Shown here: in pieces, positions 1 to 64,000 of the stretch
Position numbering within the stretch: the stretch's first letter is position 1
How the letters are laid out: every line of letters begins with the position of its first letter
Source of the DNA: Maricaulis alexandrii
GTDB taxonomy: Bacteria > Pseudomonadota > Alphaproteobacteria > Caulobacterales > Maricaulaceae
DNA length: 64,000 nt
Direction of reading: 5' to 3'
Assembly (NCBI RefSeq): GCF_005871165.1
Contig: NZ_SWKP01000007.1
Span: 310,001 to 374,000, forward strand
Translations under genes and position numbers: made by a program
Notes under the pieces: model-generated
Databases searched by the model: none
Seen by the model: the letters and a program-made list of their open reading frames with translations, nothing else
What the model was told of the DNA's origin: nothing

Positions 1-17
1 AAGCGGGGTGCAAGTCC

Positions 18-99
18 GGGACCCATGCCTCAACACGCGCAGCTCTCGAAAATGGGTCCCTGATCTACGCCCGGCTCAAGGCCGGGCATCCGTCAGGGA
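18..99. repeat. Nested palindromic repeat element (REP-like)
   Basis: A 43-bp core has four 7-base arms separated by three 5-base spacers: TCCCTGA (57-63), GCCCGGC (69-75), GCCGGGC (81-87) and TCAGGGA (93-99). The inner and outer arms pair perfectly. A further 9-bp pair, GGGACCCAT (18-26) and ATGGGTCCC (52-60), overlaps the outer arm and allows an alternative fold. No open frame fits it. It resembles extragenic palindromic elements dispersed in alphaproteobacterial genomes; no second copy was seen in this window. Confidence 0.6.
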
Positions 100-259
100 T
101 GACAACAGAAAACAGGCTAGAAATCCTCTTTCCTCTTGATGGGAACGGAGGAGCTCAAGGACAGTCCGGGGGATTGTCCGACGTGTCGAAGCCGGCGAAT
201 GCTGGGCGGAAGGGGTGAATCCCGGTGGGATGAGCTTTTTTAGCCGGTCACCCACTCCA

Positions 260-299
260 CCGCGCGTGCGCGCGGCCCCCTCGCCCATCAAGGGCGAGG
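260..299. repeat. Double-hairpin element downstream of the cysS pair
   Basis: Two perfect palindromes sit side by side: CCGCGCG-TG-CGCGCGG (260-275) and CCTCGCCC-ATCAA-GGGCGAGG (279-299). They lie just beyond the stop codon of the leftward 89-aa gene. The element could act as a transcription stop for that gene or be a second kind of dispersed element. The rest of positions 100-310 shows no gene. Confidence 0.45.
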
Positions 300-310
300 A
301 CAATCCGGAA

Positions 311-580
311 CTACTCCCAGTCCACCTCGTCTTCATCGAGATAGGTCGGTTCCGTCCGGCCCAGCACTTCGGGGATGTCGCCGAAGGGTTCATCGCCCTC
401 TTCCGGCTCCGGTTCCCAGGCCTCGTCGACCTCGACAGACCAGAAGCCTTCGGCAAAGGCCGCGCCTTCGGCCAGCTTGATGGCGGCATCGGCATCGGCA
501 GCGATGACGCCCCAGGTGATGAAACACTCACCTGTGGCGTCCTCGGCCTGCATCAGCACATTGAAGCCCTTGAGGGCCAT
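311..580 (-). CDS. Small acidic protein of unknown function, cysS-linked
   Basis: An 89-aa protein not recognised as a named family. The N-terminal half (MALKGFNVLMQAED, then an alternating hydrophobic/Ala-rich stretch) looks like a compact alpha/beta domain. From about residue 50 it is very rich in Glu and Asp, with several Pro, and probably disordered. It starts 5 bases after the cysS stop on the same strand, so it is almost certainly co-transcribed with cysS. No signal peptide or membrane segment is seen. The tight spacing and normal codon use support a real gene; the function is unknown. Confidence 0.7.
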   Translation of the reverse strand: MALKGFNVLMQAEDATGECFITWGVIAADADAAIKLAEGAAFAEGFWSVEVDEAWEPEPEEGDEPFGDIPEVLGRTEPTYLDEDEVDWE

Positions 581-585
581 GGCAA

Positions 586-1974
586 TTACTCCGTCACCTT
601 GCGCCAGGTCGAGCCTTCCGGTCCGTCATCGACCTGGACCTTGAGTTCATTGAGGCGATCGCGGATCTCGTCCGCCTTGCCCCAATCCTTGGCCTCGCGG
701 GCGGCCTGCCGCTGGACGATGAGATCATCGATCTCGGCGCGTTCCCCGGCCGACAGGGCCGTCAGGCCGAACCAGTCATCCGGGTCGGCCTGGCCCAGGC
801 CGAGCAGCGCCCCGGCGGCCAACAATTCTCCCTTGGCCTTGGCTTTCGCTGCCTCGGTTTCCGCCTTGTTGGCCTCGCCGGCGATCTGGAAGAGCTCGGA
901 CAGGGCCTTCGGCGTGTTGAGATCGTCCAGCACAGCGTCCAGGAAAGGGTCCGGTGCGGGCACGTCGGCGGCCTCGACATCGCCCAGGCGGCGCAGCACG
1001 CCATAGACCCGGTCCAGCGAGCGGCGGGTCTTGGCCAGCAGGTCGCGCGTCCAGGTCAGCGGGGCACGATAATGCGCGGTCAGCAGGGCATAGCGCAGCA
1101 CCTCGCCCGGCCATTCCTCGATCAGCTCATGGACGAGCTGAACATTGCCCAGGGATTTGGACATCTTGTCCGTACCCATGGTCAGAAAGCCATTGTGGAG
1201 CCAGTAATTCGCCATCGAGGCCCCACCATGGGCGCAAACCGATTGCGCGATCTCGTTTTCATGGTGCGGGAAGACGAGGTCCGTGCCGCCGCCATGAATG
1301 TCGAAAGTCTCGCCCAGATGCTGTTCCGTCATGGCGGAGCATTCCAGATGCCAGCCCGGACGGCCGCGACCCCAGGGGCTGTCCCAGCCCGGCTCGTCAT
1401 CCTTGGACGGTTTCCAGAGCACAAAATCGCCCGGCGCTTTCTTGTAGGGCGCCACTTCGACACGGGCCCCGGCGATCATGTCGTCCAGCGAGCGGCGCGA
1501 CAGGGCGCCATAGCGCTCATAGGAGGAGACCGAGAACAGGACATGGCCTTCCGCCGCATAGGCATGGCCGGAATCCACCAGGGTCCGGATCATGGCGATC
1601 ATGCCATCGACATGATCGGTTGCATGCGGCTCGATCGTCGGCCGGCCGACCCCCAGCGCGCCCATGTCGGCGCGGTAGATTTCAGCATAGTGCTGCGTGA
1701 TCTCGGAGATCGGCTTGCCGCTCTCCTTTGAGGCCTTGATGATCTTGTCGTCGATATCGGTGATGTTGCGCGCATAGACGACCTGGTCGGCACCATAGAG
1801 GTGCTGCAGCACGCGGAAGAGCGTGTCGAAGACCACGGCCGGACGGGCATTGCCGATATGGGCATAGGAATACACGGTCGGTCCGCAGACATACATCGTC
1901 ACCCGGTCCGGATCGATCGGTTCGAAAACCCGTTTGCGGCGGGCCATCGTGTCATAAAGGGTGAGCGAATTCAT
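586..1974 (-). CDS. cysS: Cysteinyl-tRNA synthetase
   Basis: Class I aminoacyl-tRNA synthetase that charges tRNA-Cys with cysteine in the cytoplasm. The HIGH-type motif appears as HIGN (residues 39-42) and the KMSKS loop is intact (TDKMSKSLGNV). Zinc ligands are visible: Cys30 in YVCGPTVY, the Cys of LECSAM and the His/Glu of HHENE. From the ATG at 1974 the protein is 462 aa, close to the usual 460. A GGA sits 8 bases upstream of this start; an in-frame ATG at 1995 and a longer extension have no better ribosome site. It is divergent from folE and followed by the 89-aa gene 5 bases later. Confidence 0.95.
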   Translation of the reverse strand: MNSLTLYDTMARRKRVFEPIDPDRVTMYVCGPTVYSYAHIGNARPAVVFDTLFRVLQHLYGADQVVYARNITDIDDKIIKASKESGKPISEITQHYAEIYRADMGALGVGRPTIEPHATDHVDGMIAMIRTLVDSGHAYAAEGHVLFSVSSYERYGALSRRSLDDMIAGARVEVAPYKKAPGDFVLWKPSKDDEPGWDSPWGRGRPGWHLECSAMTEQHLGETFDIHGGGTDLVFPHHENEIAQSVCAHGGASMANYWLHNGFLTMGTDKMSKSLGNVQLVHELIEEWPGEVLRYALLTAHYRAPLTWTRDLLAKTRRSLDRVYGVLRRLGDVEAADVPAPDPFLDAVLDDLNTPKALSELFQIAGEANKAETEAAKAKAKGELLAAGALLGLGQADPDDWFGLTALSAGERAEIDDLIVQRQAAREAKDWGKADEIRDRLNELKVQVDDGPEGSTWRKVTE

Positions 1975-2213
1975 AATCTTGTCCGTATCCGACATAAGTC
2001 TGAACTGAAAAACATGGCTGGCATACGCGGCCATGAGTTGGAATGTGGCGTTTTAAGCCCTACATACGGCCTCGCGCGCAAGCGCGAACATTAGAGGATT
2101 TCAGGTCACAGCCCCAACGACGTGCTGTCATTTGCATCCTCGATCCGGAAACCGGAACTGCGGTGCCCTCGTATACCGAAGACACCGGCCCGACAACGAA
2201 AGGATCCACGAGG

Positions 2214-2831
2214 ATGGACGCCGTGACCCCAGAAGCTGCGCGCCTTGCCGGCGCTGCCCGCACCAAACCCACACGCGAAGAAGCCGAAGAAGCCGTTCGC
2301 ACCCTGATTTCCTGGGCCGGCGACGACCCGTCCCGTGAAGGCCTGCTGGACACGCCCAAGCGCGTCGCCAAGGCCTGGCAGGAATGGTTCTCCGGCTATG
2401 ACGCCGACCCGCTCGCCGCGCTCGGCAAGACGTTCGAGGATGTGCAGGGCTATGACGACATGGTCATGCTGACCAATATCGATGTCGAGAGCCATTGCGA
2501 GCACCACCTCGCCCCGATCATGGGCGTCGCCCATGTCGCCTATCTGCCGCGCAAGGCCGTGGTCGGCATTTCCAAGATTGCCCGCGTCGTCGAGATTTTC
2601 GCCAAGCGGATGCAGACCCAGGAAACCATGACGGCCCAGATCGCCGATGCGCTGACCGAAGCCATGGATCCGCTGGGTGTGGCCGTCTTCGTCGACGCCA
2701 AGCACCAGTGCATGACGACCCGCGGTGTGCACCATCCGAATGTGTCGACCATCACGACCAGCTTCTCCGGCGCCTTCAAGACCGACCCGGATTTGCGCGA
2801 CCGTTTCATGCGCATGGTGGAACGCGGCTAA
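2214..2831 (+). CDS. folE: GTP cyclohydrolase I
   Basis: Converts GTP to 7,8-dihydroneopterin triphosphate, the first step of tetrahydrofolate synthesis. The 205-aa protein carries the family zinc and substrate motifs: SHCEHHLAP with Cys95 and His98, and [11 protein letters not shown] with Cys166. The frame is open further upstream to 2043, but conservation begins near the ATG at 2214, which has AAGGA 9 bases before it; the upstream part resembles leader DNA. Transcribed rightward, divergent from cysS, and closed by a strong terminator. folP at 17 kb and fthC at 50 kb are other folate genes in this window. Confidence 0.95.
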
Positions 2832-2854
2832 CCCGCTTTCCCATACCGCAACTG

Positions 2855-2887
2855 AAAAGCCCCGCAGTGTCTGCTGCGGGGCTTTTT
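2855..2887 (+). terminator. Rho-independent terminator of folE
   Basis: GCCCCGCAG, a 6-base loop, then CTGCGGGGC followed by TTTTT; A residues precede the stem. It lies 23 bases after the folE stop. Confidence 0.9.
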
Positions 2888-3099
2888 CATGTGTGATGGC
2901 AGTGTTTCATTAAAATGCGCGACGATTGCGCATGTATTGCGTGAGACTTTCGCGCGGCAAACGCCGATAAAAAATCTCATTATCCAGACCTCAGCTCCCC
3001 CGGTGGACTCTGAATACATGCGTGTTACGCGTGGGGGATAGCGCCATGACTGGTGCTCCACTTATCCTCCCTACATTGACGAACGAAGGTGTGAGTAAC

Positions 3100-3477
3100 A
3101 TGCGTACAATCCTTTCTGCCGCCCTTGCTGCCAGCCTCTCGGTCGCCGCCGCGCCGGCCTTTGCCCAGGACACCGCTCCCGCCGATGCCGCGCCGCAAAC
3201 CTTCGAGCTGACCGATGAACAGGTCGCGGACTTTGTCGAAGCCGCCCGCGGCATCAATGCCCTGACCCAGGAATTGCAGTCGGAATTCGAAGCGGCCGAG
3301 ACCGATGCGGAACGCCAGTCCATCCAGCAGGGTGCCCAGGCCCAGCTGACTGAGATTGTCACCGACACCGGTCTGACCGTGGTCGAATACAATGCGATCG
3401 CGAATGCCGCCCGCAGCAATGAAAGTGTGGCCAATCGCATCCGCAACGCTGCCATGGCGAGCCAAGGCGCCCAATAA
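3100..3477 (+). CDS. Secreted DUF4168 protein
   Basis: A 125-aa protein. Residues 1-23 form a Sec signal peptide ending APAFAQ. The mature part matches the DUF4168 pattern: a FELTDEQVADFVEAA start, a charged helical middle and the signature GLTVVEYNAIANAAR near the C terminus. The role of the family is not established; the protein should be periplasmic. The ATG at 3100 is preceded by GAAGGTG; the open frame extends upstream to 3022, but only this start begins with the signal peptide. It is a single gene between two rho-independent terminators, so it forms its own transcript. The 268 bases between folE and this gene hold the folE terminator and no other gene. Confidence 0.85.
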   Translation: MRTILSAALAASLSVAAAPAFAQDTAPADAAPQTFELTDEQVADFVEAARGINALTQELQSEFEAAETDAERQSIQQGAQAQLTEIVTDTGLTVVEYNAIANAARSNESVANRIRNAAMASQGAQ

Positions 3478-3500
3478 TACAGCCCAACGCTCCGATACAA

Positions 3501-3535
3501 AAAAGCCCCGGACCATCGTCCGGGGCTTTTCTTTT
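3501..3535 (+). terminator. Rho-independent terminator, probably bidirectional
   Basis: AAAAGCCCCGGAC - CATC - GTCCGGGGCTTTT, a perfect 13-bp stem with flanking A and T runs. It lies between the convergent DUF4168 gene and the alcohol dehydrogenase gene and could serve both strands. Confidence 0.92.
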
Positions 3536-3553
3536 GTCGTCGGTGGGGCCGGG

Positions 3554-4606
3554 TCAGGCCGGCATGTCCAGCGAATTCATGTCGATCACGAAGCGGTAGC
3601 GGACATCGGACTTCTCCATCCGCTCGAACGCCTCATTGATCTCGTCCATGCGGATCATCTCGCACTCGGGCAGGATGTTCATCCGGCCACAGAAATCGAG
3701 CATTTCCTGGGTTTCCGCGATCCCGCCGATCAGGGACGCGGCGATACGGCGGCGGCCCATGAGCAGCGGCGGCGACATGAATTCCCCCATCGGCCCCACC
3801 TGGCCCACGAGACAGATCGTGCCATCAACGTCCAGCAGCGGCACATAGGGATTGATGTCGTGCTTGACCGGCACGGTGTCGATGATCAGGTCGAGCGAGG
3901 CGGCGGCCTCCTTCATCGCAGCCCGGTCACCGGAGATCAGGAAGGCATCAGCCCCCAGCTCAATCGCATCCTTTTCCTTGTCGGCGGTGCGCGAAATCAC
4001 GGTGACATGCGCGCCCAAGCCGACGGCCAGCTTGATGGCCATATGGCCGAGCCCGCCCATGCCGACAACACCGACGCGGGAGCCCGGGCCGACATTCCAG
4101 GTGCGCAGCGGCGAATAGGTGGTGATGCCGGCACACAGGAGCGGAGCCGCCTTGGCCATGTCCAGATTGTCCGGCATGGACAGGACGAATTCCTCGCGCA
4201 CGACGATGTGCTTGGAATAGCCGCCATAGGTGATGTCACCATTGATGCGGTCCGGCGAATTATAGGTGCCGGTCATGCCGTTGCGGCAATACTGCTCCTC
4301 GCCACCATGGCACTGGTCGCAATGCTGGCAACTGTCCACCATGCAGCCGACGGCGACCTTGTCACCAACCTTGAAGCTCTCGACGCCCTGGCCGACGGCC
4401 GAGACGCGGCCGACAATCTCGTGGCCGGGCACATTCGGATAAACCGTGCCCTTCCAGTCCGAACGGGCGGTGTGGAGATCCGAGTGGCAGACCCCGCAAT
4501 ACTCGATATCGATCGCGACATCATTGGCGCGCAGTTCGCGGCGTTCGAAATGGAAGGGTTCGAGCGGGGTGTCGGCGCTCTGGGCTGCATAACCGATTGT
4601 TTTCAT
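3554..4606 (-). CDS. Zinc-dependent NAD(P) alcohol dehydrogenase (YahK/CAD type)
   Basis: Medium-chain dehydrogenase/reductase of 350 aa interconverting alcohols and aldehydes. The catalytic zinc site is seen as CGVCHSDLH (residues 37-45) and GHE (61-63). The structural zinc site is the four-Cys cluster in CMVDSCQHCDQC and the nearby YC. A Rossmann motif GVVGMGGLGH binds NAD(P). The cluster spacing fits the broad-substrate aldehyde reductase/cinnamyl alcohol dehydrogenase branch (E. coli YahK, mycobacterial AdhC). The start at 4606 begins MKTIGYAAQ, as in homologues; the longer frame adds residues unlike the family. The last gene of the leftward block behind PhoD; the real substrate cannot be told. 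Confidence 0.88.
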   Translation of the reverse strand: MKTIGYAAQSADTPLEPFHFERRELRANDVAIDIEYCGVCHSDLHTARSDWKGTVYPNVPGHEIVGRVSAVGQGVESFKVGDKVAVGCMVDSCQHCDQCHGGEEQYCRNGMTGTYNSPDRINGDITYGGYSKHIVVREEFVLSMPDNLDMAKAAPLLCAGITTYSPLRTWNVGPGSRVGVVGMGGLGHMAIKLAVGLGAHVTVISRTADKEKDAIELGADAFLISGDRAAMKEAAASLDLIIDTVPVKHDINPYVPLLDVDGTICLVGQVGPMGEFMSPPLLMGRRRIAASLIGGIAETQEMLDFCGRMNILPECEMIRMDEINEAFERMEKSDVRYRFVIDMNSLDMPA

Positions 4607-4767
4607 GGTGCAGGTCCGTCCTTTTGAGTGTCGTGGGCGGATGATCCGCGATCCGCCGTCGCGGCAGGCCAAGCCTGTCAGTCCCAGCGTTATATAGGGC
4701 ATTCAAAGGCGAGGATTTAGCCCCCGCCTGTTCAAAACACTGATGAGTCCGCCTCATCAATCATGGA

Positions 4768-6471
4768 TCAGGCGAGACGCTCGACCTCGGGTGCCACGGA
4801 CAGGCTGCGCCGGGTCAGACGCCAATGGCTGTCCAGGCCGGGTTCGTAATCCCGCTGCAGAATGGTGGAGACAGTGATGTATTCCGCCTCCGCCGTTTCC
4901 GGCGTCAGGGTGAGCCGGACATAGCCGTGATCGACCATGTTGCAGTGACGCACATCCGCATTCGCCTCGACCATCATGCGGCCATAGTCCACACCCGGCG
5001 CCTTGAAGCCCGAGAAGGGCGACGGCGAGGTCACGGACGTGCCGACGAATTCCGTGCCGATCCGGTAACCGTCCGACGCCATGAGATCATTGGCCCAGAA
5101 GGAGTGGACATCGCCGGTGATGGTGATGACATCCGCCCCCGCTTCGCGCAGCGCACCGAACAGGCGTTCGCGCTCGGCCGGATAGCCGTCCCACATGTCC
5201 AGATTGAAGGGGATTTCGAAGCGCGTGCGCATGATGAAATTGCGCGCGAACTCGCTGTTGCGCGTCGCATACCAGCGCAGCCAGCCGGGCATTTCCGTCG
5301 AGAAATCCGGGAAGTTGACGCGGGACATGATCACCTGGTTGGCCAGGATCCGCCACGGCTTGCCCGCCGCCACACTGTCCGCACAGGCCCCGGCAATCCC
5401 GGCAATCTGCTCCCCACCGATCAGTTCACGACCCGGGTCGCCCACGACATCGCGTTTCCAGGCCGCCACGGCCTCGAGAACGGCGGGGTCCTCGGCATCC
5501 GCATCGGAGGCAACCGGGAAGCTGTCGAGCGAGACTTCCTGGTCCCGTGCGCTCAACCGGCTCTCGATCAGGCAGATCGTCGCCAGATTACCGATTTCGT
5601 AGACCCCGTAGCGATCCCGCAGGTCTTCCGGCTCCCGGCTCGGCGTCCAGTCATACCAGGCGCGCAGGGCCGCATCCCGGCGCTCGGTCCAGGGCCCCTC
5701 GCCTTGGTCGGGATTGTGGTTTTCCGCGCCGTCCATGTAGGCGTTATTGGCGGTCTCGTGGTCATCCCAGCTCATGATCCAGGGTGCCGCCGCGTGCAGG
5801 GCCTGCAGGTCCGGATCGGTCTTGTACTGGGCGTGACGGGTCACATAGTCGGAATAGCTGACGATCTCGTGCAGCGGATCCGGCACGCGATTGAGCGCTT
5901 CGGCATTGCCGGTCGCATAGGAACCCATCGGGTATTCGTAGAGGTAGTCGCCGAGATGGATGACCAGATCCAGCTCACCATTCACGGCACCTTCGCGATA
6001 GGCATTGAAATGCCCGGCCGGAAAGTTGGAACAGGAATAGATCCCGATCCGGTACTGGTCGATCGCGCCCAATGGCAGGGTGCGGGTCACACCGACCGGC
6101 GAATAGGTGTCATTGAGACGGAAGCGGTAGAAATAGGTCTGGCCCGGTTCCAGCCCGGTGGCGAGGACCTTGAGCGTGCCCAGCGGTTGGGGCTGGATGT
6201 AGGTGATCTCGCCGCCTTCCGCGAAGACGATATCGGTGAAGTCGGCATCACGCGCCACTTCAACACCACGGAAGCCGCCGCCATCCTGGGTCAACGCCGT
6301 CCAGAGCACGACGGAATTCGTGTCGGGATCGCCGGATGCCACACCGTGACGAAAGGCCCCCTCGCTCCCCGGAACAAAGCTGTCCGGCGTTTCCGAACAG
6401 GCGGTCAGCACCAGGCCTGTGCCCGCAGCCCCGATCAGGGCCGTGCGGCGCGTCAGCGACAATTTCGTCAT
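4768..6471 (-). CDS. phoD: PhoD-like alkaline phosphatase / phosphodiesterase, Tat lipoprotein
   Basis: A 567-aa metallophosphatase of the PhoD family, which releases phosphate from organic phosphomono- and diesters outside the inner membrane. The N terminus has a Tat twin-arginine motif (LTRRTALIG) followed by a lipobox (VLTAC, Cys25), so it is probably exported folded and lipidated. An N-terminal PhoD domain is followed by the metal-site motifs HLGDYLYEY, SWDDHETANN and ITGDVHSFW. It lies 141 bases downstream of the TonB-dependent receptor on the same strand, suggesting phosphate or phospho-organic scavenging. No Pho box was identified. Confidence 0.88.
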   Translation of the reverse strand: MTKLSLTRRTALIGAAGTGLVLTACSETPDSFVPGSEGAFRHGVASGDPDTNSVVLWTALTQDGGGFRGVEVARDADFTDIVFAEGGEITYIQPQPLGTLKVLATGLEPGQTYFYRFRLNDTYSPVGVTRTLPLGAIDQYRIGIYSCSNFPAGHFNAYREGAVNGELDLVIHLGDYLYEYPMGSYATGNAEALNRVPDPLHEIVSYSDYVTRHAQYKTDPDLQALHAAAPWIMSWDDHETANNAYMDGAENHNPDQGEGPWTERRDAALRAWYDWTPSREPEDLRDRYGVYEIGNLATICLIESRLSARDQEVSLDSFPVASDADAEDPAVLEAVAAWKRDVVGDPGRELIGGEQIAGIAGACADSVAAGKPWRILANQVIMSRVNFPDFSTEMPGWLRWYATRNSEFARNFIMRTRFEIPFNLDMWDGYPAERERLFGALREAGADVITITGDVHSFWANDLMASDGYRIGTEFVGTSVTSPSPFSGFKAPGVDYGRMMVEANADVRHCNMVDHGYVRLTLTPETAEAEYITVSTILQRDYEPGLDSHWRLTRRSLSVAPEVERLA

Positions 6472-6558
6472 GAGAACTCCCCGAACTCGTTTGGGGGATA
6501 TCCCTAGCCCGAAACCGCGACGAGTTCACGACGGTATTTCAAGGTCATCGAAATGAAC

Positions 6559-6588
6559 GCGCGCCGGGCTCCCCCGAACCCGGCGCGC
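6559..6588 (-). terminator. GC-rich hairpin after the TonB-dependent receptor
   Basis: GCGCGCCGGG and CCCGGCGCGC form a perfect 10-bp stem with a 10-base loop, 24 bases past the receptor stop. There is no clear U tract, so termination may be partial, leaving some read-through to phoD. Confidence 0.55.
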
Positions 6589-6612
6589 GATGGCATCCGC
6601 TTGAGGCGGATA

Positions 6613-8973
6613 TCAGAAGTCGACGCCGGCCCGCACACCGTAAAGGCGCGGCGAACCCGCAATGAAGGTCGGCATGCCGAAGGAGCCGCCCGTATTGCCG
6701 GCATCGATGAGGTAGTCCTCGTCGAACAGGTTGGAGCCGAACAGCTCGACATGGACGTTTTCATCCGCCGTCTCGAAACGGATACGCGCATTGAACAGGC
6801 CATAGGCGTCCTGGGCCAGGATGCCGCCAAACCGGTCATTGTCATTGTCGAAATAGATGTCCGACTGCCAGCTATAGGTCGGCAGGACGGAGATCGAGCC
6901 CCAGTCGCCGCTGGCGACATCCAGGTTGAGACCGAAGGAGACCGAATGCTCCGGCGCGTAGCGGAAGGTATTGCCCGCCAACAGGAGCGCATTGCCATTG
7001 GAATCCGTGTCGTCAAACGTCGCGGAGTTATAGGCGTAGCTGACATAGAGCTGGGCACGCTCGCCCAGATCGAACTGGCCCTGCATTTCCAGCCCGTACT
7101 GGGTGGCATTGCCGGCATTGTCGGTCACGTAGGAGATCGTGTTCGGATCGAACCGCGTGGTCTGGAAGTTCTCATACTCCGAATAGAAGACCGAGCCGGA
7201 CAGCGTGCCATAGGCGAAGGTCCAGAAGGCCCCGGCCTCGACCGAGTCGACGATTTCCGCCGGCGCCGAAGAAAACAGGGTCGGTGAGGTCGTATCCACG
7301 GAGATGATGTCCGGGCGGCGACCACGGGCATAGCTGATCCAGGTGTTCAGCGTATCGGAGACCGCATAGCTGGCGGCAAAACGCCAGGTGAAGTCGTCAA
7401 ACTCGCCGGACTGGCTGATCGTTTCACCATTCGGCGTGTAGGGCGTGACCAGGGTCGGCGCGAAAGTGATCAGGTTCGGACCGGCAATATTGCGGCCATA
7501 GCCCGACGAGGTCTTGTCCTCCGCCGTGTAGCGCAGGCCGGCCGTCAGCGTCAGGCGATCCGTCACCGCGAAGGAGGCATCGGCAAACACGTCCCAGGCG
7601 GTCTGCTCGCCGGAATTGGAGCCCTCTTCCAAGTAGATATCCCGCAGCGGAACCAGCTGCGACTGGGTCAGCAGGGCCGACACCGAGTACGGGAAAGGAT
7701 TGAGCGGGTTGTCCAGATCGACACCCGGGAAACCGGCCAGGGCCAGGAGGCCTTCCAGCTGCGGCACGGTCGCGCCGAAGCCGGCCGCCAGCGAGTCGGC
7801 CAGCACGGCTTGGGCCACGGCCTCATTGATCCCCAGCGGAATGCGCTGTTCGCCTTCCTCGTCGAAATAGAGGGCCCCGATGGAGCCGGTCCAGGCGCCG
7901 CCATTGTCGTAGGAGAGGCGGAATTCCTGGCTGAACTGCTCGCCAGTAGCGTCTTCGCCGATCGTCAGGAAGGGCAGGAAGGAACCGTCCGGATCGAAAA
8001 TCTCGACCGAGGTGAAGTCGCGCCAGCCCGTGATCGAGCTCAGCGTCCAAGCATCATTGATCGCGTAGTCGGCCAGCACGGTCAGGCCGCGCACTTCGCG
8101 GTCCAGGCCGAGCGGCGCGCCGCCCTCGAACCCACCAAACGTGCTCAGCGAGGCGGCGGTGAAGGGGTTGGTGTCGCCGTTGATGGCGGGGATGGTGCCG
8201 GATTTGAAGGACGTGCCCGGCGGGTTGTCCTGCTGATAATTGGCGATCACGTCGAAGGAGAAATCCGCGGTCGGCGTGCCGGACAGGACGAGGCGGACGG
8301 CCTGGGTGTCGCGCCCCTGCAGATCGCCGCCCAGCGTGTTGTCGATATAGCCGTCACGCTCGCGCGTCACACCGGCCAGGCGCAGACCGTAGCCGTCGGC
8401 GAGGCGCAGGTTCACATGACCGCGTCCTTCGCGCTGACCTTCATTGCCGAAGCCGATTTCCGCCGAGGCGGAGAACGCATCCTCGGCCTTGTTCTGGATG
8501 ATGTTGATGCCGCCGATCAGCGCGCCCCGGCCGAACAGGGTCGGCTGCGGCCCCTTGGCCACCTCGATGCGCTCAATGTCGAACAATTCGATATAGGAGC
8601 CGCGCGAACGGGTGATGGAGACACCGTCCTGGAACACGGCCACCCGGGTCTCCGAAGTCGCCTCGCCACTGTCCGTTGTGATGCCGCGGATCGAGTAACC
8701 GGTATTGTTCGGGCTCTGCTCCTGCACGACCAGGCCCGGCGTGAAAGCGGCGAGATCCTCGAAGTCGGCGACATCGAGATCGTCCAGCAGGGCTTCATCG
8801 AAGGCCGACAGATTGATCGGCACATCAGCGACGGATTGTTCGCGGAACTGGGTCGTGACCGTGATCACGTCGACGCTGGCCTCCTCACCGGATTGCTGCG
8901 CATTTGCTGCGCCGCAAACACTGGCAAGCCCGATCAGGGCGGCGGCAGAAAGAAGGCGTGATTTCAAGGTCAT
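6613..8973 (-). CDS. TonB-dependent outer-membrane receptor
   Basis: A 786-aa receptor. The signal peptide ends AANAQQ at about residue 26. A plug domain follows (from VDVITVTTQFREQ through GYSIRGI and IERIEVAKGPQPTLFGRGA), then a long beta-barrel with repeated aromatic-ending strands and a terminal Phe. Such receptors import scarce ligands using TonB energy. The ligand cannot be read from sequence, but the downstream PhoD gene points to phosphorus-containing organics. The ATG at 8973 has GGGGAG 8 bases upstream; a start 10 codons earlier would spoil the signal peptide. Divergent from rluD across about 160 bases. Confidence 0.92.
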   Translation of the reverse strand: MTLKSRLLSAAALIGLASVCGAANAQQSGEEASVDVITVTTQFREQSVADVPINLSAFDEALLDDLDVADFEDLAAFTPGLVVQEQSPNNTGYSIRGITTDSGEATSETRVAVFQDGVSITRSRGSYIELFDIERIEVAKGPQPTLFGRGALIGGINIIQNKAEDAFSASAEIGFGNEGQREGRGHVNLRLADGYGLRLAGVTRERDGYIDNTLGGDLQGRDTQAVRLVLSGTPTADFSFDVIANYQQDNPPGTSFKSGTIPAINGDTNPFTAASLSTFGGFEGGAPLGLDREVRGLTVLADYAINDAWTLSSITGWRDFTSVEIFDPDGSFLPFLTIGEDATGEQFSQEFRLSYDNGGAWTGSIGALYFDEEGEQRIPLGINEAVAQAVLADSLAAGFGATVPQLEGLLALAGFPGVDLDNPLNPFPYSVSALLTQSQLVPLRDIYLEEGSNSGEQTAWDVFADASFAVTDRLTLTAGLRYTAEDKTSSGYGRNIAGPNLITFAPTLVTPYTPNGETISQSGEFDDFTWRFAASYAVSDTLNTWISYARGRRPDIISVDTTSPTLFSSAPAEIVDSVEAGAFWTFAYGTLSGSVFYSEYENFQTTRFDPNTISYVTDNAGNATQYGLEMQGQFDLGERAQLYVSYAYNSATFDDTDSNGNALLLAGNTFRYAPEHSVSFGLNLDVASGDWGSISVLPTYSWQSDIYFDNDNDRFGGILAQDAYGLFNARIRFETADENVHVELFGSNLFDEDYLIDAGNTGGSFGMPTFIAGSPRLYGVRAGVDF

Positions 8974-9134
8974 CGGAAAACTCCCCAACACTGGCAGCCC
9001 CATGGCTGCGATCTGACATGCGCATCTAAGCGCTTCGCATGACGCTTTACCGACAAGTTCATGACAGAATATTGATGCACTGCAGCATCACGGCAGGCGT
9101 TGCATTCCTGCATCGCTTGGCGGATATCCCCGCC

Positions 9135-10142
9135 ATGAGTGACACACACGACATCCGTGACCTGACGGTCGGCCCGGACCAGGCCGGCGAACGCCTCGAC
9201 CGCTGGCTGGCCGGTGAGATCGCCGAGCTGTCACGCTCCCGCCTCAAGGCCCTGATCGAAGACGGCCAGTTGAGCCTGGATGGCACCGTGTTCACGGACC
9301 CGTCCGCGAAGATCGCGGCAGACCAGACCTACACGCTCACCGTCCCCGCCCCGCGCGCCGCCGAGCCGACGCCGGAGCCGATGGATCTGGATGTTCTGCA
9401 TGAGGATGACGACCTGATCGTGCTGCAGAAGCCGGCCGGTCTGGCGGTCCATCCGGCGGCAGGCAATTGGACCGGCACGCTGGTGCATGGCCTGCTGCAC
9501 CATTGCGCGGGCAGCCTGTCCGGTATTGGCGGGGTGGAACGGCCGGGTATCGTCCACCGGCTCGACAAGGACACATCCGGCGTAATGGTGGTCGCCAAGT
9601 CCGACCGGGCGCATCAGGGGCTGACGGCCCAGTTCGCCGCCCACACGGTGGAGCGCGCCTATATCGCCTTCACCCGCAATGCCCCGTCTCCCAAGGCCGG
9701 TCGCATCGAGACCCGGATTGTCCGCTCCACCCAGGACCGCAAGAAATTCACCGTGCCCCGGGACCCGCACAGCGAAGCCGGCAAGCACGCGATCACGAAT
9801 TACGCGACCCTGGCCCGCTACGGCCAGGCCGAGGGCAAGGCTGTGGGAACCGGTCTGGCCGCCAAGGTGGAATGCCGGCTTGAGACCGGGCGCACCCACC
9901 AGATCCGCGTCCACATGGCCCATATCGGCTGCCCGCTCCTGGGCGATCCGGTCTATGGCCAGCGGCGTGGCAATCTGCTGGCGACCGCGGACAATGGCCG
10001 CGAGTTGAAGGACTTCCGCCGACAGGCCCTGCACGCGGCCATTCTCGGCTTCGAGCATCCGGTATCCGGCGAGATGCTCCGCTTCGAGACAGACCTGCCC
10101 AAGGATATGGCAAGGCTGGAGAAGTTTCTCGAACTTCTCTGA
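9135..10142 (+). CDS. rluD: 23S rRNA pseudouridine synthase, RluD type
   Basis: A 335-aa RluA-family enzyme that isomerises uridine to pseudouridine in 23S rRNA. An N-terminal S4 RNA-binding domain (GERLDRWLAGEIAELSRSR) is followed by the catalytic domain with GIVHRLDKDTSGVMVVAK, whose Asp in HRLDKDTSG is the catalytic residue. The C-terminal GRTHQIRVHMAHIGCPLLGD motif is intact. The ATG at 9135 is chosen because the S4 domain follows immediately; the frame is open further up. RluC/RluD subfamily specificity is inferred from overall layout. Confidence 0.88.
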   Translation: MSDTHDIRDLTVGPDQAGERLDRWLAGEIAELSRSRLKALIEDGQLSLDGTVFTDPSAKIAADQTYTLTVPAPRAAEPTPEPMDLDVLHEDDDLIVLQKPAGLAVHPAAGNWTGTLVHGLLHHCAGSLSGIGGVERPGIVHRLDKDTSGVMVVAKSDRAHQGLTAQFAAHTVERAYIAFTRNAPSPKAGRIETRIVRSTQDRKKFTVPRDPHSEAGKHAITNYATLARYGQAEGKAVGTGLAAKVECRLETGRTHQIRVHMAHIGCPLLGDPVYGQRRGNLLATADNGRELKDFRRQALHAAILGFEHPVSGEMLRFETDLPKDMARLEKFLELL

Positions 10143-10213
10143 TCCTCGCTTGCGATCTGCTGCGTTGCAGCAAGTCTGGTCCTTGATCAGGTCTTGCAGA
10201 AAACGAGTTTCGC

Positions 10214-11353
10214 GTGTCCGCCCACTCACAGATCAGTGTCATCAACCGGAGTGCGCCCTTTCTGGCCGCCTTCCGCAATCAGCTTGATGTCGGGGATTAC
10301 GCCCCCGATTTCGACGCCCTGACCCCGCTGGGTCACCGGATCCGCCTGTTTGACGACGCCTTCGCCGGCCGCCCAATCCTGCTGGTCTTTCTCGGGGACC
10401 TCGACCGTCCGGATGTCTCGGAGGCTTTCACCGCCTTGGCGCAGATGGAGCCACGGATCGAGCAATCCGGCGCCCATCTTGTAATCGTGACCTCGCACAC
10501 GGACGGACCGCGCCAGCGCGCCCTGTCGCGCGAACGCGGCCTGCATGCGCCCATTCTGGGCGATTGCAATGGCGCCCTCTTTGCCCGCTACGGGCTGGTG
10601 CGCGGCCAGGACCTGCATGGCGAGACCTGCGCCCGCTCCTTCCTGATCACGGCGCACGGCCAGATCCACTCCATTTCCGACCAACCCCGCACCCCGCTCG
10701 AGGACATCATGGACGCCCTTCAAGACCTGACTTCCGGCCAGACTGCCCAAACGGGCGCCGGCTGGATTCCGGGCCACGCGCCCATCCTGATCATTCCCAA
10801 GGCCTTCGAGGCGGAGGATTGCGCCACCCTGATCGAGCATTTCAACACATCGGACGGTTTCCGTGTGGCCAAGCCCGGTCCCGGTGAGAGCGGCGACTAC
10901 AAATTCCCGGTCTCCGACTATAATCGCCAGGACCGGATTGATCATGTCATCCAGGACAAGGCCCTGCTGGCCCGCCTGGACAAGCGGATCAATGACCGGG
11001 TCCTGCCCCAGATCGCCAAGGCCTTTGCCTTCCAGGTGACGCGCCGCGAGACGCTGCACATCGCCCGCTATTCCGGTCCGCGCCAGGGCATTGAAATCGG
11101 CCATCGCGACAACACCAATCCGGCCACGCAATACCGCCGCTTCGCCCTCTCCGTTGCCCTCAATGATGATTATGAAGGCGGCGGCCTGGTCTTCCGGGAA
11201 TTCTCCGACCGCGGCTATCGCGGCGAACCGGGCACGGCCTTCGTCTTCTCCTCCTCCCTGCTCCACGAGATCGAGGAAACCACGGCGGGCGTGCGCTACA
11301 ACCTGATCAGCCATTTCTTCAACGACGCTGCCGCCCAGCCGCAACGCCGCTAG
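10214..11353 (+). CDS. Redoxin-like / 2OG-Fe(II) prolyl-4-hydroxylase-type fusion
   Basis: A 379-aa two-domain protein with a GTG start. Residues about 25-172 have a peroxiredoxin/thioredoxin-like fold (VGDYAPDF, then PILLVFLG, later RSFLITAHGQI). The position where a peroxiredoxin carries its peroxidatic Cys reads GDLDRPD, with no Cys. Residues about 185-372 are a P4Hc-type 2-oxoglutarate/Fe(II) oxygenase with an intact iron triad: His297 and Asp299 in GHRDN, His351 in LLHEIEE, and Arg361 in GVRYNL for 2-oxoglutarate. The oxygenase half should be active; the redoxin half may be structural or bind a partner. The substrate is unknown. It begins 71 bases after rluD and may be co-transcribed. 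Confidence 0.82.
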   Translation: MSAHSQISVINRSAPFLAAFRNQLDVGDYAPDFDALTPLGHRIRLFDDAFAGRPILLVFLGDLDRPDVSEAFTALAQMEPRIEQSGAHLVIVTSHTDGPRQRALSRERGLHAPILGDCNGALFARYGLVRGQDLHGETCARSFLITAHGQIHSISDQPRTPLEDIMDALQDLTSGQTAQTGAGWIPGHAPILIIPKAFEAEDCATLIEHFNTSDGFRVAKPGPGESGDYKFPVSDYNRQDRIDHVIQDKALLARLDKRINDRVLPQIAKAFAFQVTRRETLHIARYSGPRQGIEIGHRDNTNPATQYRRFALSVALNDDYEGGGLVFREFSDRGYRGEPGTAFVFSSSLLHEIEETTAGVRYNLISHFFNDAAAQPQRR

Positions 11354-11424
11354 GGGCGGCTGCTTGCCTTCCCCCGCCGATCAGGCAAGTCTTTGACCTC
11401 AAAGACAGAAGCTGAGGGATCGAG

Positions 11425-13122
11425 ATGCGGAGATGGAGCGTGAAGGCTGTGCTGGTCAGCCTGCTGGCGGCCGGGCAGGCGGCGCTGGCGCAGCCGCCCG
11501 TGCCGATCAGTGACGACCCGATCGATAACACCCTGCGCGTCATGGCCGAAAGCGCTCAGGCGGACCTCCTGTCCGACATCGACGCGATGGGCGATGCTCC
11601 GCCCCTGCCGACAGCCGCGGAGTTGCTGGAGGAAGCCGCGGCCCTTGCCATGCAGGACATCCAGCCGGTTCTGGACGCCGGTCGCGACGTGAACGGACAG
11701 GTCGGCGGGATATTCGGCTATCATTTCCTGCCGGAATTCCTGCCGCTCATTGCCGCTGAAGACCGGCGCGTCTGGATCGAGCGCTTTTTTGATGTCAGCG
11801 ATCTGGACACGCGGGCCGACAGTCTCACCTGGCTGCGCGGTCAGGAGGGTGCCGTCCGGCTTGCGGAAAACGGGCTGCAGGACGAAGCCGTCTTCATGCT
11901 GGAACGGGCGGCAGACTATATCGGCGGTCCCGGCAATGATCCGGGTCTCATGGACCAGCACCTGGCCAATCTGGCCGAAGGCTGGATCGCCATCGGGGCG
12001 TATGAACGCGCGGCTGCGGTTCTGGAAACGCTCATCACGCTTGATCAGGAGAGCGGCCGCCTGCCCGAACTGACAGCGGATCAGCGCGCCGCCCTGCTGT
12101 GGGACTGGCTGTATCGCAATGGGCCGGATGAGGTCGATGAGGACATCCAGGCGCTGACGGAAACGCATCAGGATTTCCTGACGCGCCTGGCCGACGCCCG
12201 AACAGCCGAGTTCCGCCATTCGCGGCGCGAGCCTCTGCCGCCGGACGCGGCAGATGGAACTCTGTCGGCGGACATCCCGATCGCCCTGGCGATGGGGGAG
12301 GCGGACGCCGCCCGCTACTGGACCCAGCGTCTGCGCATCCACCATCTCAACCATTCCAGCGATCCGGACTGGCGCACACAGGCCTGGTTCGAGGCGGAGA
12401 CGGGCGATTGTTTTGCGGCCAGCCGGGCTGCCAATCTCATGGTGCTGGAGGCGTTCGACGACGTCGCCCGTTCGGATTTGGAACGCGGCGAGCGGTTTGT
12501 GACACGGCAGGACCATAATGGTCACTCCAACTGGCCCGACTATATGGGCCGCCCCTTCGACTGGGCCTTGCTGGCCCTGATGGAGTGTGGCGCTGTGGCG
12601 GAAGCCGCCAATCTGGCCATGCTGCCCGGCCTGTCCCGAATTCCCTTTGACCGGGTTTTGTCGACCCGCCACAGGCGCCCGCTGGACGATATGTGGCGCC
12701 TGCAATTTCGCACTGTGTTCATGCCGTCGATCCGGCAGCGAAATCTGATGGGGCGCGCCCTGGCCTGTCATGTCCTCGCCCTGGCTCACTCGCAACATGA
12801 CATGGTCGAATTATTGGTCGGCAGCGCGGATCTGGTGACAAATGGTCTCTACGCCGACACCGATGAAATGCGCATCCGGCTCGCCGAAGGCCTCCGAGCG
12901 GAAGGCCTGGGCGGGCTGGAGGCCCATATCCTGGAGCGCAGTGTGCGCAGATTGCGAACAGCGCCTCCGGCAAACCGGTACGGCACCACGGCCGCGCAAC
13001 ACCTGGAACAGGCCACAGCGCTGGCCCGGCTGGTCTACGCCCTGCCCGACACGCCCCTGCCAGCGGCCGCCCCGCCGAGCGTGAGTTGCGGGCACCGCGA
13101 CTGGGTCGCCGACCCGCGCTGA
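11425..13122 (+). CDS. Large secreted protein of unknown function
   Basis: A 565-aa protein with a Sec signal peptide (residues 1-22, ending AALAQ). No known domain is recognised. The mature part is mostly alpha-helical with Ala/Leu-rich heptad-like stretches (for example DEAVFMLERAADYI and AYERAAAVLETLITL), suggesting a tetratricopeptide-like solenoid without clear consensus. Two Cys occur mid-protein and more near the C terminus. Probably periplasmic. It follows the oxygenase gene by 71 bases on the same strand. A 482-codon open frame opposite it is judged a shadow. Confidence 0.72.
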   Translation: MRRWSVKAVLVSLLAAGQAALAQPPVPISDDPIDNTLRVMAESAQADLLSDIDAMGDAPPLPTAAELLEEAAALAMQDIQPVLDAGRDVNGQVGGIFGYHFLPEFLPLIAAEDRRVWIERFFDVSDLDTRADSLTWLRGQEGAVRLAENGLQDEAVFMLERAADYIGGPGNDPGLMDQHLANLAEGWIAIGAYERAAAVLETLITLDQESGRLPELTADQRAALLWDWLYRNGPDEVDEDIQALTETHQDFLTRLADARTAEFRHSRREPLPPDAADGTLSADIPIALAMGEADAARYWTQRLRIHHLNHSSDPDWRTQAWFEAETGDCFAASRAANLMVLEAFDDVARSDLERGERFVTRQDHNGHSNWPDYMGRPFDWALLALMECGAVAEAANLAMLPGLSRIPFDRVLSTRHRRPLDDMWRLQFRTVFMPSIRQRNLMGRALACHVLALAHSQHDMVELLVGSADLVTNGLYADTDEMRIRLAEGLRAEGLGGLEAHILERSVRRLRTAPPANRYGTTAAQHLEQATALARLVYALPDTPLPAAAPPSVSCGHRDWVADPR

Positions 13123-13181
13123 TGGTCCGCGCCCTGAAAAACCGGCTGGGCTTCACCCGTGGAGGGGGATAGGTCTGAAGC

Positions 13182-13820
13182 ATGACGGTTCCGGCCCGCC
13201 CTGCCCCGCGTCGCCGCAATGCGGAAGAGACGCAGCAACGCCTGATGGAGGCGGGGGAAAACCTGTTTTCGGCCAAGGGGTTTGCCGCCACGACGCTGGA
13301 TGCCATTGCCGAGACGGCGGGCGTCAACAAGGCGATGATCCGCTATTATTTCAAAGACAAGGACGGGCTCTACACGGCGATCGTGGAACACATCATTGAT
13401 GATGTCCTGGACCAGTTCGAGAAGGCTCTGGAAGGCGATGGTGAGCCGGTCGACACGATGGGCGACTTCATCGAGGTCTTCGCCAATGCGATCATTGCCC
13501 GGCCGGCCTTCCCGCGCATGTTACTGCGGGACTATCTGGACGGCGACATCATGACCCGCGAGGGGCCCGCCGAGAAGTTACGCAACTTCCTGGAAACAAC
13601 ACGCAAATTCTACGAGGCCGGGCATGCTGCCGGGCGCTTCCGGGAGGTGGATGTGCACATGCTCCACCTGTCGATTGTCGGGGCCGCGATCTTTTTTTCG
13701 CTGACCGACCGCATCCGAACGCAGATCACAAGGCATCAGGGAATGGCAGACCTGGAGATCAAGTCTGCATCCTTCGCGCAGCATTTGCGCCGTCTTGTCC
13801 TTGGCGGGATCGAAACCTGA
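13182..13820 (+). CDS. TetR-family transcriptional regulator
   Basis: A 212-aa repressor-type protein. The N-terminal helix-turn-helix is typical (AEETQQRLMEAGENLFSAKG, then TLDAIAETAGVNKAMIRYYF, residues about 14-60). The C-terminal helical part would bind a small-molecule effector and dimerise; the middle is like the CecR/YbiH-type C-terminal domains. A perfect inverted repeat at 13903-13922, between this gene and the cupin gene, is a likely operator. The effector is not predictable. Confidence 0.88.
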   Translation: MTVPARPAPRRRNAEETQQRLMEAGENLFSAKGFAATTLDAIAETAGVNKAMIRYYFKDKDGLYTAIVEHIIDDVLDQFEKALEGDGEPVDTMGDFIEVFANAIIARPAFPRMLLRDYLDGDIMTREGPAEKLRNFLETTRKFYEAGHAAGRFREVDVHMLHLSIVGAAIFFSLTDRIRTQITRHQGMADLEIKSASFAQHLRRLVLGGIET

Positions 13821-13902
13821 CCCCGCGCCAGAACCGGGATTTGCAGAATGGCTATCCAGCAATCCGCCGGGTGCGGAAACGGGGACAAGCGACGTGATAC
13901 AC

Positions 13903-13922
13903 AACTATCTAACTGGATAGTT
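13903..13922. promoter_or_regulatory. Probable TetR operator
   Basis: A perfect 7-bp inverted repeat, AACTATC-N6-GATAGTT, 20 bp long, in an AT-rich gap 80 bases after the tetR-type stop and 46 bases before the cupin start. Size, symmetry and position fit a TetR dimer site controlling the cupin-peptidase pair. Confidence 0.6.
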
Positions 13923-13968
13923 ATTAGCGAAGGGATCGCGCATTTTAATGAAAAGGGGGAGAACTCCC

Positions 13969-14817
13969 ATGACTGACGCAAACAAGACCACGACCCATCG
14001 CCGGGCAGCGCCACGCCGCCTGATTGAACAACTGGACCGGACAGGCTCGGCGCTGAGGACCGGCCTCCTGGCGCTGGCCGGCACCGCGCTGATCGGCGCA
14101 GCCGGCCTGGCCCAAACCCCGGACCTGCCACCCGCAGAGGCCGGTGCCATTCTCGACCGCTTCGCCGCCGACTACATGAACGACCCGACCTTCACCCGCG
14201 ACTGGACCTTCGGTGTCGTCGTCGATGGTGACTGGTGGACGGTCGAACTGGACCGGGAGGCGACACGCTATGCGATCCGCCCCGGCGAGCCGGCAACGCC
14301 CAGCTTCTTCTACCCGGCGGAAGGACAAACGCTGGCCCAGATTGACCGCGGCGAGATGGCGGCCCTGACCGCCATGGGCAAGGCCTTCTCCACGGACTAC
14401 GCCCCGATGGATATCGACCTGATGGACGGCGCGGACTTCGACCCGGCCATCCTGGCCTTCACCTTCCACTTCTTCACCCGCGGCACGCCGGAAATCATTC
14501 ATTGGCGGGAACATGAGACACGCGAAGTGCATGGCGGCAATGCCGGCCTGATTTACTACCAGCCCGGCTTCCGGTCCGGCTTCGGCTATATCATGCCGGG
14601 TCAGCACGTGAACGCAGATGAGCGATCCCGCACCAATCCCTTTCCGACCCTCATCATCTTCACTGGCGAACGGGCCATTGCCCGGCTGGACGGCGTGGAT
14701 CATGAAGTGGGCGACGGCGACATCCTCTTCATCCCGGCCGGGATGAGCCATGAATTCCTCAACCCGTTTGATGAGCCGGCCGAATTCCTGCTCTTCATGT
14801 TTGGTGAGGGGGCCTGA
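13969..14817 (+). CDS. Secreted or membrane-anchored cupin protein
   Basis: A 282-aa protein. A basic N terminus (THRRAAPRRLIEQ) is followed by a hydrophobic stretch ending AGLAQ (about residues 31-50), a signal peptide or anchor. The C-terminal 90 residues form a cupin barrel: PGQHVNADERSR, then GERAIARLDGVDHEVGDGDILFIPAGMSHEFLNP. The His of GMSHEF and upstream His/Glu are possible metal ligands. The ATG at 13969 has GGGGGAG 8 bases upstream, better than the ATG at 13948. It sits between the palindromic operator and the M24 peptidase gene. The substrate is unknown. Confidence 0.75.
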   Translation: MTDANKTTTHRRAAPRRLIEQLDRTGSALRTGLLALAGTALIGAAGLAQTPDLPPAEAGAILDRFAADYMNDPTFTRDWTFGVVVDGDWWTVELDREATRYAIRPGEPATPSFFYPAEGQTLAQIDRGEMAALTAMGKAFSTDYAPMDIDLMDGADFDPAILAFTFHFFTRGTPEIIHWREHETREVHGGNAGLIYYQPGFRSGFGYIMPGQHVNADERSRTNPFPTLIIFTGERAIARLDGVDHEVGDGDILFIPAGMSHEFLNPFDEPAEFLLFMFGEGA

Positions 14818-14871
14818 GCGGCGACCTGCAGGACTGGACGGCGGCCCCGCATCGCGTCATGCAAGAGGCAG

Positions 14872-16110
14872 ATGCAAAGCGAGGCCGCCATGCCGGATAC
14901 AGACCTGATGATCGGAACCCGTGGTGTCGGTGGATCAACTGCCGAGGCCGAACTGGGCAAACTCACCGATATGCTGGCCGGAAGCGAGCCGATCAGCGAT
15001 GCCGAATACCGCGAGCGGATCGCCAGCCTTCAGGGGCGGATGCAACAGGCCGGCTATGACGTCATCTATCTCGATGCCTCCAGCAATCTGACCTATTACA
15101 CCGGTACCTACTGGCCCAATTCGGAGCGCCTGGTCGGCGCGCTGATCCCGGCCCAGGGTGATCCGGTCTATGTCGGCCCGGCCTTCGAGACCGGCACGAT
15201 CCGCGCCTATATGGGACTGGCCGGGGAGCTGGCCGTCTGGGAAGAGCATGAAGATCCGTATGAGTTGATCGCGACCCTGATCGGACCGGACAGCGCCCTC
15301 GCCCTGGACCCGACCACACCGCTCTTCCGTGTCACCGGGCTGAGCCGGGCGCGTCCCGGTGCGCTGACCGTGGATGGCGGCGACGTGATCCTGCACGGAC
15401 GGGCCCGCAAATCACCGGCCGAAATCGCCCTCCTGCAGGCGGCCAAGACGGCAACGCTGGAAGTCCACAAGGCCGCCGCCCGCATCCTGCGCCCCGGCAT
15501 CTCCACCCAGGAAGTCACCGCCTTCATCAACGAGGCGCACAAGGCCATCGGTGCGCCGCGGGGCTCGGGCTTCTGCATCGTCCTGTTCGGACCGGACACG
15601 GCCTTCCCGCACGGCGTCGCCCAGCCCAAGACGCTGGAAGAAGGCGACATGGTGCTGATCGATACGGGCTGCTCCAATCAGGGCTACCAGTCCGACATCA
15701 CGCGCTCCTACGTCTTCGGCACGCCGACCGATGATCAGCGCCGGGTCTGGGAAGCAGAGAAAGCCTGTCAGCTCGCCGCTTTCGAGGCGGCGCAACTGGG
15801 CACGCTGTGCGGTGCGGTGGATACGGCGGCGCGGAAAAAGGGCGAGGCACTGGGCTTCGGACCGGACTATGCCCTGCCCGGCATTCCGCACCGGACCGGT
15901 CATGGCGTCGGCCTCGACATTCACGAAGCGCCCTATCTGGTCGCCAGCGACATGACCCCGCTGGATGTCGGCATGTGCTTTTCCAACGAGCCGATGATCT
16001 GCGTTCCGGGCCAGTTCGGCATCCGTCTGGAAGACCATTTCTACATGAGCGAGGACGGACCGCGCTGGTTCACCGAACCGTCGAAATCCATCGAGGATCC
16101 GTTCGGCTGA
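14872..16110 (+). CDS. M24-family metallopeptidase (Xaa-Pro aminopeptidase-like)
   Basis: A 412-aa protein with the creatinase/aminopeptidase P layout: an N-terminal creatinase domain to about residue 175 and a pita-bread catalytic domain after it. All five dinuclear metal ligands are visible: Asp264 and Asp275 (LIDTGCSNQGYQSDITR), His344 (GHGVGLDIHE), Glu373 (FSNEPMI) and Glu387 (RLEDHF). It probably cleaves Xaa-Pro dipeptides or related amides in the cytoplasm. The start could also be the ATG at 14890; both have purine-rich sites. It follows the cupin gene by 54 bases and likely shares the TetR-controlled promoter. Confidence 0.85.
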   Translation: MQSEAAMPDTDLMIGTRGVGGSTAEAELGKLTDMLAGSEPISDAEYRERIASLQGRMQQAGYDVIYLDASSNLTYYTGTYWPNSERLVGALIPAQGDPVYVGPAFETGTIRAYMGLAGELAVWEEHEDPYELIATLIGPDSALALDPTTPLFRVTGLSRARPGALTVDGGDVILHGRARKSPAEIALLQAAKTATLEVHKAAARILRPGISTQEVTAFINEAHKAIGAPRGSGFCIVLFGPDTAFPHGVAQPKTLEEGDMVLIDTGCSNQGYQSDITRSYVFGTPTDDQRRVWEAEKACQLAAFEAAQLGTLCGAVDTAARKKGEALGFGPDYALPGIPHRTGHGVGLDIHEAPYLVASDMTPLDVGMCFSNEPMICVPGQFGIRLEDHFYMSEDGPRWFTEPSKSIEDPFG

Positions 16111-16112
16111 TT

Positions 16113-16256
16113 CCTCCCCACTTCGTGGGGAGGTGTCTGGCCATCAGGACAGACGGAGGGGCCACCGCAGCGAAGCGAAGGTGGGTATTGGCGCTGGCGC
16201 GCCGCCCCTTCGACCCGCTGCTGCGCATCGGCCCACTTCCCCATGAAATGGGGAAG
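16113..16256. repeat. Hairpin-bounded dispersed element (about 144 bp)
   Basis: The element starts with CCTCCCCAC-TTC-GTGGGGAGG (16113-16133) and ends with CTTCCCCAT-GAA-ATGGGGAAG (16236-16256). Both are perfect 9-bp hairpins with 3-base loops and related sequence. The middle is GC-rich, non-coding and contains CTTCGACCCGCTG. It fills the gap between the M24 gene and the convergent sugE almost exactly. It resembles small non-autonomous elements common between genes in Caulobacterales and relatives. It could also serve as a bidirectional terminator. Confidence 0.6.
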
Positions 16257-16260
16257 AAAG

Positions 16261-16599
16261 TCAGTGCCCCGAACTCGTCGCCTTCAGCCCGATGATCCCG
16301 ATCAGGATGAGTGCGAGGAAACACACGCGCGCTACGGTCGCCGGTTCCTTGAAGACGAAAATGCCGATCGTGGCGACGCCGATCGCCCCGATCCCGGTCC
16401 AGACCGCATAGGCGGTGCCGGCCGGCAATTGGCGCATGGCGAGGAAGAGCGCCGTCATCGATCCGGCCAAGGCCAACGCGACGGCCGCCTTGAGCCAGAG
16501 CGCACTGTCGCGTCCGACATATTTGAAGCCGATCGCCCAGGCCATTTCCAGCACACCGCCAATCACCAGCAGGGTCCAGGGGCCCAGCAGCGCCGGCAT
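16261..16599 (-). CDS. sugE: SMR-family exporter, SugE/Gdx type
   Basis: A 112-aa small multidrug-resistance-type protein with four transmembrane helices. It matches the SugE/Gdx subgroup, known guanidinium/H+ antiporters, closely: GGVLEMAWAIGFKY in helix 1 with the essential Glu, LPAGTAYAVWTGIGAIG in helix 3 and ILIGIIGLK in helix 4. It works as an antiparallel dimer in the inner membrane. Its ATG overlaps the folP stop by one base (TGATG), so it is translationally coupled to folP. The overlap leaves no room for its own guanidine riboswitch. Confidence 0.92.
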   Translation of the reverse strand: MPALLGPWTLLVIGGVLEMAWAIGFKYVGRDSALWLKAAVALALAGSMTALFLAMRQLPAGTAYAVWTGIGAIGVATIGIFVFKEPATVARVCFLALILIGIIGLKATSSGH

Positions 16600-17429
16600 C
16601 AGGACTTGCCCTTGCGGATCGCGGCCTGGACCTTGAGCGCCTGCACCGTCATGCGCACATCGTGCACACGGACCATGGCGACGCCTGCCTGGGCTGCGCG
16701 CAGGGCGGCGGCCAGCGAGCCCCCGAGACGTTCCGTCTCGTCAGCCCCGTCATCAAGAGCGGCAATGAAGCGTTTGCGCGAGGCGCCGAACAGGACCGGA
16801 TAGCCCAGGCCGATCACCTCATCGAGATCATGCATGAGCGCCAGATTGTGATCGAGCGACTTGCCGAAGCCGATGCCCGGATCCAGCCAAATGCAATCGG
16901 CCGGAACGCCCTTGGCCATGGCGATGTCGGCGCGCTCGGTGAGAAAATCGCAAACCTCGGAGACCACGTCCTCGTATTGCGGATTCTTCTGCATGTTCTG
17001 GGGCGAGCCCGACATGTGCATGAGGATGACCGGCACGCCGAGCTCGGCAGCGGTCTCCACGGCGCCCTCATAGCGCAGCGCCATGACATCATTCCAGATA
17101 TCGGCCCCGGCCTCGACGGCGGCACGGGCCACGGCGGGCTTGAACGTGTCGATGGAAATCTTGGCGGCGGTTTCCTCACGCAGGGCCTTGATCACCGGCA
17201 CCACGCGGCGGAGCTCTTCGGCTTCCGGGACCGGGTCGGCCCCGGGCCGGGTGGACTCGCCGCCGATATCGATGACATCCGCGCCATTCTTCAGCATTTC
17301 CAGGGCGCGCTTGACCGCGGCTTCCTGGTCGATCCATTTCCCCCCGTCGGAGAAACTGTCGGGCGTGACATTGAGCACGCCCATGACGAAGGGGATGGAA
17401 TTCTTTCGGCGCAACTGGATCTTCGGCAT
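16599..17429 (-). CDS. folP: Dihydropteroate synthase
   Basis: A 276-aa TIM-barrel enzyme joining p-aminobenzoate to dihydropterin pyrophosphate; the target of sulfonamides. Family motifs are complete: MGVLNVTPDSFSDGG (phosphate loop), DIGGESTRPGA, SIDTF, ASRKRF and the C-terminal VRVHDV. It lies downstream of ftsH behind a terminator and ends in a one-base overlap with sugE. Location after ftsH is common in alphaproteobacteria. Confidence 0.96.
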   Translation of the reverse strand: MPKIQLRRKNSIPFVMGVLNVTPDSFSDGGKWIDQEAAVKRALEMLKNGADVIDIGGESTRPGADPVPEAEELRRVVPVIKALREETAAKISIDTFKPAVARAAVEAGADIWNDVMALRYEGAVETAAELGVPVILMHMSGSPQNMQKNPQYEDVVSEVCDFLTERADIAMAKGVPADCIWLDPGIGFGKSLDHNLALMHDLDEVIGLGYPVLFGASRKRFIAALDDGADETERLGGSLAAALRAAQAGVAMVRVHDVRMTVQALKVQAAIRKGKS

Positions 17430-17508
17430 GACAGCTAGCTAGTCCCGCTGGCGGGCCTTGGCAAGCAGGAAGCGGTCCAGTTTCCGGCGACGGCCGCTCC
17501 CAAGGAAA

Positions 17509-17535
17509 AGGGCGCGACCGTCATGGCCGCGCCCT
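17509..17535 (-). terminator. Rho-independent terminator of ftsH
   Basis: AGGGCGCG and CGCGCCCT pair across an 11-base loop, followed on the minus strand by TTTTCC. It lies 19 bases past the ftsH stop and separates the tol-ftsH run from folP. Confidence 0.8.
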
Positions 17536-17553
17536 CTTCATGTCTGTCAGGCT

Positions 17554-19458
<1,905 letters not shown>

Positions 19459-19532
19459 GCGCTTTATTCCGTACAAGGGGCGGACAGTGTCCACCGGATA
19501 TGGGCATTGTGACACGCCAATGCCAGTAGGGC

Positions 19533-20882
19533 CTACTGCAAAACCGGCTGCAGGCTTTCCGAAGTATCAAACCACACTGGCGGCTCTGCCGGTAGCAGGC
19601 GTGTGCAAAATCTGTGCAGGAATAGCGGCTGCGCTATCCCCCCTTCCCGGCTGTCCCCACCCAGGCCCGGCAGGGCGATCACCTCTCCGTCCCGGCGCAG
19701 GGCCAGCAGGCCCGGACGGGCCGCGGCGGGCACGCTGCCCAGGATGGACCGGTCCGCCAGCCCGTCATAGCCGCGGCCCAGAACCCCGGCCATGACCGGT
19801 GCTGACACATCGCGCAGGCTGAAACGTCCGTCCCAGACCGGGTCATCGCCCTCACCGGTGAGCCGGTTCGACGCGTGTCTGTCCACCCGGCCCAGCACCG
19901 CCCCCGGATCGCGAACCAGCCAGGCCTTGTCCCCGCCATCGAGCAGAACGCCAGCGGCAGTGGTCCGGACGCCGGAGGACAGTGCCCGGTCCAGTTGCAT
20001 CAGCGCCTTGCGGTCGGGCAGGCCGGACTGGCCGGACACCGCCAAGGCCAAGGCATCCCAGAGCCGCAACCGCACGGCTTCCGGCGCAGCCCGGAAACAC
20101 CGCCGGTCCAGACGGACACCGCCCCAGGGCGCGAACCGGACACAGCGCCGCGCCTGAGCCGCGGCGCACCGGTCCTCCTCGTCCTGAACGGCGCGCAGGT
20201 CTTCTGCCAGCCGCGCCAGTCGCTCCGGGCGAAACCCGCCGGCTTCCAGCGTTTCCAGATGCCGGCGGATCCGGATGCGGGTATAGGCCTCGTCCGCGTT
20301 GGACGGATCATCAATCCAGCTTTCCCCCTGTGCCGTCAGCCAGGCCCTCAGCTCCGCCCGGCGGTGGTCCAGCAGGGGGCGCAACAGGCGCAGATCCCGT
20401 CCTTGCGGCCAGAGCGGAGACGGGCCGACCGGGACCATGCCGGTACAGCTGCGCCAATTGCCGCCGGCCTCCAGACGCATCCAGACGGTTTCCGCCTGAT
20501 CATCCAGCGTGTGGCCGAGCAACAATTCCCGGATACCCCGGCGGCGGCAGGCCGTTGCGAAAAGTCTGTGGCGCGCCGCACGGGCGGCGGCCTGCAAGCC
20601 CGTTTCCGGCTTGTCACCGGTCCAGGCGAGGATGTCACAGGACAGACCCAGATCGCGAGCACGGGCGGCGACGCTCTTTGCTTCCGAATGCGCTTCCGGG
20701 CGAAGGCCATGATCGAGGGTGAGAATGTGAAGACGGCGCCCGCGGGCCTTCGCCCAGGACGCCGCCATCAAAAGCAGGGCTGTGCTGTCGCTGCCGCCGG
20801 AACAGGCCAAGGCGACCGGACCGGTGTCCATGACATGCCGGTCAAGCCAGGAATGGACACGCGTCTCGGGCGTGGCCGTCAC
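19533..20882 (-). CDS. tilS: tRNA(Ile)-lysidine synthetase
   Basis: N-type ATP pyrophosphatase that converts C34 of tRNA-Ile(CAU) to lysidine, changing its identity from Met to Ile. The PP-loop [10 protein letters not shown] is intact, followed by LDHGLRPE and [14 protein letters not shown]. From a GTG at 20882 the protein is 449 aa. This GTG lies one base after the cpoB stop; the longer frame to 20987 would overlap cpoB by about 100 bases and adds a non-conserved Arg/Pro-rich stretch, so it is rejected. Upstream neighbours are cpoB and pal; ftsH follows. Confidence 0.92.
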
Positions 20883-20883
20883 C

Positions 20884-21762
20884 CTATTCGCAGCCGGCGC
20901 GGACCGACTCGCGGCGGGCCCGGGCCCGCGACGCCGCGGAGGCGTTCGGGAATTGTCCGGCAAACCGGCCCAGCGTGGCACAGGCATCGGCCTGGCGGCC
21001 CATCCCGTTCAGCGACGCGGCCAGACGCACCAGGCTGTCCGGCGCCTTCTCGCCATTGGGCTGAGCGCGCAAGGCAGCGATATAGGCGTCCGCCGCTTCC
21101 GCGAAATCGGACCGGACAAAGAAGGTCTCGCCCAGCCAGTACCAGGCCTCACCGGCCATGGCGTGATCGGGGTTGTCGTTCACGAAGGTCTCAAAACCCG
21201 ACTGGGCGCCATCGAAATCACCGTCGAGGAGCTGGCCATGGGCTTCGGAAAACAGTTCGGCGGGGTCGCGGGCTTCCGCTTCCGGCAGCGGCATGCCGTC
21301 CGCAATGCCCGACGGTGCGCCCAGCACACCCGTGGCGGCCGCGCGGGCTTCGCCATAGGGGTCATCGGGATCCACCACCGCGACGCTTTCACCGCTCTGC
21401 GGGTCCAGGCCTTCCTGCATCCAGGCCACGGCTTCATCATCCATCAGGGCCGGGTCCTCGACCGGGGCCTCGGCGACCGGACGGGCCTGGAGTTCCTCGA
21501 TCTGCTGGCGCAGCTGACGGTTCTCGAAAGCGAGACGCTCGCTCTCGCTGGTCAGTTCACGCAGCTGGTATTCCATCTCGTCGAGACGGCGCATCAGGGT
21601 TTCAGCAACCGGGTCGCCGGCCATGAACTGGTCTTCCAGCTCACCGATACGCACTTCCGTCGCATCGATCCGCTCGGAGAGCTCACGCCGGGACTGGGAC
21701 TGGGCGGGGCTGGTCAGCACAAGGGCGGCCAGCAGGACGGGAAGGGACAGGATTTTCATCAT
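20884..21762 (-). CDS. cpoB: Cell-division coordinator CpoB (YbgF)
   Basis: A 292-aa periplasmic protein of the Tol-Pal cluster that links peptidoglycan synthesis with outer-membrane constriction. The signal peptide ends SPAQSQ. An N-terminal coiled coil follows (SESERLAFENRQLRQQIEEL), then an Asp/Glu/Pro linker and three C-terminal TPR repeats starting DPAELFSEAHGQLLDGDF and ending FPNASAASRAR. The start at 21762 or the next codon gives a proper signal peptide. No strong ribosome site is seen. It follows pal after a terminator-like hairpin. Confidence 0.88.
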   Translation of the reverse strand: MMKILSLPVLLAALVLTSPAQSQSRRELSERIDATEVRIGELEDQFMAGDPVAETLMRRLDEMEYQLRELTSESERLAFENRQLRQQIEELQARPVAEAPVEDPALMDDEAVAWMQEGLDPQSGESVAVVDPDDPYGEARAAATGVLGAPSGIADGMPLPEAEARDPAELFSEAHGQLLDGDFDGAQSGFETFVNDNPDHAMAGEAWYWLGETFFVRSDFAEAADAYIAALRAQPNGEKAPDSLVRLAASLNGMGRQADACATLGRFAGQFPNASAASRARARRESVRAGCE

Positions 21763-21817
21763 GGGACACGCAAATGGCAGAACAGGACGGCGAAAATACG
21801 GCGTCTGAGGAAATATG

Positions 21818-21849
21818 AAAACGCCCGCAGCCATGCGGCCACGGGCGTT
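21818..21849 (-). terminator. Hairpin between pal and cpoB
   Basis: AACGCCCG and CGGGCGTT form an 8-bp stem around a 14-base loop, followed on the minus strand by TTCATATTT. It probably reduces transcription from pal into cpoB. Confidence 0.6.
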
Positions 21850-21872
21850 GTCTGTCAAACCGGCATGAAAGC

Positions 21873-22400
21873 CTAGTTCGTGTAGCCGCCGACGAGCGTC
21901 GTGGTGGCGTTACGATTGATCGCCCAGCACTGCTCATTGGACTGCGTGCAGGTCGGGTTTTCCTTGCCGTAGGAGGTCGTGGAAATGCGCGAGGCATCCA
22001 CACCTTGGCTGATCAGGTAATCCCGGGCCGCATTGGCGCGACGGGCGCCGAGGGCAAGGTTGTACTCCCGCGTGCCGCGTTCATCACAATTGCCGGCGAT
22101 GAGGATGCGCGCGCCCGGATAGCTGGCCAGCCAAGCGGCCTGGCGGCGCAGCGTGGTGCGGGCTTCCGGCGTTAGGTCGTGGCGGTCCAGGCCGTAGAAG
22201 ACACGGTCGCCAGCGGTCTGCGTGAAGTGCTCCGCGGAGCCTTCGGCCGGACCGGTCGGCGTGGTGTCGACGACAGCGCCGCCACCATTATCGGTGACCG
22301 GCGGTTCAATCGGCATGTCAGAATTGTCGTCAGGCGGCGTGGAGGCACACGCGGTGGCAAAAGCGCCGAGCACCGCAACAGCAAACAGTTTAATTTTCAT
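21873..22400 (-). CDS. pal: Peptidoglycan-associated lipoprotein Pal
   Basis: A 175-aa outer-membrane lipoprotein anchoring the outer membrane to peptidoglycan. A short signal ends with the lipobox ATAC (Cys18). A Pro/Asp linker precedes the OmpA-like domain (about residues 65-170) with the binding motif NCDERGTREYNLALGARRA. It works with TolB and the TolQRA complex encoded upstream. Cys near the C terminus (PTCTQSNEQCW) could form a disulfide. Confidence 0.96.
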   Translation of the reverse strand: MKIKLFAVAVLGAFATACASTPPDDNSDMPIEPPVTDNGGGAVVDTTPTGPAEGSAEHFTQTAGDRVFYGLDRHDLTPEARTTLRRQAAWLASYPGARILIAGNCDERGTREYNLALGARRANAARDYLISQGVDASRISTTSYGKENPTCTQSNEQCWAINRNATTTLVGGYTN

Positions 22401-22532
22401 AATGTTACACCCTCATCCAGCCGCAGCCGTGACGGCTGCTGGCCTACTCCCAATCACGACTCGCGTGACGCAACTGAATAAACGACCCCCCCAGTGGTGC
22501 CGCATTCCTGCGAAACGTTACGCAGAAATCCG

Positions 22533-23888
22533 TTACTCAATCAAGGGCGACCACGCCGGATCCGACGCCATTCCGCCGGTGGCCAACCGCCTTAGATTGA
22601 ACCCGGCAAGGTCAACGCTCCAGATTTCGTAACGCGTACCATCCGCCCGCGGTTCCCCGCGCGTGAACAGCAAGACCCGTCCATTCGGCGACCAGGCCGG
22701 CGTATCCACGAAAAAGCCTTCGTAGAGAATGCGCTCAATGCCCGAGCCGTCCGCCCGCACCACACCGAGCGAGAACTGGCCACCGCTTTGTTTGGTAAAG
22801 GCAATCAAATCACCGCGAGGCGACCAGACCGGGGTCGTATAGAGGCCTTCCCCGAAGGTGATGCGCTGCACATCCGTGCCATCACGATTCATCGTGTAGA
22901 GCTGCGATCCGCCCCCGCGCGAGGAGGAGAACACAATGCGTTCACCATCGGGCGAGAAAGAGGGTTCCACATCATCAGCCGGATGCTGCGTCAGGCGCTG
23001 CAGGGCCCGCGTGCGCAGGTCGAACAGGTGGATGTCATGGCCCGACCGGGTCTCGATCGACACGGCGAGCTGGCTGCCATCCGGCGTGAAGCGCGCCGAC
23101 AGGCTCTGCCCGTCCGGATCGAGCCCGGCCTCGCGCATGGCCTGGGTGAACAGGGCTTCCTGCCGGCCGGTTTCGAGATCGTAGAGATAGGTCGTCGCCT
23201 GCCCGTCGAGGAAGGAGACATAGGTGATCTCCTGGGAATTGGGCGAATAGTTCGGCAGCAGCGCCATGTAGGACCGGTCCGTCAGGAAGGAGGGGTTCGC
23301 CCCGTCCTGGTCCATGATGGCCAGCTGGCGCAGCGGCTCGCCTTCAATGCCGCGGCCTTCCGCGACATAGACGATCCGGGTGTTGAAATAGCCGCTCTCA
23401 CCGGTCAGGCGCTGATAGACCTCGTCGGCGACGCGGTGGGCCACCCGGCGCCAGTTCTCCGGCGCGGTGCGGTATTGCAGGCCGAGCAATTGTTCTTCCA
23501 GCCGGGTATCCCAGAGCCGGAAGGCGACGACGAGACGGCCATCATCCTGGATGTGGACACTGCCGACCAGCAGCGCCGAAGAGCCGATCACACGCCAGTC
23601 GGAAAAGCGCGGACGCAGATCGATATTCTCGATGTCCTCGATATAGGCGTCCTGATCGATCGGGGCGAACAGGCCGGACGAGGCCAGATCATTGGTGACG
23701 ACGCGCGTGATGTCCGTGCCGCGCGACATCGCTTCCTCGCTGCTGCCGACGAAATCCGGCAGGGCAACCGGCAGCGGATCGAGATTGCCGCGGGTCACAT
23801 CGACGCGAAGCGGTTCCTGGGCCTGGGCCATGGCTGTGACGGCCAGTCCGGCAATCAGGGCCGCAAGGGCGGCAAGAAAACGGTTCAT
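22533..23888 (-). CDS. tolB: Tol-Pal system beta-propeller protein TolB
   Basis: A 451-aa periplasmic protein with a signal peptide ending AMAQAQ. The N-terminal domain (to about residue 170) precedes a six-blade propeller with repeated SPNG/SPDG/SPRGD turns (EPSFSPDGERIVFSS, VWSPRGDLIAF). It binds Pal and TolA. The ATG at 23888 has GGAG 8 bases before it and starts the signal peptide directly; an ATG eight codons upstream overlaps the tolA stop and is less likely. It lies 23 bases after tolA. Confidence 0.96.
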   Translation of the reverse strand: MNRFLAALAALIAGLAVTAMAQAQEPLRVDVTRGNLDPLPVALPDFVGSSEEAMSRGTDITRVVTNDLASSGLFAPIDQDAYIEDIENIDLRPRFSDWRVIGSSALLVGSVHIQDDGRLVVAFRLWDTRLEEQLLGLQYRTAPENWRRVAHRVADEVYQRLTGESGYFNTRIVYVAEGRGIEGEPLRQLAIMDQDGANPSFLTDRSYMALLPNYSPNSQEITYVSFLDGQATTYLYDLETGRQEALFTQAMREAGLDPDGQSLSARFTPDGSQLAVSIETRSGHDIHLFDLRTRALQRLTQHPADDVEPSFSPDGERIVFSSSRGGGSQLYTMNRDGTDVQRITFGEGLYTTPVWSPRGDLIAFTKQSGGQFSLGVVRADGSGIERILYEGFFVDTPAWSPNGRVLLFTRGEPRADGTRYEIWSVDLAGFNLRRLATGGMASDPAWSPLIE

Positions 23889-23911
23889 GCGGAAAACTCC
23901 AGCAGCAAACA

Positions 23912-24757
23912 TCAGCGATTATAAAGTTCCGGCGAAAAATTGACCTCAATTTGACGCCACTGGGAATAGGCCTCGGGCGGCAGCGGATAAGGCGCACATT
24001 CAACGGCCGCGCGCATTGCCCGTTCCCCGGCAATCCGCAAATAGGGATTGGGCGAGTTGAGCACCCGGGCCTGATCCACGATACGCGGCGGCCCTGACAA
24101 TTCGCCATCGCGGCTGAGGTTCAGGATGAGCCTGACAGCCAACTCATCCGGCTCCGGCGCGTCCAGCGAATTGCGCCAGCAGCGCGACAAATGGCTGGAA
24201 ATCATGTCCTGGAGCGTGGCGGTCATGGCCGTGGCCTCACCTGCCGAACGACGGGTGTCGCCGGTGTCCGGCGTTCCGTTGTCACGGCGGCTCTCGGCGA
24301 CCTGACGCTCGATATTGCCCAGCATGTCCTCCAGTGAAGGCTCGGCCGGACGGTCCGGTTCGCGTTGCGGGGTGACCGGCGTCTGCGGTTCAGGTTCAGG
24401 CTCCGGCTCGGGTTCCGGTTCGGGCTCTTCCTCGACCGGGTCGGGCTCGGGTTCCGGCTCAGGCGTCACCGGGTCGGGATCGATGAGTTCCGGTTCGGGC
24501 TCCGGCGCGACCGGTTCCGGCTCCGGAGCGGACACCGGGTCCTCAATCGCGTCCTCGATCGTCTCCTCCGGCAGCTCTTCCGGTTCGGGCTCCGGTTCCG
24601 GCGCGGCGGCACGCACATTGGTGCGTTCCGACAACGCGACCAGCTGCACCGGCACGATCGGTGTGTTCTCCACGACCTGGGACGCCTTAGGCAGATAGAT
24701 CAGCCCAACGGCGATGATCCCGGCGTGGATCAGGAGAGAGACAAGGAGCGCACGCAC
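23912..24757 (-). CDS. tolA: TolA/TonB-like envelope-spanning protein
   Basis: A 281-aa protein. It has an N-terminal inner-membrane helix (residues 3-22), a long periplasmic spacer made of Glu-Pro repeats (about 52-140) and a C-terminal TolA/TonB-like domain from about 180 with SRCWRNSLD and LILNLSRDGELSG. It bridges the TolQR motor to TolB/Pal. The spacer is rigid Pro-Glu, as in TonB, rather than the Ala/Lys helix of E. coli TolA; this is usual in alphaproteobacteria. Confidence 0.9.
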   Translation of the reverse strand: MRALLVSLLIHAGIIAVGLIYLPKASQVVENTPIVPVQLVALSERTNVRAAAPEPEPEPEELPEETIEDAIEDPVSAPEPEPVAPEPEPELIDPDPVTPEPEPEPDPVEEEPEPEPEPEPEPEPQTPVTPQREPDRPAEPSLEDMLGNIERQVAESRRDNGTPDTGDTRRSAGEATAMTATLQDMISSHLSRCWRNSLDAPEPDELAVRLILNLSRDGELSGPPRIVDQARVLNSPNPYLRIAGERAMRAAVECAPYPLPPEAYSQWRQIEVNFSPELYNR

Positions 24758-24769
24758 AATCCGGCCTCG

Positions 24770-25204
24770 CTATTGCTCGATCGGATCGGTCACCAGGCCC
24801 AGATTGGTAAAACCGGCGGCATTGATGTTCGCCATCACCCGCGCGACATCGCCATAGGCCGCACCATCATCAGCGCGAATGAAAATCCGGGACTCATAGC
24901 CCGTGCCGGCAATCGCGGTCAGGCGCGGCGCCAGTTCGGCCAGTCCGACCTCGGTTTCCTGCAGATAGATGAGACCATCCGTCGTGATCGTGATGGTGAG
25001 CGGTTCCTCGTCGGCCGGCAGATTGCGGGCCTCGGTGTCGGGCAGATCAACCGGCACGCCCACCGTCAGCAGGGGCGCCGTGATCATGAAGACGATCAGC
25101 AGGACCAGCATCACGTCGACGAAGGGCGTGACATTGATCTCCGCCTTGGGCTTCCAGCGGGCGCGGCCGCGTCCGGACCTGCCGCTATCGAGAGACACAG
25201 CCAT
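24770..25204 (-). CDS. tolR: Tol-Pal system protein TolR
   Basis: A 144-aa ExbD/TolR family protein. One transmembrane helix (about residues 24-46) carries the conserved proton-path Asp in INVTPFVDVMLVLLIVFM. The periplasmic domain (from LPDTEARNLP) follows. With TolQ it forms the proton-driven motor for TolA. It starts 2 bases after tolQ and ends 12 bases before tolA. Confidence 0.96.
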   Translation of the reverse strand: MAVSLDSGRSGRGRARWKPKAEINVTPFVDVMLVLLIVFMITAPLLTVGVPVDLPDTEARNLPADEEPLTITITTDGLIYLQETEVGLAELAPRLTAIAGTGYESRIFIRADDGAAYGDVARVMANINAAGFTNLGLVTDPIEQ

Positions 25205-25206
25205 GA

Positions 25207-25875
<669 letters not shown>

Positions 25876-26049
25876 GAAGCTGACCCTCTGCTTCCGGCTG
25901 CGCACGCGTCCATGCGAACCGTTTTACTACACACGCCAAGCGCCTTGCATGAGCGATGCCTGACCCAAACAGGCGATCAGGCTTTCAGGCTCTCATGCAC
26001 GGTGAATACGGCAAATTTGCGGGGATGAGACAGTACTTGCTCCGCACAT

Positions 26050-26718
26050 TCAAGCTTCATCATTGTGAGCAACGGTGTGCGCGGCGACCGGTTCCACCAC
26101 ATCCCAGTGCTCGACGATGCGGCCATTGGTGAGGCGGAAGAGGTCGCAGGTGCGGAAATGCTGGCCGTCCTGGTCGTAGGCGGAAAACACCGCCACGAAA
26201 CTGCCCTCGCCCACAAGGTCATCAACCCCGTGATAGCGAAGGCCGCTGCGCGGGCTTCGACGGCCGGCGAAATCGTCCAACCGGTCCGGGTCCATGCACC
26301 CACCCGGCGTGTGGGACACGAAGACCGACCGGTCGATGTATTCGTCCAACCGGTCGAGCCCGTCCGCTTCCGTGACCGCGTCGATGAAGTCCTGCACGCG
26401 GCGTTTATTGGCTTCGGTCTCGCTGTGTGCGCCATTGGGCAGCGAACAGGCCGCCAGGGAGGAACACAGGCAGTCCTTCTGGACATAGCGCGCGGAAATC
26501 TGGCGGCGGACCGACATCAGGCCGCGATCATCGGCCCGGATCAGGCTCATGGTCAGCCAGGAGGCTCCGCCACCGTCAGACTCGTTCACCGCCTTGATGA
26601 ACATGCTGTCGCCATCCTGCAGGACACGCGTGACGGAAAATCCGAAATTGGGAGGGCGCTCCGGCGCTGCCGGTTGCGTTGCTTCCGCATTGTGACGGGA
26701 ATGACGATGATCGTCCAA
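26050..26718 (-). CDS. SnoaL-like (NTF2-fold) protein
   Basis: A 222-aa protein. The C-terminal half (about residues 98-215) resembles SnoaL-like cyclase/dehydratase domains of the NTF2 fold: NKRRVQDFIDAVTEAD, then SFVAVFSAY and the ending RLTNGRIVEHWDVVEPV. The N-terminal half also looks NTF2-like but weaker. It starts with TTG preceded by GGAAGGGAGG. Function unknown; NTF2-fold proteins range from enzymes to binding domains. It lies between ybgC and tolQ, which are usually adjacent, so it is probably inserted. Confidence 0.75.
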   Translation of the reverse strand: MDDHRHSRHNAEATQPAAPERPPNFGFSVTRVLQDGDSMFIKAVNESDGGGASWLTMSLIRADDRGLMSVRRQISARYVQKDCLCSSLAACSLPNGAHSETEANKRRVQDFIDAVTEADGLDRLDEYIDRSVFVSHTPGGCMDPDRLDDFAGRRSPRSGLRYHGVDDLVGEGSFVAVFSAYDQDGQHFRTCDLFRLTNGRIVEHWDVVEPVAAHTVAHNDEA

Positions 26719-26808
26719 ACCGGCCTCCCTTCCTGCAATCAGGGGTAAAGGAGCCCCCGGGGGTGGGCAAGCGAGCTTTTAAAATATCACGCAGTACCGT
26801 CCGGACGG

Positions 26809-27267
26809 TCAGTCAGGCTGGACAACATAATCCGCCCACTTGGCAGCCATGGATTTCGGCGGACGCTTGGCCCGGCCGCCGCCATCGATGCACACGGCCT
26901 GGACATCGGCTTCCGCGATCACCTCATCGCCGCGCAGAATGCGCTGGCCGATCATCAGACGGGCGCCTTTCTGCGGCTTGTAGAGCGTTTCCACCACCAG
27001 GATGTCATCCACTTTCGCCGCCCGGACGAATTCCACATTCATGCGGCGCACGGCGAAGGCCAGCGCGTCCTCCTGGGCGGCCAGTTCGGAATGATGGATC
27101 CCCAGCGCCCGCAGGCTTTCCGTCCGTCCGCGCTCGAAAAAGTGCAGATAACGTGCGTGATAGACGATGCCGGAAAAATCCGTGTCTTCATAATAGACCC
27201 GCACGGGCAGGCGATGGATCCGGTCGGAATGGAATTCGCCGGAAGCGGGAAGAAGCGGCGCTGTCAT
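26809..27267 (-). CDS. ybgC: Acyl-CoA thioesterase YbgC
   Basis: A 152-aa hotdog-fold thioesterase, the first member of many tol-pal operons. The catalytic motif is clear: VRVYYEDTDFSGIVYHARYL with the essential Asp, followed by FFERGRTE. It hydrolyses short acyl-CoA or acyl-ACP esters in the cytoplasm. It precedes the SnoaL-like gene by 90 bases and is divergent from the histidine kinase gene. Confidence 0.93.
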   Translation of the reverse strand: MTAPLLPASGEFHSDRIHRLPVRVYYEDTDFSGIVYHARYLHFFERGRTESLRALGIHHSELAAQEDALAFAVRRMNVEFVRAAKVDDILVVETLYKPQKGARLMIGQRILRGDEVIAEADVQAVCIDGGGRAKRPPKSMAAKWADYVVQPD

Positions 27268-27343
27268 TGTTAATCCAATATCAGAGTCTGGGTGTTAGGA
27301 AACACTGTCAGGGGACGAGATCGGGGGCGTCACGGGTTAGCCC

Positions 27344-29134
27344 ATGCGTGGTTTGAAAGCGTACATATGGCCTGCAGTCGAGGATGGCGACCATCTTCGC
27401 GCGGCGCAATTGCGCATCATCGGTGTGACGGCCCTGACCATTGTGGTCTTTGGCGGTCTGGCCGGTGCCCTCAATTTCATTGCCAATTTCGAGCGTTTCG
27501 CGCTCCAGGCCTGGCTCGGCCTGGTGACCCCGCTCTGCGTCGGGGGCCTGCCAGCCTTGGCGCGGTCGAGACTGAGCCTGCGCACGACCGGCCTGGTCAC
27601 GGTCGGCTTTCTCTATCTCGTCCTGGCGGGTCAGGCCGCCAGCATGGGCGGAATGGCCTACCCCATCGTGATCTATCTGCCCGGCCTGCCGATCCTGGCC
27701 GCCTTCCTGATCGGCCCTCGCGCCGGCCTCGGCTTGGGACTGCTGATCAGCGCCACCATGGGCAGTCTGTTCGTGTTCCGGCAATGGGTCCCGACCCCGG
27801 CCGACTGGGACATCAATTACTATCTTCTGGGCTGGATCACGGTTTCGCTGATTCTGCTGACCCTCGCCGCGAGCGTGGTTTGCGCGATTTTTGCGCACCA
27901 GATGGCCGCCGCCGGGGCTGCCCTCGATGAGGCGCGCCGCCGGTCGGACGCCGCCAATGATGCCAAGACGGCCTTCCTCGCCAATATCAGTCACGAGATC
28001 CGCACGCCGATGAATGCCATGCTGGGCATGGCGCAAGCGCTTCAACAGGAAGACTTGGACGACGGGCAGCGCGACAAGGTCGAAACCATGACCCGGTCCG
28101 GCGATGTCCTCCTGCGCCTGGTCAATGAAGTGCTGGACATGGCCCGCATCGAGGCCGGCCGGCTGGAAATCGTGCCGCAACCCTTCCGCCTGACTGACAC
28201 GGTCGCGATGCTGGAAGGCCTGTTTGCGGGCCAAGCCTTGGAAAAAGGTCTCGATTTCTCGGTTCGCCTGAGCGGGGAGAGCGAGCGCGTCTTCATTGGC
28301 GACCCGGTCCGGATCGGGCAAATCCTGGCCAATCTGACGGCCAATGCGATCAAGTTCACGAAACAGGGCCATGTGCAGATCAGCCTGCATGCCGATGTGC
28401 CGGACGAGACGGGCCAGACGCGGCTGACCCTGTCGGTCGAGGATAGCGGGATCGGGATCGCCGCCGAGGACGCGGCAACACTCTTCCAGCCCTTCGCGCA
28501 GGCGGGCTCTGCCGAAATGCGCGCCTATGGCGGCACCGGGCTGGGTCTGGCGATCTGCCGCCAGCTCTGCGAGCTGATGGACGGCGATATCACGCTGGAC
28601 AGCGCGCCCGGCGAGGGCAGTGTCTTCACGGCCCATATCCGGGTCGCGATCGCGACCGGCGATGCCGCGACTGCCACCCGCCCGGCCTCCGGAACCGACC
28701 TGTCACCCCTGCAGCCCTTGCGGGTTCTGGCAGCGGACGACAATCCCACCAATCGCTTGGTCTTGCGGGCCCTGCTCGACAGCCTGGTGGGGACGCTCTG
28801 CCTGGTCGAAAACGGACAGGAAGCCCTGGACTTGCTGGAAGCAGAGCACTTTGACCTGGTCCTGCTGGACAGCCGCATGCCGGTCATGGACGGCATTGCG
28901 GCCGCCCAGGCGATCCGGAAAGGCGAAGCGGAAACCGGCAAACCGCCCCTGCCGGTCTATGCGCTGACGGCGAATGTCATGCCGGAACAGGTGGCAGAGT
29001 ATGAAGCGGCCGGAATGACCGGCGTGCTGGCCAAGCCGATTGCCCGCGATGCCCTGATCGCGACCCTGCTGAAGCATGCGAACGACGAACCGGCAGACCG
29101 GGACACCCCGCCGGCGCGCTTTCTGGCAGAATAG
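27344..29134 (+). CDS. Hybrid sensor histidine kinase with receiver domain
   Basis: A 596-aa inner-membrane kinase. About six transmembrane helices lie in residues 22-185, with no large periplasmic domain, so it may sense the membrane. Then a HisKA domain with His217 (NISHEIRTP), an HATPase domain with N box (NLTANAIKF), G1 (DSGIGI) and G2 (GGTGLGLAI), and a C-terminal receiver (about 458-585) with Asp465-Asp466, phospho-acceptor Asp509 (VLLDSRMP) and Lys564. No output gene adjoins it, so phosphotransfer to an orphan partner is likely. It lies opposite in direction inside the ruv-tol cluster; its stop is one base from the ruvB stop. Confidence 0.92.
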   Translation: MRGLKAYIWPAVEDGDHLRAAQLRIIGVTALTIVVFGGLAGALNFIANFERFALQAWLGLVTPLCVGGLPALARSRLSLRTTGLVTVGFLYLVLAGQAASMGGMAYPIVIYLPGLPILAAFLIGPRAGLGLGLLISATMGSLFVFRQWVPTPADWDINYYLLGWITVSLILLTLAASVVCAIFAHQMAAAGAALDEARRRSDAANDAKTAFLANISHEIRTPMNAMLGMAQALQQEDLDDGQRDKVETMTRSGDVLLRLVNEVLDMARIEAGRLEIVPQPFRLTDTVAMLEGLFAGQALEKGLDFSVRLSGESERVFIGDPVRIGQILANLTANAIKFTKQGHVQISLHADVPDETGQTRLTLSVEDSGIGIAAEDAATLFQPFAQAGSAEMRAYGGTGLGLAICRQLCELMDGDITLDSAPGEGSVFTAHIRVAIATGDAATATRPASGTDLSPLQPLRVLAADDNPTNRLVLRALLDSLVGTLCLVENGQEALDLLEAEHFDLVLLDSRMPVMDGIAAAQAIRKGEAETGKPPLPVYALTANVMPEQVAEYEAAGMTGVLAKPIARDALIATLLKHANDEPADRDTPPARFLAE

Positions 29135-29135
29135 T

Positions 29136-30203
29136 CTATTTTCCGAACAGACCGCCCTGCCCGCTGCCTGGCTGACCAGCCTGGCTTGGCGGCGGGGTGA
29201 GGCCGAGATGGTCCCAGGCGCGCGGGGCGGCGACGCGGCCGCGCGGGGTGCGCATGATGAAACCCTGCTGGATGAGGAAGGGTTCGACCACATCCTCCAG
29301 CGCATCGCGGGCTTCGGCGAGTGCGGCCGCGAGGGTCTCCACGCCGACCGGACCGCCCGCGAAGCTTTCCACCAGGGCCTTGAGATAACGGCGGTCCAGA
29401 CTGTCCAGCCCCAGCGTATCCACCTCCAGCCGCATCAGCGCGCGGTCGGCGACCTCGGCGGAGATCACGCTCGCGCCTTCAGCCTCGGCAAAATCCCGGA
29501 CCCGGCGCAGGAGCCGGCCGGCGACGCGCGGCGTGCCGCGGGCCCGGCGGGCAATCTCGTGGGCGCCATCGGGTGACGCATCAATGCCGAACTTGCGGGC
29601 GGCGCGGGTGACGATGAAGCCGAGCTCATCCTCATCATAGAATTCCAGCCGCACCGGCACGCCGAACCGGTCGCGCAGCGGCGTGGCCAGCAGGCCCGCG
29701 CGTGTGGTCGCGCCGACTAAGGTGAAGGGCGGCAAGTCGATCCGCACGGTGCGGGCGGCCGGCCCCTCACCGATTACCAGATCAAGGCAGAAATCCTCCA
29801 TCGCCGGATAGAGGATTTCCTCCACTACCGGAGCCAGGCGGTGGATCTCATCGATGAAGAGAACGTCGCGCGGTTCCAGATTGGTCAGGATGGCGGCGAG
29901 GTCACCGGCCTTGGCGATCACCGGTCCCGAGGTCGCCCGGAAACCCACGCCCATTTCCCGCGCCACGATCTGCGCCAGCGTTGTCTTGCCCAGGCCGGGC
30001 GGGCCGGAGAGAAGGACGTGATCCAGCGCCTCTTCGCGGCGACGGGCGGCCTCCACGAAAACCTTGAGATTGGCGATGGCGGCCTTCTGGCCGACGAAAT
30101 CGGAAAACTGCTCGGGACGCAGGGCGCGATCGCGACCGTCCCCGGCCTGTTGTTCACGGTCTACGAGGCGGTCTTCGCCGGAAGGATCAAGCGCGTCGGT
30201 CAT
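29136..30203 (-). CDS. ruvB: Holliday junction branch-migration helicase RuvB
   Basis: A 355-aa AAA+ motor that drives branch migration with RuvA. Walker A is [13 protein letters not shown], Walker [11 protein letters not shown], sensor 1 GATTRAG and the arginine finger region is TPLRDRFG. The C-terminal winged-helix domain ([12 protein letters not shown]) is complete; a Gly/Pro/Gln-rich tail follows. It starts 52 bases after ruvA on the same strand and completes the ruvCAB set. Confidence 0.97.
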
Positions 30204-30255
30204 GTCGCATCCGGGTTTAGACTGATTGGCGGGACGGCAAAAGCGCCACTCGGCG

Positions 30256-30915
30256 TCACGGTGCCAATTCCTTCAGGGCAAGGCGGATGACGTCATTCAG
30301 TCCGCCCTCACCGCCGGTGTCGCGCAAGACGCTGGCGACCGCCTGGCGGGCATGGGTTTCGTGATAGCCCAGATTGATCAGGGCCGAGACCACATCCTCG
30401 CGCAGGGCGCCGGACGTGTCGGCCGGTGCGGGAGCCGTTTTCGCCGGAGCTGTCCCGGAGACCGAGGGCATTTCGGTGTCGTGAACGGGCAGGCCGATGG
30501 AGAAGCTGCGGCCCTGGGGCGGCGCCTTGTCCTTAAGTTCGGTGGCGATGCGGGCGGCGAGTTTCGGACCGACCCCCTTGGCGCGCGAGAAGGTCGCCTT
30601 GTCACCGAGGACAGCCGCATTGGCGATCTCGCTGACCGGGCTGGTGTCGAGAATGGCAAAGGCCGCCTTGGCGCCGACGCCCTGGACGTTCTGGAGATGC
30701 ACGAACCAGGCCCGCTCCACATCATCGAGGAAGCCGAAGAGTTTGAACGCATCCTCGCGCACATGGGTCTCGATATGCAGGGTCACCGTCTGGCCCGGTT
30801 CCAGCCGCGCGAGCGTGCCCGTGCCGACACCGACCAGATAACCCACGCCATTGACGTCCAGCACAATGCTGTCAGCACTCAGGGCCGCAACGCGGCCGGT
30901 CAGCATTCCGATCAT
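30256..30915 (-). CDS. ruvA: Holliday junction DNA-binding protein RuvA
   Basis: A 219-aa protein. An N-terminal OB-fold ([12 protein letters not shown] to LGF) is followed by two helix-hairpin-helix motifs ([29 protein letters not shown]) and a C-terminal RuvB-binding domain ([11 protein letters not shown]). The frame is open far upstream, but the ATG at 30915 starts the conserved protein and overlaps the ruvC stop by 4 bases (ATGA). Confidence 0.97.
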
Positions 30916-31412
30916 GCGACACTCCCCAGACTGGCCGAACGGCGATGATGGGCATGGCAGACCGCCACGGCCAGCGCATCCGCCGCGTCCGCCGTGGCTT
31001 TCGTCCCCGGCAGCAAGACCCCGATCATGGCCGCGACCTGGTCCTTGTCGGCGCCACCGGTGCCGACGACGGATTTCTTGACCAGGCGGGCGGCGTATTC
31101 CGCCACGGGCAGGCCGGCCCGGGCCGGAGCCAGCAGCGCGGCGGCGCGGGCATGTCCCAGTTTCAGGGCAGAAGCGGCGTTGGCGGCCATGAAGGCCTCC
31201 TCGATGGCGGATTCCTGCGGCTGGTATTCCGAGACCAGGTCTGTCACCGCCTGGAAAATATGATCCAACCGGACCGACAGGGCGGCATTGACCGGCGGCG
31301 TGACCACGCCATGGCCGACCGCGCTGAGCCGGGTGCCGTCCGCGCGGATCACACCCCATCCCATGCGGCGCAAGCCGGGATCAATGCCAAGAATCGTAAC
31401 CGGTGCCGTCAT
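30912..31412 (-). CDS. ruvC: Holliday junction endonuclease RuvC
   Basis: A 166-aa RNase H-fold resolvase that cuts Holliday junctions. Acidic active-site residues are visible in ILGIDPGLRRMGWG, SAIEEAF and the C-terminal ATADAADALAVAVCHAH. GGGGGCGAG precedes the ATG. It is the first gene of ruvCAB and overlaps ruvA by 4 bases, indicating translational coupling. Confidence 0.97.
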   Translation of the reverse strand: MTAPVTILGIDPGLRRMGWGVIRADGTRLSAVGHGVVTPPVNAALSVRLDHIFQAVTDLVSEYQPQESAIEEAFMAANAASALKLGHARAAALLAPARAGLPVAEYAARLVKKSVVGTGGADKDQVAAMIGVLLPGTKATADAADALAVAVCHAHHRRSASLGSVA

Positions 31413-31738
31413 CTCGCCCCCTTGGTCTCCAGACTTAGCACCAGGACGGGCAACGGAACAAGTCGTGAACGTAAGCCGTATTCAGTTGCAACTGACTGTC
31501 AGGAACAGGCCGTATTGCGAGCGGGTCTCAAGATTGTTGAGATGCAGTCTCAACAAATCCCGTAAGTCCATGATTTTAAGACAAAGATTATTTTGCGAAT
31601 ACATTTGCACCGCCAAGGGGGCGCCCATAAACTCTTGAAGTGCTTCCGGAAATATACGCCTTCGGGCGAAAGGCCGGCAGACAGAGGGACATGCGGAATC
31701 CTTGGGGAAGGATTCTCGCCATCTTTTGGGAGGTCCAG
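31413..31738. other. AT-richer divergent control region
   Basis: A 326-base gap between ruvC and the first repeat-protein gene with no convincing gene. It is clearly richer in A and T than its surroundings around 31480-31640, as expected for promoters in both directions. It contains the repeated TTGAGA/TCTCAA arms listed separately and ends with GGGAGG before the ATG at 31739. Confidence 0.6.
31526..31556. promoter_or_regulatory. Helically phased TCTCAA/TTGAGA arms
   Basis: TCTCAA (31526-31531), TTGAGA (31537-31542) and TCTCAA (31548-31553) are spaced exactly 11 bp apart. The right-hand pair extends to a perfect 9-bp inverted repeat TTGTTGAGA-N5-TCTCAACAA (31534-31556). It could be a tandem operator or alternative hairpins. 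The core also fits TGA-N9-TCA, the loose iron-responsive RirA consensus of rhizobia; that match is weak evidence. Confidence 0.5.
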
Positions 31739-32317
31739 ATGGCCAAAAAGGGGACGCTCAGCCGTCGCTCATTTCTGACACGTGTCGCCGGTGCCACGGT
31801 TGCCACAGGCGCCGGTGCCGTGATCACGGGGGCCAGCGAGGCCCAGAACTATACCGGCCAGACTGATGCCGACACGGGCAGTTATGCCGACCGCGCCGGT
31901 TATGGCCGGACGGGCCGCACTGACAGTGATGGCGGTGCCAATGCCGACCGCGCCGGATACGGCCGCGGCGGGGGCTCCACCGGTGTGACCGACAGCGATA
32001 CCGGCAATTATGCCGACCCGATCGGCAATGGTCGTGGTGGACGCACATCGGGCATCACCGACAGCGATACGGGCAGCTATGCCGACCCCGTCGGCAATGG
32101 CCGCGGCAGCCGGACGTCCGGCATCACCGACAGTGACACCGGCGCCTATGCCGATCCGGTCGGCAATGGCCGGGGCCGCTCCAACTATACCGACAGTGAC
32201 AGCGGCGGTTGCGCCGATCCGGGTGGACGGGGCCGCGGCCCGGTGCGTTCGGGCACGACGGACAGTGACAGCGGCGGCTGCTCCGACCCGGTCGGGCGCG
32301 GTCGTCCCGGCTACTGA
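31739..32317 (+). CDS. Tat-exported Asp/Gly/Arg repeat protein 1
   Basis: A 192-aa protein of no recognised family. Residues 1-36 are a Tat signal: twin arginine in LSRRSFLTR, a hydrophobic Ala/Val/Gly stretch and a likely cut near SEAQN. From residue 42 to the end it is seven degenerate repeats of 20-23 residues, each starting TD-x-D and most with a YADPVGNGRG-like core. Repeats 6 and 7 replace the Tyr with Cys (GGCADP, GGCSDP). There is almost no hydrophobic core, so it is probably disordered unless bound or modified. GGGAGG lies just upstream. It is 17 bases before a paralogous gene. Confidence 0.82.
   Translation: MAKKGTLSRRSFLTRVAGATVATGAGAVITGASEAQNYTGQTDADTGSYADRAGYGRTGRTDSDGGANADRAGYGRGGGSTGVTDSDTGNYADPIGNGRGGRTSGITDSDTGSYADPVGNGRGSRTSGITDSDTGAYADPVGNGRGRSNYTDSDSGGCADPGGRGRGPVRSGTTDSDSGGCSDPVGRGRPGY
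31862..32314 (+). repeat. In-frame tandem repeat, 7 units
   Basis: Seven units of about 60-69 bases encode the TD-x-D...ADP-x-G-x-GRG motif. Units vary at synonymous and non-synonymous sites, so the repeat is old and kept at protein level rather than a fresh DNA expansion. Confidence 0.8.
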
Positions 32318-32334
32318 GCCGGGAGGGCTGAACC

Positions 32335-33006
32335 ATGGCCAAGCGCGGAAAACTTTCCCGCCGCTCCTTCCTGATCCGAGTCGCCGGTGCGGCCCTGACG
32401 ACCGGCGCCGCCGGCACCGTCGCGGGTTGCGCCACGACCGGCTATACGGACAGCGACCCCTATGATCCCGTCGGCGGCGGCCGCGGTGGCGGTGGCTATA
32501 CCGACAGCGATCCCTATGACCCGGTCGGCCGGGGCCGCGGATCGCGCGGCGGATCCGGCGTCACCGACAGTGATACGGGCCGTTATGCCGACCCGGTCGG
32601 CAATGGCCGCGGCAATGGCTATACCGACCGTGATACGGGGACCTATGCGGACCCGGTCGGCGGCGGCCGTGGCGGCGGTGTGACCGACAGCGATACCGGC
32701 ACCTATGCGGACCCTGTGGGTCGCGGACGCGGCAGTTCGGGCGTCACCGACAGCGATACCGGCAATTATGCCGATCCGGTCGGGCGCGGTCGCGGCGGCG
32801 GCTACCGGTCCGGTGTCACCGACAGCGACAGTGGTCGCTATGCCGACCCGGTCGGAAACGGGCGCGGCGGCAATCGTGGCTCGGGTGTGACCGACAATGA
32901 TCCCTATGACCCGGTCGGCAATGGCCGCGGCGGGCGCCGGGGATCCTGCACCGACGCGGATACCGGCAGCTATGCCGACCCGGTCGGACGCGGCCGGCAC
33001 TGCTGA
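32335..33006 (+). CDS. Tat lipoprotein Asp/Gly/Arg repeat protein 2
   Basis: A 223-aa paralogue of the preceding gene. The Tat signal is nearly identical (LSRRSFLIR) but ends in a lipobox VAGC (Cys32), so this copy is probably lipidated. Nine repeats follow from residue 38. Six carry the longer TDSDTGxYADPVG form and three a shorter TD-x-DPYDPVG form. Cys occurs at the start of the last unit's linker and as the final residue. Arg-Gly content is very high and the chain is probably disordered. GGGAGG precedes the ATG. A terminator lies 15 bases downstream. Function unknown. Confidence 0.82.
   Translation: MAKRGKLSRRSFLIRVAGAALTTGAAGTVAGCATTGYTDSDPYDPVGGGRGGGGYTDSDPYDPVGRGRGSRGGSGVTDSDTGRYADPVGNGRGNGYTDRDTGTYADPVGGGRGGGVTDSDTGTYADPVGRGRGSSGVTDSDTGNYADPVGRGRGGGYRSGVTDSDSGRYADPVGNGRGGNRGSGVTDNDPYDPVGNGRGGRRGSCTDADTGSYADPVGRGRHC
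32446..33003 (+). repeat. In-frame tandem repeat, 9 units
   Basis: Nine units of 54-72 bases of the same family as in the preceding gene. The short DPYDPVG form occurs in units 1, 2 and 8, which suggests local duplication of the first two. Confidence 0.8.
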
Positions 33007-33021
33007 CCTCCTGACACACAC

Positions 33022-33059
33022 CGGGCCGGGCCTCGAACCATCGACGCCCGGCCCGTTTT
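33022..33059 (+). terminator. Terminator after the repeat-protein pair
   Basis: CGGGCCGGGC, a 14-base loop, then GCCCGGCCCG and TTTT. The stem is a perfect 10 bp. It separates the repeat genes from the JmjC gene, so the latter needs read-through or its own promoter. Confidence 0.85.
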
Positions 33060-33120
33060 CCATTCCTGACTGTTTGTACTGGCGGGCGCGCGTGTCCGCC
33101 CCTTCCCCGGACCCTGTGAC

Positions 33121-34326
33121 ATGACCGAACCGCTCTGGCTGACCGACCCCATGCGCTGCATGATCGATCCGATCGATGCCGACACCTTCTTCCGCGACTA
33201 TCACGAGAAGAAGTCCCTGATCGTCAAACGCGATGATCCGAAACGCTTCCTGGACCTGTTGAGCATCGAGCGGATCGACGAGATCGTCGCCAATCGCGAC
33301 CTGCGCGCCGGCCAGCTGGACATGGCCCGCTCGGAACCGCCGGTCTCGCCGGACCAGTACACATTCGAGACCGGCTATATCGATCGCGGCGGCGTGGCCG
33401 AGCAATACCGCCAGGGCGCCACGATCATCCTGCCGCAATTGCACATGAATGACGCCGTGCTCGGCGAGTTCTGCCGCAATATGGAAAGCCTGCTCTCCTG
33501 TCAGGTACAGACGAATATCTACCTCACCCCGCCCCACAATCAGGGCTTTCGCACCCATTATGATGACCATGATGTCTTCGTGCTGCAGGTCTCCGGCGAG
33601 AAATACTGGCGCCTTTACGACACGCCGGTCGAGAACCCCTATCGCGGCGAAGGCTTCCGACCCGAAGATCATCCGGTCGGTGAACCGGTGGAGGAATTCG
33701 TCCTGAAGGCCGGCGAATGTGCCTATGTGCCGCGCGGCCTCATGCATGATGCCTCCACCCATGGCGACGAGGCCTCCCTGCACATCACGCTGGGCCTGAT
33801 CGTGAAGACCTGGGCAGACCTCATGCTGGAGGCCGTCTCGGAAGTCGCGCTGAACCACAGCGCTTTCCGGCGCGCCTTGCCGGTCGGATTCGCGCAACCG
33901 GATTTTGATCGCCGCGAGGCCGAGGCCTATTTCAAGGACTTGATGGCTCTCGTCGCCAAGGATGCCCGCATGGATTCGGCGATGGACCTGTTCGTCGACA
34001 CCTTCATCCGGTCACGCATGCCGGCCACCTCGGGCACTGTCGCGCAGTTCGACCTGCCCCAAAAGCCCGGACAGTCCTTCAAACTGCGCCGCTTTGCGCC
34101 CTGGCGCCTGGCCGGGACCGAGAAATCCGTTGTGATCATCACGGCGGGCGGCGAGGTGCATTTCCCGCTGACAGCCGAACCGGCCCTGCACACCCTGCTG
34201 GATGGCGGCGTCATCAGCCGCGCGGACCTGGCGGACTTGCCGGATGACGAGGCCCTCGACGTTCTGGGCAAGCTTCACGCCTTCGGCATCATCACCCCCG
34301 CCGGTTGTGCCGACAAACGGTTATAA
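33121..34326 (+). CDS. JmjC/cupin-4 2-oxoglutarate-dependent hydroxylase
   Basis: A 401-aa protein of the cupin-4 (YcfD/RoxA, MINA53/NO66) family, Fe(II)/2-oxoglutarate oxygenases that hydroxylate protein side chains such as Arg or His. The iron triad is visible: His146 and Asp148 in RTHYDDHDVFVLQ, and His209 in YVPRGLMHDA. KYWRLYDTPV and SLHITLGL are typical strands. The C-terminal part (about 240-401) resembles the dimerisation and winged-helix regions of the family. No signal peptide, so cytoplasmic. It follows the two Tat repeat-protein genes, whose GRG and Asp-rich repeats are possible substrates; this is inference. Confidence 0.88.
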   Translation: MTEPLWLTDPMRCMIDPIDADTFFRDYHEKKSLIVKRDDPKRFLDLLSIERIDEIVANRDLRAGQLDMARSEPPVSPDQYTFETGYIDRGGVAEQYRQGATIILPQLHMNDAVLGEFCRNMESLLSCQVQTNIYLTPPHNQGFRTHYDDHDVFVLQVSGEKYWRLYDTPVENPYRGEGFRPEDHPVGEPVEEFVLKAGECAYVPRGLMHDASTHGDEASLHITLGLIVKTWADLMLEAVSEVALNHSAFRRALPVGFAQPDFDRREAEAYFKDLMALVAKDARMDSAMDLFVDTFIRSRMPATSGTVAQFDLPQKPGQSFKLRRFAPWRLAGTEKSVVIITAGGEVHFPLTAEPALHTLLDGGVISRADLADLPDDEALDVLGKLHAFGIITPAGCADKRL

Positions 34327-34438
34327 TTCAAAACCGCTGTTAACCTTGATGGGTCGGGGCAAGACCCCCTACATCCCCACGTAACGCCAGCCGGACGCAT
34401 CCGGGTGGACGGGTTTGCTTTTCCCGACGTGAGATTCA

Positions 34439-35611
34439 ATGCTTCTGAGAGCCCTGACATTCGGTTTAGGCCTGCTGGTCGTTTTTGGCCTGTTCTGGGT
34501 GATGTGGCCCTCGGCCATCCAGCCCGCCTATTGGGACGAACCCCAGCCGCCGGCGCTGACCGGCGCCCTGGCCCGCAATACGGCGCTCGATGCTGCGCGC
34601 CAGTATCGGATTGGCGAACCCGGCACAGCTGTCGGCCTTGTCCTGGCGCCCGATGGCAGTGTCTATTTCGGCACGCATGACGGCCATATCCACCGCTTTC
34701 TGCCGGGCCGTCCGGAAAATCCGGTTCAGGAAATCGCCCGCATCACGGACGCCCCGATTTTCGGTCTGGCCTGGGCCGGTGATGGCATGCTGGCAATTGC
34801 CAGTCTGAACGGGTTGTATGGACTGGACCTGGTCAATGGCAGTGTCGACCGGTTGAGTACCGGCGTTCCGGCCCACCCCTTCGGCTATGTGAATGACCTC
34901 ACAGTCGGCCCGGACGGCACGATCTTCTTCACGGACTCCTCCGCACGCTGGCAGATGATGAATGAGGACTCCCGCTATTTCCGGGAAATGCTGGAGAACC
35001 GTCCGACAGGCTCCATCTATGCCTGGAACCCGCACATGGAACAGACCATCCTGCTGCGGGACCGCCTCTATTATCCCAACGGGATCACCCTGGCGCCTGA
35101 CGGTCAGTCCCTGTTGATCGCGGAGACTTTCCGGCACCGGATTGTCCGGTTGCAGCTGACCGGCCCGCGGGCCGGCGACCTGGACGTCCTGGCGGAGAAC
35201 CTGCCGGGCTATCCCGACAGTCTCACCCTGGACCCGCAGGGCCGGCTGGTCATTTCGATGCTGACGACCCGGGATCCGGCACTGCGCCTGCTGCACCGCC
35301 ATCCGGCCCTGGCCGAGCTCTACACGAAACTCCCGTCATGGCTCCGCCCCAACCTGGGATCCGCCGACGGTTTTCTGCTGGTGATGAATCCGCGGACCGG
35401 TACGGTTCTGGAGACGCTCTATTCCGGCGATAGCCGCTTCTGCCTGCTTTCGGACGCGGAATTCGGGCCGGCGAACTCCGTCTGGCTGGGCTCGGTCAAT
35501 TGCGGCTATATCGCCCGCCTGCCCGGGTGGAACACCGATCTGGAGACCCACCCGAACAATCCGGAAAACCTGTCACTCCCCAATGGGGTCGACTCGGACT
35601 TTCCCGGTTAG
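34439..35611 (+). CDS. Membrane-anchored SMP-30/strictosidine synthase-like beta-propeller
   Basis: A 390-aa protein. An N-terminal hydrophobic helix (residues 3-22) anchors it to the membrane. A six-blade propeller follows with typical blade turns: [34 protein letters not shown], and [17 protein letters not shown]. This resembles strictosidine synthase-like/APMAP and SMP-30 lactonases. A lactonase or esterase role is plausible but unproven. It follows the JmjC gene by 112 bases. Its stop overlaps the tkt stop by 4 bases, tail to tail. Confidence 0.82.
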
Positions 35612-37590
35612 GCCTTCACCCGTTCCCGGGCGGCATCCGCCACAGCCTGAGCCGTGATGCCGAAATGCTCGTACAGTTCGGGACCCGGGGCGCTGGCGCC
35701 GAAGCCGGTCATGCCGACAAAGCCACCATCCAGGCCGATAATGCCATCCCAGCCATAGCGCAGGGCGGCCTCGACCGCGACGCGCGGTGTACCGGCCGGC
35801 AGGACCTGGTCGCGATAGGACGCATCCTGTCGCGCAAAGCGCTCCAGGCTGGGTGCTGACACGACACGTGCCGCGATCCCGTCCTTCGCCAGGATTTCGG
35901 CCGCCTCGACGGCCAGGCTGGTTTCGGTGCCCGTACCGATCAGGACGACATCAGGCGCACCCTCCGTGTCGACCAGCGTGTAGGCCCCGCGCTCGGACCG
36001 GTTGTCCCGGCCATCATCATCCCGCAAGTGCGGAACCTTCTGGCGGGAGAGGGCCAGAACGGACGGGCCGTCCAGGCGTTTCAGGGCCAACTCCCAGGCC
36101 TCAGCCGTTTCCAGAGCATCGGCCGGACGGAAGACGTCCACATTCGGAATGGCGCGCAGGGAGGCCAGCGTCTCCACCGGTTGGTGGGTCGGACCGTCTT
36201 CACCGAGGCCGATGGAATCGTGCGTCATCACATAGATGACAGGCTGTTCCATCAGGGCGGACAGGCGGATGGAGGGACGGCAGTAATCGGCGAAGACCAG
36301 GAAGGTCGCCACGTGCGGCCGGAATCCGCCATGCAGGGACATGCCATTGGCGCAGGCCGCCATGCCGTGTTCGCGGACGCCGAAATGGATGTACTGGCCC
36401 GCATAGTCGCCGGCTTTGACGACACCGACATCCTTGGTCTTGGTCAGGTTGGACCCGGCCAGGTCGGCCGAGCCGCCGGCCAGGGTCGGCCAGTCCGCAA
36501 TGATCGCGTTCAGCGTTTCACCGGAGGAGGCGCGGGTCGCCAGGGCCGGCTTGTCCTCGGCCACTTTCTGGCGCCAGGCTTCCAGCGCCGTCAGCTCGCC
36601 CTGTCCCGGCTCGCCGGACAGCATGGCAACCAGGTCATCGGACTTGTCCGACGCGGCGAGGCGCTCGGTCCAGGCGGCGTGTTCATCGGCCGAGCCGGTG
36701 GCGCGCCAGGCTTCCAGGATGTCGGCGGGGATTTCGAAGGGCGGCGAGGTCCAGCCCAGCGCCTTGCGGGCCCCGGCGATTTCCTCATCACCCAGCGGTG
36801 CGCCATGGCTGGACGATTTGCCCGCCTTGGTCGGCGCGCCAAAACCGATCGTCGTCTTGCAGGCGATCAGGACCGGCTTGTCGCTGGTCTTGGCGGCTTC
36901 GATGGCAGCGTCGATGGCGGCGTAGTCATGACCGTCAATCCGCGACACAGCCCAGCCGGCCGCCTCGAAACGCTTCAGGACATCGGTGGACTCGGCCAGA
37001 TCGGTCGGGCCGTCGATGGAGATGTCATTATCATCCCACAGCACGCAGAGCCGGTTCAGCTTGAGATGGCCGGCCAGCGATATGGCTTCATGGCTGATAC
37101 CTTCCTGAAGATCGCCATCGGAGGCGATGACCCAGGTGCGGTGATCGACCAGCTCGTCGCCGAAACGGGCATTGAGCATGCGCTCGGACAGCGCCATGCC
37201 GACGGACATGGAAATGCCCTGACCCAGCGGGCCGGTCGTGGCTTCCACGCCCGGCGTGTGGCCGTATTCGGGGTGACCGGCGGTCAGCGAGCCGAGCTGA
37301 CGGAAGCGCTTGATCTCATCCATCGTCATGTCCTCGAACCCGGTCAGGTGGAGGAGGGAATAGATCAGCATGGAGCCGTGACCGGCCGACAGGATGAAAC
37401 GGTCGCGATCCGCCCAGCCCGGTGCGGCCGGGTCGAATTTCATATGGCGCGACCACAGCACCGTGGCGACGTCCGCCATGCCCATCGGCATGCCCGGGTG
37501 TCCGGAATTGGCGGCCTGGACCGCGTCCATGGACAGGGCCCGGATGGCATTGGCCATTGCGGACAGCTCGGTTCCGTTCGGTGCTTTCAT
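35608..37590 (-). CDS. tkt: Transketolase
   Basis: A 660-aa thiamine-diphosphate enzyme of the pentose-phosphate pathway moving two-carbon units between sugar phosphates. The ThDP region ([42 protein letters not shown]), the pyrimidine-binding domain ([20 protein letters not shown]) and the C-terminal domain are all present. GGAG precedes the ATG. It is 47 bases downstream of pgi on the same strand, forming a sugar-phosphate pair. Confidence 0.96.
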
Positions 37591-37637
37591 TCGGCGATCT
37601 CCTGCGCACTGCCGAGGCCCGGCGCGCAGGGTGGGCG

Positions 37638-39191
37638 TCAGCCCCCGATCAGTCCCGTGCGCGCCAGCAATTGCTTTGTGGAGGCGTCATACTCGGTTAT
37701 CTCGCCATCCAAAATCCCCTTGGTCAGAACTTTTCCAAGTTCGACCCCCCATTGGTCGAAGGGATTGATGCCATACATCACCGATTCCACGAAAACCTTG
37801 TGTTCTTGCAAGGCGATAAGGGCGCCCAGCGTGGCAGGTGTCAGATCATCAAGAATGAGCGTCGCCGATGGCCGGCCACCCGGCATGGACTTGTGCGCTG
37901 CGAGAATCGGTTCGTCGGCCGGATCGACCTGGCGACCATCGAGCAGGGCCGCACCCTGCGCCGCCATGTTCGCGGCCAGGGCCCGCTCGCGCGGGTCGGC
38001 ACTGGCGAAATGACGGCCGATCCCGATGAAATCGACGGGCACGATATCCTTGCCCTGATGGAGCCACTGGAAGAAGGAGTGCTGGATCTCGGTTCCGCTA
38101 CCGCCCCAGACCAAGGCACCACCCGGCGTTTGCCCGGGCTGACCGCTCGTGGTCACGGACTTGCCCAGCGATTCCATTTCCAGCTGCTGGAAATAGTCTG
38201 CCAGCTTGCCCAGGCGGGCTGAATAAGCCGCAACGCACCGACTGGGATAATTGAGGGCGACCCGGTTCCAGACATCGATGAGACCTTTCAGGATCGGCAG
38301 GTTCTGCTCGAGCGGCGCGTCGGCAAAGTGCCGGTCCATGGCCTGCGCCCCGTCACGGAAGGCCGCGAACACCTCCGGCCCCAAGCCGATTTCCAGGGAC
38401 AGGCCGACGGCCGACCAGACCGAATAGCGTCCGCCGACCCAGTCTGGGAAGTCGAACACGCGCTCCGGGTCGATGCCGAAAGCCTTGGCCTTGTCAGGCG
38501 CCGCCGATGCCGCTGCAAAATGATCACCGGCCTTGTCGGCACCGATCTGGCCGGCCAGCCAGTCGCGGGCCGCCTCGCCGGACATCAGGGTTTCCTGGGT
38601 GGAGAAGGATTTCGAGGCGATGATGAAGAGGACCGCTTCGGGATCACAGCCAGCGACGGCGTGCTTGAGGTCGGACGGGTCCAGACTGGCGACGAAGCGC
38701 AGCTCCGGACCGCTTTCGACATGATCGGCCAGGGCATCAGCAATCAGACGCGGCCCCAGGTCGGATCCCCCAATGCCGATATTGACGACGCGCGTGATCG
38801 GCTTGCCCGAGGGCTGGAATGCCCCGCTGCGCACTGCCTCTGCGAAAGCACGGGTCTGGGCCTGGGTGCGATCGACCAGCTCCGCTTCCGGAGAGCCGGG
38901 AATATTGGCCCCGTGACGATAGGCCATGTGCAGGGCGGGCCGGTTTTCAGTGCCGTTGACGATGCCGCCGGAGAGGAGAAGGTCGCGCTTTTCCTCGATC
39001 CCTGCATCGCGTGCGGCGCCGATCAGGGCGTCCAGTGCGGCGACATCCAGACGCTGTTTGCTGGCATCCAGCTCAATCCCTGCCGCGGACCGGATCAGGC
39101 GCTCCGAGCGATCGCCACCCGTGTCGGCCAGCGCCCGCAGGCTTTCGGATTTCAGACGTTCGGCGTGATTGAGGTTTTCAGTCGTCAGCAC
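37638..39191 (-). CDS. pgi: Glucose-6-phosphate isomerase
   Basis: A 517-aa enzyme interconverting glucose-6-phosphate and fructose-6-phosphate. Family signatures are seen: [23 protein letters not shown], the PGI signature around [15 protein letters not shown], and the catalytic [15 protein letters not shown]. The start is a GTG preceded by GGGTGA. It is the first gene of the pgi-tkt pair. Confidence 0.95.
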
Positions 39192-39287
39192 AGTGTCACC
39201 CAGCGCAAATTGGTCGGTCGGAGGACCGTAAAGTTAGCGCTCCCACATGACAACTGGATTGCAGGCCCGGAGGGCCGGACATGTGCA

Positions 39288-39308
39288 GCGGCCCGCCAAG
39301 CGGGCCGC
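39288..39308 (-). terminator. GC-rich hairpin after yebC
   Basis: GCGGCCCGC-CAA-GCGGGCCGC, a perfect 9-bp stem, 11 bases past the yebC stop. It has no U tract and is therefore a weak or assisted terminator. Confidence 0.55.
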
Positions 39309-39319
39309 GCCCCGGGTGT

Positions 39320-40081
39320 TTAGCCCAGGGCCGCCATGTCTTCGTCGGAGATGTCGAAATTCGCGTAGACGTTCTGGACGTCGTCGCAATCTTCCAGCGT
39401 CTCCATCATCTTCATCAGCGTACCAACCTTGTCGCCGGTCACTTCGATCAGGTTCTGCGGACGCCAGATCAGCTTGGCGGAAGACGGGTCATCGAACTGT
39501 TCGGACAGGGCCGAAGCGACATCCATCAGGTCTTCGCGGGCCGTGTAGATGACATGTTCGCCTTCATTCTCGTCATCGCCCGGCTCAGAGGACACATCCT
39601 CGGCGCCGGCCTCGATGGCGGCTTCCATCATCGTGTCTTCATCGGCCTTGGACAGCGGGTAGCGGATCTCGCCGACATTATCGAACATGAAGGCGACCGA
39701 ACCGGTCTCGCCCATATTGCCACCATTCTTGGCAAAGGCCGTGCGGACTTCAGCGGCCGCGCGGTTCCGGTTGTCCGTGGAGACTTCGACGATCACGCCG
39801 ATACCGGCCGGACCGAAGCCCTCATAGCGGATATCCTCGAAATCATCGCCCTCGCCGCCGGAAGCCTTGTCGATCGCGCGCTGGATATTGTCCTTGGGCA
39901 TGGATTGGCCCTTGGCATTCGCGATGGCGAGACGCAGGCGCGGATTGCCGTCAGGGTCGGGCCCACCCATTTTTGCGGCGATGGAGATTTCCTTGGACAG
40001 GCGCGAAAACAGTTTCGAGCGCAGCTTGTCCTGGCGCCCCTTGCGGTGCTGGATATTGGCCCATTTGGAGTGTCCGGCCAT
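39320..40081 (-). CDS. yebC: YebC/TACO1-family translation and regulatory protein
   Basis: A 253-aa protein of the universal YebC family; members bind DNA or help ribosomes through proline-rich stretches. The N-terminal signature [18 protein letters not shown] and the central [19 protein letters not shown] are intact. The ATG at 40081 has GAGGG upstream, and the longer open frame is not conserved. In many proteobacteria yebC lies next to ruvC; here it is about 8 kb away. Confidence 0.95.
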
Positions 40082-40191
40082 GGTCGGGATCCCTCTTCCT
40101 GCGGATTCAAGGCGCCTTGAATAACCAGAATGCCCGGCCAAGGCCACTGGGCAAGGCAGATCAGACGTCAAATCGGCAGGTTGCGGGCGGC

Positions 40192-40467
40192 TCAGACCGA
40201 CACGGCACGCGGGGCGGCGGCATACTCCACCGGCGGCGGGAAATCACGCAGGGTCAGGAAGGCCAGGAGGCGGTCCAGCAAATGGGCGCTGTCCGTCTGG
40301 ACCACGCGGACATGAGTGAAGTCCTCACGCAGGCTGACCGTGAACAGGCAGGCATCATTGGCCGCGTCTTCAGCGCCTTGATCGCACATTCGCAGGAAAT
40401 CGATGACGTGTTGATCGAAATCAATCGCGTCCTGGGCTCTCTCGAACCGGATCGTCTGCTTGAACAT
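40192..40467 (-). CDS. Small protein of unknown function
   Basis: A 91-aa soluble protein starting [16 protein letters not shown], with GGGGGA before the ATG at 40467. A longer open frame exists upstream, but this start has the ribosome site. Alternating hydrophobic strands ([21 protein letters not shown]) suggest a small alpha/beta fold. No family recognised. It lies between ymdB and yebC on the same strand. Confidence 0.65.
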
Positions 40468-40776
40468 GCCATCCCCCTTCAATACCGGGACGAAACATCC
40501 GCCGCTCCAATGCGCCTCCCCGGCGCGAATTCTCCCTGGCCCGCCCGGATCATTCTGATCCGGAAAACCATCCGGGCACGACCTTGTTTCGAGGATGAGG
40601 CCGTTTTGTCCCGGAAAGGGATGAACCCTGTCACGACAGACCGTGGCACTCAGGGCCACTCGTCCGACAGAGCAAGGCTAATGCCAGAATTGAGTCGATC
40701 AAGCGGACCCGGATGCGCCGTTAACGGATTCATGACGCACCGCAGCATTTTTGCCACATCTGGTTCGGAAATGAAT
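40468..40776. other. Intergenic region upstream of the 91-aa gene
   Basis: 309 bases without a supported gene. A perfect inverted repeat CCGGATCA-TTC-TGATCCGG is at 40545-40563. The right half is AT-richer, consistent with a promoter for the leftward 91-aa gene. Confidence 0.5.
40545..40563. promoter_or_regulatory. Perfect short inverted repeat
   Basis: CCGGATCA-TTC-TGATCCGG, 8-bp arms and a 3-base loop, about 80 bases upstream of the 91-aa gene start. Without a U tract on either strand, an operator or RNA hairpin is as likely as a terminator. Confidence 0.35.
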
Positions 40777-41592
40777 TCAGTCGGGGATGGTTTCGGACAA
40801 TTGGCCGCCAATGCGGATCGGTTCAACCCGGACGGCCAGCCCCGTGCTGTCGTCGGTTTCCACGAAAACACCGCTCATTGTCCCCTCACCCGTCGCCGGC
40901 TCGAAACGGCCGGAGCGCATGCGGGTGGTGAAACGGCGCAGGGGCTCTTCCTTGTCCATGCCGATGACACTGTCATAGTCGCCGCACATGCCCGCATCGG
41001 TCTGGTAGGCCGTGCCGCCCGGCAGGATGCGCGTATCCGAGGTCGGGACATGGGTGTGCGTGCCGACAACGAGACTGGCCCGGCCGTCGCAGAAGACACC
41101 CATCGCCATTTTCTCGCTGGTTGCCTCGCCATGAAAATCGAGGATCACCGCGTCGGCGACCAGGCCGAGCGGCGCCGCCGCCAGTTCGCGCTCCACGGCC
41201 GCGAAAGGATCGTCGAGCGTCTCCATGAAGAGATTGCCCATGGCATTGATCACCAGGACACGGCGCCCGTCCGGCAGGTCAAAGAGATTGGCGCCCGCCC
41301 CCGGGGTCGAGCCCACCGGGTAGTTCGCGGGACGCAAGAGGCGCGGTTCGCGATCGATATAGGTCAGCGCTTCACGCTGGTCCCAAGCATGATTGCCCAA
41401 GGTCAGGACATCAGCCCCGACATCGAAGAGCTGGTTGCAGATTTTCGAGGTCACGCCGAAGCCGGCCGCAGCATTCTCGGCATTCACGACGACAAAATCG
41501 AGCGAGAGCCGCTCACGCAGGGACGGCAGATGTGTCTCGACCGCGACGCGGCCGGTCTTGCCGACAATGTCTCCGAAAAACGCCAGGCGCAT
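40777..41592 (-). CDS. ymdB: YmdB-type metallophosphoesterase
   Basis: A 271-aa calcineurin-like phosphodiesterase (TIGR00282 type); characterised Bacillus members hydrolyse cyclic nucleotides. Metal-site motifs are present: FFGDIVGKTGR, VVNAENAAAGFG, LTLGNHAWDQ, LDFHGEATSEK and VGTHTHVPTSD. The ATG at 41592 starts the conserved protein. It lies 90 bases downstream of the metH C-terminal gene. Confidence 0.92.
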   Translation of the reverse strand: MRLAFFGDIVGKTGRVAVETHLPSLRERLSLDFVVVNAENAAAGFGVTSKICNQLFDVGADVLTLGNHAWDQREALTYIDREPRLLRPANYPVGSTPGAGANLFDLPDGRRVLVINAMGNLFMETLDDPFAAVERELAAAPLGLVADAVILDFHGEATSEKMAMGVFCDGRASLVVGTHTHVPTSDTRILPGGTAYQTDAGMCGDYDSVIGMDKEEPLRRFTTRMRSGRFEPATGEGTMSGVFVETDDSTGLAVRVEPIRIGGQLSETIPD

Positions 41593-41682
41593 GGGGTATC
41601 CACTCCAACTCTCAGGGCGGTGGGTATGACCCATCCGCCCCGCAAAGTCCAAGTCATAGCTGATACTGCAGGCTGATCCCGA

Positions 41683-44343
41683 TCAGGCCGCGTTGCTGTT
41701 CGCCCCGGGCGTGTAGTCGAGAATGGGGGCCAAAGCCCGCTCAGCCTCTTCCAGGGTCCAGCCCTTGCGCCCGGCATAATCCTCGACCTGGTCCCGCAGG
41801 ATCCGACCGACCGCGAAATAGACGCTGTCCGGATGTGACAGGTAGAGACCCGACACGGAGGAGGCCGGCGTCATGGCAAAGGAATTGGTCAGGCTGATCC
41901 CCGCCCGTTCCGGCGCGTCGAGCAGGTTGAACAGGGTCCGCTTCTCGGTGTGGTCGGGCTGGGAGGGATAACCCGGGGCCGGACGGATGCCGGCATAGGC
42001 TTCCTCGATCAGTTCGCGATTGGAGAAGGCCTCGTCCGGTGCATAACCCCAGTGCTCGCGGCGCACCTTTTCGTGCAACCATTCCGCAGCGGCCTCGGCG
42101 AGACGGTCGGACAGCGCCTTGAACAGGATGGAATTGTAGTCGTCCTTGTCGGCCTCGAACCGGGCCAGGATCTCCGGATTGTCACCGGCCGTGACAGCAA
42201 AACCGCCGAGCCAGTCCGGCGTGCCTTCCGGTGCCAGGAAATCGAACTGGTTGAGGTGCGGATTGTCATTCGACTTGGCCGCCTGCTGTCGCAGACCGTA
42301 GAAGGTTTCCAGAACCTCCTTGCGGCTCTCATCGGTATAGAGCACCGCATCATCGCCGACCCGATTGGCCGGCCAGAAGCCGAACACGGCGCGCGGTTCG
42401 AGCCATTTCTCCGCGACGATCCGCTTGAGCATGGCTTGTGCGTCCTCGAACAGGGATTTCGCCGCCTCGCCCCGGTTGGGGTCGTCGAAAATGGCCGGAT
42501 AGCTGCCCTTCATTTCCCAGGTGAAGAAGAAGGGGGTCCAGTCGATATAGTCGATCAGATCTTCCAACGAGGGCCGCAGGTCCTGAACCCCGAGCTGGTT
42601 CGGCTTGGGCGGTGTATGGGCGGACCAGTCGCAATCCCACGCCTTCTGCCGCGCCTGCGCGATCGGCACACGGTTCTTGGACGCCCGGGCGGCGAGACGC
42701 CGCTCCCGGATCTTTGCGAGATCGGCCTTCACATCGGCCGCATAACTGTCGCGCTGGTCCGACAGGAGTTTGGAGACCACGCCCACGGCCCGGCTCGCAT
42801 CCAGCACGTGGACGACCGGCGCCACGGAGATGGACGGATCGATCTTCACAGCCGTATGCGCGGGCGAGGTCGTGGCACCGCCGATCAAAAGCGGGATATC
42901 GACCTTCTTGCGCTCCATTTCAGAGGCCACGAACACCATTTCATCGAGCGACGGCGTGATCAGGCCGGACAGGCCGATGATGTCGGCGTTTTCCTTGCGT
43001 GCGGTTTCCAGGATCGTCTCGCAGGGCACCATCACGCCCAGATCGATGACCTCATAGCCATTGCACTGGAGCACGACGCCCACGATGTTCTTGCCGATAT
43101 CGTGGACATCGCCCTTCACCGTCGCCATCACGACCTTGCCAGCCGAGGAATGCTTCTGACCGGCGGCTTCCTTTTCCGCTTCCATGTAGGGAATGAGATG
43201 GGCCACGGCCTGTTTCATCACCCGCGCCGATTTGACGACCTGGGGCAGGAACATCTTGCCATCGCCGAACAGGTCACCGACGACATTCATGCCGTCCATC
43301 AACGGACCTTCGATGACATGGAGCGGGCGCTCGAAGGACTGGCGCGCCTCTTCGGTGTCCTCGACGATGAATTCATTGATGCCGTGGACCAAGGCATGGC
43401 GGATCCGGTCGGCAACCGGCGCGTCGCGCCATTTCAGATCGCGTTCCTTGGTCTTGCCGCCGCCCTGACCGCGATAGCCCTCAGCCGCCTCCAGCAAGCG
43501 GTCGGTCGCGTCATCGCGGCGATTGAGGATCACGTCCTCGACCAGGTCCCGCAGCTCCGGCTCGATATCATCATAGATGTCGAGCTGGCCGGCATTGACG
43601 ATCCCCATATCCATCCCCGCCTTGATGGCGTGATAGAGAAAGACCGAGTGCATGGCCCGGCGCACCGGCTCATTGCCCCGGAAGGAGAAGGAGATGTTCG
43701 ACAGCCCGCCGGAGACATGACAGCCCGGCAGGTTCTCGCGAATGCGGCGCGTCGCCTCGATGAAGTCGACGGCGTAATTATTGTGCTCCTCGATCCCGGT
43801 CGCCACGGCGAAAATGTTCGGGTCGAAAATGATGTCTTCCGGCGGAAAGCCGATTTCCTCGACGAGGATCTTGTAGGCCCGCTCGCAGATCTCGTACTTG
43901 CGGTCGGCCGTATCCGCCTGACCGGTTTCGTCGAAGGCCATGACAATCACCGCCGCCCCGTAGGACAGGCAGGCCCGGGCCTGGTGGCGGAAGATGTCCT
44001 CGCCCTCTTTCAGGCTGATCGAGTTGACGATGGCCTTGCCCTGGACATTCTGCAGACCGGCCTCGATCACCTCCCATTTGGAGCTGTCGACCATGACCGG
44101 AACGCGGGCCACATCGGGCTCGCCGGCGATCATGCGCAGGAAGGTGGTCATGGCCTCGACACTGTCGAGCAGGCCCTCATCCATGTTCACATCGATGATC
44201 TGGGCGCCGTTCTCGACCTGTTGCCGGGCGACGGACACGGCCTCGGCGTAGTCACCCTCGGTGATGAGTTTGCGGAAGCGGGCCGAGCCCGTGACATTCG
44301 TCCGCTCGCCGACATTGACGAAGCTGGGTACGGATAGGGTCAT
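41683..44343 (-). CDS. metH: Methionine synthase, pterin/B12/activation subunit (split MetH)
   Basis: An 886-aa protein holding the last three MetH modules. The methyltetrahydrofolate-binding domain comes first ([32 protein letters not shown]). The cobalamin domain follows with the axial His motif [11 protein letters not shown] (about residue 410). Last is the SAM-dependent activation domain (from about 560; [14 protein letters not shown]). The homocysteine-binding module is encoded by the separate gene just upstream, 12 bases away. The two proteins together should make methionine from homocysteine. Confidence 0.95.
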
Positions 44344-44355
44344 GGAGTGCGGTTC

Positions 44356-45414
44356 TCAGGCTGAGAGCTCAAAGGGTTCCAGGCCGGACAGGCGCATGGC
44401 CCGCTCCCGCTTGGCGGGGCGGCGCGGCTGCACGTCTTTCACGGCCTTCGCGATGGCGCGGATATGGTCCGGTGTTGTGCCGCAGCAACCGCCGAGCACA
44501 TTCACCAGGCCGTGTTCGGCCCATTCGGACACGAAGCTGGCGGTCTGGTCCGGTTGTTCGTCATATTCGCCCATATCATTGGGCAGGCCGGCATTGGGAT
44601 AGGCGATGATGCGGGTATCGGCGAGACGGGCAATCTCGGCGATGTAGGGCCGCATTTCTTCCGCTCCCAGCGCACAGTTGAGGCCAACGGCCCAGGGCCG
44701 GGCATGACGCACGGAGTACCAGAAGGCCTCGGCCGTCTGGCCGGACAGGGTGCGGCCGGAGCGGTCGGTGATCGTGCCGGAAATCATGATCGGCAGATCC
44801 GTGCCGGTCGCAGCGCGCAAATCCATCAGCGCCTTGATGGCCGCCTTGGCATTGAGCGTGTCGAACACGGTCTCGATCAGGAAGAAATCGACGAACTCCG
44901 CCATTGCCTCGGCCTGGTCGTAATAGGCCTGGCGGACAGTGTCGAAATCGATGTCCCGAAAGCCCGGATCATTGACGTCGGGGGAAATGGACAGGGTCTT
45001 GTTGGTCGGCCCGATCGCGCCGGCCACGCCGCGCGGCGAGCCGGTCTCCGCCTCGACTTCGTCCGCGGCTTGACGCGCCAGGCGCGCGCCTTCGCGCGCA
45101 ATCTCATTGGCCAGGTCCTGCATGTCATAATCGGCCTGGGCAATCGTGGTCGCGGAAAATGTATTGGTCTCGACGATATCCGAACCGGCCTCAAAATAGG
45201 CCTTGTGGATCGCCTTCACGGCGTCCGGAGTGGTCAGGTTGAGGATGTCATTATTGCCCTTGATGGCGCTCGGCCAATCGGCAAACCGCTCGCCGCGATA
45301 CCCGTCCTCATCCAGCTTGAGGTCCTGGATCTGCGTGCCCATGGCCCCGTCCAGGATCAGCACCCGATCCCGCGCCAAGGCTTCCAGCGCTGCGATACGT
45401 TCCGTGCGTGTCAT
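44356..45414 (-). CDS. metH: Methionine synthase, homocysteine-binding subunit (split MetH)
   Basis: A 352-aa protein equal to the N-terminal homocysteine S-methyltransferase module of MetH. It has [10 protein letters not shown] at the start, GLNCALG and the zinc-cysteine motif [12 protein letters not shown] near the end. It stops shortly after this module with its own stop codon and is followed 12 bases on by the rest of MetH. The clean ends and ribosome spacing argue for a natural split rather than a frameshift. Confidence 0.93.
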
Positions 45415-45416
45415 GG

Positions 45417-46328
45417 CTATGCCGCCTTGGCTGCTTTGGGTTTGGCGCCGAGCAAATGGCAGGTCGACAGCGCCAGGCCAGCCCGGTTCAGCGTGTAGAA
45501 ATGGAAGTCGCGCACGCCCTCATCGGACAGTTTCTGGCACAGCTCGGCGGCCACATTGGCAGTGACGAGTTCACGCGTCTCGGCATCCTCGTCCAGACCG
45601 GCATAAAGCTCGTGCAGCCAATCCGGCAGGCTTGCGCCGCACAGTCCGGCGATCCGTTTCAGACCGTTGAAATTGGGCTGCAACATGATGCCCGGAACGA
45701 TCGGCATGGTGACGCCGCCTGCCCGCGCGCGCTCCAGGAAGGTCAGATAGACCTCCGGCTCGAAGAAGAATTGCGTGATGGCGCGGTCGGCCCCGGCATC
45801 CTGCTTGGCTTTCAGGAAAGCAATCTCGGCCTCCCAGCCGCGGCTTTCCGGATGAAGCTCCGGATAGCAAGACACAGAAACCTCGAAACACTTGCCCAGG
45901 TCGGTACGGTGGGCCCGCAGGCCTTCCACCAGCTCGATGGAATCCCGGAACCCGCCCGGATGCGGCTCGAACTTCGCGCCCATGCCTTCCGGCGGATCCC
46001 CGCGCAGGGCGACGATGTGCTTCACACCGGCCTGCCAGTAATCCTCTGCCACGGCGAGCACTTCTTCCTTGGTCGCCGAGACACAGGTCAGATGGCCGGC
46101 CGGACGCAAACCGGTTTCCTGGGCGATACGGCGCACGGTCCCGTGGGTGCGCTCCCGTGTGGATCCGCCAGCCCCGTAGGTCACGGACACGAAGGACGGT
46201 TCCATCGGCTCAAGACGCTGCACCGTTTCCCACAGCCGCTCCTCCATCTTCTCGGTTTTCGGCGGGAAGAATTCAAAGGACACGGACAGTCCGCTGTCTC
46301 GCTCAAAGGTCTTTTCAATGGCAGTCAT
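45417..46328 (-). CDS. metF: 5,10-methylenetetrahydrofolate reductase
   Basis: A 303-aa flavoprotein making 5-methyltetrahydrofolate for MetH. Family motifs: [39 protein letters not shown] and [12 protein letters not shown]. It is the first gene of the leftward metF-metH run and ends 2 bases before metH begins. A 22-bp palindrome lies 58 bases upstream of its start. Confidence 0.96.
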
Positions 46329-46386
46329 GGCGCAATCCGGCAGCTCGTCTACACGGGGTTCATCATCAAACCCGGATACACATTAA

Positions 46387-46408
46387 GACATAAAGATATC
46401 TTTATGTC
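46387..46408. promoter_or_regulatory. Perfect palindromic operator upstream of metF
   Basis: A 22-bp perfect palindrome with core CATAAAG-ATAT-CTTTATG. It shares the arms ATAAAG-N4-CTTTAT with the site before metK. This fits binding sites of ArsR-family SAM/SAH-responsive regulators proposed for methionine genes in proteobacteria. No such regulator gene is in the window. Confidence 0.7.
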
Positions 46409-46509
46409 ATGGGATTTCTGTGTGGCGTCAACGTTTTTTGACGGTTGAACTCCGCGCAGCGATCAAGACGCTTGCATCCGGGCCGCGTATCTGTTCTACC
46501 CGGGAAATG

Positions 46510-46529
46510 ATATAAAGCGATCTTTATAT
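46510..46529. promoter_or_regulatory. Palindromic operator overlapping the metK leader
   Basis: ATATAAAG-N4-CTTTATAT, perfect 8-bp arms. It directly abuts the metK ribosome-binding GAGG (46530-46533), so bound protein would block metK expression. Same motif as the metF site. Confidence 0.7.
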
Positions 46530-46541
46530 GAGGTAACGCCT

Positions 46542-47708
46542 GTGAGCAGACCATCTTATATCTTTACGTCGGAAAGCGTTTCCGAGGGCCATCCGGACAA
46601 GGTGTGCGACCGTGTCTCGGACACGATTGTCGACCTCTTCCTGTCCAAGGACCCGGAAGCGCGCGTTGCGTGTGAGACCCTGACCACCACGAACCAGATC
46701 GTGCTGGCCGGCGAAGTCCGCTGCGCTGCCGAAATCAATGATGACGAGATCGAACAGGCGGCCCGCGAAGCGGTCCGTGACATCGGATACGAGCAGGACG
46801 GCTTCCACTGGCAGAAGTCCAACTTCCAGAACTTCCTGCACGAACAATCCGTCCACATCGCTCAGGGCGTTGACGCCTCAGGCGACAAGGATGAAGGCGC
46901 AGGCGATCAGGGCATCATGTTCGGCTATGCCTCGGACGAGACCCCGGCCCTGATGCCGGCTCCGATCCAGTACTCGCATGAAATCCTCAAGCGCATGGCC
47001 GCGCTCCGCAAATCCGGCGAACGCCCGGAATTCGAGCCGGATGCCAAATCACAGGTGACCCTGCGCTATGAGAACGGTGTTCCGGCCGGCGTGACCTCCG
47101 TGGTCGTGTCGACCCAACACCGTGAAGGCCTGACCCAGGCGGACATCCGCGAACTGGTCCGCCCGGTCGTGAAAGACGTCCTGCCGGACGGCTGGTTCCC
47201 GCCGGAAGACGAGTTCTACGTGAACCCCACCGGCACCTTCGTGATCGGTGGTCCGGACGGCGATGCCGGCCTGACCGGCCGCAAGATCATTGTCGACACC
47301 TATGGCGGCGCAGCGCCCCACGGTGGCGGCGCCTTCTCCGGCAAGGACCCGACGAAGGTCGACCGCTCTGCTGCCTATGCCTGCCGGTACCTGGCCAAGA
47401 ACGTGGTCGCGGCCGGCCTGGCCAAGCGCTGCACCATCCAGGTCTCCTACGCGATCGGCATCTCCAAACCGCTCTCGCTGTACGTGGACTGCCACGGCAC
47501 GGGCCAGATGGATGAAGCCAAGCTGGAGAACGCCCTGCGCGAGATGGTCGACCTGACCCCGCGCGGCATCCGGACCCGGCTTCAGCTGAACCGTCCGATC
47601 TATGCCCGCACGGCCGCCTACGGCCATTTCGGGCGCACGCCGGACAGCGATGGCGGCTTCTCCTGGGAGAAGACCGACCTCGCCGACGAGCTTCGCAAGC
47701 TCGCCTGA
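46542..47708 (+). CDS. metK: S-adenosylmethionine synthetase
   Basis: A 388-aa enzyme making SAM from methionine and ATP. Signatures: [20 protein letters not shown] with the ATP His, [12 protein letters not shown], and [22 protein letters not shown]. It starts with GTG at 46542, 8 bases after GAGG. Compared with E. coli it has the same length class. Divergent from metF and followed by ahcY, so SAM formation and SAH removal are linked. Confidence 0.97.
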
Positions 47709-47721
47709 TCCAGAGTTTTCC

Positions 47722-47747
47722 GGGGCCGGTCTGACCGGCCCCGTTCT
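47722..47747 (+). terminator. Hairpin between metK and ahcY
   Basis: GGGGCCGGT-CTG-ACCGGCCCC followed by GTTCTT. The short U tract suggests partial termination, leaving some read-through to ahcY. Confidence 0.65.
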
Positions 47748-47783
47748 TACCAGACCCCTAGACGAACAGAGGACCTGAAGGTC

Positions 47784-49193
47784 ATGACGCAATTTGCTGC
47801 GGACAAGCCGTACATCGTGAAAGACATCTCGCTGGCCAAATGGGGCCGGACCGAGCTGGATATGGCCGAGATTGAAATGCCGGGCCTGATGTCCTTGCGC
47901 GAAGAGTTCAAGGACAGCCAGCCGCTCAAGGGTGCCCGCATCGCCGGCTCCCTGCACATGACCGTGCAGACCGCCGTGCTGATCGAGACCCTGACGGCGC
48001 TGGGCGCCGAAGTGCGCTGGGCCTCGTGCAACATCTTCTCCACCCAGGACCATGCCGCGGCCGCGATCGCCGAAACCGGCGTGCCGGTCTTCGCGACCAA
48101 GGGCGAGACGCTCGAGGAATACTGGGATTATGCCGACGCCATCTTCCATTGGCCCGACGGCGAAACCGCCAACATGATCCTGGATGATGGTGGCGATGCC
48201 ACGCTTTACCTGATCCTGGGCGAGAAGGCCGAAGCCGACCCCTCCCTGCTGGATCACCCGAAATCGGAAGAGGAAACCGCCCTCTTCGCCCAGATCCGCA
48301 AGCGCTTCGAAGCAACCCCGGGCTGGTTCACCAAGGCCAAGAACGCCATCCAGGGCGTGTCCGAGGAGACCACGACCGGCGTGATGCGCCTGTACCAGAT
48401 GTCCAAGCGCGGCGAGCTGCCCTTCCCGGCCATCAATGTGAATGACAGCGTCACCAAGTCGAAGTTCGACAACCGTTATGGCTGCCGCGAAAGCCTGGTG
48501 GACGCCATCCGCCGCGGCACGGACGTGATGATGGCCGGCAAGAAGGCCGTCGTCTGCGGCTATGGCGATGTCGGCAAGGGCTCTGCAGAGTCCCTCGCCG
48601 GGGCCGGTGCCCGCGTCTACGTGACCGAGATCGACCCGATCTGCGCCCTGCAAGCCTGCATGGACGGTTTTGAAGTCGTGCGCCTGGACGACGTGATCGA
48701 CGACATGGACATCTTCGTCACCGCGACGGGCAATAAGGACATCATCACGGTCGACCATATGCGCGCCATGAAAGACATGGCGATCGTCTGCAATATCGGT
48801 CACTTCGACAACGAAATTCAGGTCGAGAGCCTGAAGAACTTCAACTGGACGAATGTGAAGCCGCAGGTCGACCTGGTCGAATTCCCGGACGGCAACCGCA
48901 TCATCCTTCTGTCCGAAGGCCGCCTTGTGAATCTGGGCAATGCGACCGGTCACCCGTCCTTCGTGATGTCGTCGTCCTTCACCAACCAGACGCTGGCCCA
49001 GATCGAGCTCTGGACGAAGGGTGATCAGTACAAGAATGACGTCTACATCCTGCCCAAGCACCTGGATGAGAAGGTCGCCCGTTTGCACCTGGACAAGCTC
49101 GGCGCCAAGCTGACCGAACTGTCCACGGATCAGGCCGACTATATCGGCGTGCCGCAGGCTGGTCCGTTCAAGGCCGAGCACTACCGCTACTAG
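47784..49193 (+). CDS. ahcY: S-adenosylhomocysteine hydrolase
   Basis: A 469-aa NAD-dependent enzyme splitting SAH into adenosine and homocysteine. Motifs: [34 protein letters not shown], the NAD loop GYGDVGKG and the C-terminal KAEHYRY ending that reaches the neighbouring subunit. It contains the roughly 40-residue insert typical of the longer bacterial/plant form. It follows metK by 75 bases. A strong terminator closes it. Confidence 0.97.
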
Positions 49194-49218
49194 GCGGATA
49201 ACCGAGTCCGAAATGACG

Positions 49219-49247
49219 AAGGGCGCCGCGATTGCGGCGCCCTTTTT
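49219..49247 (+). terminator. Rho-independent terminator of ahcY
   Basis: GGGCGCCGC-GATT-GCGGCGCCC followed by TTTTT. Confidence 0.93.
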
Positions 49248-49265
49248 CATGTCCGGCTCAAACGG

Positions 49266-49649
49266 TCAGCGCGCCGGAACCGCGTTGATCCAGTCCAGTG
49301 CGGCGCCAATATCCGTGAAAGCAATGACCCGGCGCCCTGACGAGTGCGCCACCGTGGTAACAATCATCGAGACAATGCCCTGATCCTCTTCCCGGGACAC
49401 AAAGGCCAGCCGTGCGCCCGGCAGGAGATCGCCGACCAGCGCCTCGACATTGACGATGATATCAACCGGTTCCGCCTCGATCTGCGCCGCCCGGATATCG
49501 ATGATGGCGCCCTTGGCATTATTGGCGTTGGCCACCGATTTGAGATCCACGCGCGAGGCGGCAATCTCGGCGGTGTCAACGGGCCCTTCATGGGTCAGCA
49601 CAGAGGCCCCGTGACCGTTTTCATGATGAACTTTGTAGACCATGCTCAC
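49266..49649 (-). CDS. SpoIIAA/STAS-like small protein of unknown function
   Basis: A 127-aa soluble protein beginning MSMVYKVHHENG from a GTG at 49649; the ATG two codons later is an alternative start. The alternation GAIIDIRAAQIEAEPVDIIVNVE... and the ending RRVIAFTDIGAALDWI resemble SpoIIAA/STAS-like domains, but the match is loose. It follows fthC by 12 bases and may share its transcript. Confidence 0.65.
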   Translation of the reverse strand: MSMVYKVHHENGHGASVLTHEGPVDTAEIAASRVDLKSVANANNAKGAIIDIRAAQIEAEPVDIIVNVEALVGDLLPGARLAFVSREEDQGIVSMIVTTVAHSSGRRVIAFTDIGAALDWINAVPAR

Positions 49650-49661
49650 CCGCAGCCCGCT

Positions 49662-50243
49662 TCATTCGGGTTTTGAACTGATACCAAGAAATTCGACATC
49701 CGTCAGCACGGCGTCAAGAGGCTGGTCGTGCGGATCGGCAGGAAGCATCTCCAGGACCTGTTCGGCATAGGCCAAACCGACCGCCAGAACAGGGCGCGCC
49801 CGCCGCTGTGCCTCCAGCGTGCGATCATAATACCCCTTGCCGAAACCCAGCCGTGTCCCGGCCGGGTCGGCGCCGACCAGCGGAACGAGAATGATGTCGG
49901 GGTCGAGAATCTGCGCTTCGCGTCTCGGTTCGAGAACGCCGAAGGCCCGGCGTTCCAGGGCATCGCCGGGCGCGTAGGCGTGAAAGCGCAAGGCGCCCAC
50001 CCCTTCGGGCATGACGGGCAGGGCCAGCTGCGCACCGGCCTCCGACAGCATCGCCATGAGCGGCCCCGGATCCATTTCACCCGGCAGGGGCGCATACCCC
50101 GCAACGGTCTTGCCCGCCACCATCAGATCGACGGGCCAGTGGTGCAGCAATGCACGCGGCGCATCCGGGCGGGCCCGGGCAGCCTCCTGCCGGGCAGCAA
50201 TGAGGCGCCGGCGCAGATCGGATTTTCGATCAGGAGAAGGCAA
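49662..50243 (-). CDS. fthC: 5-formyltetrahydrofolate cyclo-ligase
   Basis: A 193-aa enzyme returning 5-formyl-THF to the folate pool with ATP. Signature LVPLVGADPAGTRLGFGKGYYDRTL is present, and the N-terminal KSDLRRRLIAAR matches the family start. A TTG at 50243 is the only start that gives a full-length protein. Placement directly behind 6S RNA and zapA is conserved across proteobacteria. Confidence 0.9.
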   Translation of the reverse strand: MPSPDRKSDLRRRLIAARQEAARARPDAPRALLHHWPVDLMVAGKTVAGYAPLPGEMDPGPLMAMLSEAGAQLALPVMPEGVGALRFHAYAPGDALERRAFGVLEPRREAQILDPDIILVPLVGADPAGTRLGFGKGYYDRTLEAQRRARPVLAVGLAYAEQVLEMLPADPHDQPLDAVLTDVEFLGISSKPE

Positions 50244-50246
50244 GGT

Positions 50247-50413
50247 GTGGCGGCTCCACTTGCGCCGTCAGCGCGTGTGAATCCCCACAGACCCGACTAA
50301 TCAGGTGGGCACCGCTTATCAGGGACCACGGTCCCAAACAGAGGCAGTTCCCTCGTGGAGAGTTACGGTCAGCGGGATTTACGCCCCAGTCGCACGCAGC
50401 AGATGACCGCCAC
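50247..50413 (-). ncRNA. ssrS: 6S RNA
   Basis: The 200-base gap between zapA and fthC is where 6S RNA is found in most proteobacteria. On the minus strand the ends pair: GTGGCGG (50407-50413) with CCGCCAC (50247-50253). Between them lie several further complementary blocks and the central bubble-like stretch around GACCGTGGTCCCTGATAAGC. 6S RNA binds RNA polymerase holoenzyme in stationary phase by mimicking an open promoter. The ends are estimated from the closing stem. Confidence 0.75.
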
Positions 50414-50443
50414 ATCCCTATGTGGCGCTTATCTGCGCCGTTC

Positions 50444-50857
50444 TCAAGCGCGCGCTTCTGCAAGATCTGCGTTCGAGGCATCGCCCGGTGTCGGTTCGCC
50501 CCCTTCTTCCAGACTGTCAGCCAAGCCTTCCAACCGTTCCGCAATGCGCAGGATATGGCGGGCAAGCCGGTCCCGGTCCGCCGCCTGCGTGCTGGCGCTG
50601 CCACTGCGCTCACGCCGCAAATGCTCGACATGGGATTCCAGCGCATCGACACGGCGCTCGGCATCCTTCTGCTCGTCCACCAGCATCAAGGCCGCCATCA
50701 GAAGAAGGCGCAGATCTCCGATCTGACCTACCTGGTCGGCAATGGTGCCAACCCGACGATCGAGGATCTGGGCGAGTTCCTTGAGATAGGCTTCCTGCCC
50801 GTCTTCACAGCCGATGGTGAATTCGCGCCCGTTCAGTGTGACGGAGACTTTGGACAT
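50444..50857 (-). CDS. zapA: Cell division protein ZapA
   Basis: A 137-aa protein that cross-links FtsZ filaments at the division ring. The N-terminal globular part (MSKVSVTLNGREFTIGCEDGQEAYL) and the coiled coil (DEQKDAERRVDALESHVEHLRRE) fit ZapA, with an extra acidic C-terminal tail. Its ATG overlaps the stop of the upstream coiled-coil gene by one base (TAATG). 6S RNA and fthC follow. Confidence 0.9.
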   Translation of the reverse strand: MSKVSVTLNGREFTIGCEDGQEAYLKELAQILDRRVGTIADQVGQIGDLRLLLMAALMLVDEQKDAERRVDALESHVEHLRRERSGSASTQAADRDRLARHILRIAERLEGLADSLEEGGEPTPGDASNADLAEARA

Positions 50858-51159
50858 TACTCCGCCTCCTCTTGCATCATCACGCGCAATTCACGGATCG
50901 CTCGGTCCAGTGCGTCGGACGCCTCTTGGGCGGCTTCGTGAAGAGCGGTCTCCCGCCCCTGTGCCTCATCCAGCGCCGCAGCCAGGCGCGACCGGTCATC
51001 ATCGGCATCACGAGATTGAGCGGCTTCCAGTTCGGCACGTTCGGCGCGGGCACGCAATTGCCCTGCGACCCCTTCGACACGCGACATCGCTCCGTCGAGA
51101 CGGGATATGGCCGCTTGAAGCGGATCCTCACTGACATCAGAGCGCACGTTCATACGCAT
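50857..51159 (-). CDS. Coiled-coil protein coupled to zapA (DUF4164-like)
   Basis: A 100-aa protein that is nearly all coiled coil (ISRLDGAMSRVEGVAGQLRA, then AERAELEAAQSRDADDDRSR and DALDRAIRELRVMMQEEAE). It resembles the small DUF4164 proteins encoded beside zapA in alphaproteobacteria. The start at 51159 begins MRMNVRSD; the frame is open upstream without a good site. Overlap with zapA shows translational coupling, so a role at the division ring, perhaps ZapB-like, is inferred. Confidence 0.75.
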   Translation of the reverse strand: MRMNVRSDVSEDPLQAAISRLDGAMSRVEGVAGQLRARAERAELEAAQSRDADDDRSRLAAALDEAQGRETALHEAAQEASDALDRAIRELRVMMQEEAE

Positions 51160-51369
51160 AGAATCCACTGCGTTGCCCCAAAGTTCAAGCAATCTCTCAA
51201 CTTCATCCACGGAGTGCCTGACTCCATGGCCATTGAGAGCGCAGAAAGGCGGCGAGATTGAGTCCGATCCGGCATTCCGTGCTGCATCCCGCCCGCCTCG
51301 ATTGACCTGAAGCCCGGCACGGTCCAAACAGCTTTGGCATCCAACAGCCAGACACTGACCGGTTCCGAC

Positions 51370-51951
51370 ATGTTCAGCCTGCCCGACTGGGCCTTCTACC
51401 CCATAGCTGCCGCTGCCTGCGCTGCCATGATCGGCGGCGCGCTGAGCTTTGGTGAGTCAACGCACAGAGCCCCTGAACAGATCCGCGCCGAGGGCCTGAC
51501 CTATGAAGGTGACCTTCTTTACGGACTGACGACCGCAAATGGTCTGACGGCGGAATTCCTGTCAGAGGGCGAAACCCAATTCATGCGCATCCGCGCCGAA
51601 CGCGGCCCACTGGACGGCATGCACTCTGCCGGTGCCTTTTTCGCCCTGTCACCATCTGAACTCTCTGCCCTGCAGGGCCATCGGGTCCGCATCACGATCC
51701 GCGCCCGGCAATCCAGCATCCAGCCCGCGGAAGGGCTGCGTGTCAGCTTCTTCGTGCCCGGTGTCGGCCAGGACTCCTGGCAACGCATGCCGCTTTCCGA
51801 CACGTATCAGGACATTGTCTTCGATGCGGTGCCGGTCAGCTGCGAATGGACCTTCGGCTTTGTCGGGCTGTGGCCGGACTGGGCTTTCGAGGCCGACACG
51901 GTGGAGATTGAACGCGTCGACCTGACTGCGCTGGAACCGCTGGACTGCTAG
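51370..51951 (+). CDS. Membrane-anchored protein of unknown function
   Basis: A 193-aa protein. A single hydrophobic helix (about residues 8-26, YPIAAAACAAMIGGALSF) is followed by a soluble domain with beta-rich composition (HRVRITIRARQSS, then VSFFVPGVGQDSW), possibly a jelly-roll carbohydrate-binding fold. It is likely periplasmic and anchored. The ATG at 51370 is preferred to an upstream TTG. Its stop overlaps the glycosyltransferase stop by 4 bases, tail to tail. Confidence 0.7.
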   Translation: MFSLPDWAFYPIAAAACAAMIGGALSFGESTHRAPEQIRAEGLTYEGDLLYGLTTANGLTAEFLSEGETQFMRIRAERGPLDGMHSAGAFFALSPSELSALQGHRVRITIRARQSSIQPAEGLRVSFFVPGVGQDSWQRMPLSDTYQDIVFDAVPVSCEWTFGFVGLWPDWAFEADTVEIERVDLTALEPLDC

Positions 51952-52949
51952 TCCCGGCGAGGCCAGGGCCGGATATCGGATTGCCGGGTCAGCAGGGCGA
52001 ACGGATTCCACGTCATGGCCGATGCAATGGCCGACGGCGGCACCTTGGCCCTGGCCTGAAGCTCCCGCCGCGACCGGGCCAGCTCGGGCCAGGCTTTCAA
52101 AGCATCCCCGATGGCCTTCCCGAACAGGCCGAACTGACCGAACCGGGCGGCAGACAACCACAGCAGGAGCGTGATCCCGGCATGGGCTGGCGCCAGCAGC
52201 CAGAACAGCCAACCCGGCGTATCGCGCAGGAAGACCCAGAGGCGGTTCCGGGCCCCGTAATAGGTCGCGAAGGCCGAGCGGCGGCCCGATGACCCGTATC
52301 CCATATGATCGATCGCCGCATCGCGAAGCTGGATCGTCCGGTGCCCGAGAAGCCGCGCACGATAGGCCAGGTCGACGTCCTCATTGTAGCAGAAGAAGCG
52401 CTCGTCGAAGCCGTCCAGCTCGGCAAACACGTCCGCCCGGATCATGGCGGCGGCCCCGCAGGGACCAAACACCTCGCCTTCCGGCGGGAGTTCCGAGACC
52501 GGCCGATGATAAGCCGAGCGATAGGCCAGCCCGACGGCATGGTAGACATCACCGGCCCCGTCCAGCAGGTCAGGATTCTCTGCGGCATACTGCGTCGAAC
52601 CGAACAGGGCGATGTCAGGGTAGCGCTGGGTGGCCGCCTGGAGCTGTTCGATCCAGTCCGGCCGGGCGAAGGCATCGGGGTTCAAGAGGGCGAGCCAGCG
52701 GCCAGACGCCTGGGCGGCCAAATGATTGCTGCCGCCGGCAAATCCCAGGTTTTCCGCGCTATCCACGAAGCGGACCCAGTCCGGCAGGTTTGCCGCATCA
52801 AGCCGCCGGTCTGCCGATGAGCCGTTCTCCAGCACCCAGACTTCACGCGGCTTCACGGTCTGCGCCTCCAGGGACGCCAGACAAGCCGGGATCGTGTCGC
52901 GACTGTTGTGCGCCACGATAAGCACGGAAATGTCAGCCGTCCCGGTCAC
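51948..52949 (-). CDS. Family 2 glycosyltransferase (rhamnosyltransferase-like)
   Basis: A 333-aa GT-A glycosyltransferase. The nucleotide-sugar region starts DISVLIVAHNSRDTIPACL; ENLGFAGGSNHLA and LLNPDAF mark the donor site; and DERFFCYNEDVDLAYRARLLG is typical of rhamnosyl-type GT2 enzymes. A hydrophobic segment near 255-280 suggests membrane association. A GTG at 52949 with GGAGG 5 bases upstream is preferred; an ATG eight codons earlier lacks a ribosome site. It probably builds surface polysaccharide with the rfb genes at the right edge. Confidence 0.88.
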   Translation of the reverse strand: MTGTADISVLIVAHNSRDTIPACLASLEAQTVKPREVWVLENGSSADRRLDAANLPDWVRFVDSAENLGFAGGSNHLAAQASGRWLALLNPDAFARPDWIEQLQAATQRYPDIALFGSTQYAAENPDLLDGAGDVYHAVGLAYRSAYHRPVSELPPEGEVFGPCGAAAMIRADVFAELDGFDERFFCYNEDVDLAYRARLLGHRTIQLRDAAIDHMGYGSSGRRSAFATYYGARNRLWVFLRDTPGWLFWLLAPAHAGITLLLWLSAARFGQFGLFGKAIGDALKAWPELARSRRELQARAKVPPSAIASAMTWNPFALLTRQSDIRPWPRRD

Positions 52950-53093
52950 ACCGTCCTCCGTAAAGATTGGCATTGATTACGACCTAGCGTATCCAGTCGC
53001 GTTTGTGCAGTCGCACACACTGCGGGGACCAATTAAACACAGACGCGACGGGCTTGGCCCCACGACTGTGTCGAGCGGGTGGACGGGGATTTG

Positions 53094-54818
53094 ATGCAAT
53101 CCGTGCTGGATGCAGGCCTTGTATTGGGGCTGGGCGGGCTTCTGGTGTCCGGCCGCTTGTCGACGGCACGCTGCTTTGCTCTGTTCATCGTCGCCGTTCT
53201 GGCAACGGGCCGGATCAGCTTCGACGATGCCATTGACCGCCTGGTCACACCTGCCATCATCGCGGTGACGAGCCTGGTCGTGATCGCCGGCGCCCTGACC
53301 CGCCTGCCCGGTCTGCCGCAACTTTTCTTCGGCCGCCGCCAGCGCAGCCTGCGCACCACGCTCGCCCGCTTTCTCGGTCTGACGGCGGCGACTTCGGCCG
53401 TGACGCCGAACACCGCCGTCGTCGCAGCCCTGCTCGGGCCGGCGGCCCGGCGGCCGAACATGGATCCGCGCAGTCTTTTGCTGCCGCTCTCCTACATGGC
53501 GCTGGCCGGCGGCATGCTGACCCCCTTCGGCACATCGGCCAGCCTGATGGTAACCGGCGAGGCGGCCCGGCATGAGGTGACGCTGGGCGTGCTGGACTTT
53601 GCCCTGCCCGGCCTGGCCGTCGTCCTCGCGGTCTTTGCCACCCTCGTGCTGGCCGCGCCGATCCTGCTGAAACCCCGCCAGGACTCCTCGGAAGCCTCGG
53701 CAGACATATTCCATGTCGAAGCCCGGCTGGCCCCGGATTCCCCGCTGATCGGCAAGGCCGTCAGCACCAACCGCTTGCGACATCTGCACAGCTTCTTCCT
53801 CGCCGAAGTCGTCCGCGGCGACCGCCTGATCGCGCCGGTCTATCCCGGCCTCGTCCTGATGGCGGATGACCGGCTGATCTTCGTCGGCGATGTCAGCCAT
53901 ATCGACGAGCTGAATTCCATTCCCGGCCTGACCATCAACCCGGAAGCCCGCAAGGGGCCGCCGGGCGAACTCTTCCATGCCGTCATCAGCGCCCAGAGCC
54001 TGTTGCGCGGAAAAACCCTGCGCGAGGCGGCTTTCCGGGCGCGCTTCAATGCATCCGTGATGGCAGTCCGCCGCGCCGAGGGCCGCCTGTCCGGCAAGCT
54101 GGGCGATATCCGGCTGCGAACCGGTGATGTGCTGATCCTGGCGGCCGGACCCGATTTTGGCAGCCGGGACAATGTCCGGCCCAATCTGCATATCCTCGAT
54201 ACGGAAAGCCCGGGTGCCCAGACCATGCGCCCCCGCGACGCCTGGGCACTGGGCCTGTCCTTCCTGGCCTTCCTGGGCGTCGCCCTGGCCCAGCTCATCC
54301 CCTTCCATATCGCCGCGATGGGATTGGCCACCGTCACGGTCGGCCTCAACTGGGCCTCGCCACGCGAAGTCCGGCGGACCTTTCCCTTCGACCTGATCAT
54401 CGCCCTGTGGGGTGCCGTTCTGTTGAGCGTGCTCCTGGAACGGTCCGGCGCAGCCGGTGTTGCCGGTACCTTCATTGGCGAGATCACGACCGGGCTGCCA
54501 CCGGTCTTCGCCCTGGCCGCCATCTTCCTGTTCGCCTGGGGAATGACGGAATTGTTCTCCAATGCCAGCGCCGCTCTGACCGCCCTGCCGATCGGACTGG
54601 CCACGGCCGACCTGCTTGGCCTGGCGCCGGAGGCCTTCGCCCTGGCCTGCGCATTCGGCGCCAGTGCGAGCTTTCTGATGCCCTTTGGCTATCAAACCCA
54701 CCTGATGGTGCTCACACCGGGGCAATATCGCCTTTCTGACTTTCTTCTGCTCGGCGGGACTGTCTTTATCGCCTACGCCGTGGCCTCATTGACCGCCCTG
54801 TCCCTGATTTACCTCTAG
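53094..54818 (+). CDS. SLC13/DASS-type transporter with TrkA-C domains
   Basis: A 574-aa inner-membrane transporter. About five helices precede two cytoplasmic TrkA-C (RCK_C) domains (about residues 185-370), and about five helices follow. Substrate-loop motifs TSAVTPNTAVVAALLG and the second-half GMTELFSNASAALTALP mirror each other, as in sodium/dicarboxylate or sulfate transporters. Pairing with cysQ makes sulfate the likeliest cargo; this is inference. The ATG at 53094 has GGGGA upstream; a GTG five codons earlier is possible. Confidence 0.88.
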   Translation: MQSVLDAGLVLGLGGLLVSGRLSTARCFALFIVAVLATGRISFDDAIDRLVTPAIIAVTSLVVIAGALTRLPGLPQLFFGRRQRSLRTTLARFLGLTAATSAVTPNTAVVAALLGPAARRPNMDPRSLLLPLSYMALAGGMLTPFGTSASLMVTGEAARHEVTLGVLDFALPGLAVVLAVFATLVLAAPILLKPRQDSSEASADIFHVEARLAPDSPLIGKAVSTNRLRHLHSFFLAEVVRGDRLIAPVYPGLVLMADDRLIFVGDVSHIDELNSIPGLTINPEARKGPPGELFHAVISAQSLLRGKTLREAAFRARFNASVMAVRRAEGRLSGKLGDIRLRTGDVLILAAGPDFGSRDNVRPNLHILDTESPGAQTMRPRDAWALGLSFLAFLGVALAQLIPFHIAAMGLATVTVGLNWASPREVRRTFPFDLIIALWGAVLLSVLLERSGAAGVAGTFIGEITTGLPPVFALAAIFLFAWGMTELFSNASAALTALPIGLATADLLGLAPEAFALACAFGASASFLMPFGYQTHLMVLTPGQYRLSDFLLLGGTVFIAYAVASLTALSLIYL

Positions 54819-54829
54819 ACGAAGAGTAC

Positions 54830-55633
54830 ATGCCCATGTCCGCACTCGACGACAAGAACGCCGTCGCCTTCGAATTCGCCCGGATCTGCAGCCTGGCCAG
54901 CGTCAAGATCATGGAGATCTACGAAACCGATTTCGAAACCCGCGGAAAGGACGACCGGTCACCGGTCACCGATGCCGACGAGCTGGCCGAGGAAATCATC
55001 CTTGCCGCGCTGGAAACCGCCTTTCCCGGCACGCCGGTCCTGGCCGAAGAGAGCTTCGCCGCCGGCTTTCGGCCCAAGACGGATGGCGCGTTCATCCTGG
55101 TCGACCCGGTCGACGGCACCAAGGAATTCATCAACAAGAATGGCGAGTTCACGGTGAATATCGCCCTGGTGGAGAACCGCGAACCGACAGCCGGCTGCGT
55201 CTATGCCCCGGCCCGCGAGCGCATTTTCATCGGCGGCACGAAAGCCTGGGCCGGTCCGCTGAAGGCCGGCGAAACCGTGACCTCCGGCGCCCTCACCCCG
55301 ATCACGACGCGTGCGCGGCCGGACGGCGGCATGACGGCTGTGATGAGCCGTTCGCATGCCGACGAGACAACCCTGTCCTTCGCGGAAGCGCAGGGTGTCA
55401 CCGAAAAGGTCTCGGCCGGCTCTTCCCTCAAATTCTGCCTGGTGGCGGAAGGCAGTGCCGACGTCTATCCGCGCTTCGGCCCGACCAAGGAATGGGATAC
55501 CGGTGCCGGTCACGCCGTGCTGAACGCAGCCGGGGGCTGTGTGCTGACCCCGGAAGGCGAGCCCTTTCTCTACGCCAAGGAAGACACCGAATACCTCAAT
55601 GGTGCCTTCGTCGCCTGGGGCAAGACGGGCTAG
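54830..55633 (+). CDS. cysQ: 3'(2'),5'-bisphosphate nucleotidase CysQ
   Basis: A 267-aa inositol-monophosphatase-fold enzyme that removes the 3' phosphate of PAP, the by-product of PAPS use, preventing its toxicity. Metal-site motifs: VTDADELAEEI, LAEES and ILVDPVDGTKEFI; later EWDTGAGHAVL. It begins 11 bases after the transporter gene. It would clear PAP made by the sulfotransferase encoded nearby. Stops are one base apart with the convergent AlgJ-like gene. Confidence 0.93.
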   Translation: MPMSALDDKNAVAFEFARICSLASVKIMEIYETDFETRGKDDRSPVTDADELAEEIILAALETAFPGTPVLAEESFAAGFRPKTDGAFILVDPVDGTKEFINKNGEFTVNIALVENREPTAGCVYAPARERIFIGGTKAWAGPLKAGETVTSGALTPITTRARPDGGMTAVMSRSHADETTLSFAEAQGVTEKVSAGSSLKFCLVAEGSADVYPRFGPTKEWDTGAGHAVLNAAGGCVLTPEGEPFLYAKEDTEYLNGAFVAWGKTG

Positions 55634-55634
55634 T

Positions 55635-57173
55635 TCAGTCTGGCTGTGAAGACGCGCTGCGGCCAAAGCGCGGCGCGATTTCCAGCGCGGTCACGGTGAC
55701 GGGCCGGTTGGAGCGCACCGGATCCCAGCGCAGATTTTCGCCCGCCACCGATGCAGGCAGGACGAATGCGATTTCATTCGCACCTTCCTCAAGCGGGATG
55801 TGAAGCGAGCGTCCATTCACATAACGCGCGTCCGAAAGCAGCGCGCCCGGCACGAAGACCCAGGATTGCTCGTCCCGGGTCGCCGTCACGCTGGCCCGCA
55901 CACAAACCGGCGCATCCCCCCACTCCGCCGGCGGCGTGAAATGGATACGGGCATTGGACCCCCGGGTCTGCATGCCGCCGGCTGGGAGATTCTCCATCCG
56001 ACGGAAGTCGGCTTCGGCAGCGGTTCCGCCGGGCATGAGATCAAGCGCCTCGTCCCAGGCACATCTGCGCGCCGCAAGCGCACTGCGTTCGAGAAGCCAG
56101 GCATGAATGGCCGCCTCTCCGCCGACCTCGGCCCAGCGTCCGAACTGATCGTGCAGGTGACGCTCAACCCGTTCTACGATCAACAGGTCAGCCTCGGCCA
56201 GGGCTTCGGACAAATCCGGCATTTCAGGCAACCCCTGATGCACGAGAACGGGGGCCGCCATGCGCGCCTCCAGGATGTCCCGTATGGAACCGTAAAAGGA
56301 GTCATGAGAGACGACGATGCTCGCGAACCGCGCACGCTCCTCCGTCTCGTCCCAGTTGACCGGTGAGACAACAGGATACTCCGCCGCCTCCGTAACAGGC
56401 AGAGCCAGAATGCGTCGGGCAATATCCGGCCGCTGGCGCACCGTTTCGAATTGAGGATGTTCCAGGGGTAGTCCCGACGGATAGACGGGATGACCGGCGA
56501 GCTGGTTGAAGGCCTCCAGGGCAGCCCACGGCCGCCAATGCGTGTCATACCGGTAAAAGCGTCGCTCGGGACTGTCGAGATTCTGCAGAAGAGCCGTGTG
56601 GTCGACCAATCGACCGGTCTGGTCTTCGCGGGTCATGCGGCGGAGATCAGCTTCAACCTGATCATAGCAAGCGTCCATTTCCCGCGCTGCACGGCCGCCG
56701 ACCCGGTCCCGTTCCACGCTGGCCTTGTTCGGGGCGATGGCGAAAAGCACCGGAAGGTCGCCAGCGGCGGCGAACTCGCTCTGGAAACGAAGCGCTTCCA
56801 GACCGTCCCTGACCTGGTCCACGGCCTCACAATTCCAGGCTTCAAATTGCGGCCGATAGAATAGCCAGCCATCCAGTCCGGACACCGCATTGTCCTGATC
56901 GGCCTGACCAAACAGGAAGAAGTCAAAGCCGGAGCGAAGTCCCAAGGCTGTCCGGCGCAACCAGCTGCGGTCCAAGACGGCATCGGTCAGTTGCGCACGG
57001 GCCTCCGCCCCGGGACCGATCACGTCTGCCACCTCCGGGAATTCCGCCTGGCGGCGCCCACCAAAGGATTCGACAGGCCCCGTCACCGCCCACGCCAAGG
57101 CTGGCCCCAGCAGGCACAGGGAAAAAACAGCAAGGCGGGCTCTGCGAAGAAGGCGGGAAGCGCTCATCATCAA
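55635..57173 (-). CDS. AlgJ/AlgX-like SGNH O-acetyltransferase protein
   Basis: A 512-aa periplasmic protein with a signal peptide or anchor (residues 15-31). SGNH-hydrolase features of the AlgX/AlgJ family are seen: GLDGWLFYR, the Asp210-x-His212 pair in YDTHWRPW, and the nucleophile Ser292 in SHDSFYG. A C-terminal beta domain (about 395-505) may bind carbohydrate. These proteins move acetyl groups to exopolysaccharide after an MBOAT protein passes them across the membrane. It lies 4 bases after the MBOAT gene. Confidence 0.83.
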   Translation of the reverse strand: MMMSASRLLRRARLAVFSLCLLGPALAWAVTGPVESFGGRRQAEFPEVADVIGPGAEARAQLTDAVLDRSWLRRTALGLRSGFDFFLFGQADQDNAVSGLDGWLFYRPQFEAWNCEAVDQVRDGLEALRFQSEFAAAGDLPVLFAIAPNKASVERDRVGGRAAREMDACYDQVEADLRRMTREDQTGRLVDHTALLQNLDSPERRFYRYDTHWRPWAALEAFNQLAGHPVYPSGLPLEHPQFETVRQRPDIARRILALPVTEAAEYPVVSPVNWDETEERARFASIVVSHDSFYGSIRDILEARMAAPVLVHQGLPEMPDLSEALAEADLLIVERVERHLHDQFGRWAEVGGEAAIHAWLLERSALAARRCAWDEALDLMPGGTAAEADFRRMENLPAGGMQTRGSNARIHFTPPAEWGDAPVCVRASVTATRDEQSWVFVPGALLSDARYVNGRSLHIPLEEGANEIAFVLPASVAGENLRWDPVRSNRPVTVTALEIAPRFGRSASSQPD

Positions 57174-57177
57174 GTCC

Positions 57178-58599
57178 TCAAAACTGGAAATAGAGGAAAG
57201 GACTGAAATCAGTCGCGAGAACGAGGACCGTCACCACCGAGACGGCGACGAGAAGGTAGGACAGCCGCCACGCCTCAACACCTGTACGCCCCGTCTGTGC
57301 CGCCCAAACACCCCCTGAAACGTCCTTCGGCATGACGAAAACCAGCCCTCCCAAGGTCAGGGCGATAAGGTTGAGCGGTGTCGCCAGCGCGTGAAGGGCT
57401 TCCGGAAGATGCCAGGCCGCCGGGTCGGTCAGGGACACCATGGCCAGCAGAACATGTCCGGCATCGGCGACACTGTCGGCCCGGAACAAGACCCAGCTGA
57501 TGATGACAACCGGCAGGAGATAGACAAAACGCAGCCAGATGGCGTGAACGTCACCGGCCCGCGCTCCCACAGCCAAACGTTCGATGATCAGAAAGGCGCC
57601 GTGGAACAGGCCCCAGAGAATAAAGGTCCAAGCGGCACCGTGCCAGGCACCGGTCAGCAGGAAGACAATGGCGAGATTGCGATAAGTGCGGATTGTGCCC
57701 GCCCGGTTCCCGCCCAGAGGAATATAGAGATAGTCGCGGAACCAACCGGACAAGGAGATATGCCAGCGACGCCAGAATTCTGTGAGAGTGGCGCTGGAAT
57801 AGGGACGGCAGAAGTTCTCACGAATGCGGATGCCGCACATGCGACCGATACCGATCGCCATGTCCGAATAGCCGGAGAAATCAAAATAAATCTGGATGGT
57901 AAAAGCCAGCGCACCGAGCCAGGCTGCGGCGAAGCTAATTTCGGCAGGTGCATTGAAGCACGCGTCGGCAAACCGCCCGGCTGTATCGGCGATCAGGACT
58001 TTCTTGAGCAGACCGTGAACGAAGCGGCTAGCGCCGCCAGCCAGATTGTCCAGACTGATTTGCGGCGCCCGGAAGTCATCACGAACATCGCGATACCGAA
58101 CGATCGGCCCCGCAATGAGCTGGGGGAAGAAGGACAGGTAAGCGCCGAAGCGGATGAGGCTGGGTTCAGCCTCCACATCCCCACGACGGATGTCGATCAG
58201 GTAGGAAATGCCCTGGAAGGTGAAGAAGGAAATCCCGATCGGAAGGATGATCGTTGCAAACAGGCCCGACGCGTCCCAGCCGAGCAAAGCATCGATATTG
58301 CCTGCTATGAACCAAGCATATTTGAAATAGGCCAGAACAGCGAGATTGGCGCAGACACCCGCCCTGAGACTCCAGTCCCGCCATCGCCCCTCCGGCATGT
58401 CTTGCAGCTGACGTCCGAGCAGCCAATTGCCGAAGATGGACGCGGCCAGCAAGACGGTCAGGGCACCGGATGTCCAGTAGTAGAAGACCAGGCTGAGCGC
58501 CAGGATCGACAGGCTGTGCGCCTTGCCGGAGAGCAGAAGGATCAGGGCCAGACTGATCGGCAAGAAGGCGAACAGAAAAGCCGGGTCAGAAAAGACCAT
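57178..58599 (-). CDS. MBOAT O-acyltransferase, AlgI-like
   Basis: A 473-aa polytopic membrane acyltransferase that moves acetyl groups across the inner membrane for polysaccharide O-acetylation. Typical blocks are present: LPIGISFFTFQGISYLID, QLIAGPIVRY, FSGYSDMAIGIG, FWRRWHISLSGWFRDYLYIP, and the conserved His in LLTGAWHGAAWTF. It starts 75 bases after the cysNC stop and 4 bases before the AlgJ-like gene. The polymer acetylated is unknown; the AlgI name reflects family, not alginate. Confidence 0.92.
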   Translation of the reverse strand: MVFSDPAFLFAFLPISLALILLLSGKAHSLSILALSLVFYYWTSGALTVLLAASIFGNWLLGRQLQDMPEGRWRDWSLRAGVCANLAVLAYFKYAWFIAGNIDALLGWDASGLFATIILPIGISFFTFQGISYLIDIRRGDVEAEPSLIRFGAYLSFFPQLIAGPIVRYRDVRDDFRAPQISLDNLAGGASRFVHGLLKKVLIADTAGRFADACFNAPAEISFAAAWLGALAFTIQIYFDFSGYSDMAIGIGRMCGIRIRENFCRPYSSATLTEFWRRWHISLSGWFRDYLYIPLGGNRAGTIRTYRNLAIVFLLTGAWHGAAWTFILWGLFHGAFLIIERLAVGARAGDVHAIWLRFVYLLPVVIISWVLFRADSVADAGHVLLAMVSLTDPAAWHLPEALHALATPLNLIALTLGGLVFVMPKDVSGGVWAAQTGRTGVEAWRLSYLLVAVSVVTVLVLATDFSPFLYFQF

Positions 58600-58674
58600 G
58601 GACGAGACTCCCCCAGACGACGCCCTTAGACCACGTCCAACTGGCAGAAGCCATGGCCTTCCTGGTTCAATGGT

Positions 58675-60570
58675 CTAGCCCAGTCGACCCAGCTCCTTGA
58701 GCTTGGCGATGACTTGGTCGGCGGCCTCTTCGGCAGAGATCGACGTGGTGTCGACGCGGATTTCCGGGGCTTCCGGCTCTTCATACGGACTGTCGAAACC
58801 GGTGAAGTTCTTGATCTCGCCAGCCTTGGCCTTCTTGTAGAGGCCTTTCGGATCGCGCTCCATGCAGACTTCGAGCGGCGTATCGACAAAGACCTCGATG
58901 AACTCGCCCTCTTCAACCAGTTCGCGGACCATGCGGCGCTCGGAGCGGAAAGGCGAGATGAAGGAACAGGTCACCAGCAGACCGGCCTCCACGAAGAGCT
59001 TCCCGACCTCGCCGATGCGACGGATGTTCTCCACCCGGTCCTCATCCGTGAAGCCGAGATCGCGATTGAGACCGTGGCGGACATTGTCGCCATCCAGCGA
59101 ATAAGTGTGGTGACCGGCCGTGGCGAGCTTGCGCTCGACAATATTGGCGACGGTCGACTTGCCCGCACCGGACAGGCCGGTGAACCAGAGAATGGCCGGC
59201 TTTTGGGCCTTCAGCTGGGCCCGGTCGGCCTTGGTCACATCCATCGCATGATGGTGGATGTTGGAGGCGCGGCGCAGGCCGAAGCTGATCATCCCGGCAC
59301 CGACCGTCTGGTTGGTGAAACGGTCGATCAGGATGAAGGCACCCATGTCCCGGATCGTGTGATAGGGGTCGAAGGCGATGGGACGGGCCGTCGACACATT
59401 GCACATGCCGATCCCGTTCATCTCCAGCTTGCGGCTGGGCTTCTTCTCATAGGTGTTGATGTCGACCTTGTGTTTCAGGGCCGAAATCGTCGCCGGGGTC
59501 GAGGCCGTACCGATCTTGAGCAGATAGGAGCGCCCCGGCAGGAGGTCGTCCTCCGCCATCCACAGGATCTCGGCGGCAAACTGGTCGGACACTTCCGGGC
59601 GTTCCTCGGCCGCGGCCAGGACATCACCGCGGGAAATGTCGATCTCGTGGTTCAGCACCAGGGTGACCGCGTCACCGGCCTGGGCCATTTCCAGGTCACC
59701 GTCAGCCGTGACGATACGCTCGACATTCGCCGCAAGGCCCGACTGGGAGACAACGATGGCATCGCCCGGCTTCACCTTGCCCGACACGATGGTGCCGGAA
59801 TAACCCCGAAAGTTCAGGTTCGGTCGGTTGACCCACTGGACCGGCATGCGGAAGGGTTCGGACTCGATGTCCGTGGTAACATCCAGATCTTCCAGATGCT
59901 CGATCAGGGTCGGCCCCTTGTACCAGGACATGGACTCCGAGTGCCGGGTGACATTGTCGCCATAACGCGCCGACATCGGAATCGGCGTGATGGTCTCAAA
60001 GCCGAGTTCCTCGGCATTCTTCATGTAATCGGCAACGATCTCGTGGAAACGGGTCCGGCCATGCTCGACCAGGTCCATCTTGTTGACCGCCAGGACGATG
60101 TGGCGAATGCCCATCATGCGCGCGATATAGGTGTGTCGCAGCGTCTGGACGAGCACGCCCTTGCGCGCATCGATCATCATCACGGCGACATCAGCGGTGG
60201 ACGCACCGGTCGCCATGTTGCGCGTATACTGCTCGTGACCGGGCGTATCGGCGACGACGAATTTGCGCTTTTCCGTAGCGAAGAAGCGATAGGCCACATC
60301 GATCGTGATGCCCTGCTCGCGCTCGGCTTCCAGACCGTCGAGCAGGAGCGCGAAATCGATCTCGTCACCCGCCGTACCGTGCTTGCGACTGTCGCGCTCG
60401 AGCACATTGATCTGGTCTTCGAACAGCAGCTTGCTGTCGAACAGGAGGCGGCCGATCAGGGTCGACTTGCCGTCATCGACGGAGCCGCAGGTCAGGAAGC
60501 GCAGCACGCCGTGCTGGCCCGACTGGGTCAGGCGGTCCATGACGTCGGTGCGGGAGTTCTGGGTGTCCAT
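58675..60570 (-). CDS. cysNC: Bifunctional sulfate adenylyltransferase large subunit / APS kinase
   Basis: A 631-aa fusion. The N-terminal CysN GTPase part (to about 440) has [28 protein letters not shown] and NKMDL. The C-terminal CysC APS-kinase part (about 455-631) has [11 protein letters not shown] and GLYKKA. Together with CysD it turns sulfate into APS and then PAPS. Its ATG overlaps the cysD stop by one base. The CysNC fusion is common in alphaproteobacteria and is often linked to sulfation. Confidence 0.96.
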
Positions 60571-61535
60571 CAGAAATAGCCCTCGCGCTTCTTCTTCTCC
60601 ATCGACCCGGCCTCGTCATGGTCGATCAGGCGGCCGGAGCGTTCCGACGTCCGGGCGGTCAGCATTTCCAGGACAATCTCCTCCAGCGACTGTGCGCTGG
60701 ATTCGATGGCACCGGTAAGTGGATAACAGCCGAGCGTCCGGAAGCGGACCATGCGCAGATCCGGCTTCTCCCCGTCCTTCAGGGGCAGGCGTTCGTCATC
60801 GACCATGATGATCTGGCCGTCACGTTCCACGACCGGGCGGTGCGCTGCGTAGTAGAGCGGCACGATCGGAATGTCGTCTTCCAGGATGTATTGCCAGATA
60901 TCCAGCTCGGTCCAGTTGGACAGGGGGAAGACCCGGATGGATTCACCCTTGCGGATCTTGGTGTTGTAATTGCGCCAGAGTTCCGGGCGCTGGTTCTTCG
61001 GATCCCAGCCATGATTGGTGTCACGGAAGGAGAAGATGCGCTCCTTGGCGCGGGATTTTTCCTCGTCACGGCGGGCACCACCAAAAGCCGCATCATAACC
61101 GTGACGGTTCATGGCCGCGCGCAGGGCTTCGGTCTTGAGCAATTGGGTGTGCAATTGCGAGCCGCTGTCCCAGGGATTCACGCCCCGATCGACGGCTTCC
61201 TGGTTGACCTCGACGCGCAGTTCCAGGCCGAGGGCTTCGGCAAGGGCGTCACGATAGGTGATCATGTCGCGGAATTTGAAAGTCGTGTCCACGTGCTGCA
61301 GCGGAAACGGCGGACGCGACGGATAGAAGGCCTTCAGGGCCAGGTGCAGCATGACCGCACTGTCCTTGCCGATCGAGTAGAGCATGACCGGATTGGAGAA
61401 CTCGGACGCCACCTCGCGCATGATGTGGATGCTTTCCGCTTCCAGCGCCTTGAGGTGCGCAGACAGGGGGCGTTCGCGCAGCTTGGCCGATTTGAACCGC
61501 TCGGCATAATTGCGGACATCACTCTGGATCGACAT
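60570..61535 (-). CDS. cysD: Sulfate adenylyltransferase small subunit
   Basis: A 321-aa ATP-sulfurylase subunit making APS. The PP-loop [17 protein letters not shown] and [16 protein letters not shown] are intact, and the C-terminal end EKKKREGYF is typical. The ATG at 61535 has GGAAGGA upstream. It lies 28 bases after the sulfotransferase gene and overlaps cysNC by one base. Confidence 0.96.
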
Positions 61536-61563
61536 GTCGTGGATTCCTTCCGCCCGTTGGCGA

Positions 61564-62379
61564 TCAGGTATTGGAACGTTCGGCGAGCTTGGCGTCGGAA
61601 TAATAGGAAGCGGTCTCGGAATATCCGCACGCTTCCATGGCCTCGCCACAGACTTCGCGGAAGATATCGATCTGCTCGGCCGACCAGTCCAGCTCGTCAA
61701 TGCTGCGCGGGACCTCGTTCAGCGCACCGCTGGATTGCGGCCGGTCGCTGCGGAAGAAACCGAGCATTTTCTCGCTCTGCTCCTCGCTCAGCTCGAGGAA
61801 GGTCGACAGGCGGGCGGTCACCAGTTCGGGATAATGGTGCAAATCGAACTGATCGACCTCGAAGAAAGCACAACGCAAGCGCTCGCGGCTTTCCTTCCAG
61901 GACATCACACAATCACGCCAGATTTCGCAGTGCGTACGGAAATCGGCCTGGGGAAATTTGAGAACGGCAGAGCGGATCACTTCAAGACCCCGGCGCTGGG
62001 CGTAGATCACCCGCATCGTCGGGAAGACTTTCTGCATGTGCGGGATGGCGACGATCCCGTCCTTGCCCGGCGTCTTGTCGACGAAACCGTCACCGCCATA
62101 GAGGTTGTGGTAGACGGTGCGCACCGGCTCGACCAGAAGATTGCGGAATTCGGCGATGTCCACATGGTGCAGCATGTGGCGCTCGCTCTTCGCCTGGAAT
62201 TTGTGCCGCTCGAAATACATGTTCGTGGCACGGTGAAGCGCGTGCATGATCGGGAAGAAATGCCCTTCACCATGGTGCGGCATTTCCAAAGTCTTGCGGA
62301 CCGTATTGAGCATCACGCTGGTTCCGGAACGGCCGGAGCCAACGATGAAAATCGGCGATTCTACACTTTGATCAGACAA
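61564..62379 (-). CDS. PAPS-dependent sulfotransferase
   Basis: A 271-aa sulfotransferase. The 5'-phosphosulfate loop is [14 protein letters not shown] near the N terminus (about residues 10-23). The 3'-phosphate loop region is [16 protein letters not shown] at 62379 with GGAAGAG 7 bases upstream places the loop where the family has it; an ATG 30 codons earlier lacks a ribosome site. It transfers sulfate from PAPS to an acceptor, probably a sugar. It is the first gene of the run that also makes PAPS. Confidence 0.85.
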
Positions 62380-62667
62380 ATCTGCGCTCTTCCGTAAGTT
62401 TCCAGTTGGTCCGCTCGCCCGAAAAACGGGCCAGACCTTGAAGTGGGCGCTTCCCCCGGCCCTGTCCATGTTAACACTGCGAATGTCCTGGTGTCAGTCA
62501 CTCGCCGGCGTCAACGTCCCCGATTTCGGAACTTCATGCAGTCTCATTCCGAAATCATTTCCAGTATTCAACAAGAATGCTGCACTGCGCAATCAGCTTT
62601 CCGGGTCTCATAACGGGCATTGCGCCCGAAATGCCATGGCCGAGTGCACACTCCGTCGCGCTCTTTC
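62380..62667. other. Intergenic region with AT-rich inverted repeat
   Basis: 288 bases between the sulfotransferase and rfbC without a supported gene. It is AT-richer than the flanks and should hold the sulfotransferase promoter and the rfbC transcript end. Confidence 0.5.
62522..62556. promoter_or_regulatory. 10-bp inverted repeat upstream of sulfotransferase operon
   Basis: GATTTCGGAA and TTCCGAAATC pair perfectly across 15 bases, about 145 bases upstream of the sulfotransferase start. An operator is possible; so is a hairpin at the 3' end of rfbC. Confidence 0.4.
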
Positions 62668-63231
62668 CTATTTTTCGTAGCGGAATGGCGTGCTGAAGTC
62701 GGCCCAGCCCTTCGCCGCCTCGTCTTTCGCCGACAATTTGACGTCAGACGTCCCGATGGGCCAATCAATCCCGATGGCCGGATCATCATAGCGGACACAA
62801 CCATCACACTCCGGCGAATAGAAATCATCCACCTTGTAGACGACATGCGTGTCATCCTCGAGCGTCATGAAGCCGTGCAAAAACCCCTGCGGCACGAAAA
62901 TCTGGGTCCCGGTTTCGGCATCAAGCTCGGCACCGACCCAACGGCCAAAGGTCGGCGATCCGGCGCGCACATCCACTGCGACATCGAAAATCCGCCCTTG
63001 AAGAACGCGCACAAGCTTGGCCTGGGCATGCGGCGGCGCCTGGAAGTGCAGCCCGCGAACCGTGCCGCGGGCCACAGAACGGGAATGATTGTCCTGGACA
63101 AAATCCGCCGCAATGCCCGCCTCTGACCAGGCGCGGGCATTGTAGGTTTCGCTGAAGAAACCGCGATCATCGGCAAATCGGCGCGGCGTCACCAGTTTCA
63201 CTTCGGGGATGTCGAGCGTTTCGACCTGCAT
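62668..63231 (-). CDS. rfbC: dTDP-4-dehydrorhamnose 3,5-epimerase
   Basis: A 187-aa cupin-fold enzyme of the dTDP-L-rhamnose pathway. Motifs: DDRGFFSETYN, QDNHSRSVARGTVRGLHFQ with the catalytic His, VDVRAGSPTFG and FVPQGFLHGF. GAGGAAGTGG precedes the ATG. It is divergent from rfbA across about 206 bases. Confidence 0.95.
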   Translation of the reverse strand: MQVETLDIPEVKLVTPRRFADDRGFFSETYNARAWSEAGIAADFVQDNHSRSVARGTVRGLHFQAPPHAQAKLVRVLQGRIFDVAVDVRAGSPTFGRWVGAELDAETGTQIFVPQGFLHGFMTLEDDTHVVYKVDDFYSPECDGCVRYDDPAIGIDWPIGTSDVKLSAKDEAAKGWADFSTPFRYEK

Positions 63232-63437
63232 TCCACTTCCTCACTGCTCCCGATTGCCTGCCGCTTCTAGCGCAGGAATACGGCGCACACCACCGCCTGC
63301 GACTTGCAAATTACAACTGCATTCCATCGGCTTGAAACCCGTGTCTCCTCTGGCCTTGAGCAGGGGGGACTGATATGTCCTGAAGCGGATAACAACCGGC
63401 GGCAAACGTCGTCAGGGCAGGGTTCCGGGGGAGTTTC

Positions 63438-64000
63438 ATGAAGGGTATTGTTCTGGCTGGCGGCAGCGGTACGCGTCTGCATCCCATTACGCTGGCAACG
63501 TCGAAACAGCTTCTGCCCGTCTACGACAAGCCCATGGTCTACTACCCGATCTCGGTGCTCATGCATTCCGGGATCCGGGAGATTCTGATCATCACCACCC
63601 CGGAAGACCAGCCGGCCTTCAAGCGCCTGCTCGGCGACGGTTCCCAATGGGGCATCGAGCTGAGCTATACGATCCAGCCGAAGCCGGAAGGTTTGGCCCA
63701 GGCCTTCATCCTGGGCGCCGATTTTGTCGGCGACGACCAGGTCTGCCTGATCCTGGGTGACAATATTTTCTACGGCCACGGATTTGTCGACGTGCTGGCC
63801 AAGGCGCGCGCCCGCACTGACGGCGCAACCGTGTTCGGCTATCACGTGACGGACCCGGAGCGTTACGGCGTGGTCGAGTTCGATGCCCAGGGCCAGGCCC
63901 TGTCCATCGAGGAGAAGCCGGAAAAGCCGAAATCCAACTTCGCCGTGACCGGCCTGTATTTCTACGACAATGACGTTCTGCAAATTGCCAAGGACGTGAA
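63438..64000 (+). CDS. rfbA: Glucose-1-phosphate thymidylyltransferase (cut by window end)
   Basis: The first 187 residues of RfbA, which makes dTDP-glucose, the first step to dTDP-L-rhamnose. [16 protein letters not shown] at the start is the nucleotide loop; [28 protein letters not shown] and the [12 protein letters not shown] region are all family motifs. GGGGGA lies 5 bases before the ATG. The gene runs off the right edge; the full protein is usually about 290 aa. Confidence 0.95.

Follow-up and report, generated by a model that had tools for sequence, protein, structure and literature searches.

The window analysed here is a stretch of 64,000 nucleotides from Maricaulis alexandrii. It carries two paralogous repeat genes, followed on the same strand by a gene for a JmjC oxygenase (Table 1). 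The repeat proteins A and B contain tandem arrays of the unit TDSDTGxYADPVGNGRG. The repeats of protein A follow the pattern T-D-x-D-[TSG]-G-x-x-A-D-x-x-G-x-G-R, and 3 of the 9 repeats of protein B have a shorter 14-residue form, TDxDPYDPVGxGRG. Both paralogues begin with MAK[KR]G.LSRRSFL. The first-pass annotation had described two paralogues with a twin-arginine signal and 16 repeats in all, and this was borne out by the count of 7 plus 9. The Tat-signal model TIGR01409 matched protein A at 17.6 bits (cut-off, 16.7) and did not report protein B. By eye, a signal-peptidase-I-like site, ASEA↓QN, was seen in protein A. Protein B carries a lipobox-like VAGC with Cys 32 (codon 32428-32430), which was absent from the first-pass annotation. 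With both the twin-arginine motif and the lipobox, protein B is predicted to be a Tat-exported lipoprotein.

Table 1. Coordinates of the genes and sites at the repeat protein-JmjC locus of the window
Feature	Position	Strand	Description
Repeat protein A	31739..32317	+	ATG 31739, 192 aa, 7 repeats; twin-arginine signal LSRRSFL
Repeat protein B	32335..33006	+	ATG 32335, 223 aa, 9 repeats; twin-arginine signal, predicted Tat lipoprotein
Intrinsic terminator hairpin then UUUU, separating repeat gene B from the JmjC gene	33022..33055	+	MFE -29.8, z -4.93
JmjC (JmjC_2/cupin-4) Fe(II)/2-oxoglutarate oxygenase, presumed modifying enzyme	33121..34326	+	401 aa; PF08007
Iron ligands H146 and D148 (HxD)	33556..33564	+	invariant columns of alignment
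Third iron ligand H209	33745..33747	+	invariant column of alignment

The repeat region of A and B gave no Pfam, NCBIfam or PDB match except weak Tat-signal models and one match at chance level. The D-x-D-x-G...D arrangement of the repeats presumably resembles a calcium loop. Because no family match supported it, an assignment to TSP3, RTX or EF-hand repeats was dropped. Repeat gene B and its closest relative showed 81 synonymous and 12 non-synonymous codon differences over 223 codons, and the repeat genes are coding and evolve under purifying selection.

The window enzyme matched PF08007 (JmjC_2) with an E-value of 8e-28 and 96.9 bits, against a curated cut-off of 22. The iron ligands H146, D148 and H209 and the 2-oxoglutarate-binding K161 were invariant among 26 aligned orthologues, which confirmed the earlier claim of a JmjC/cupin-4 gene with an intact iron triad. 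The triad and the 2-oxoglutarate Lys were also present in 100% of the linked set and of 31 paralogues. Other conserved residues of the linked enzymes, such as Q130, T131 and W231, were specific to the subfamily. The nearest solved structures by sequence were NO66 and MINA53 (E 2.6e-30 to 4e-29). When the enzyme was checked for the central dimerisation and C-terminal winged-helix domains of ROX-type hydroxylases, the NO66 alignment spanned only residues 13-301 of its 401. The YcfD type, 4csw, reached only E 6e-4, so the YcfD-like type suggested earlier does not specifically apply. No export signal was apparent by eye at the N-terminus of the enzyme, and it should therefore be cytoplasmic. The sole other JmjC_2 trace found in the 3.35 Mb genome scored below the family cut-off. 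Since the enzyme has a ROX-type sequence and triad and is the only JmjC_2 protein found above the cut-off in its genome, we considered that it might be an ordinary ribosomal oxygenase, with the repeat genes as passengers of a conserved block.

The association between the two genes was examined in three overlapping draws of 99 family, 299 order and 385 class genomes. The order search used alignments of 22 repeat proteins (A2) and 26 JmjC proteins (A3). In the order draw, at most 10 first-look candidates per genome were scored for repeats and 6 for JmjC, and in the class draw at most 7 and 4, respectively; absence is to be read as 'not found'. In the family draw, repeats were found in 30 of 99 genomes and a JmjC match at E 1e-10 in 33, of which 31 had a close form (44-100% identity) and 2 had a distant paralogue only. 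All 30 repeat genomes held the JmjC subfamily, and the reverse was true for 30 of 31. In the 31st genome, G002, no repeats were detected, and its JmjC gene begins at contig base 6. In the order draw, repeats were found in 57 of 299 genomes and JmjC at E 1e-5 in 83. The JmjC scores were bimodal, with 59 genomes at 300 bits or more and 24 whose best match was below 170 bits. All 57 repeat genomes fell in the former group, and 57 of its 59 genomes had repeats; G241, whose repeats were later seen at a contig edge, and G334, which is cut at a contig edge, were scored as the misses. The class draw gave repeats in 11 of 385 genomes; the best JmjC match exceeded 300 bits in 12 genomes and stayed below 175 bits in 40. 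Here, too, every repeat genome (11/11) was among the 12 subfamily genomes, with 11/12 in reverse. In G539, the enzyme was found and no repeat gene was detected, its contig ending 82 bases past the JmjC match.

Over all draws there were 72 distinct repeat genomes, and 72/72 had the JmjC subfamily; by the listed coordinates, each has a repeat gene no more than about 1 kb from its JmjC gene. Fisher p-values, which ignore shared ancestry, were 1.5e-24, 1.6e-59 and 2.0e-20 for the family, order and class draws, respectively. No repeats were detected in genomes that held other JmjC paralogues only (2, 24 and 40 per draw). The pair was distributed over Caulobacterales, Sphingomonadales and Gammaproteobacteria. 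The proposed expectation, a JmjC gene next to repeat genes at a rate above chance, held in all three draws; repeat genes mostly lacking a JmjC neighbour, which would have spoken against the link, were not what we found. The subfamily itself was not matched in 68/99, 240/299 and 373/385 genomes. A generally used ribosome enzyme would not be expected to be missing so widely, and this weighs against an ordinary ribosomal oxygenase.

The passenger reading draws further on the gene neighbourhood. In Maricaulaceae, most loci have the pair flanked by ruv genes and tkt, and the ruvBAC-tkt block is conserved. The neighbourhood in this family is largely one inherited block, so its genomes do not count as independent events, and adjacency inside Maricaulaceae was rejected as stand-alone proof. 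However, across orders and classes the two genes occur together, are missing together and change location together. Fifteen negative loci were fetched, and in 6 of them ruvC and tkt were neighbours without either gene of the pair (41 bp to 1.9 kb between matches). These six genomes belong to three genera (G034, G044 and G088 to g5; G041 and G059 to g14; G030 to g15), other members of which hold both genes. The remaining 9 loci had no tkt match within the fetched stretch. Of the 30 family loci, 29 have repeats but only 12 have a match to the gene directly after JmjC (34439-35611), some loci being truncated by contig ends. Gene order was mostly repeat before JmjC and was reversed in G330, G354 and G568.

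Neighbourhoods of distant JmjC paralogues served as controls. None of 31 contained a repeat gene; 7 of these came from genomes that hold the pair elsewhere. In the tree, the linked JmjC proteins and four exceptions formed one clade with support of 98/95, apart from all 31 paralogues; several paralogues lay on long branches, and the four exceptions were scattered within the linked clade. When ORFs of 120 aa or more were compared over 43 loci, counted without frames that overlap JmjC or the repeats, every other family of at least 4 loci was confined to 1 or 2 of the 8 lineage groups, and ruv genes were common to groups f1 and f4 only. No third component of the system, and no recurrent dedicated protease or exporter, was found among these ORFs; export would be by the general Tat route. 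By co-absence, an unstable next gene and differing contexts elsewhere, the repeat-JmjC association is, on our reading of the loci, beyond inherited synteny. We regard an ordinary ribosomal oxygenase with passenger repeat genes as very improbable.

When GTDB contigs were scanned with A3, 365 relatives were confirmed, of which the best 80 were kept as named loci. They come from Maricaulis, Hyphobacterium, Hyphomonadaceae, Brevundimonas, Peiella, Parasphingopyxis, Pseudohongiella and other Gammaproteobacteria. An Asp-rich repeat gene adjoins JmjC in 74 of these best 80 of 365, 69 being upstream on the same strand and 5 added by eye. The automatic rule had counted 70, and L152 was removed since its sole match was not a repeat gene. 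The five additions were L157 (masked run), L165 (KRSFL instead of RRSFL), L186 (convergent, downstream), and L192 and L196 (contig edges). Nearly all of the 74 adjacent repeat genes have a twin-arginine-type signal. L169, like L165, carries KRSFL in its repeat proteins and entered the 69 through a chance RR; no signal was seen in the contig-edge repeat genes of L192 and L196. Of the other six loci, L153, L167 and L204 are cut at contig edges, and L152, L172 and L191 are true misses in which no repeat gene was detected beside the enzyme. The repeat gene of L197 has an irregular Asp/Glu-rich sequence. One contig among the best 80 is labelled Dehalococcoidia; its enzyme groups as sister to one from Gammaproteobacteria, and the contig is probably misbinned.

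The first-pass annotation had also placed a terminator between the repeat genes and the JmjC gene, and by its z-score this hairpin is real. Its stability was matched by 0 of 200 shuffles, and a simple terminator scan restricted to loops of 3-8 did not list it. In the 69 same-strand upstream loci among the best 80 of 365, the gap from repeat gene to JmjC gene was 7 to 842 bp and often below 50 bp. With the same strand and such gaps, the two genes could share a transcript in many lineages. The terminator objection to a substrate link is local to the window.

Arg, Asp and Pro had been named as candidate sites of modification. A scan for 17-residue repeats, which demanded [TS]D.D and D10, gave 395 repeats. 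Because the scan required these Asp residues, the conservation of D2, D4 and D10 in it is uninformative. G6 was kept in 97%, G13 in 96%, G15 in 100%, R16 in 93% (368/395), P11 in 74% and N14 in 27%. Many Gammaproteobacteria have diverged repeats of the form GTDSSDQSGGE or SDSDSSDQSGR, the former being the gamma-type counterpart of the alpha-type sequence TDSDTGSYADPVGNGRG. We compared the repeat cores of 14 gamma proteins. Pro was absent from the core of 9 of them and, given also its presence in only 74% of the 395 repeats, it was rejected as the modified site.

The main alternative within the same system is that the repeat Arg (G-x-G-R) is modified, as YcfD acts on Arg81 of uL16 beside a Gly/Lys-rich stretch. 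R16 is frequent in the 17-residue repeats, core Arg occurs at 1 to 8 per 100 in 9 of the 14 gamma proteins, and a GR near the C-terminus is kept in 13 of 14. An excerpt of PMC5862935 describes Rhodothermus YcfD acting on Arg in ...VRMGKGKG.... However, the core is free of Arg in the other five gamma proteins (L159, L161, L163, L168 and L197), which have 17 to 33 Asp per 100 and an enzyme still adjacent. Three of them (L159, L161 and L168) have zero Arg, Lys, His, Pro, Asn and Tyr in the core, with 17-19 Asp per 100. Asp was present in all 14 gamma proteins at 13 to 33 per 100. In G663, the frame ahead of a second enzyme is short and of Tat type; it has SDYDPNDPIGG units, and that stretch contains no Arg. 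Also against Arg, the nearest solved relatives are His hydroxylases, and peptides with Arg served neither as substrates nor as inhibitors of MINA53 and NO66, according to an excerpt of PMC9994133. If the chemistry is the same throughout, Asp is the best candidate, since some cores lose Arg and keep Asp with the enzyme still adjacent. Counting against Asp, the residues hydroxylated by known ROX enzymes are His or Arg in the excerpted papers. On balance we lean towards Asp, by beta-hydroxylation, as the modified residue, and consider Arg rather unlikely. Of the earlier candidates, Asp thus stands strengthened, Arg is less likely, and Pro is unlikely.

The earlier annotation had drawn the substrate link from adjacency, and co-occurrence across lineages upholds it as a prediction. 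From these sequence comparisons, the repeat proteins are probably the substrate of the JmjC enzyme. We propose, as a probable mechanism, a dedicated enzyme-substrate pair in which the Asp-rich repeats are hydroxylated in the cytoplasm and then exported by Tat. The oxygenase would hydroxylate side chains within the tandem repeats before the adjacent Tat-targeted proteins leave the cytoplasm, which supplies the Fe(II), 2-oxoglutarate and reductant for the reaction. Tat would then export the modified Asp/Gly-rich chains, which are probably unstructured. The two genes might also be partners without being enzyme and substrate, for example if the repeats supply the enzyme with metal or act as its oxygen sensor. 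Co-occurrence by itself cannot separate partners from substrates. However, the enzyme has no export signal apparent by eye whereas the repeats have Tat-type signals, and in several genomes extra repeat genes lie far from the enzyme gene, as is expected of substrates acted on in trans. We give this partner reading only a slim chance.

After modification and export by Tat, one form would be anchored as a lipoprotein and others would be soluble or wall-associated. Among the 17 loci from Maricaulis and genus g8 (L049-L065), the lipobox was always in the repeat gene closest to JmjC and never in those farther away. Membrane-anchored and free forms are therefore apparently both kept. One distant extra repeat gene ends in a PG_binding_1 domain (1.7e-18), which points to the cell wall. 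Arrays of beta-hydroxy-Asp would make good metal ligands. Beta-hydroxyaspartate in the T-D-x-D...D-x-x-G core would turn the repeats into rows of chelating residues that might bind Ca2+ or Fe in the envelope, a tentative suggestion that we think less than probable. Also short of probable is the idea of a new class of envelope protein in Alpha- and Gammaproteobacteria, in which multiply Asp-beta-hydroxylated repeats would form an O2-dependent Ca/Fe-chelating polymer on the membrane and cell wall.

These results suggest an undescribed system in which repeat proteins would be chemically modified before export to the cell envelope. No description of a repeat protein-JmjC pair was found in the literature, among the matches listed from open-licence PMC papers. 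To our knowledge, JmjC proteins are common in bacteria and few have known substrates. The pairing offers a candidate substrate family for a whole JmjC subfamily, which makes it testable with one peptide and one enzyme. If it is true, the roles of bacterial JmjC proteins would extend to hydroxylating repeat proteins ahead of Tat export and possibly to hydroxylating Asp.

NO66/RIOX1, MINA53/RIOX2 and YcfD/RoxA share with the window enzyme the JmjC_2 domain, the HxD...H triad and the 2-oxoglutarate Lys. The YcfD substrate peptide, as excerpted, is Gly-rich beside Arg, akin to the Gly-rich repeats here. Unlike these three, the present enzyme is genomically linked to an exported repeat protein, its presumed dedicated substrate, and forms its own clade. 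The repeats are almost without His, which sets them apart from substrates of the His hydroxylases NO66 and MINA53. The layout we found, a conserved N-terminal region and a repeated core with an adjoining candidate modifying enzyme, is precursor-like, as in RiPP-like systems. In an excerpt of PMC12707348, BipG, a JmjC ornithine hydroxylase of the biphenomycin RiPP, is likewise encoded with a ribosomal peptide substrate, which it hydroxylates. Biphenomycin is described there as a small processed antibiotic peptide with many co-enzymes, whereas the present system has two gene kinds only, Tat-type signals and long repeat proteins. SmaO, of a graspetide cluster cited in PMC13097080, is a precedent for peptidyl Asp beta-hydroxylation in a bacterial ribosomal peptide; the passage on it mentions no repeats or Tat signal, unlike the system here. 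The excerpt of the same paper on the corallotide graspetide offers a close likeness: a dedicated 2-oxoglutarate oxygenase, CorC, hydroxylates the five repeated motifs of a large ribosomal precursor. CorC differs in that it hydroxylates Lys after macrocyclisation by a graspetide synthetase and belongs to PF13640, not JmjC.

In repeat proteins of one class-level group, a similar segment, L-x-D-[DEQN]-[DEQ]-I (for example, TLRDEDIVS), precedes the twin arginine (loci L265, L268, L270, L271, L272, and L277-L280). This segment may be a leader recognized by the enzyme. In genome G486, a repeat protein encoded at a distance from the JmjC gene carries a C-terminal PG_binding_1 peptidoglycan-binding domain (1.7e-18), and the presence of this domain at its end hints at a cell wall localization of the protein.

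The JmjC and repeat pair was also present on a contig labelled Dehalococcoidia (Chloroflexota; locus L158), which is probably misbinned. In the tree, its JmjC enzyme was sister to the gammaproteobacterial enzyme of locus L189, with end branches of about 0.09 each.

Upstream of the JmjC gene in Parasphingopyxis stands a row of three to four distinct repeat genes (loci L195, L199, L203, L205, and L206), and one gene in these rows often has an extra acidic stretch following the signal. An additional repeat gene was found elsewhere in the genome of a relative (L082), as in the window's own genome. The products of both extra genes terminate, by eye, in a charged coiled-coil-like tail.

Repeat genes located away from a JmjC gene or from the window pair
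Feature	Coordinates	Genome
Additional repeat gene, away from window pair	G000:C1:144688-145020 (L079)	Window's own genome
Repeat protein with PG_binding_1 domain	L277:1861-2697	G486
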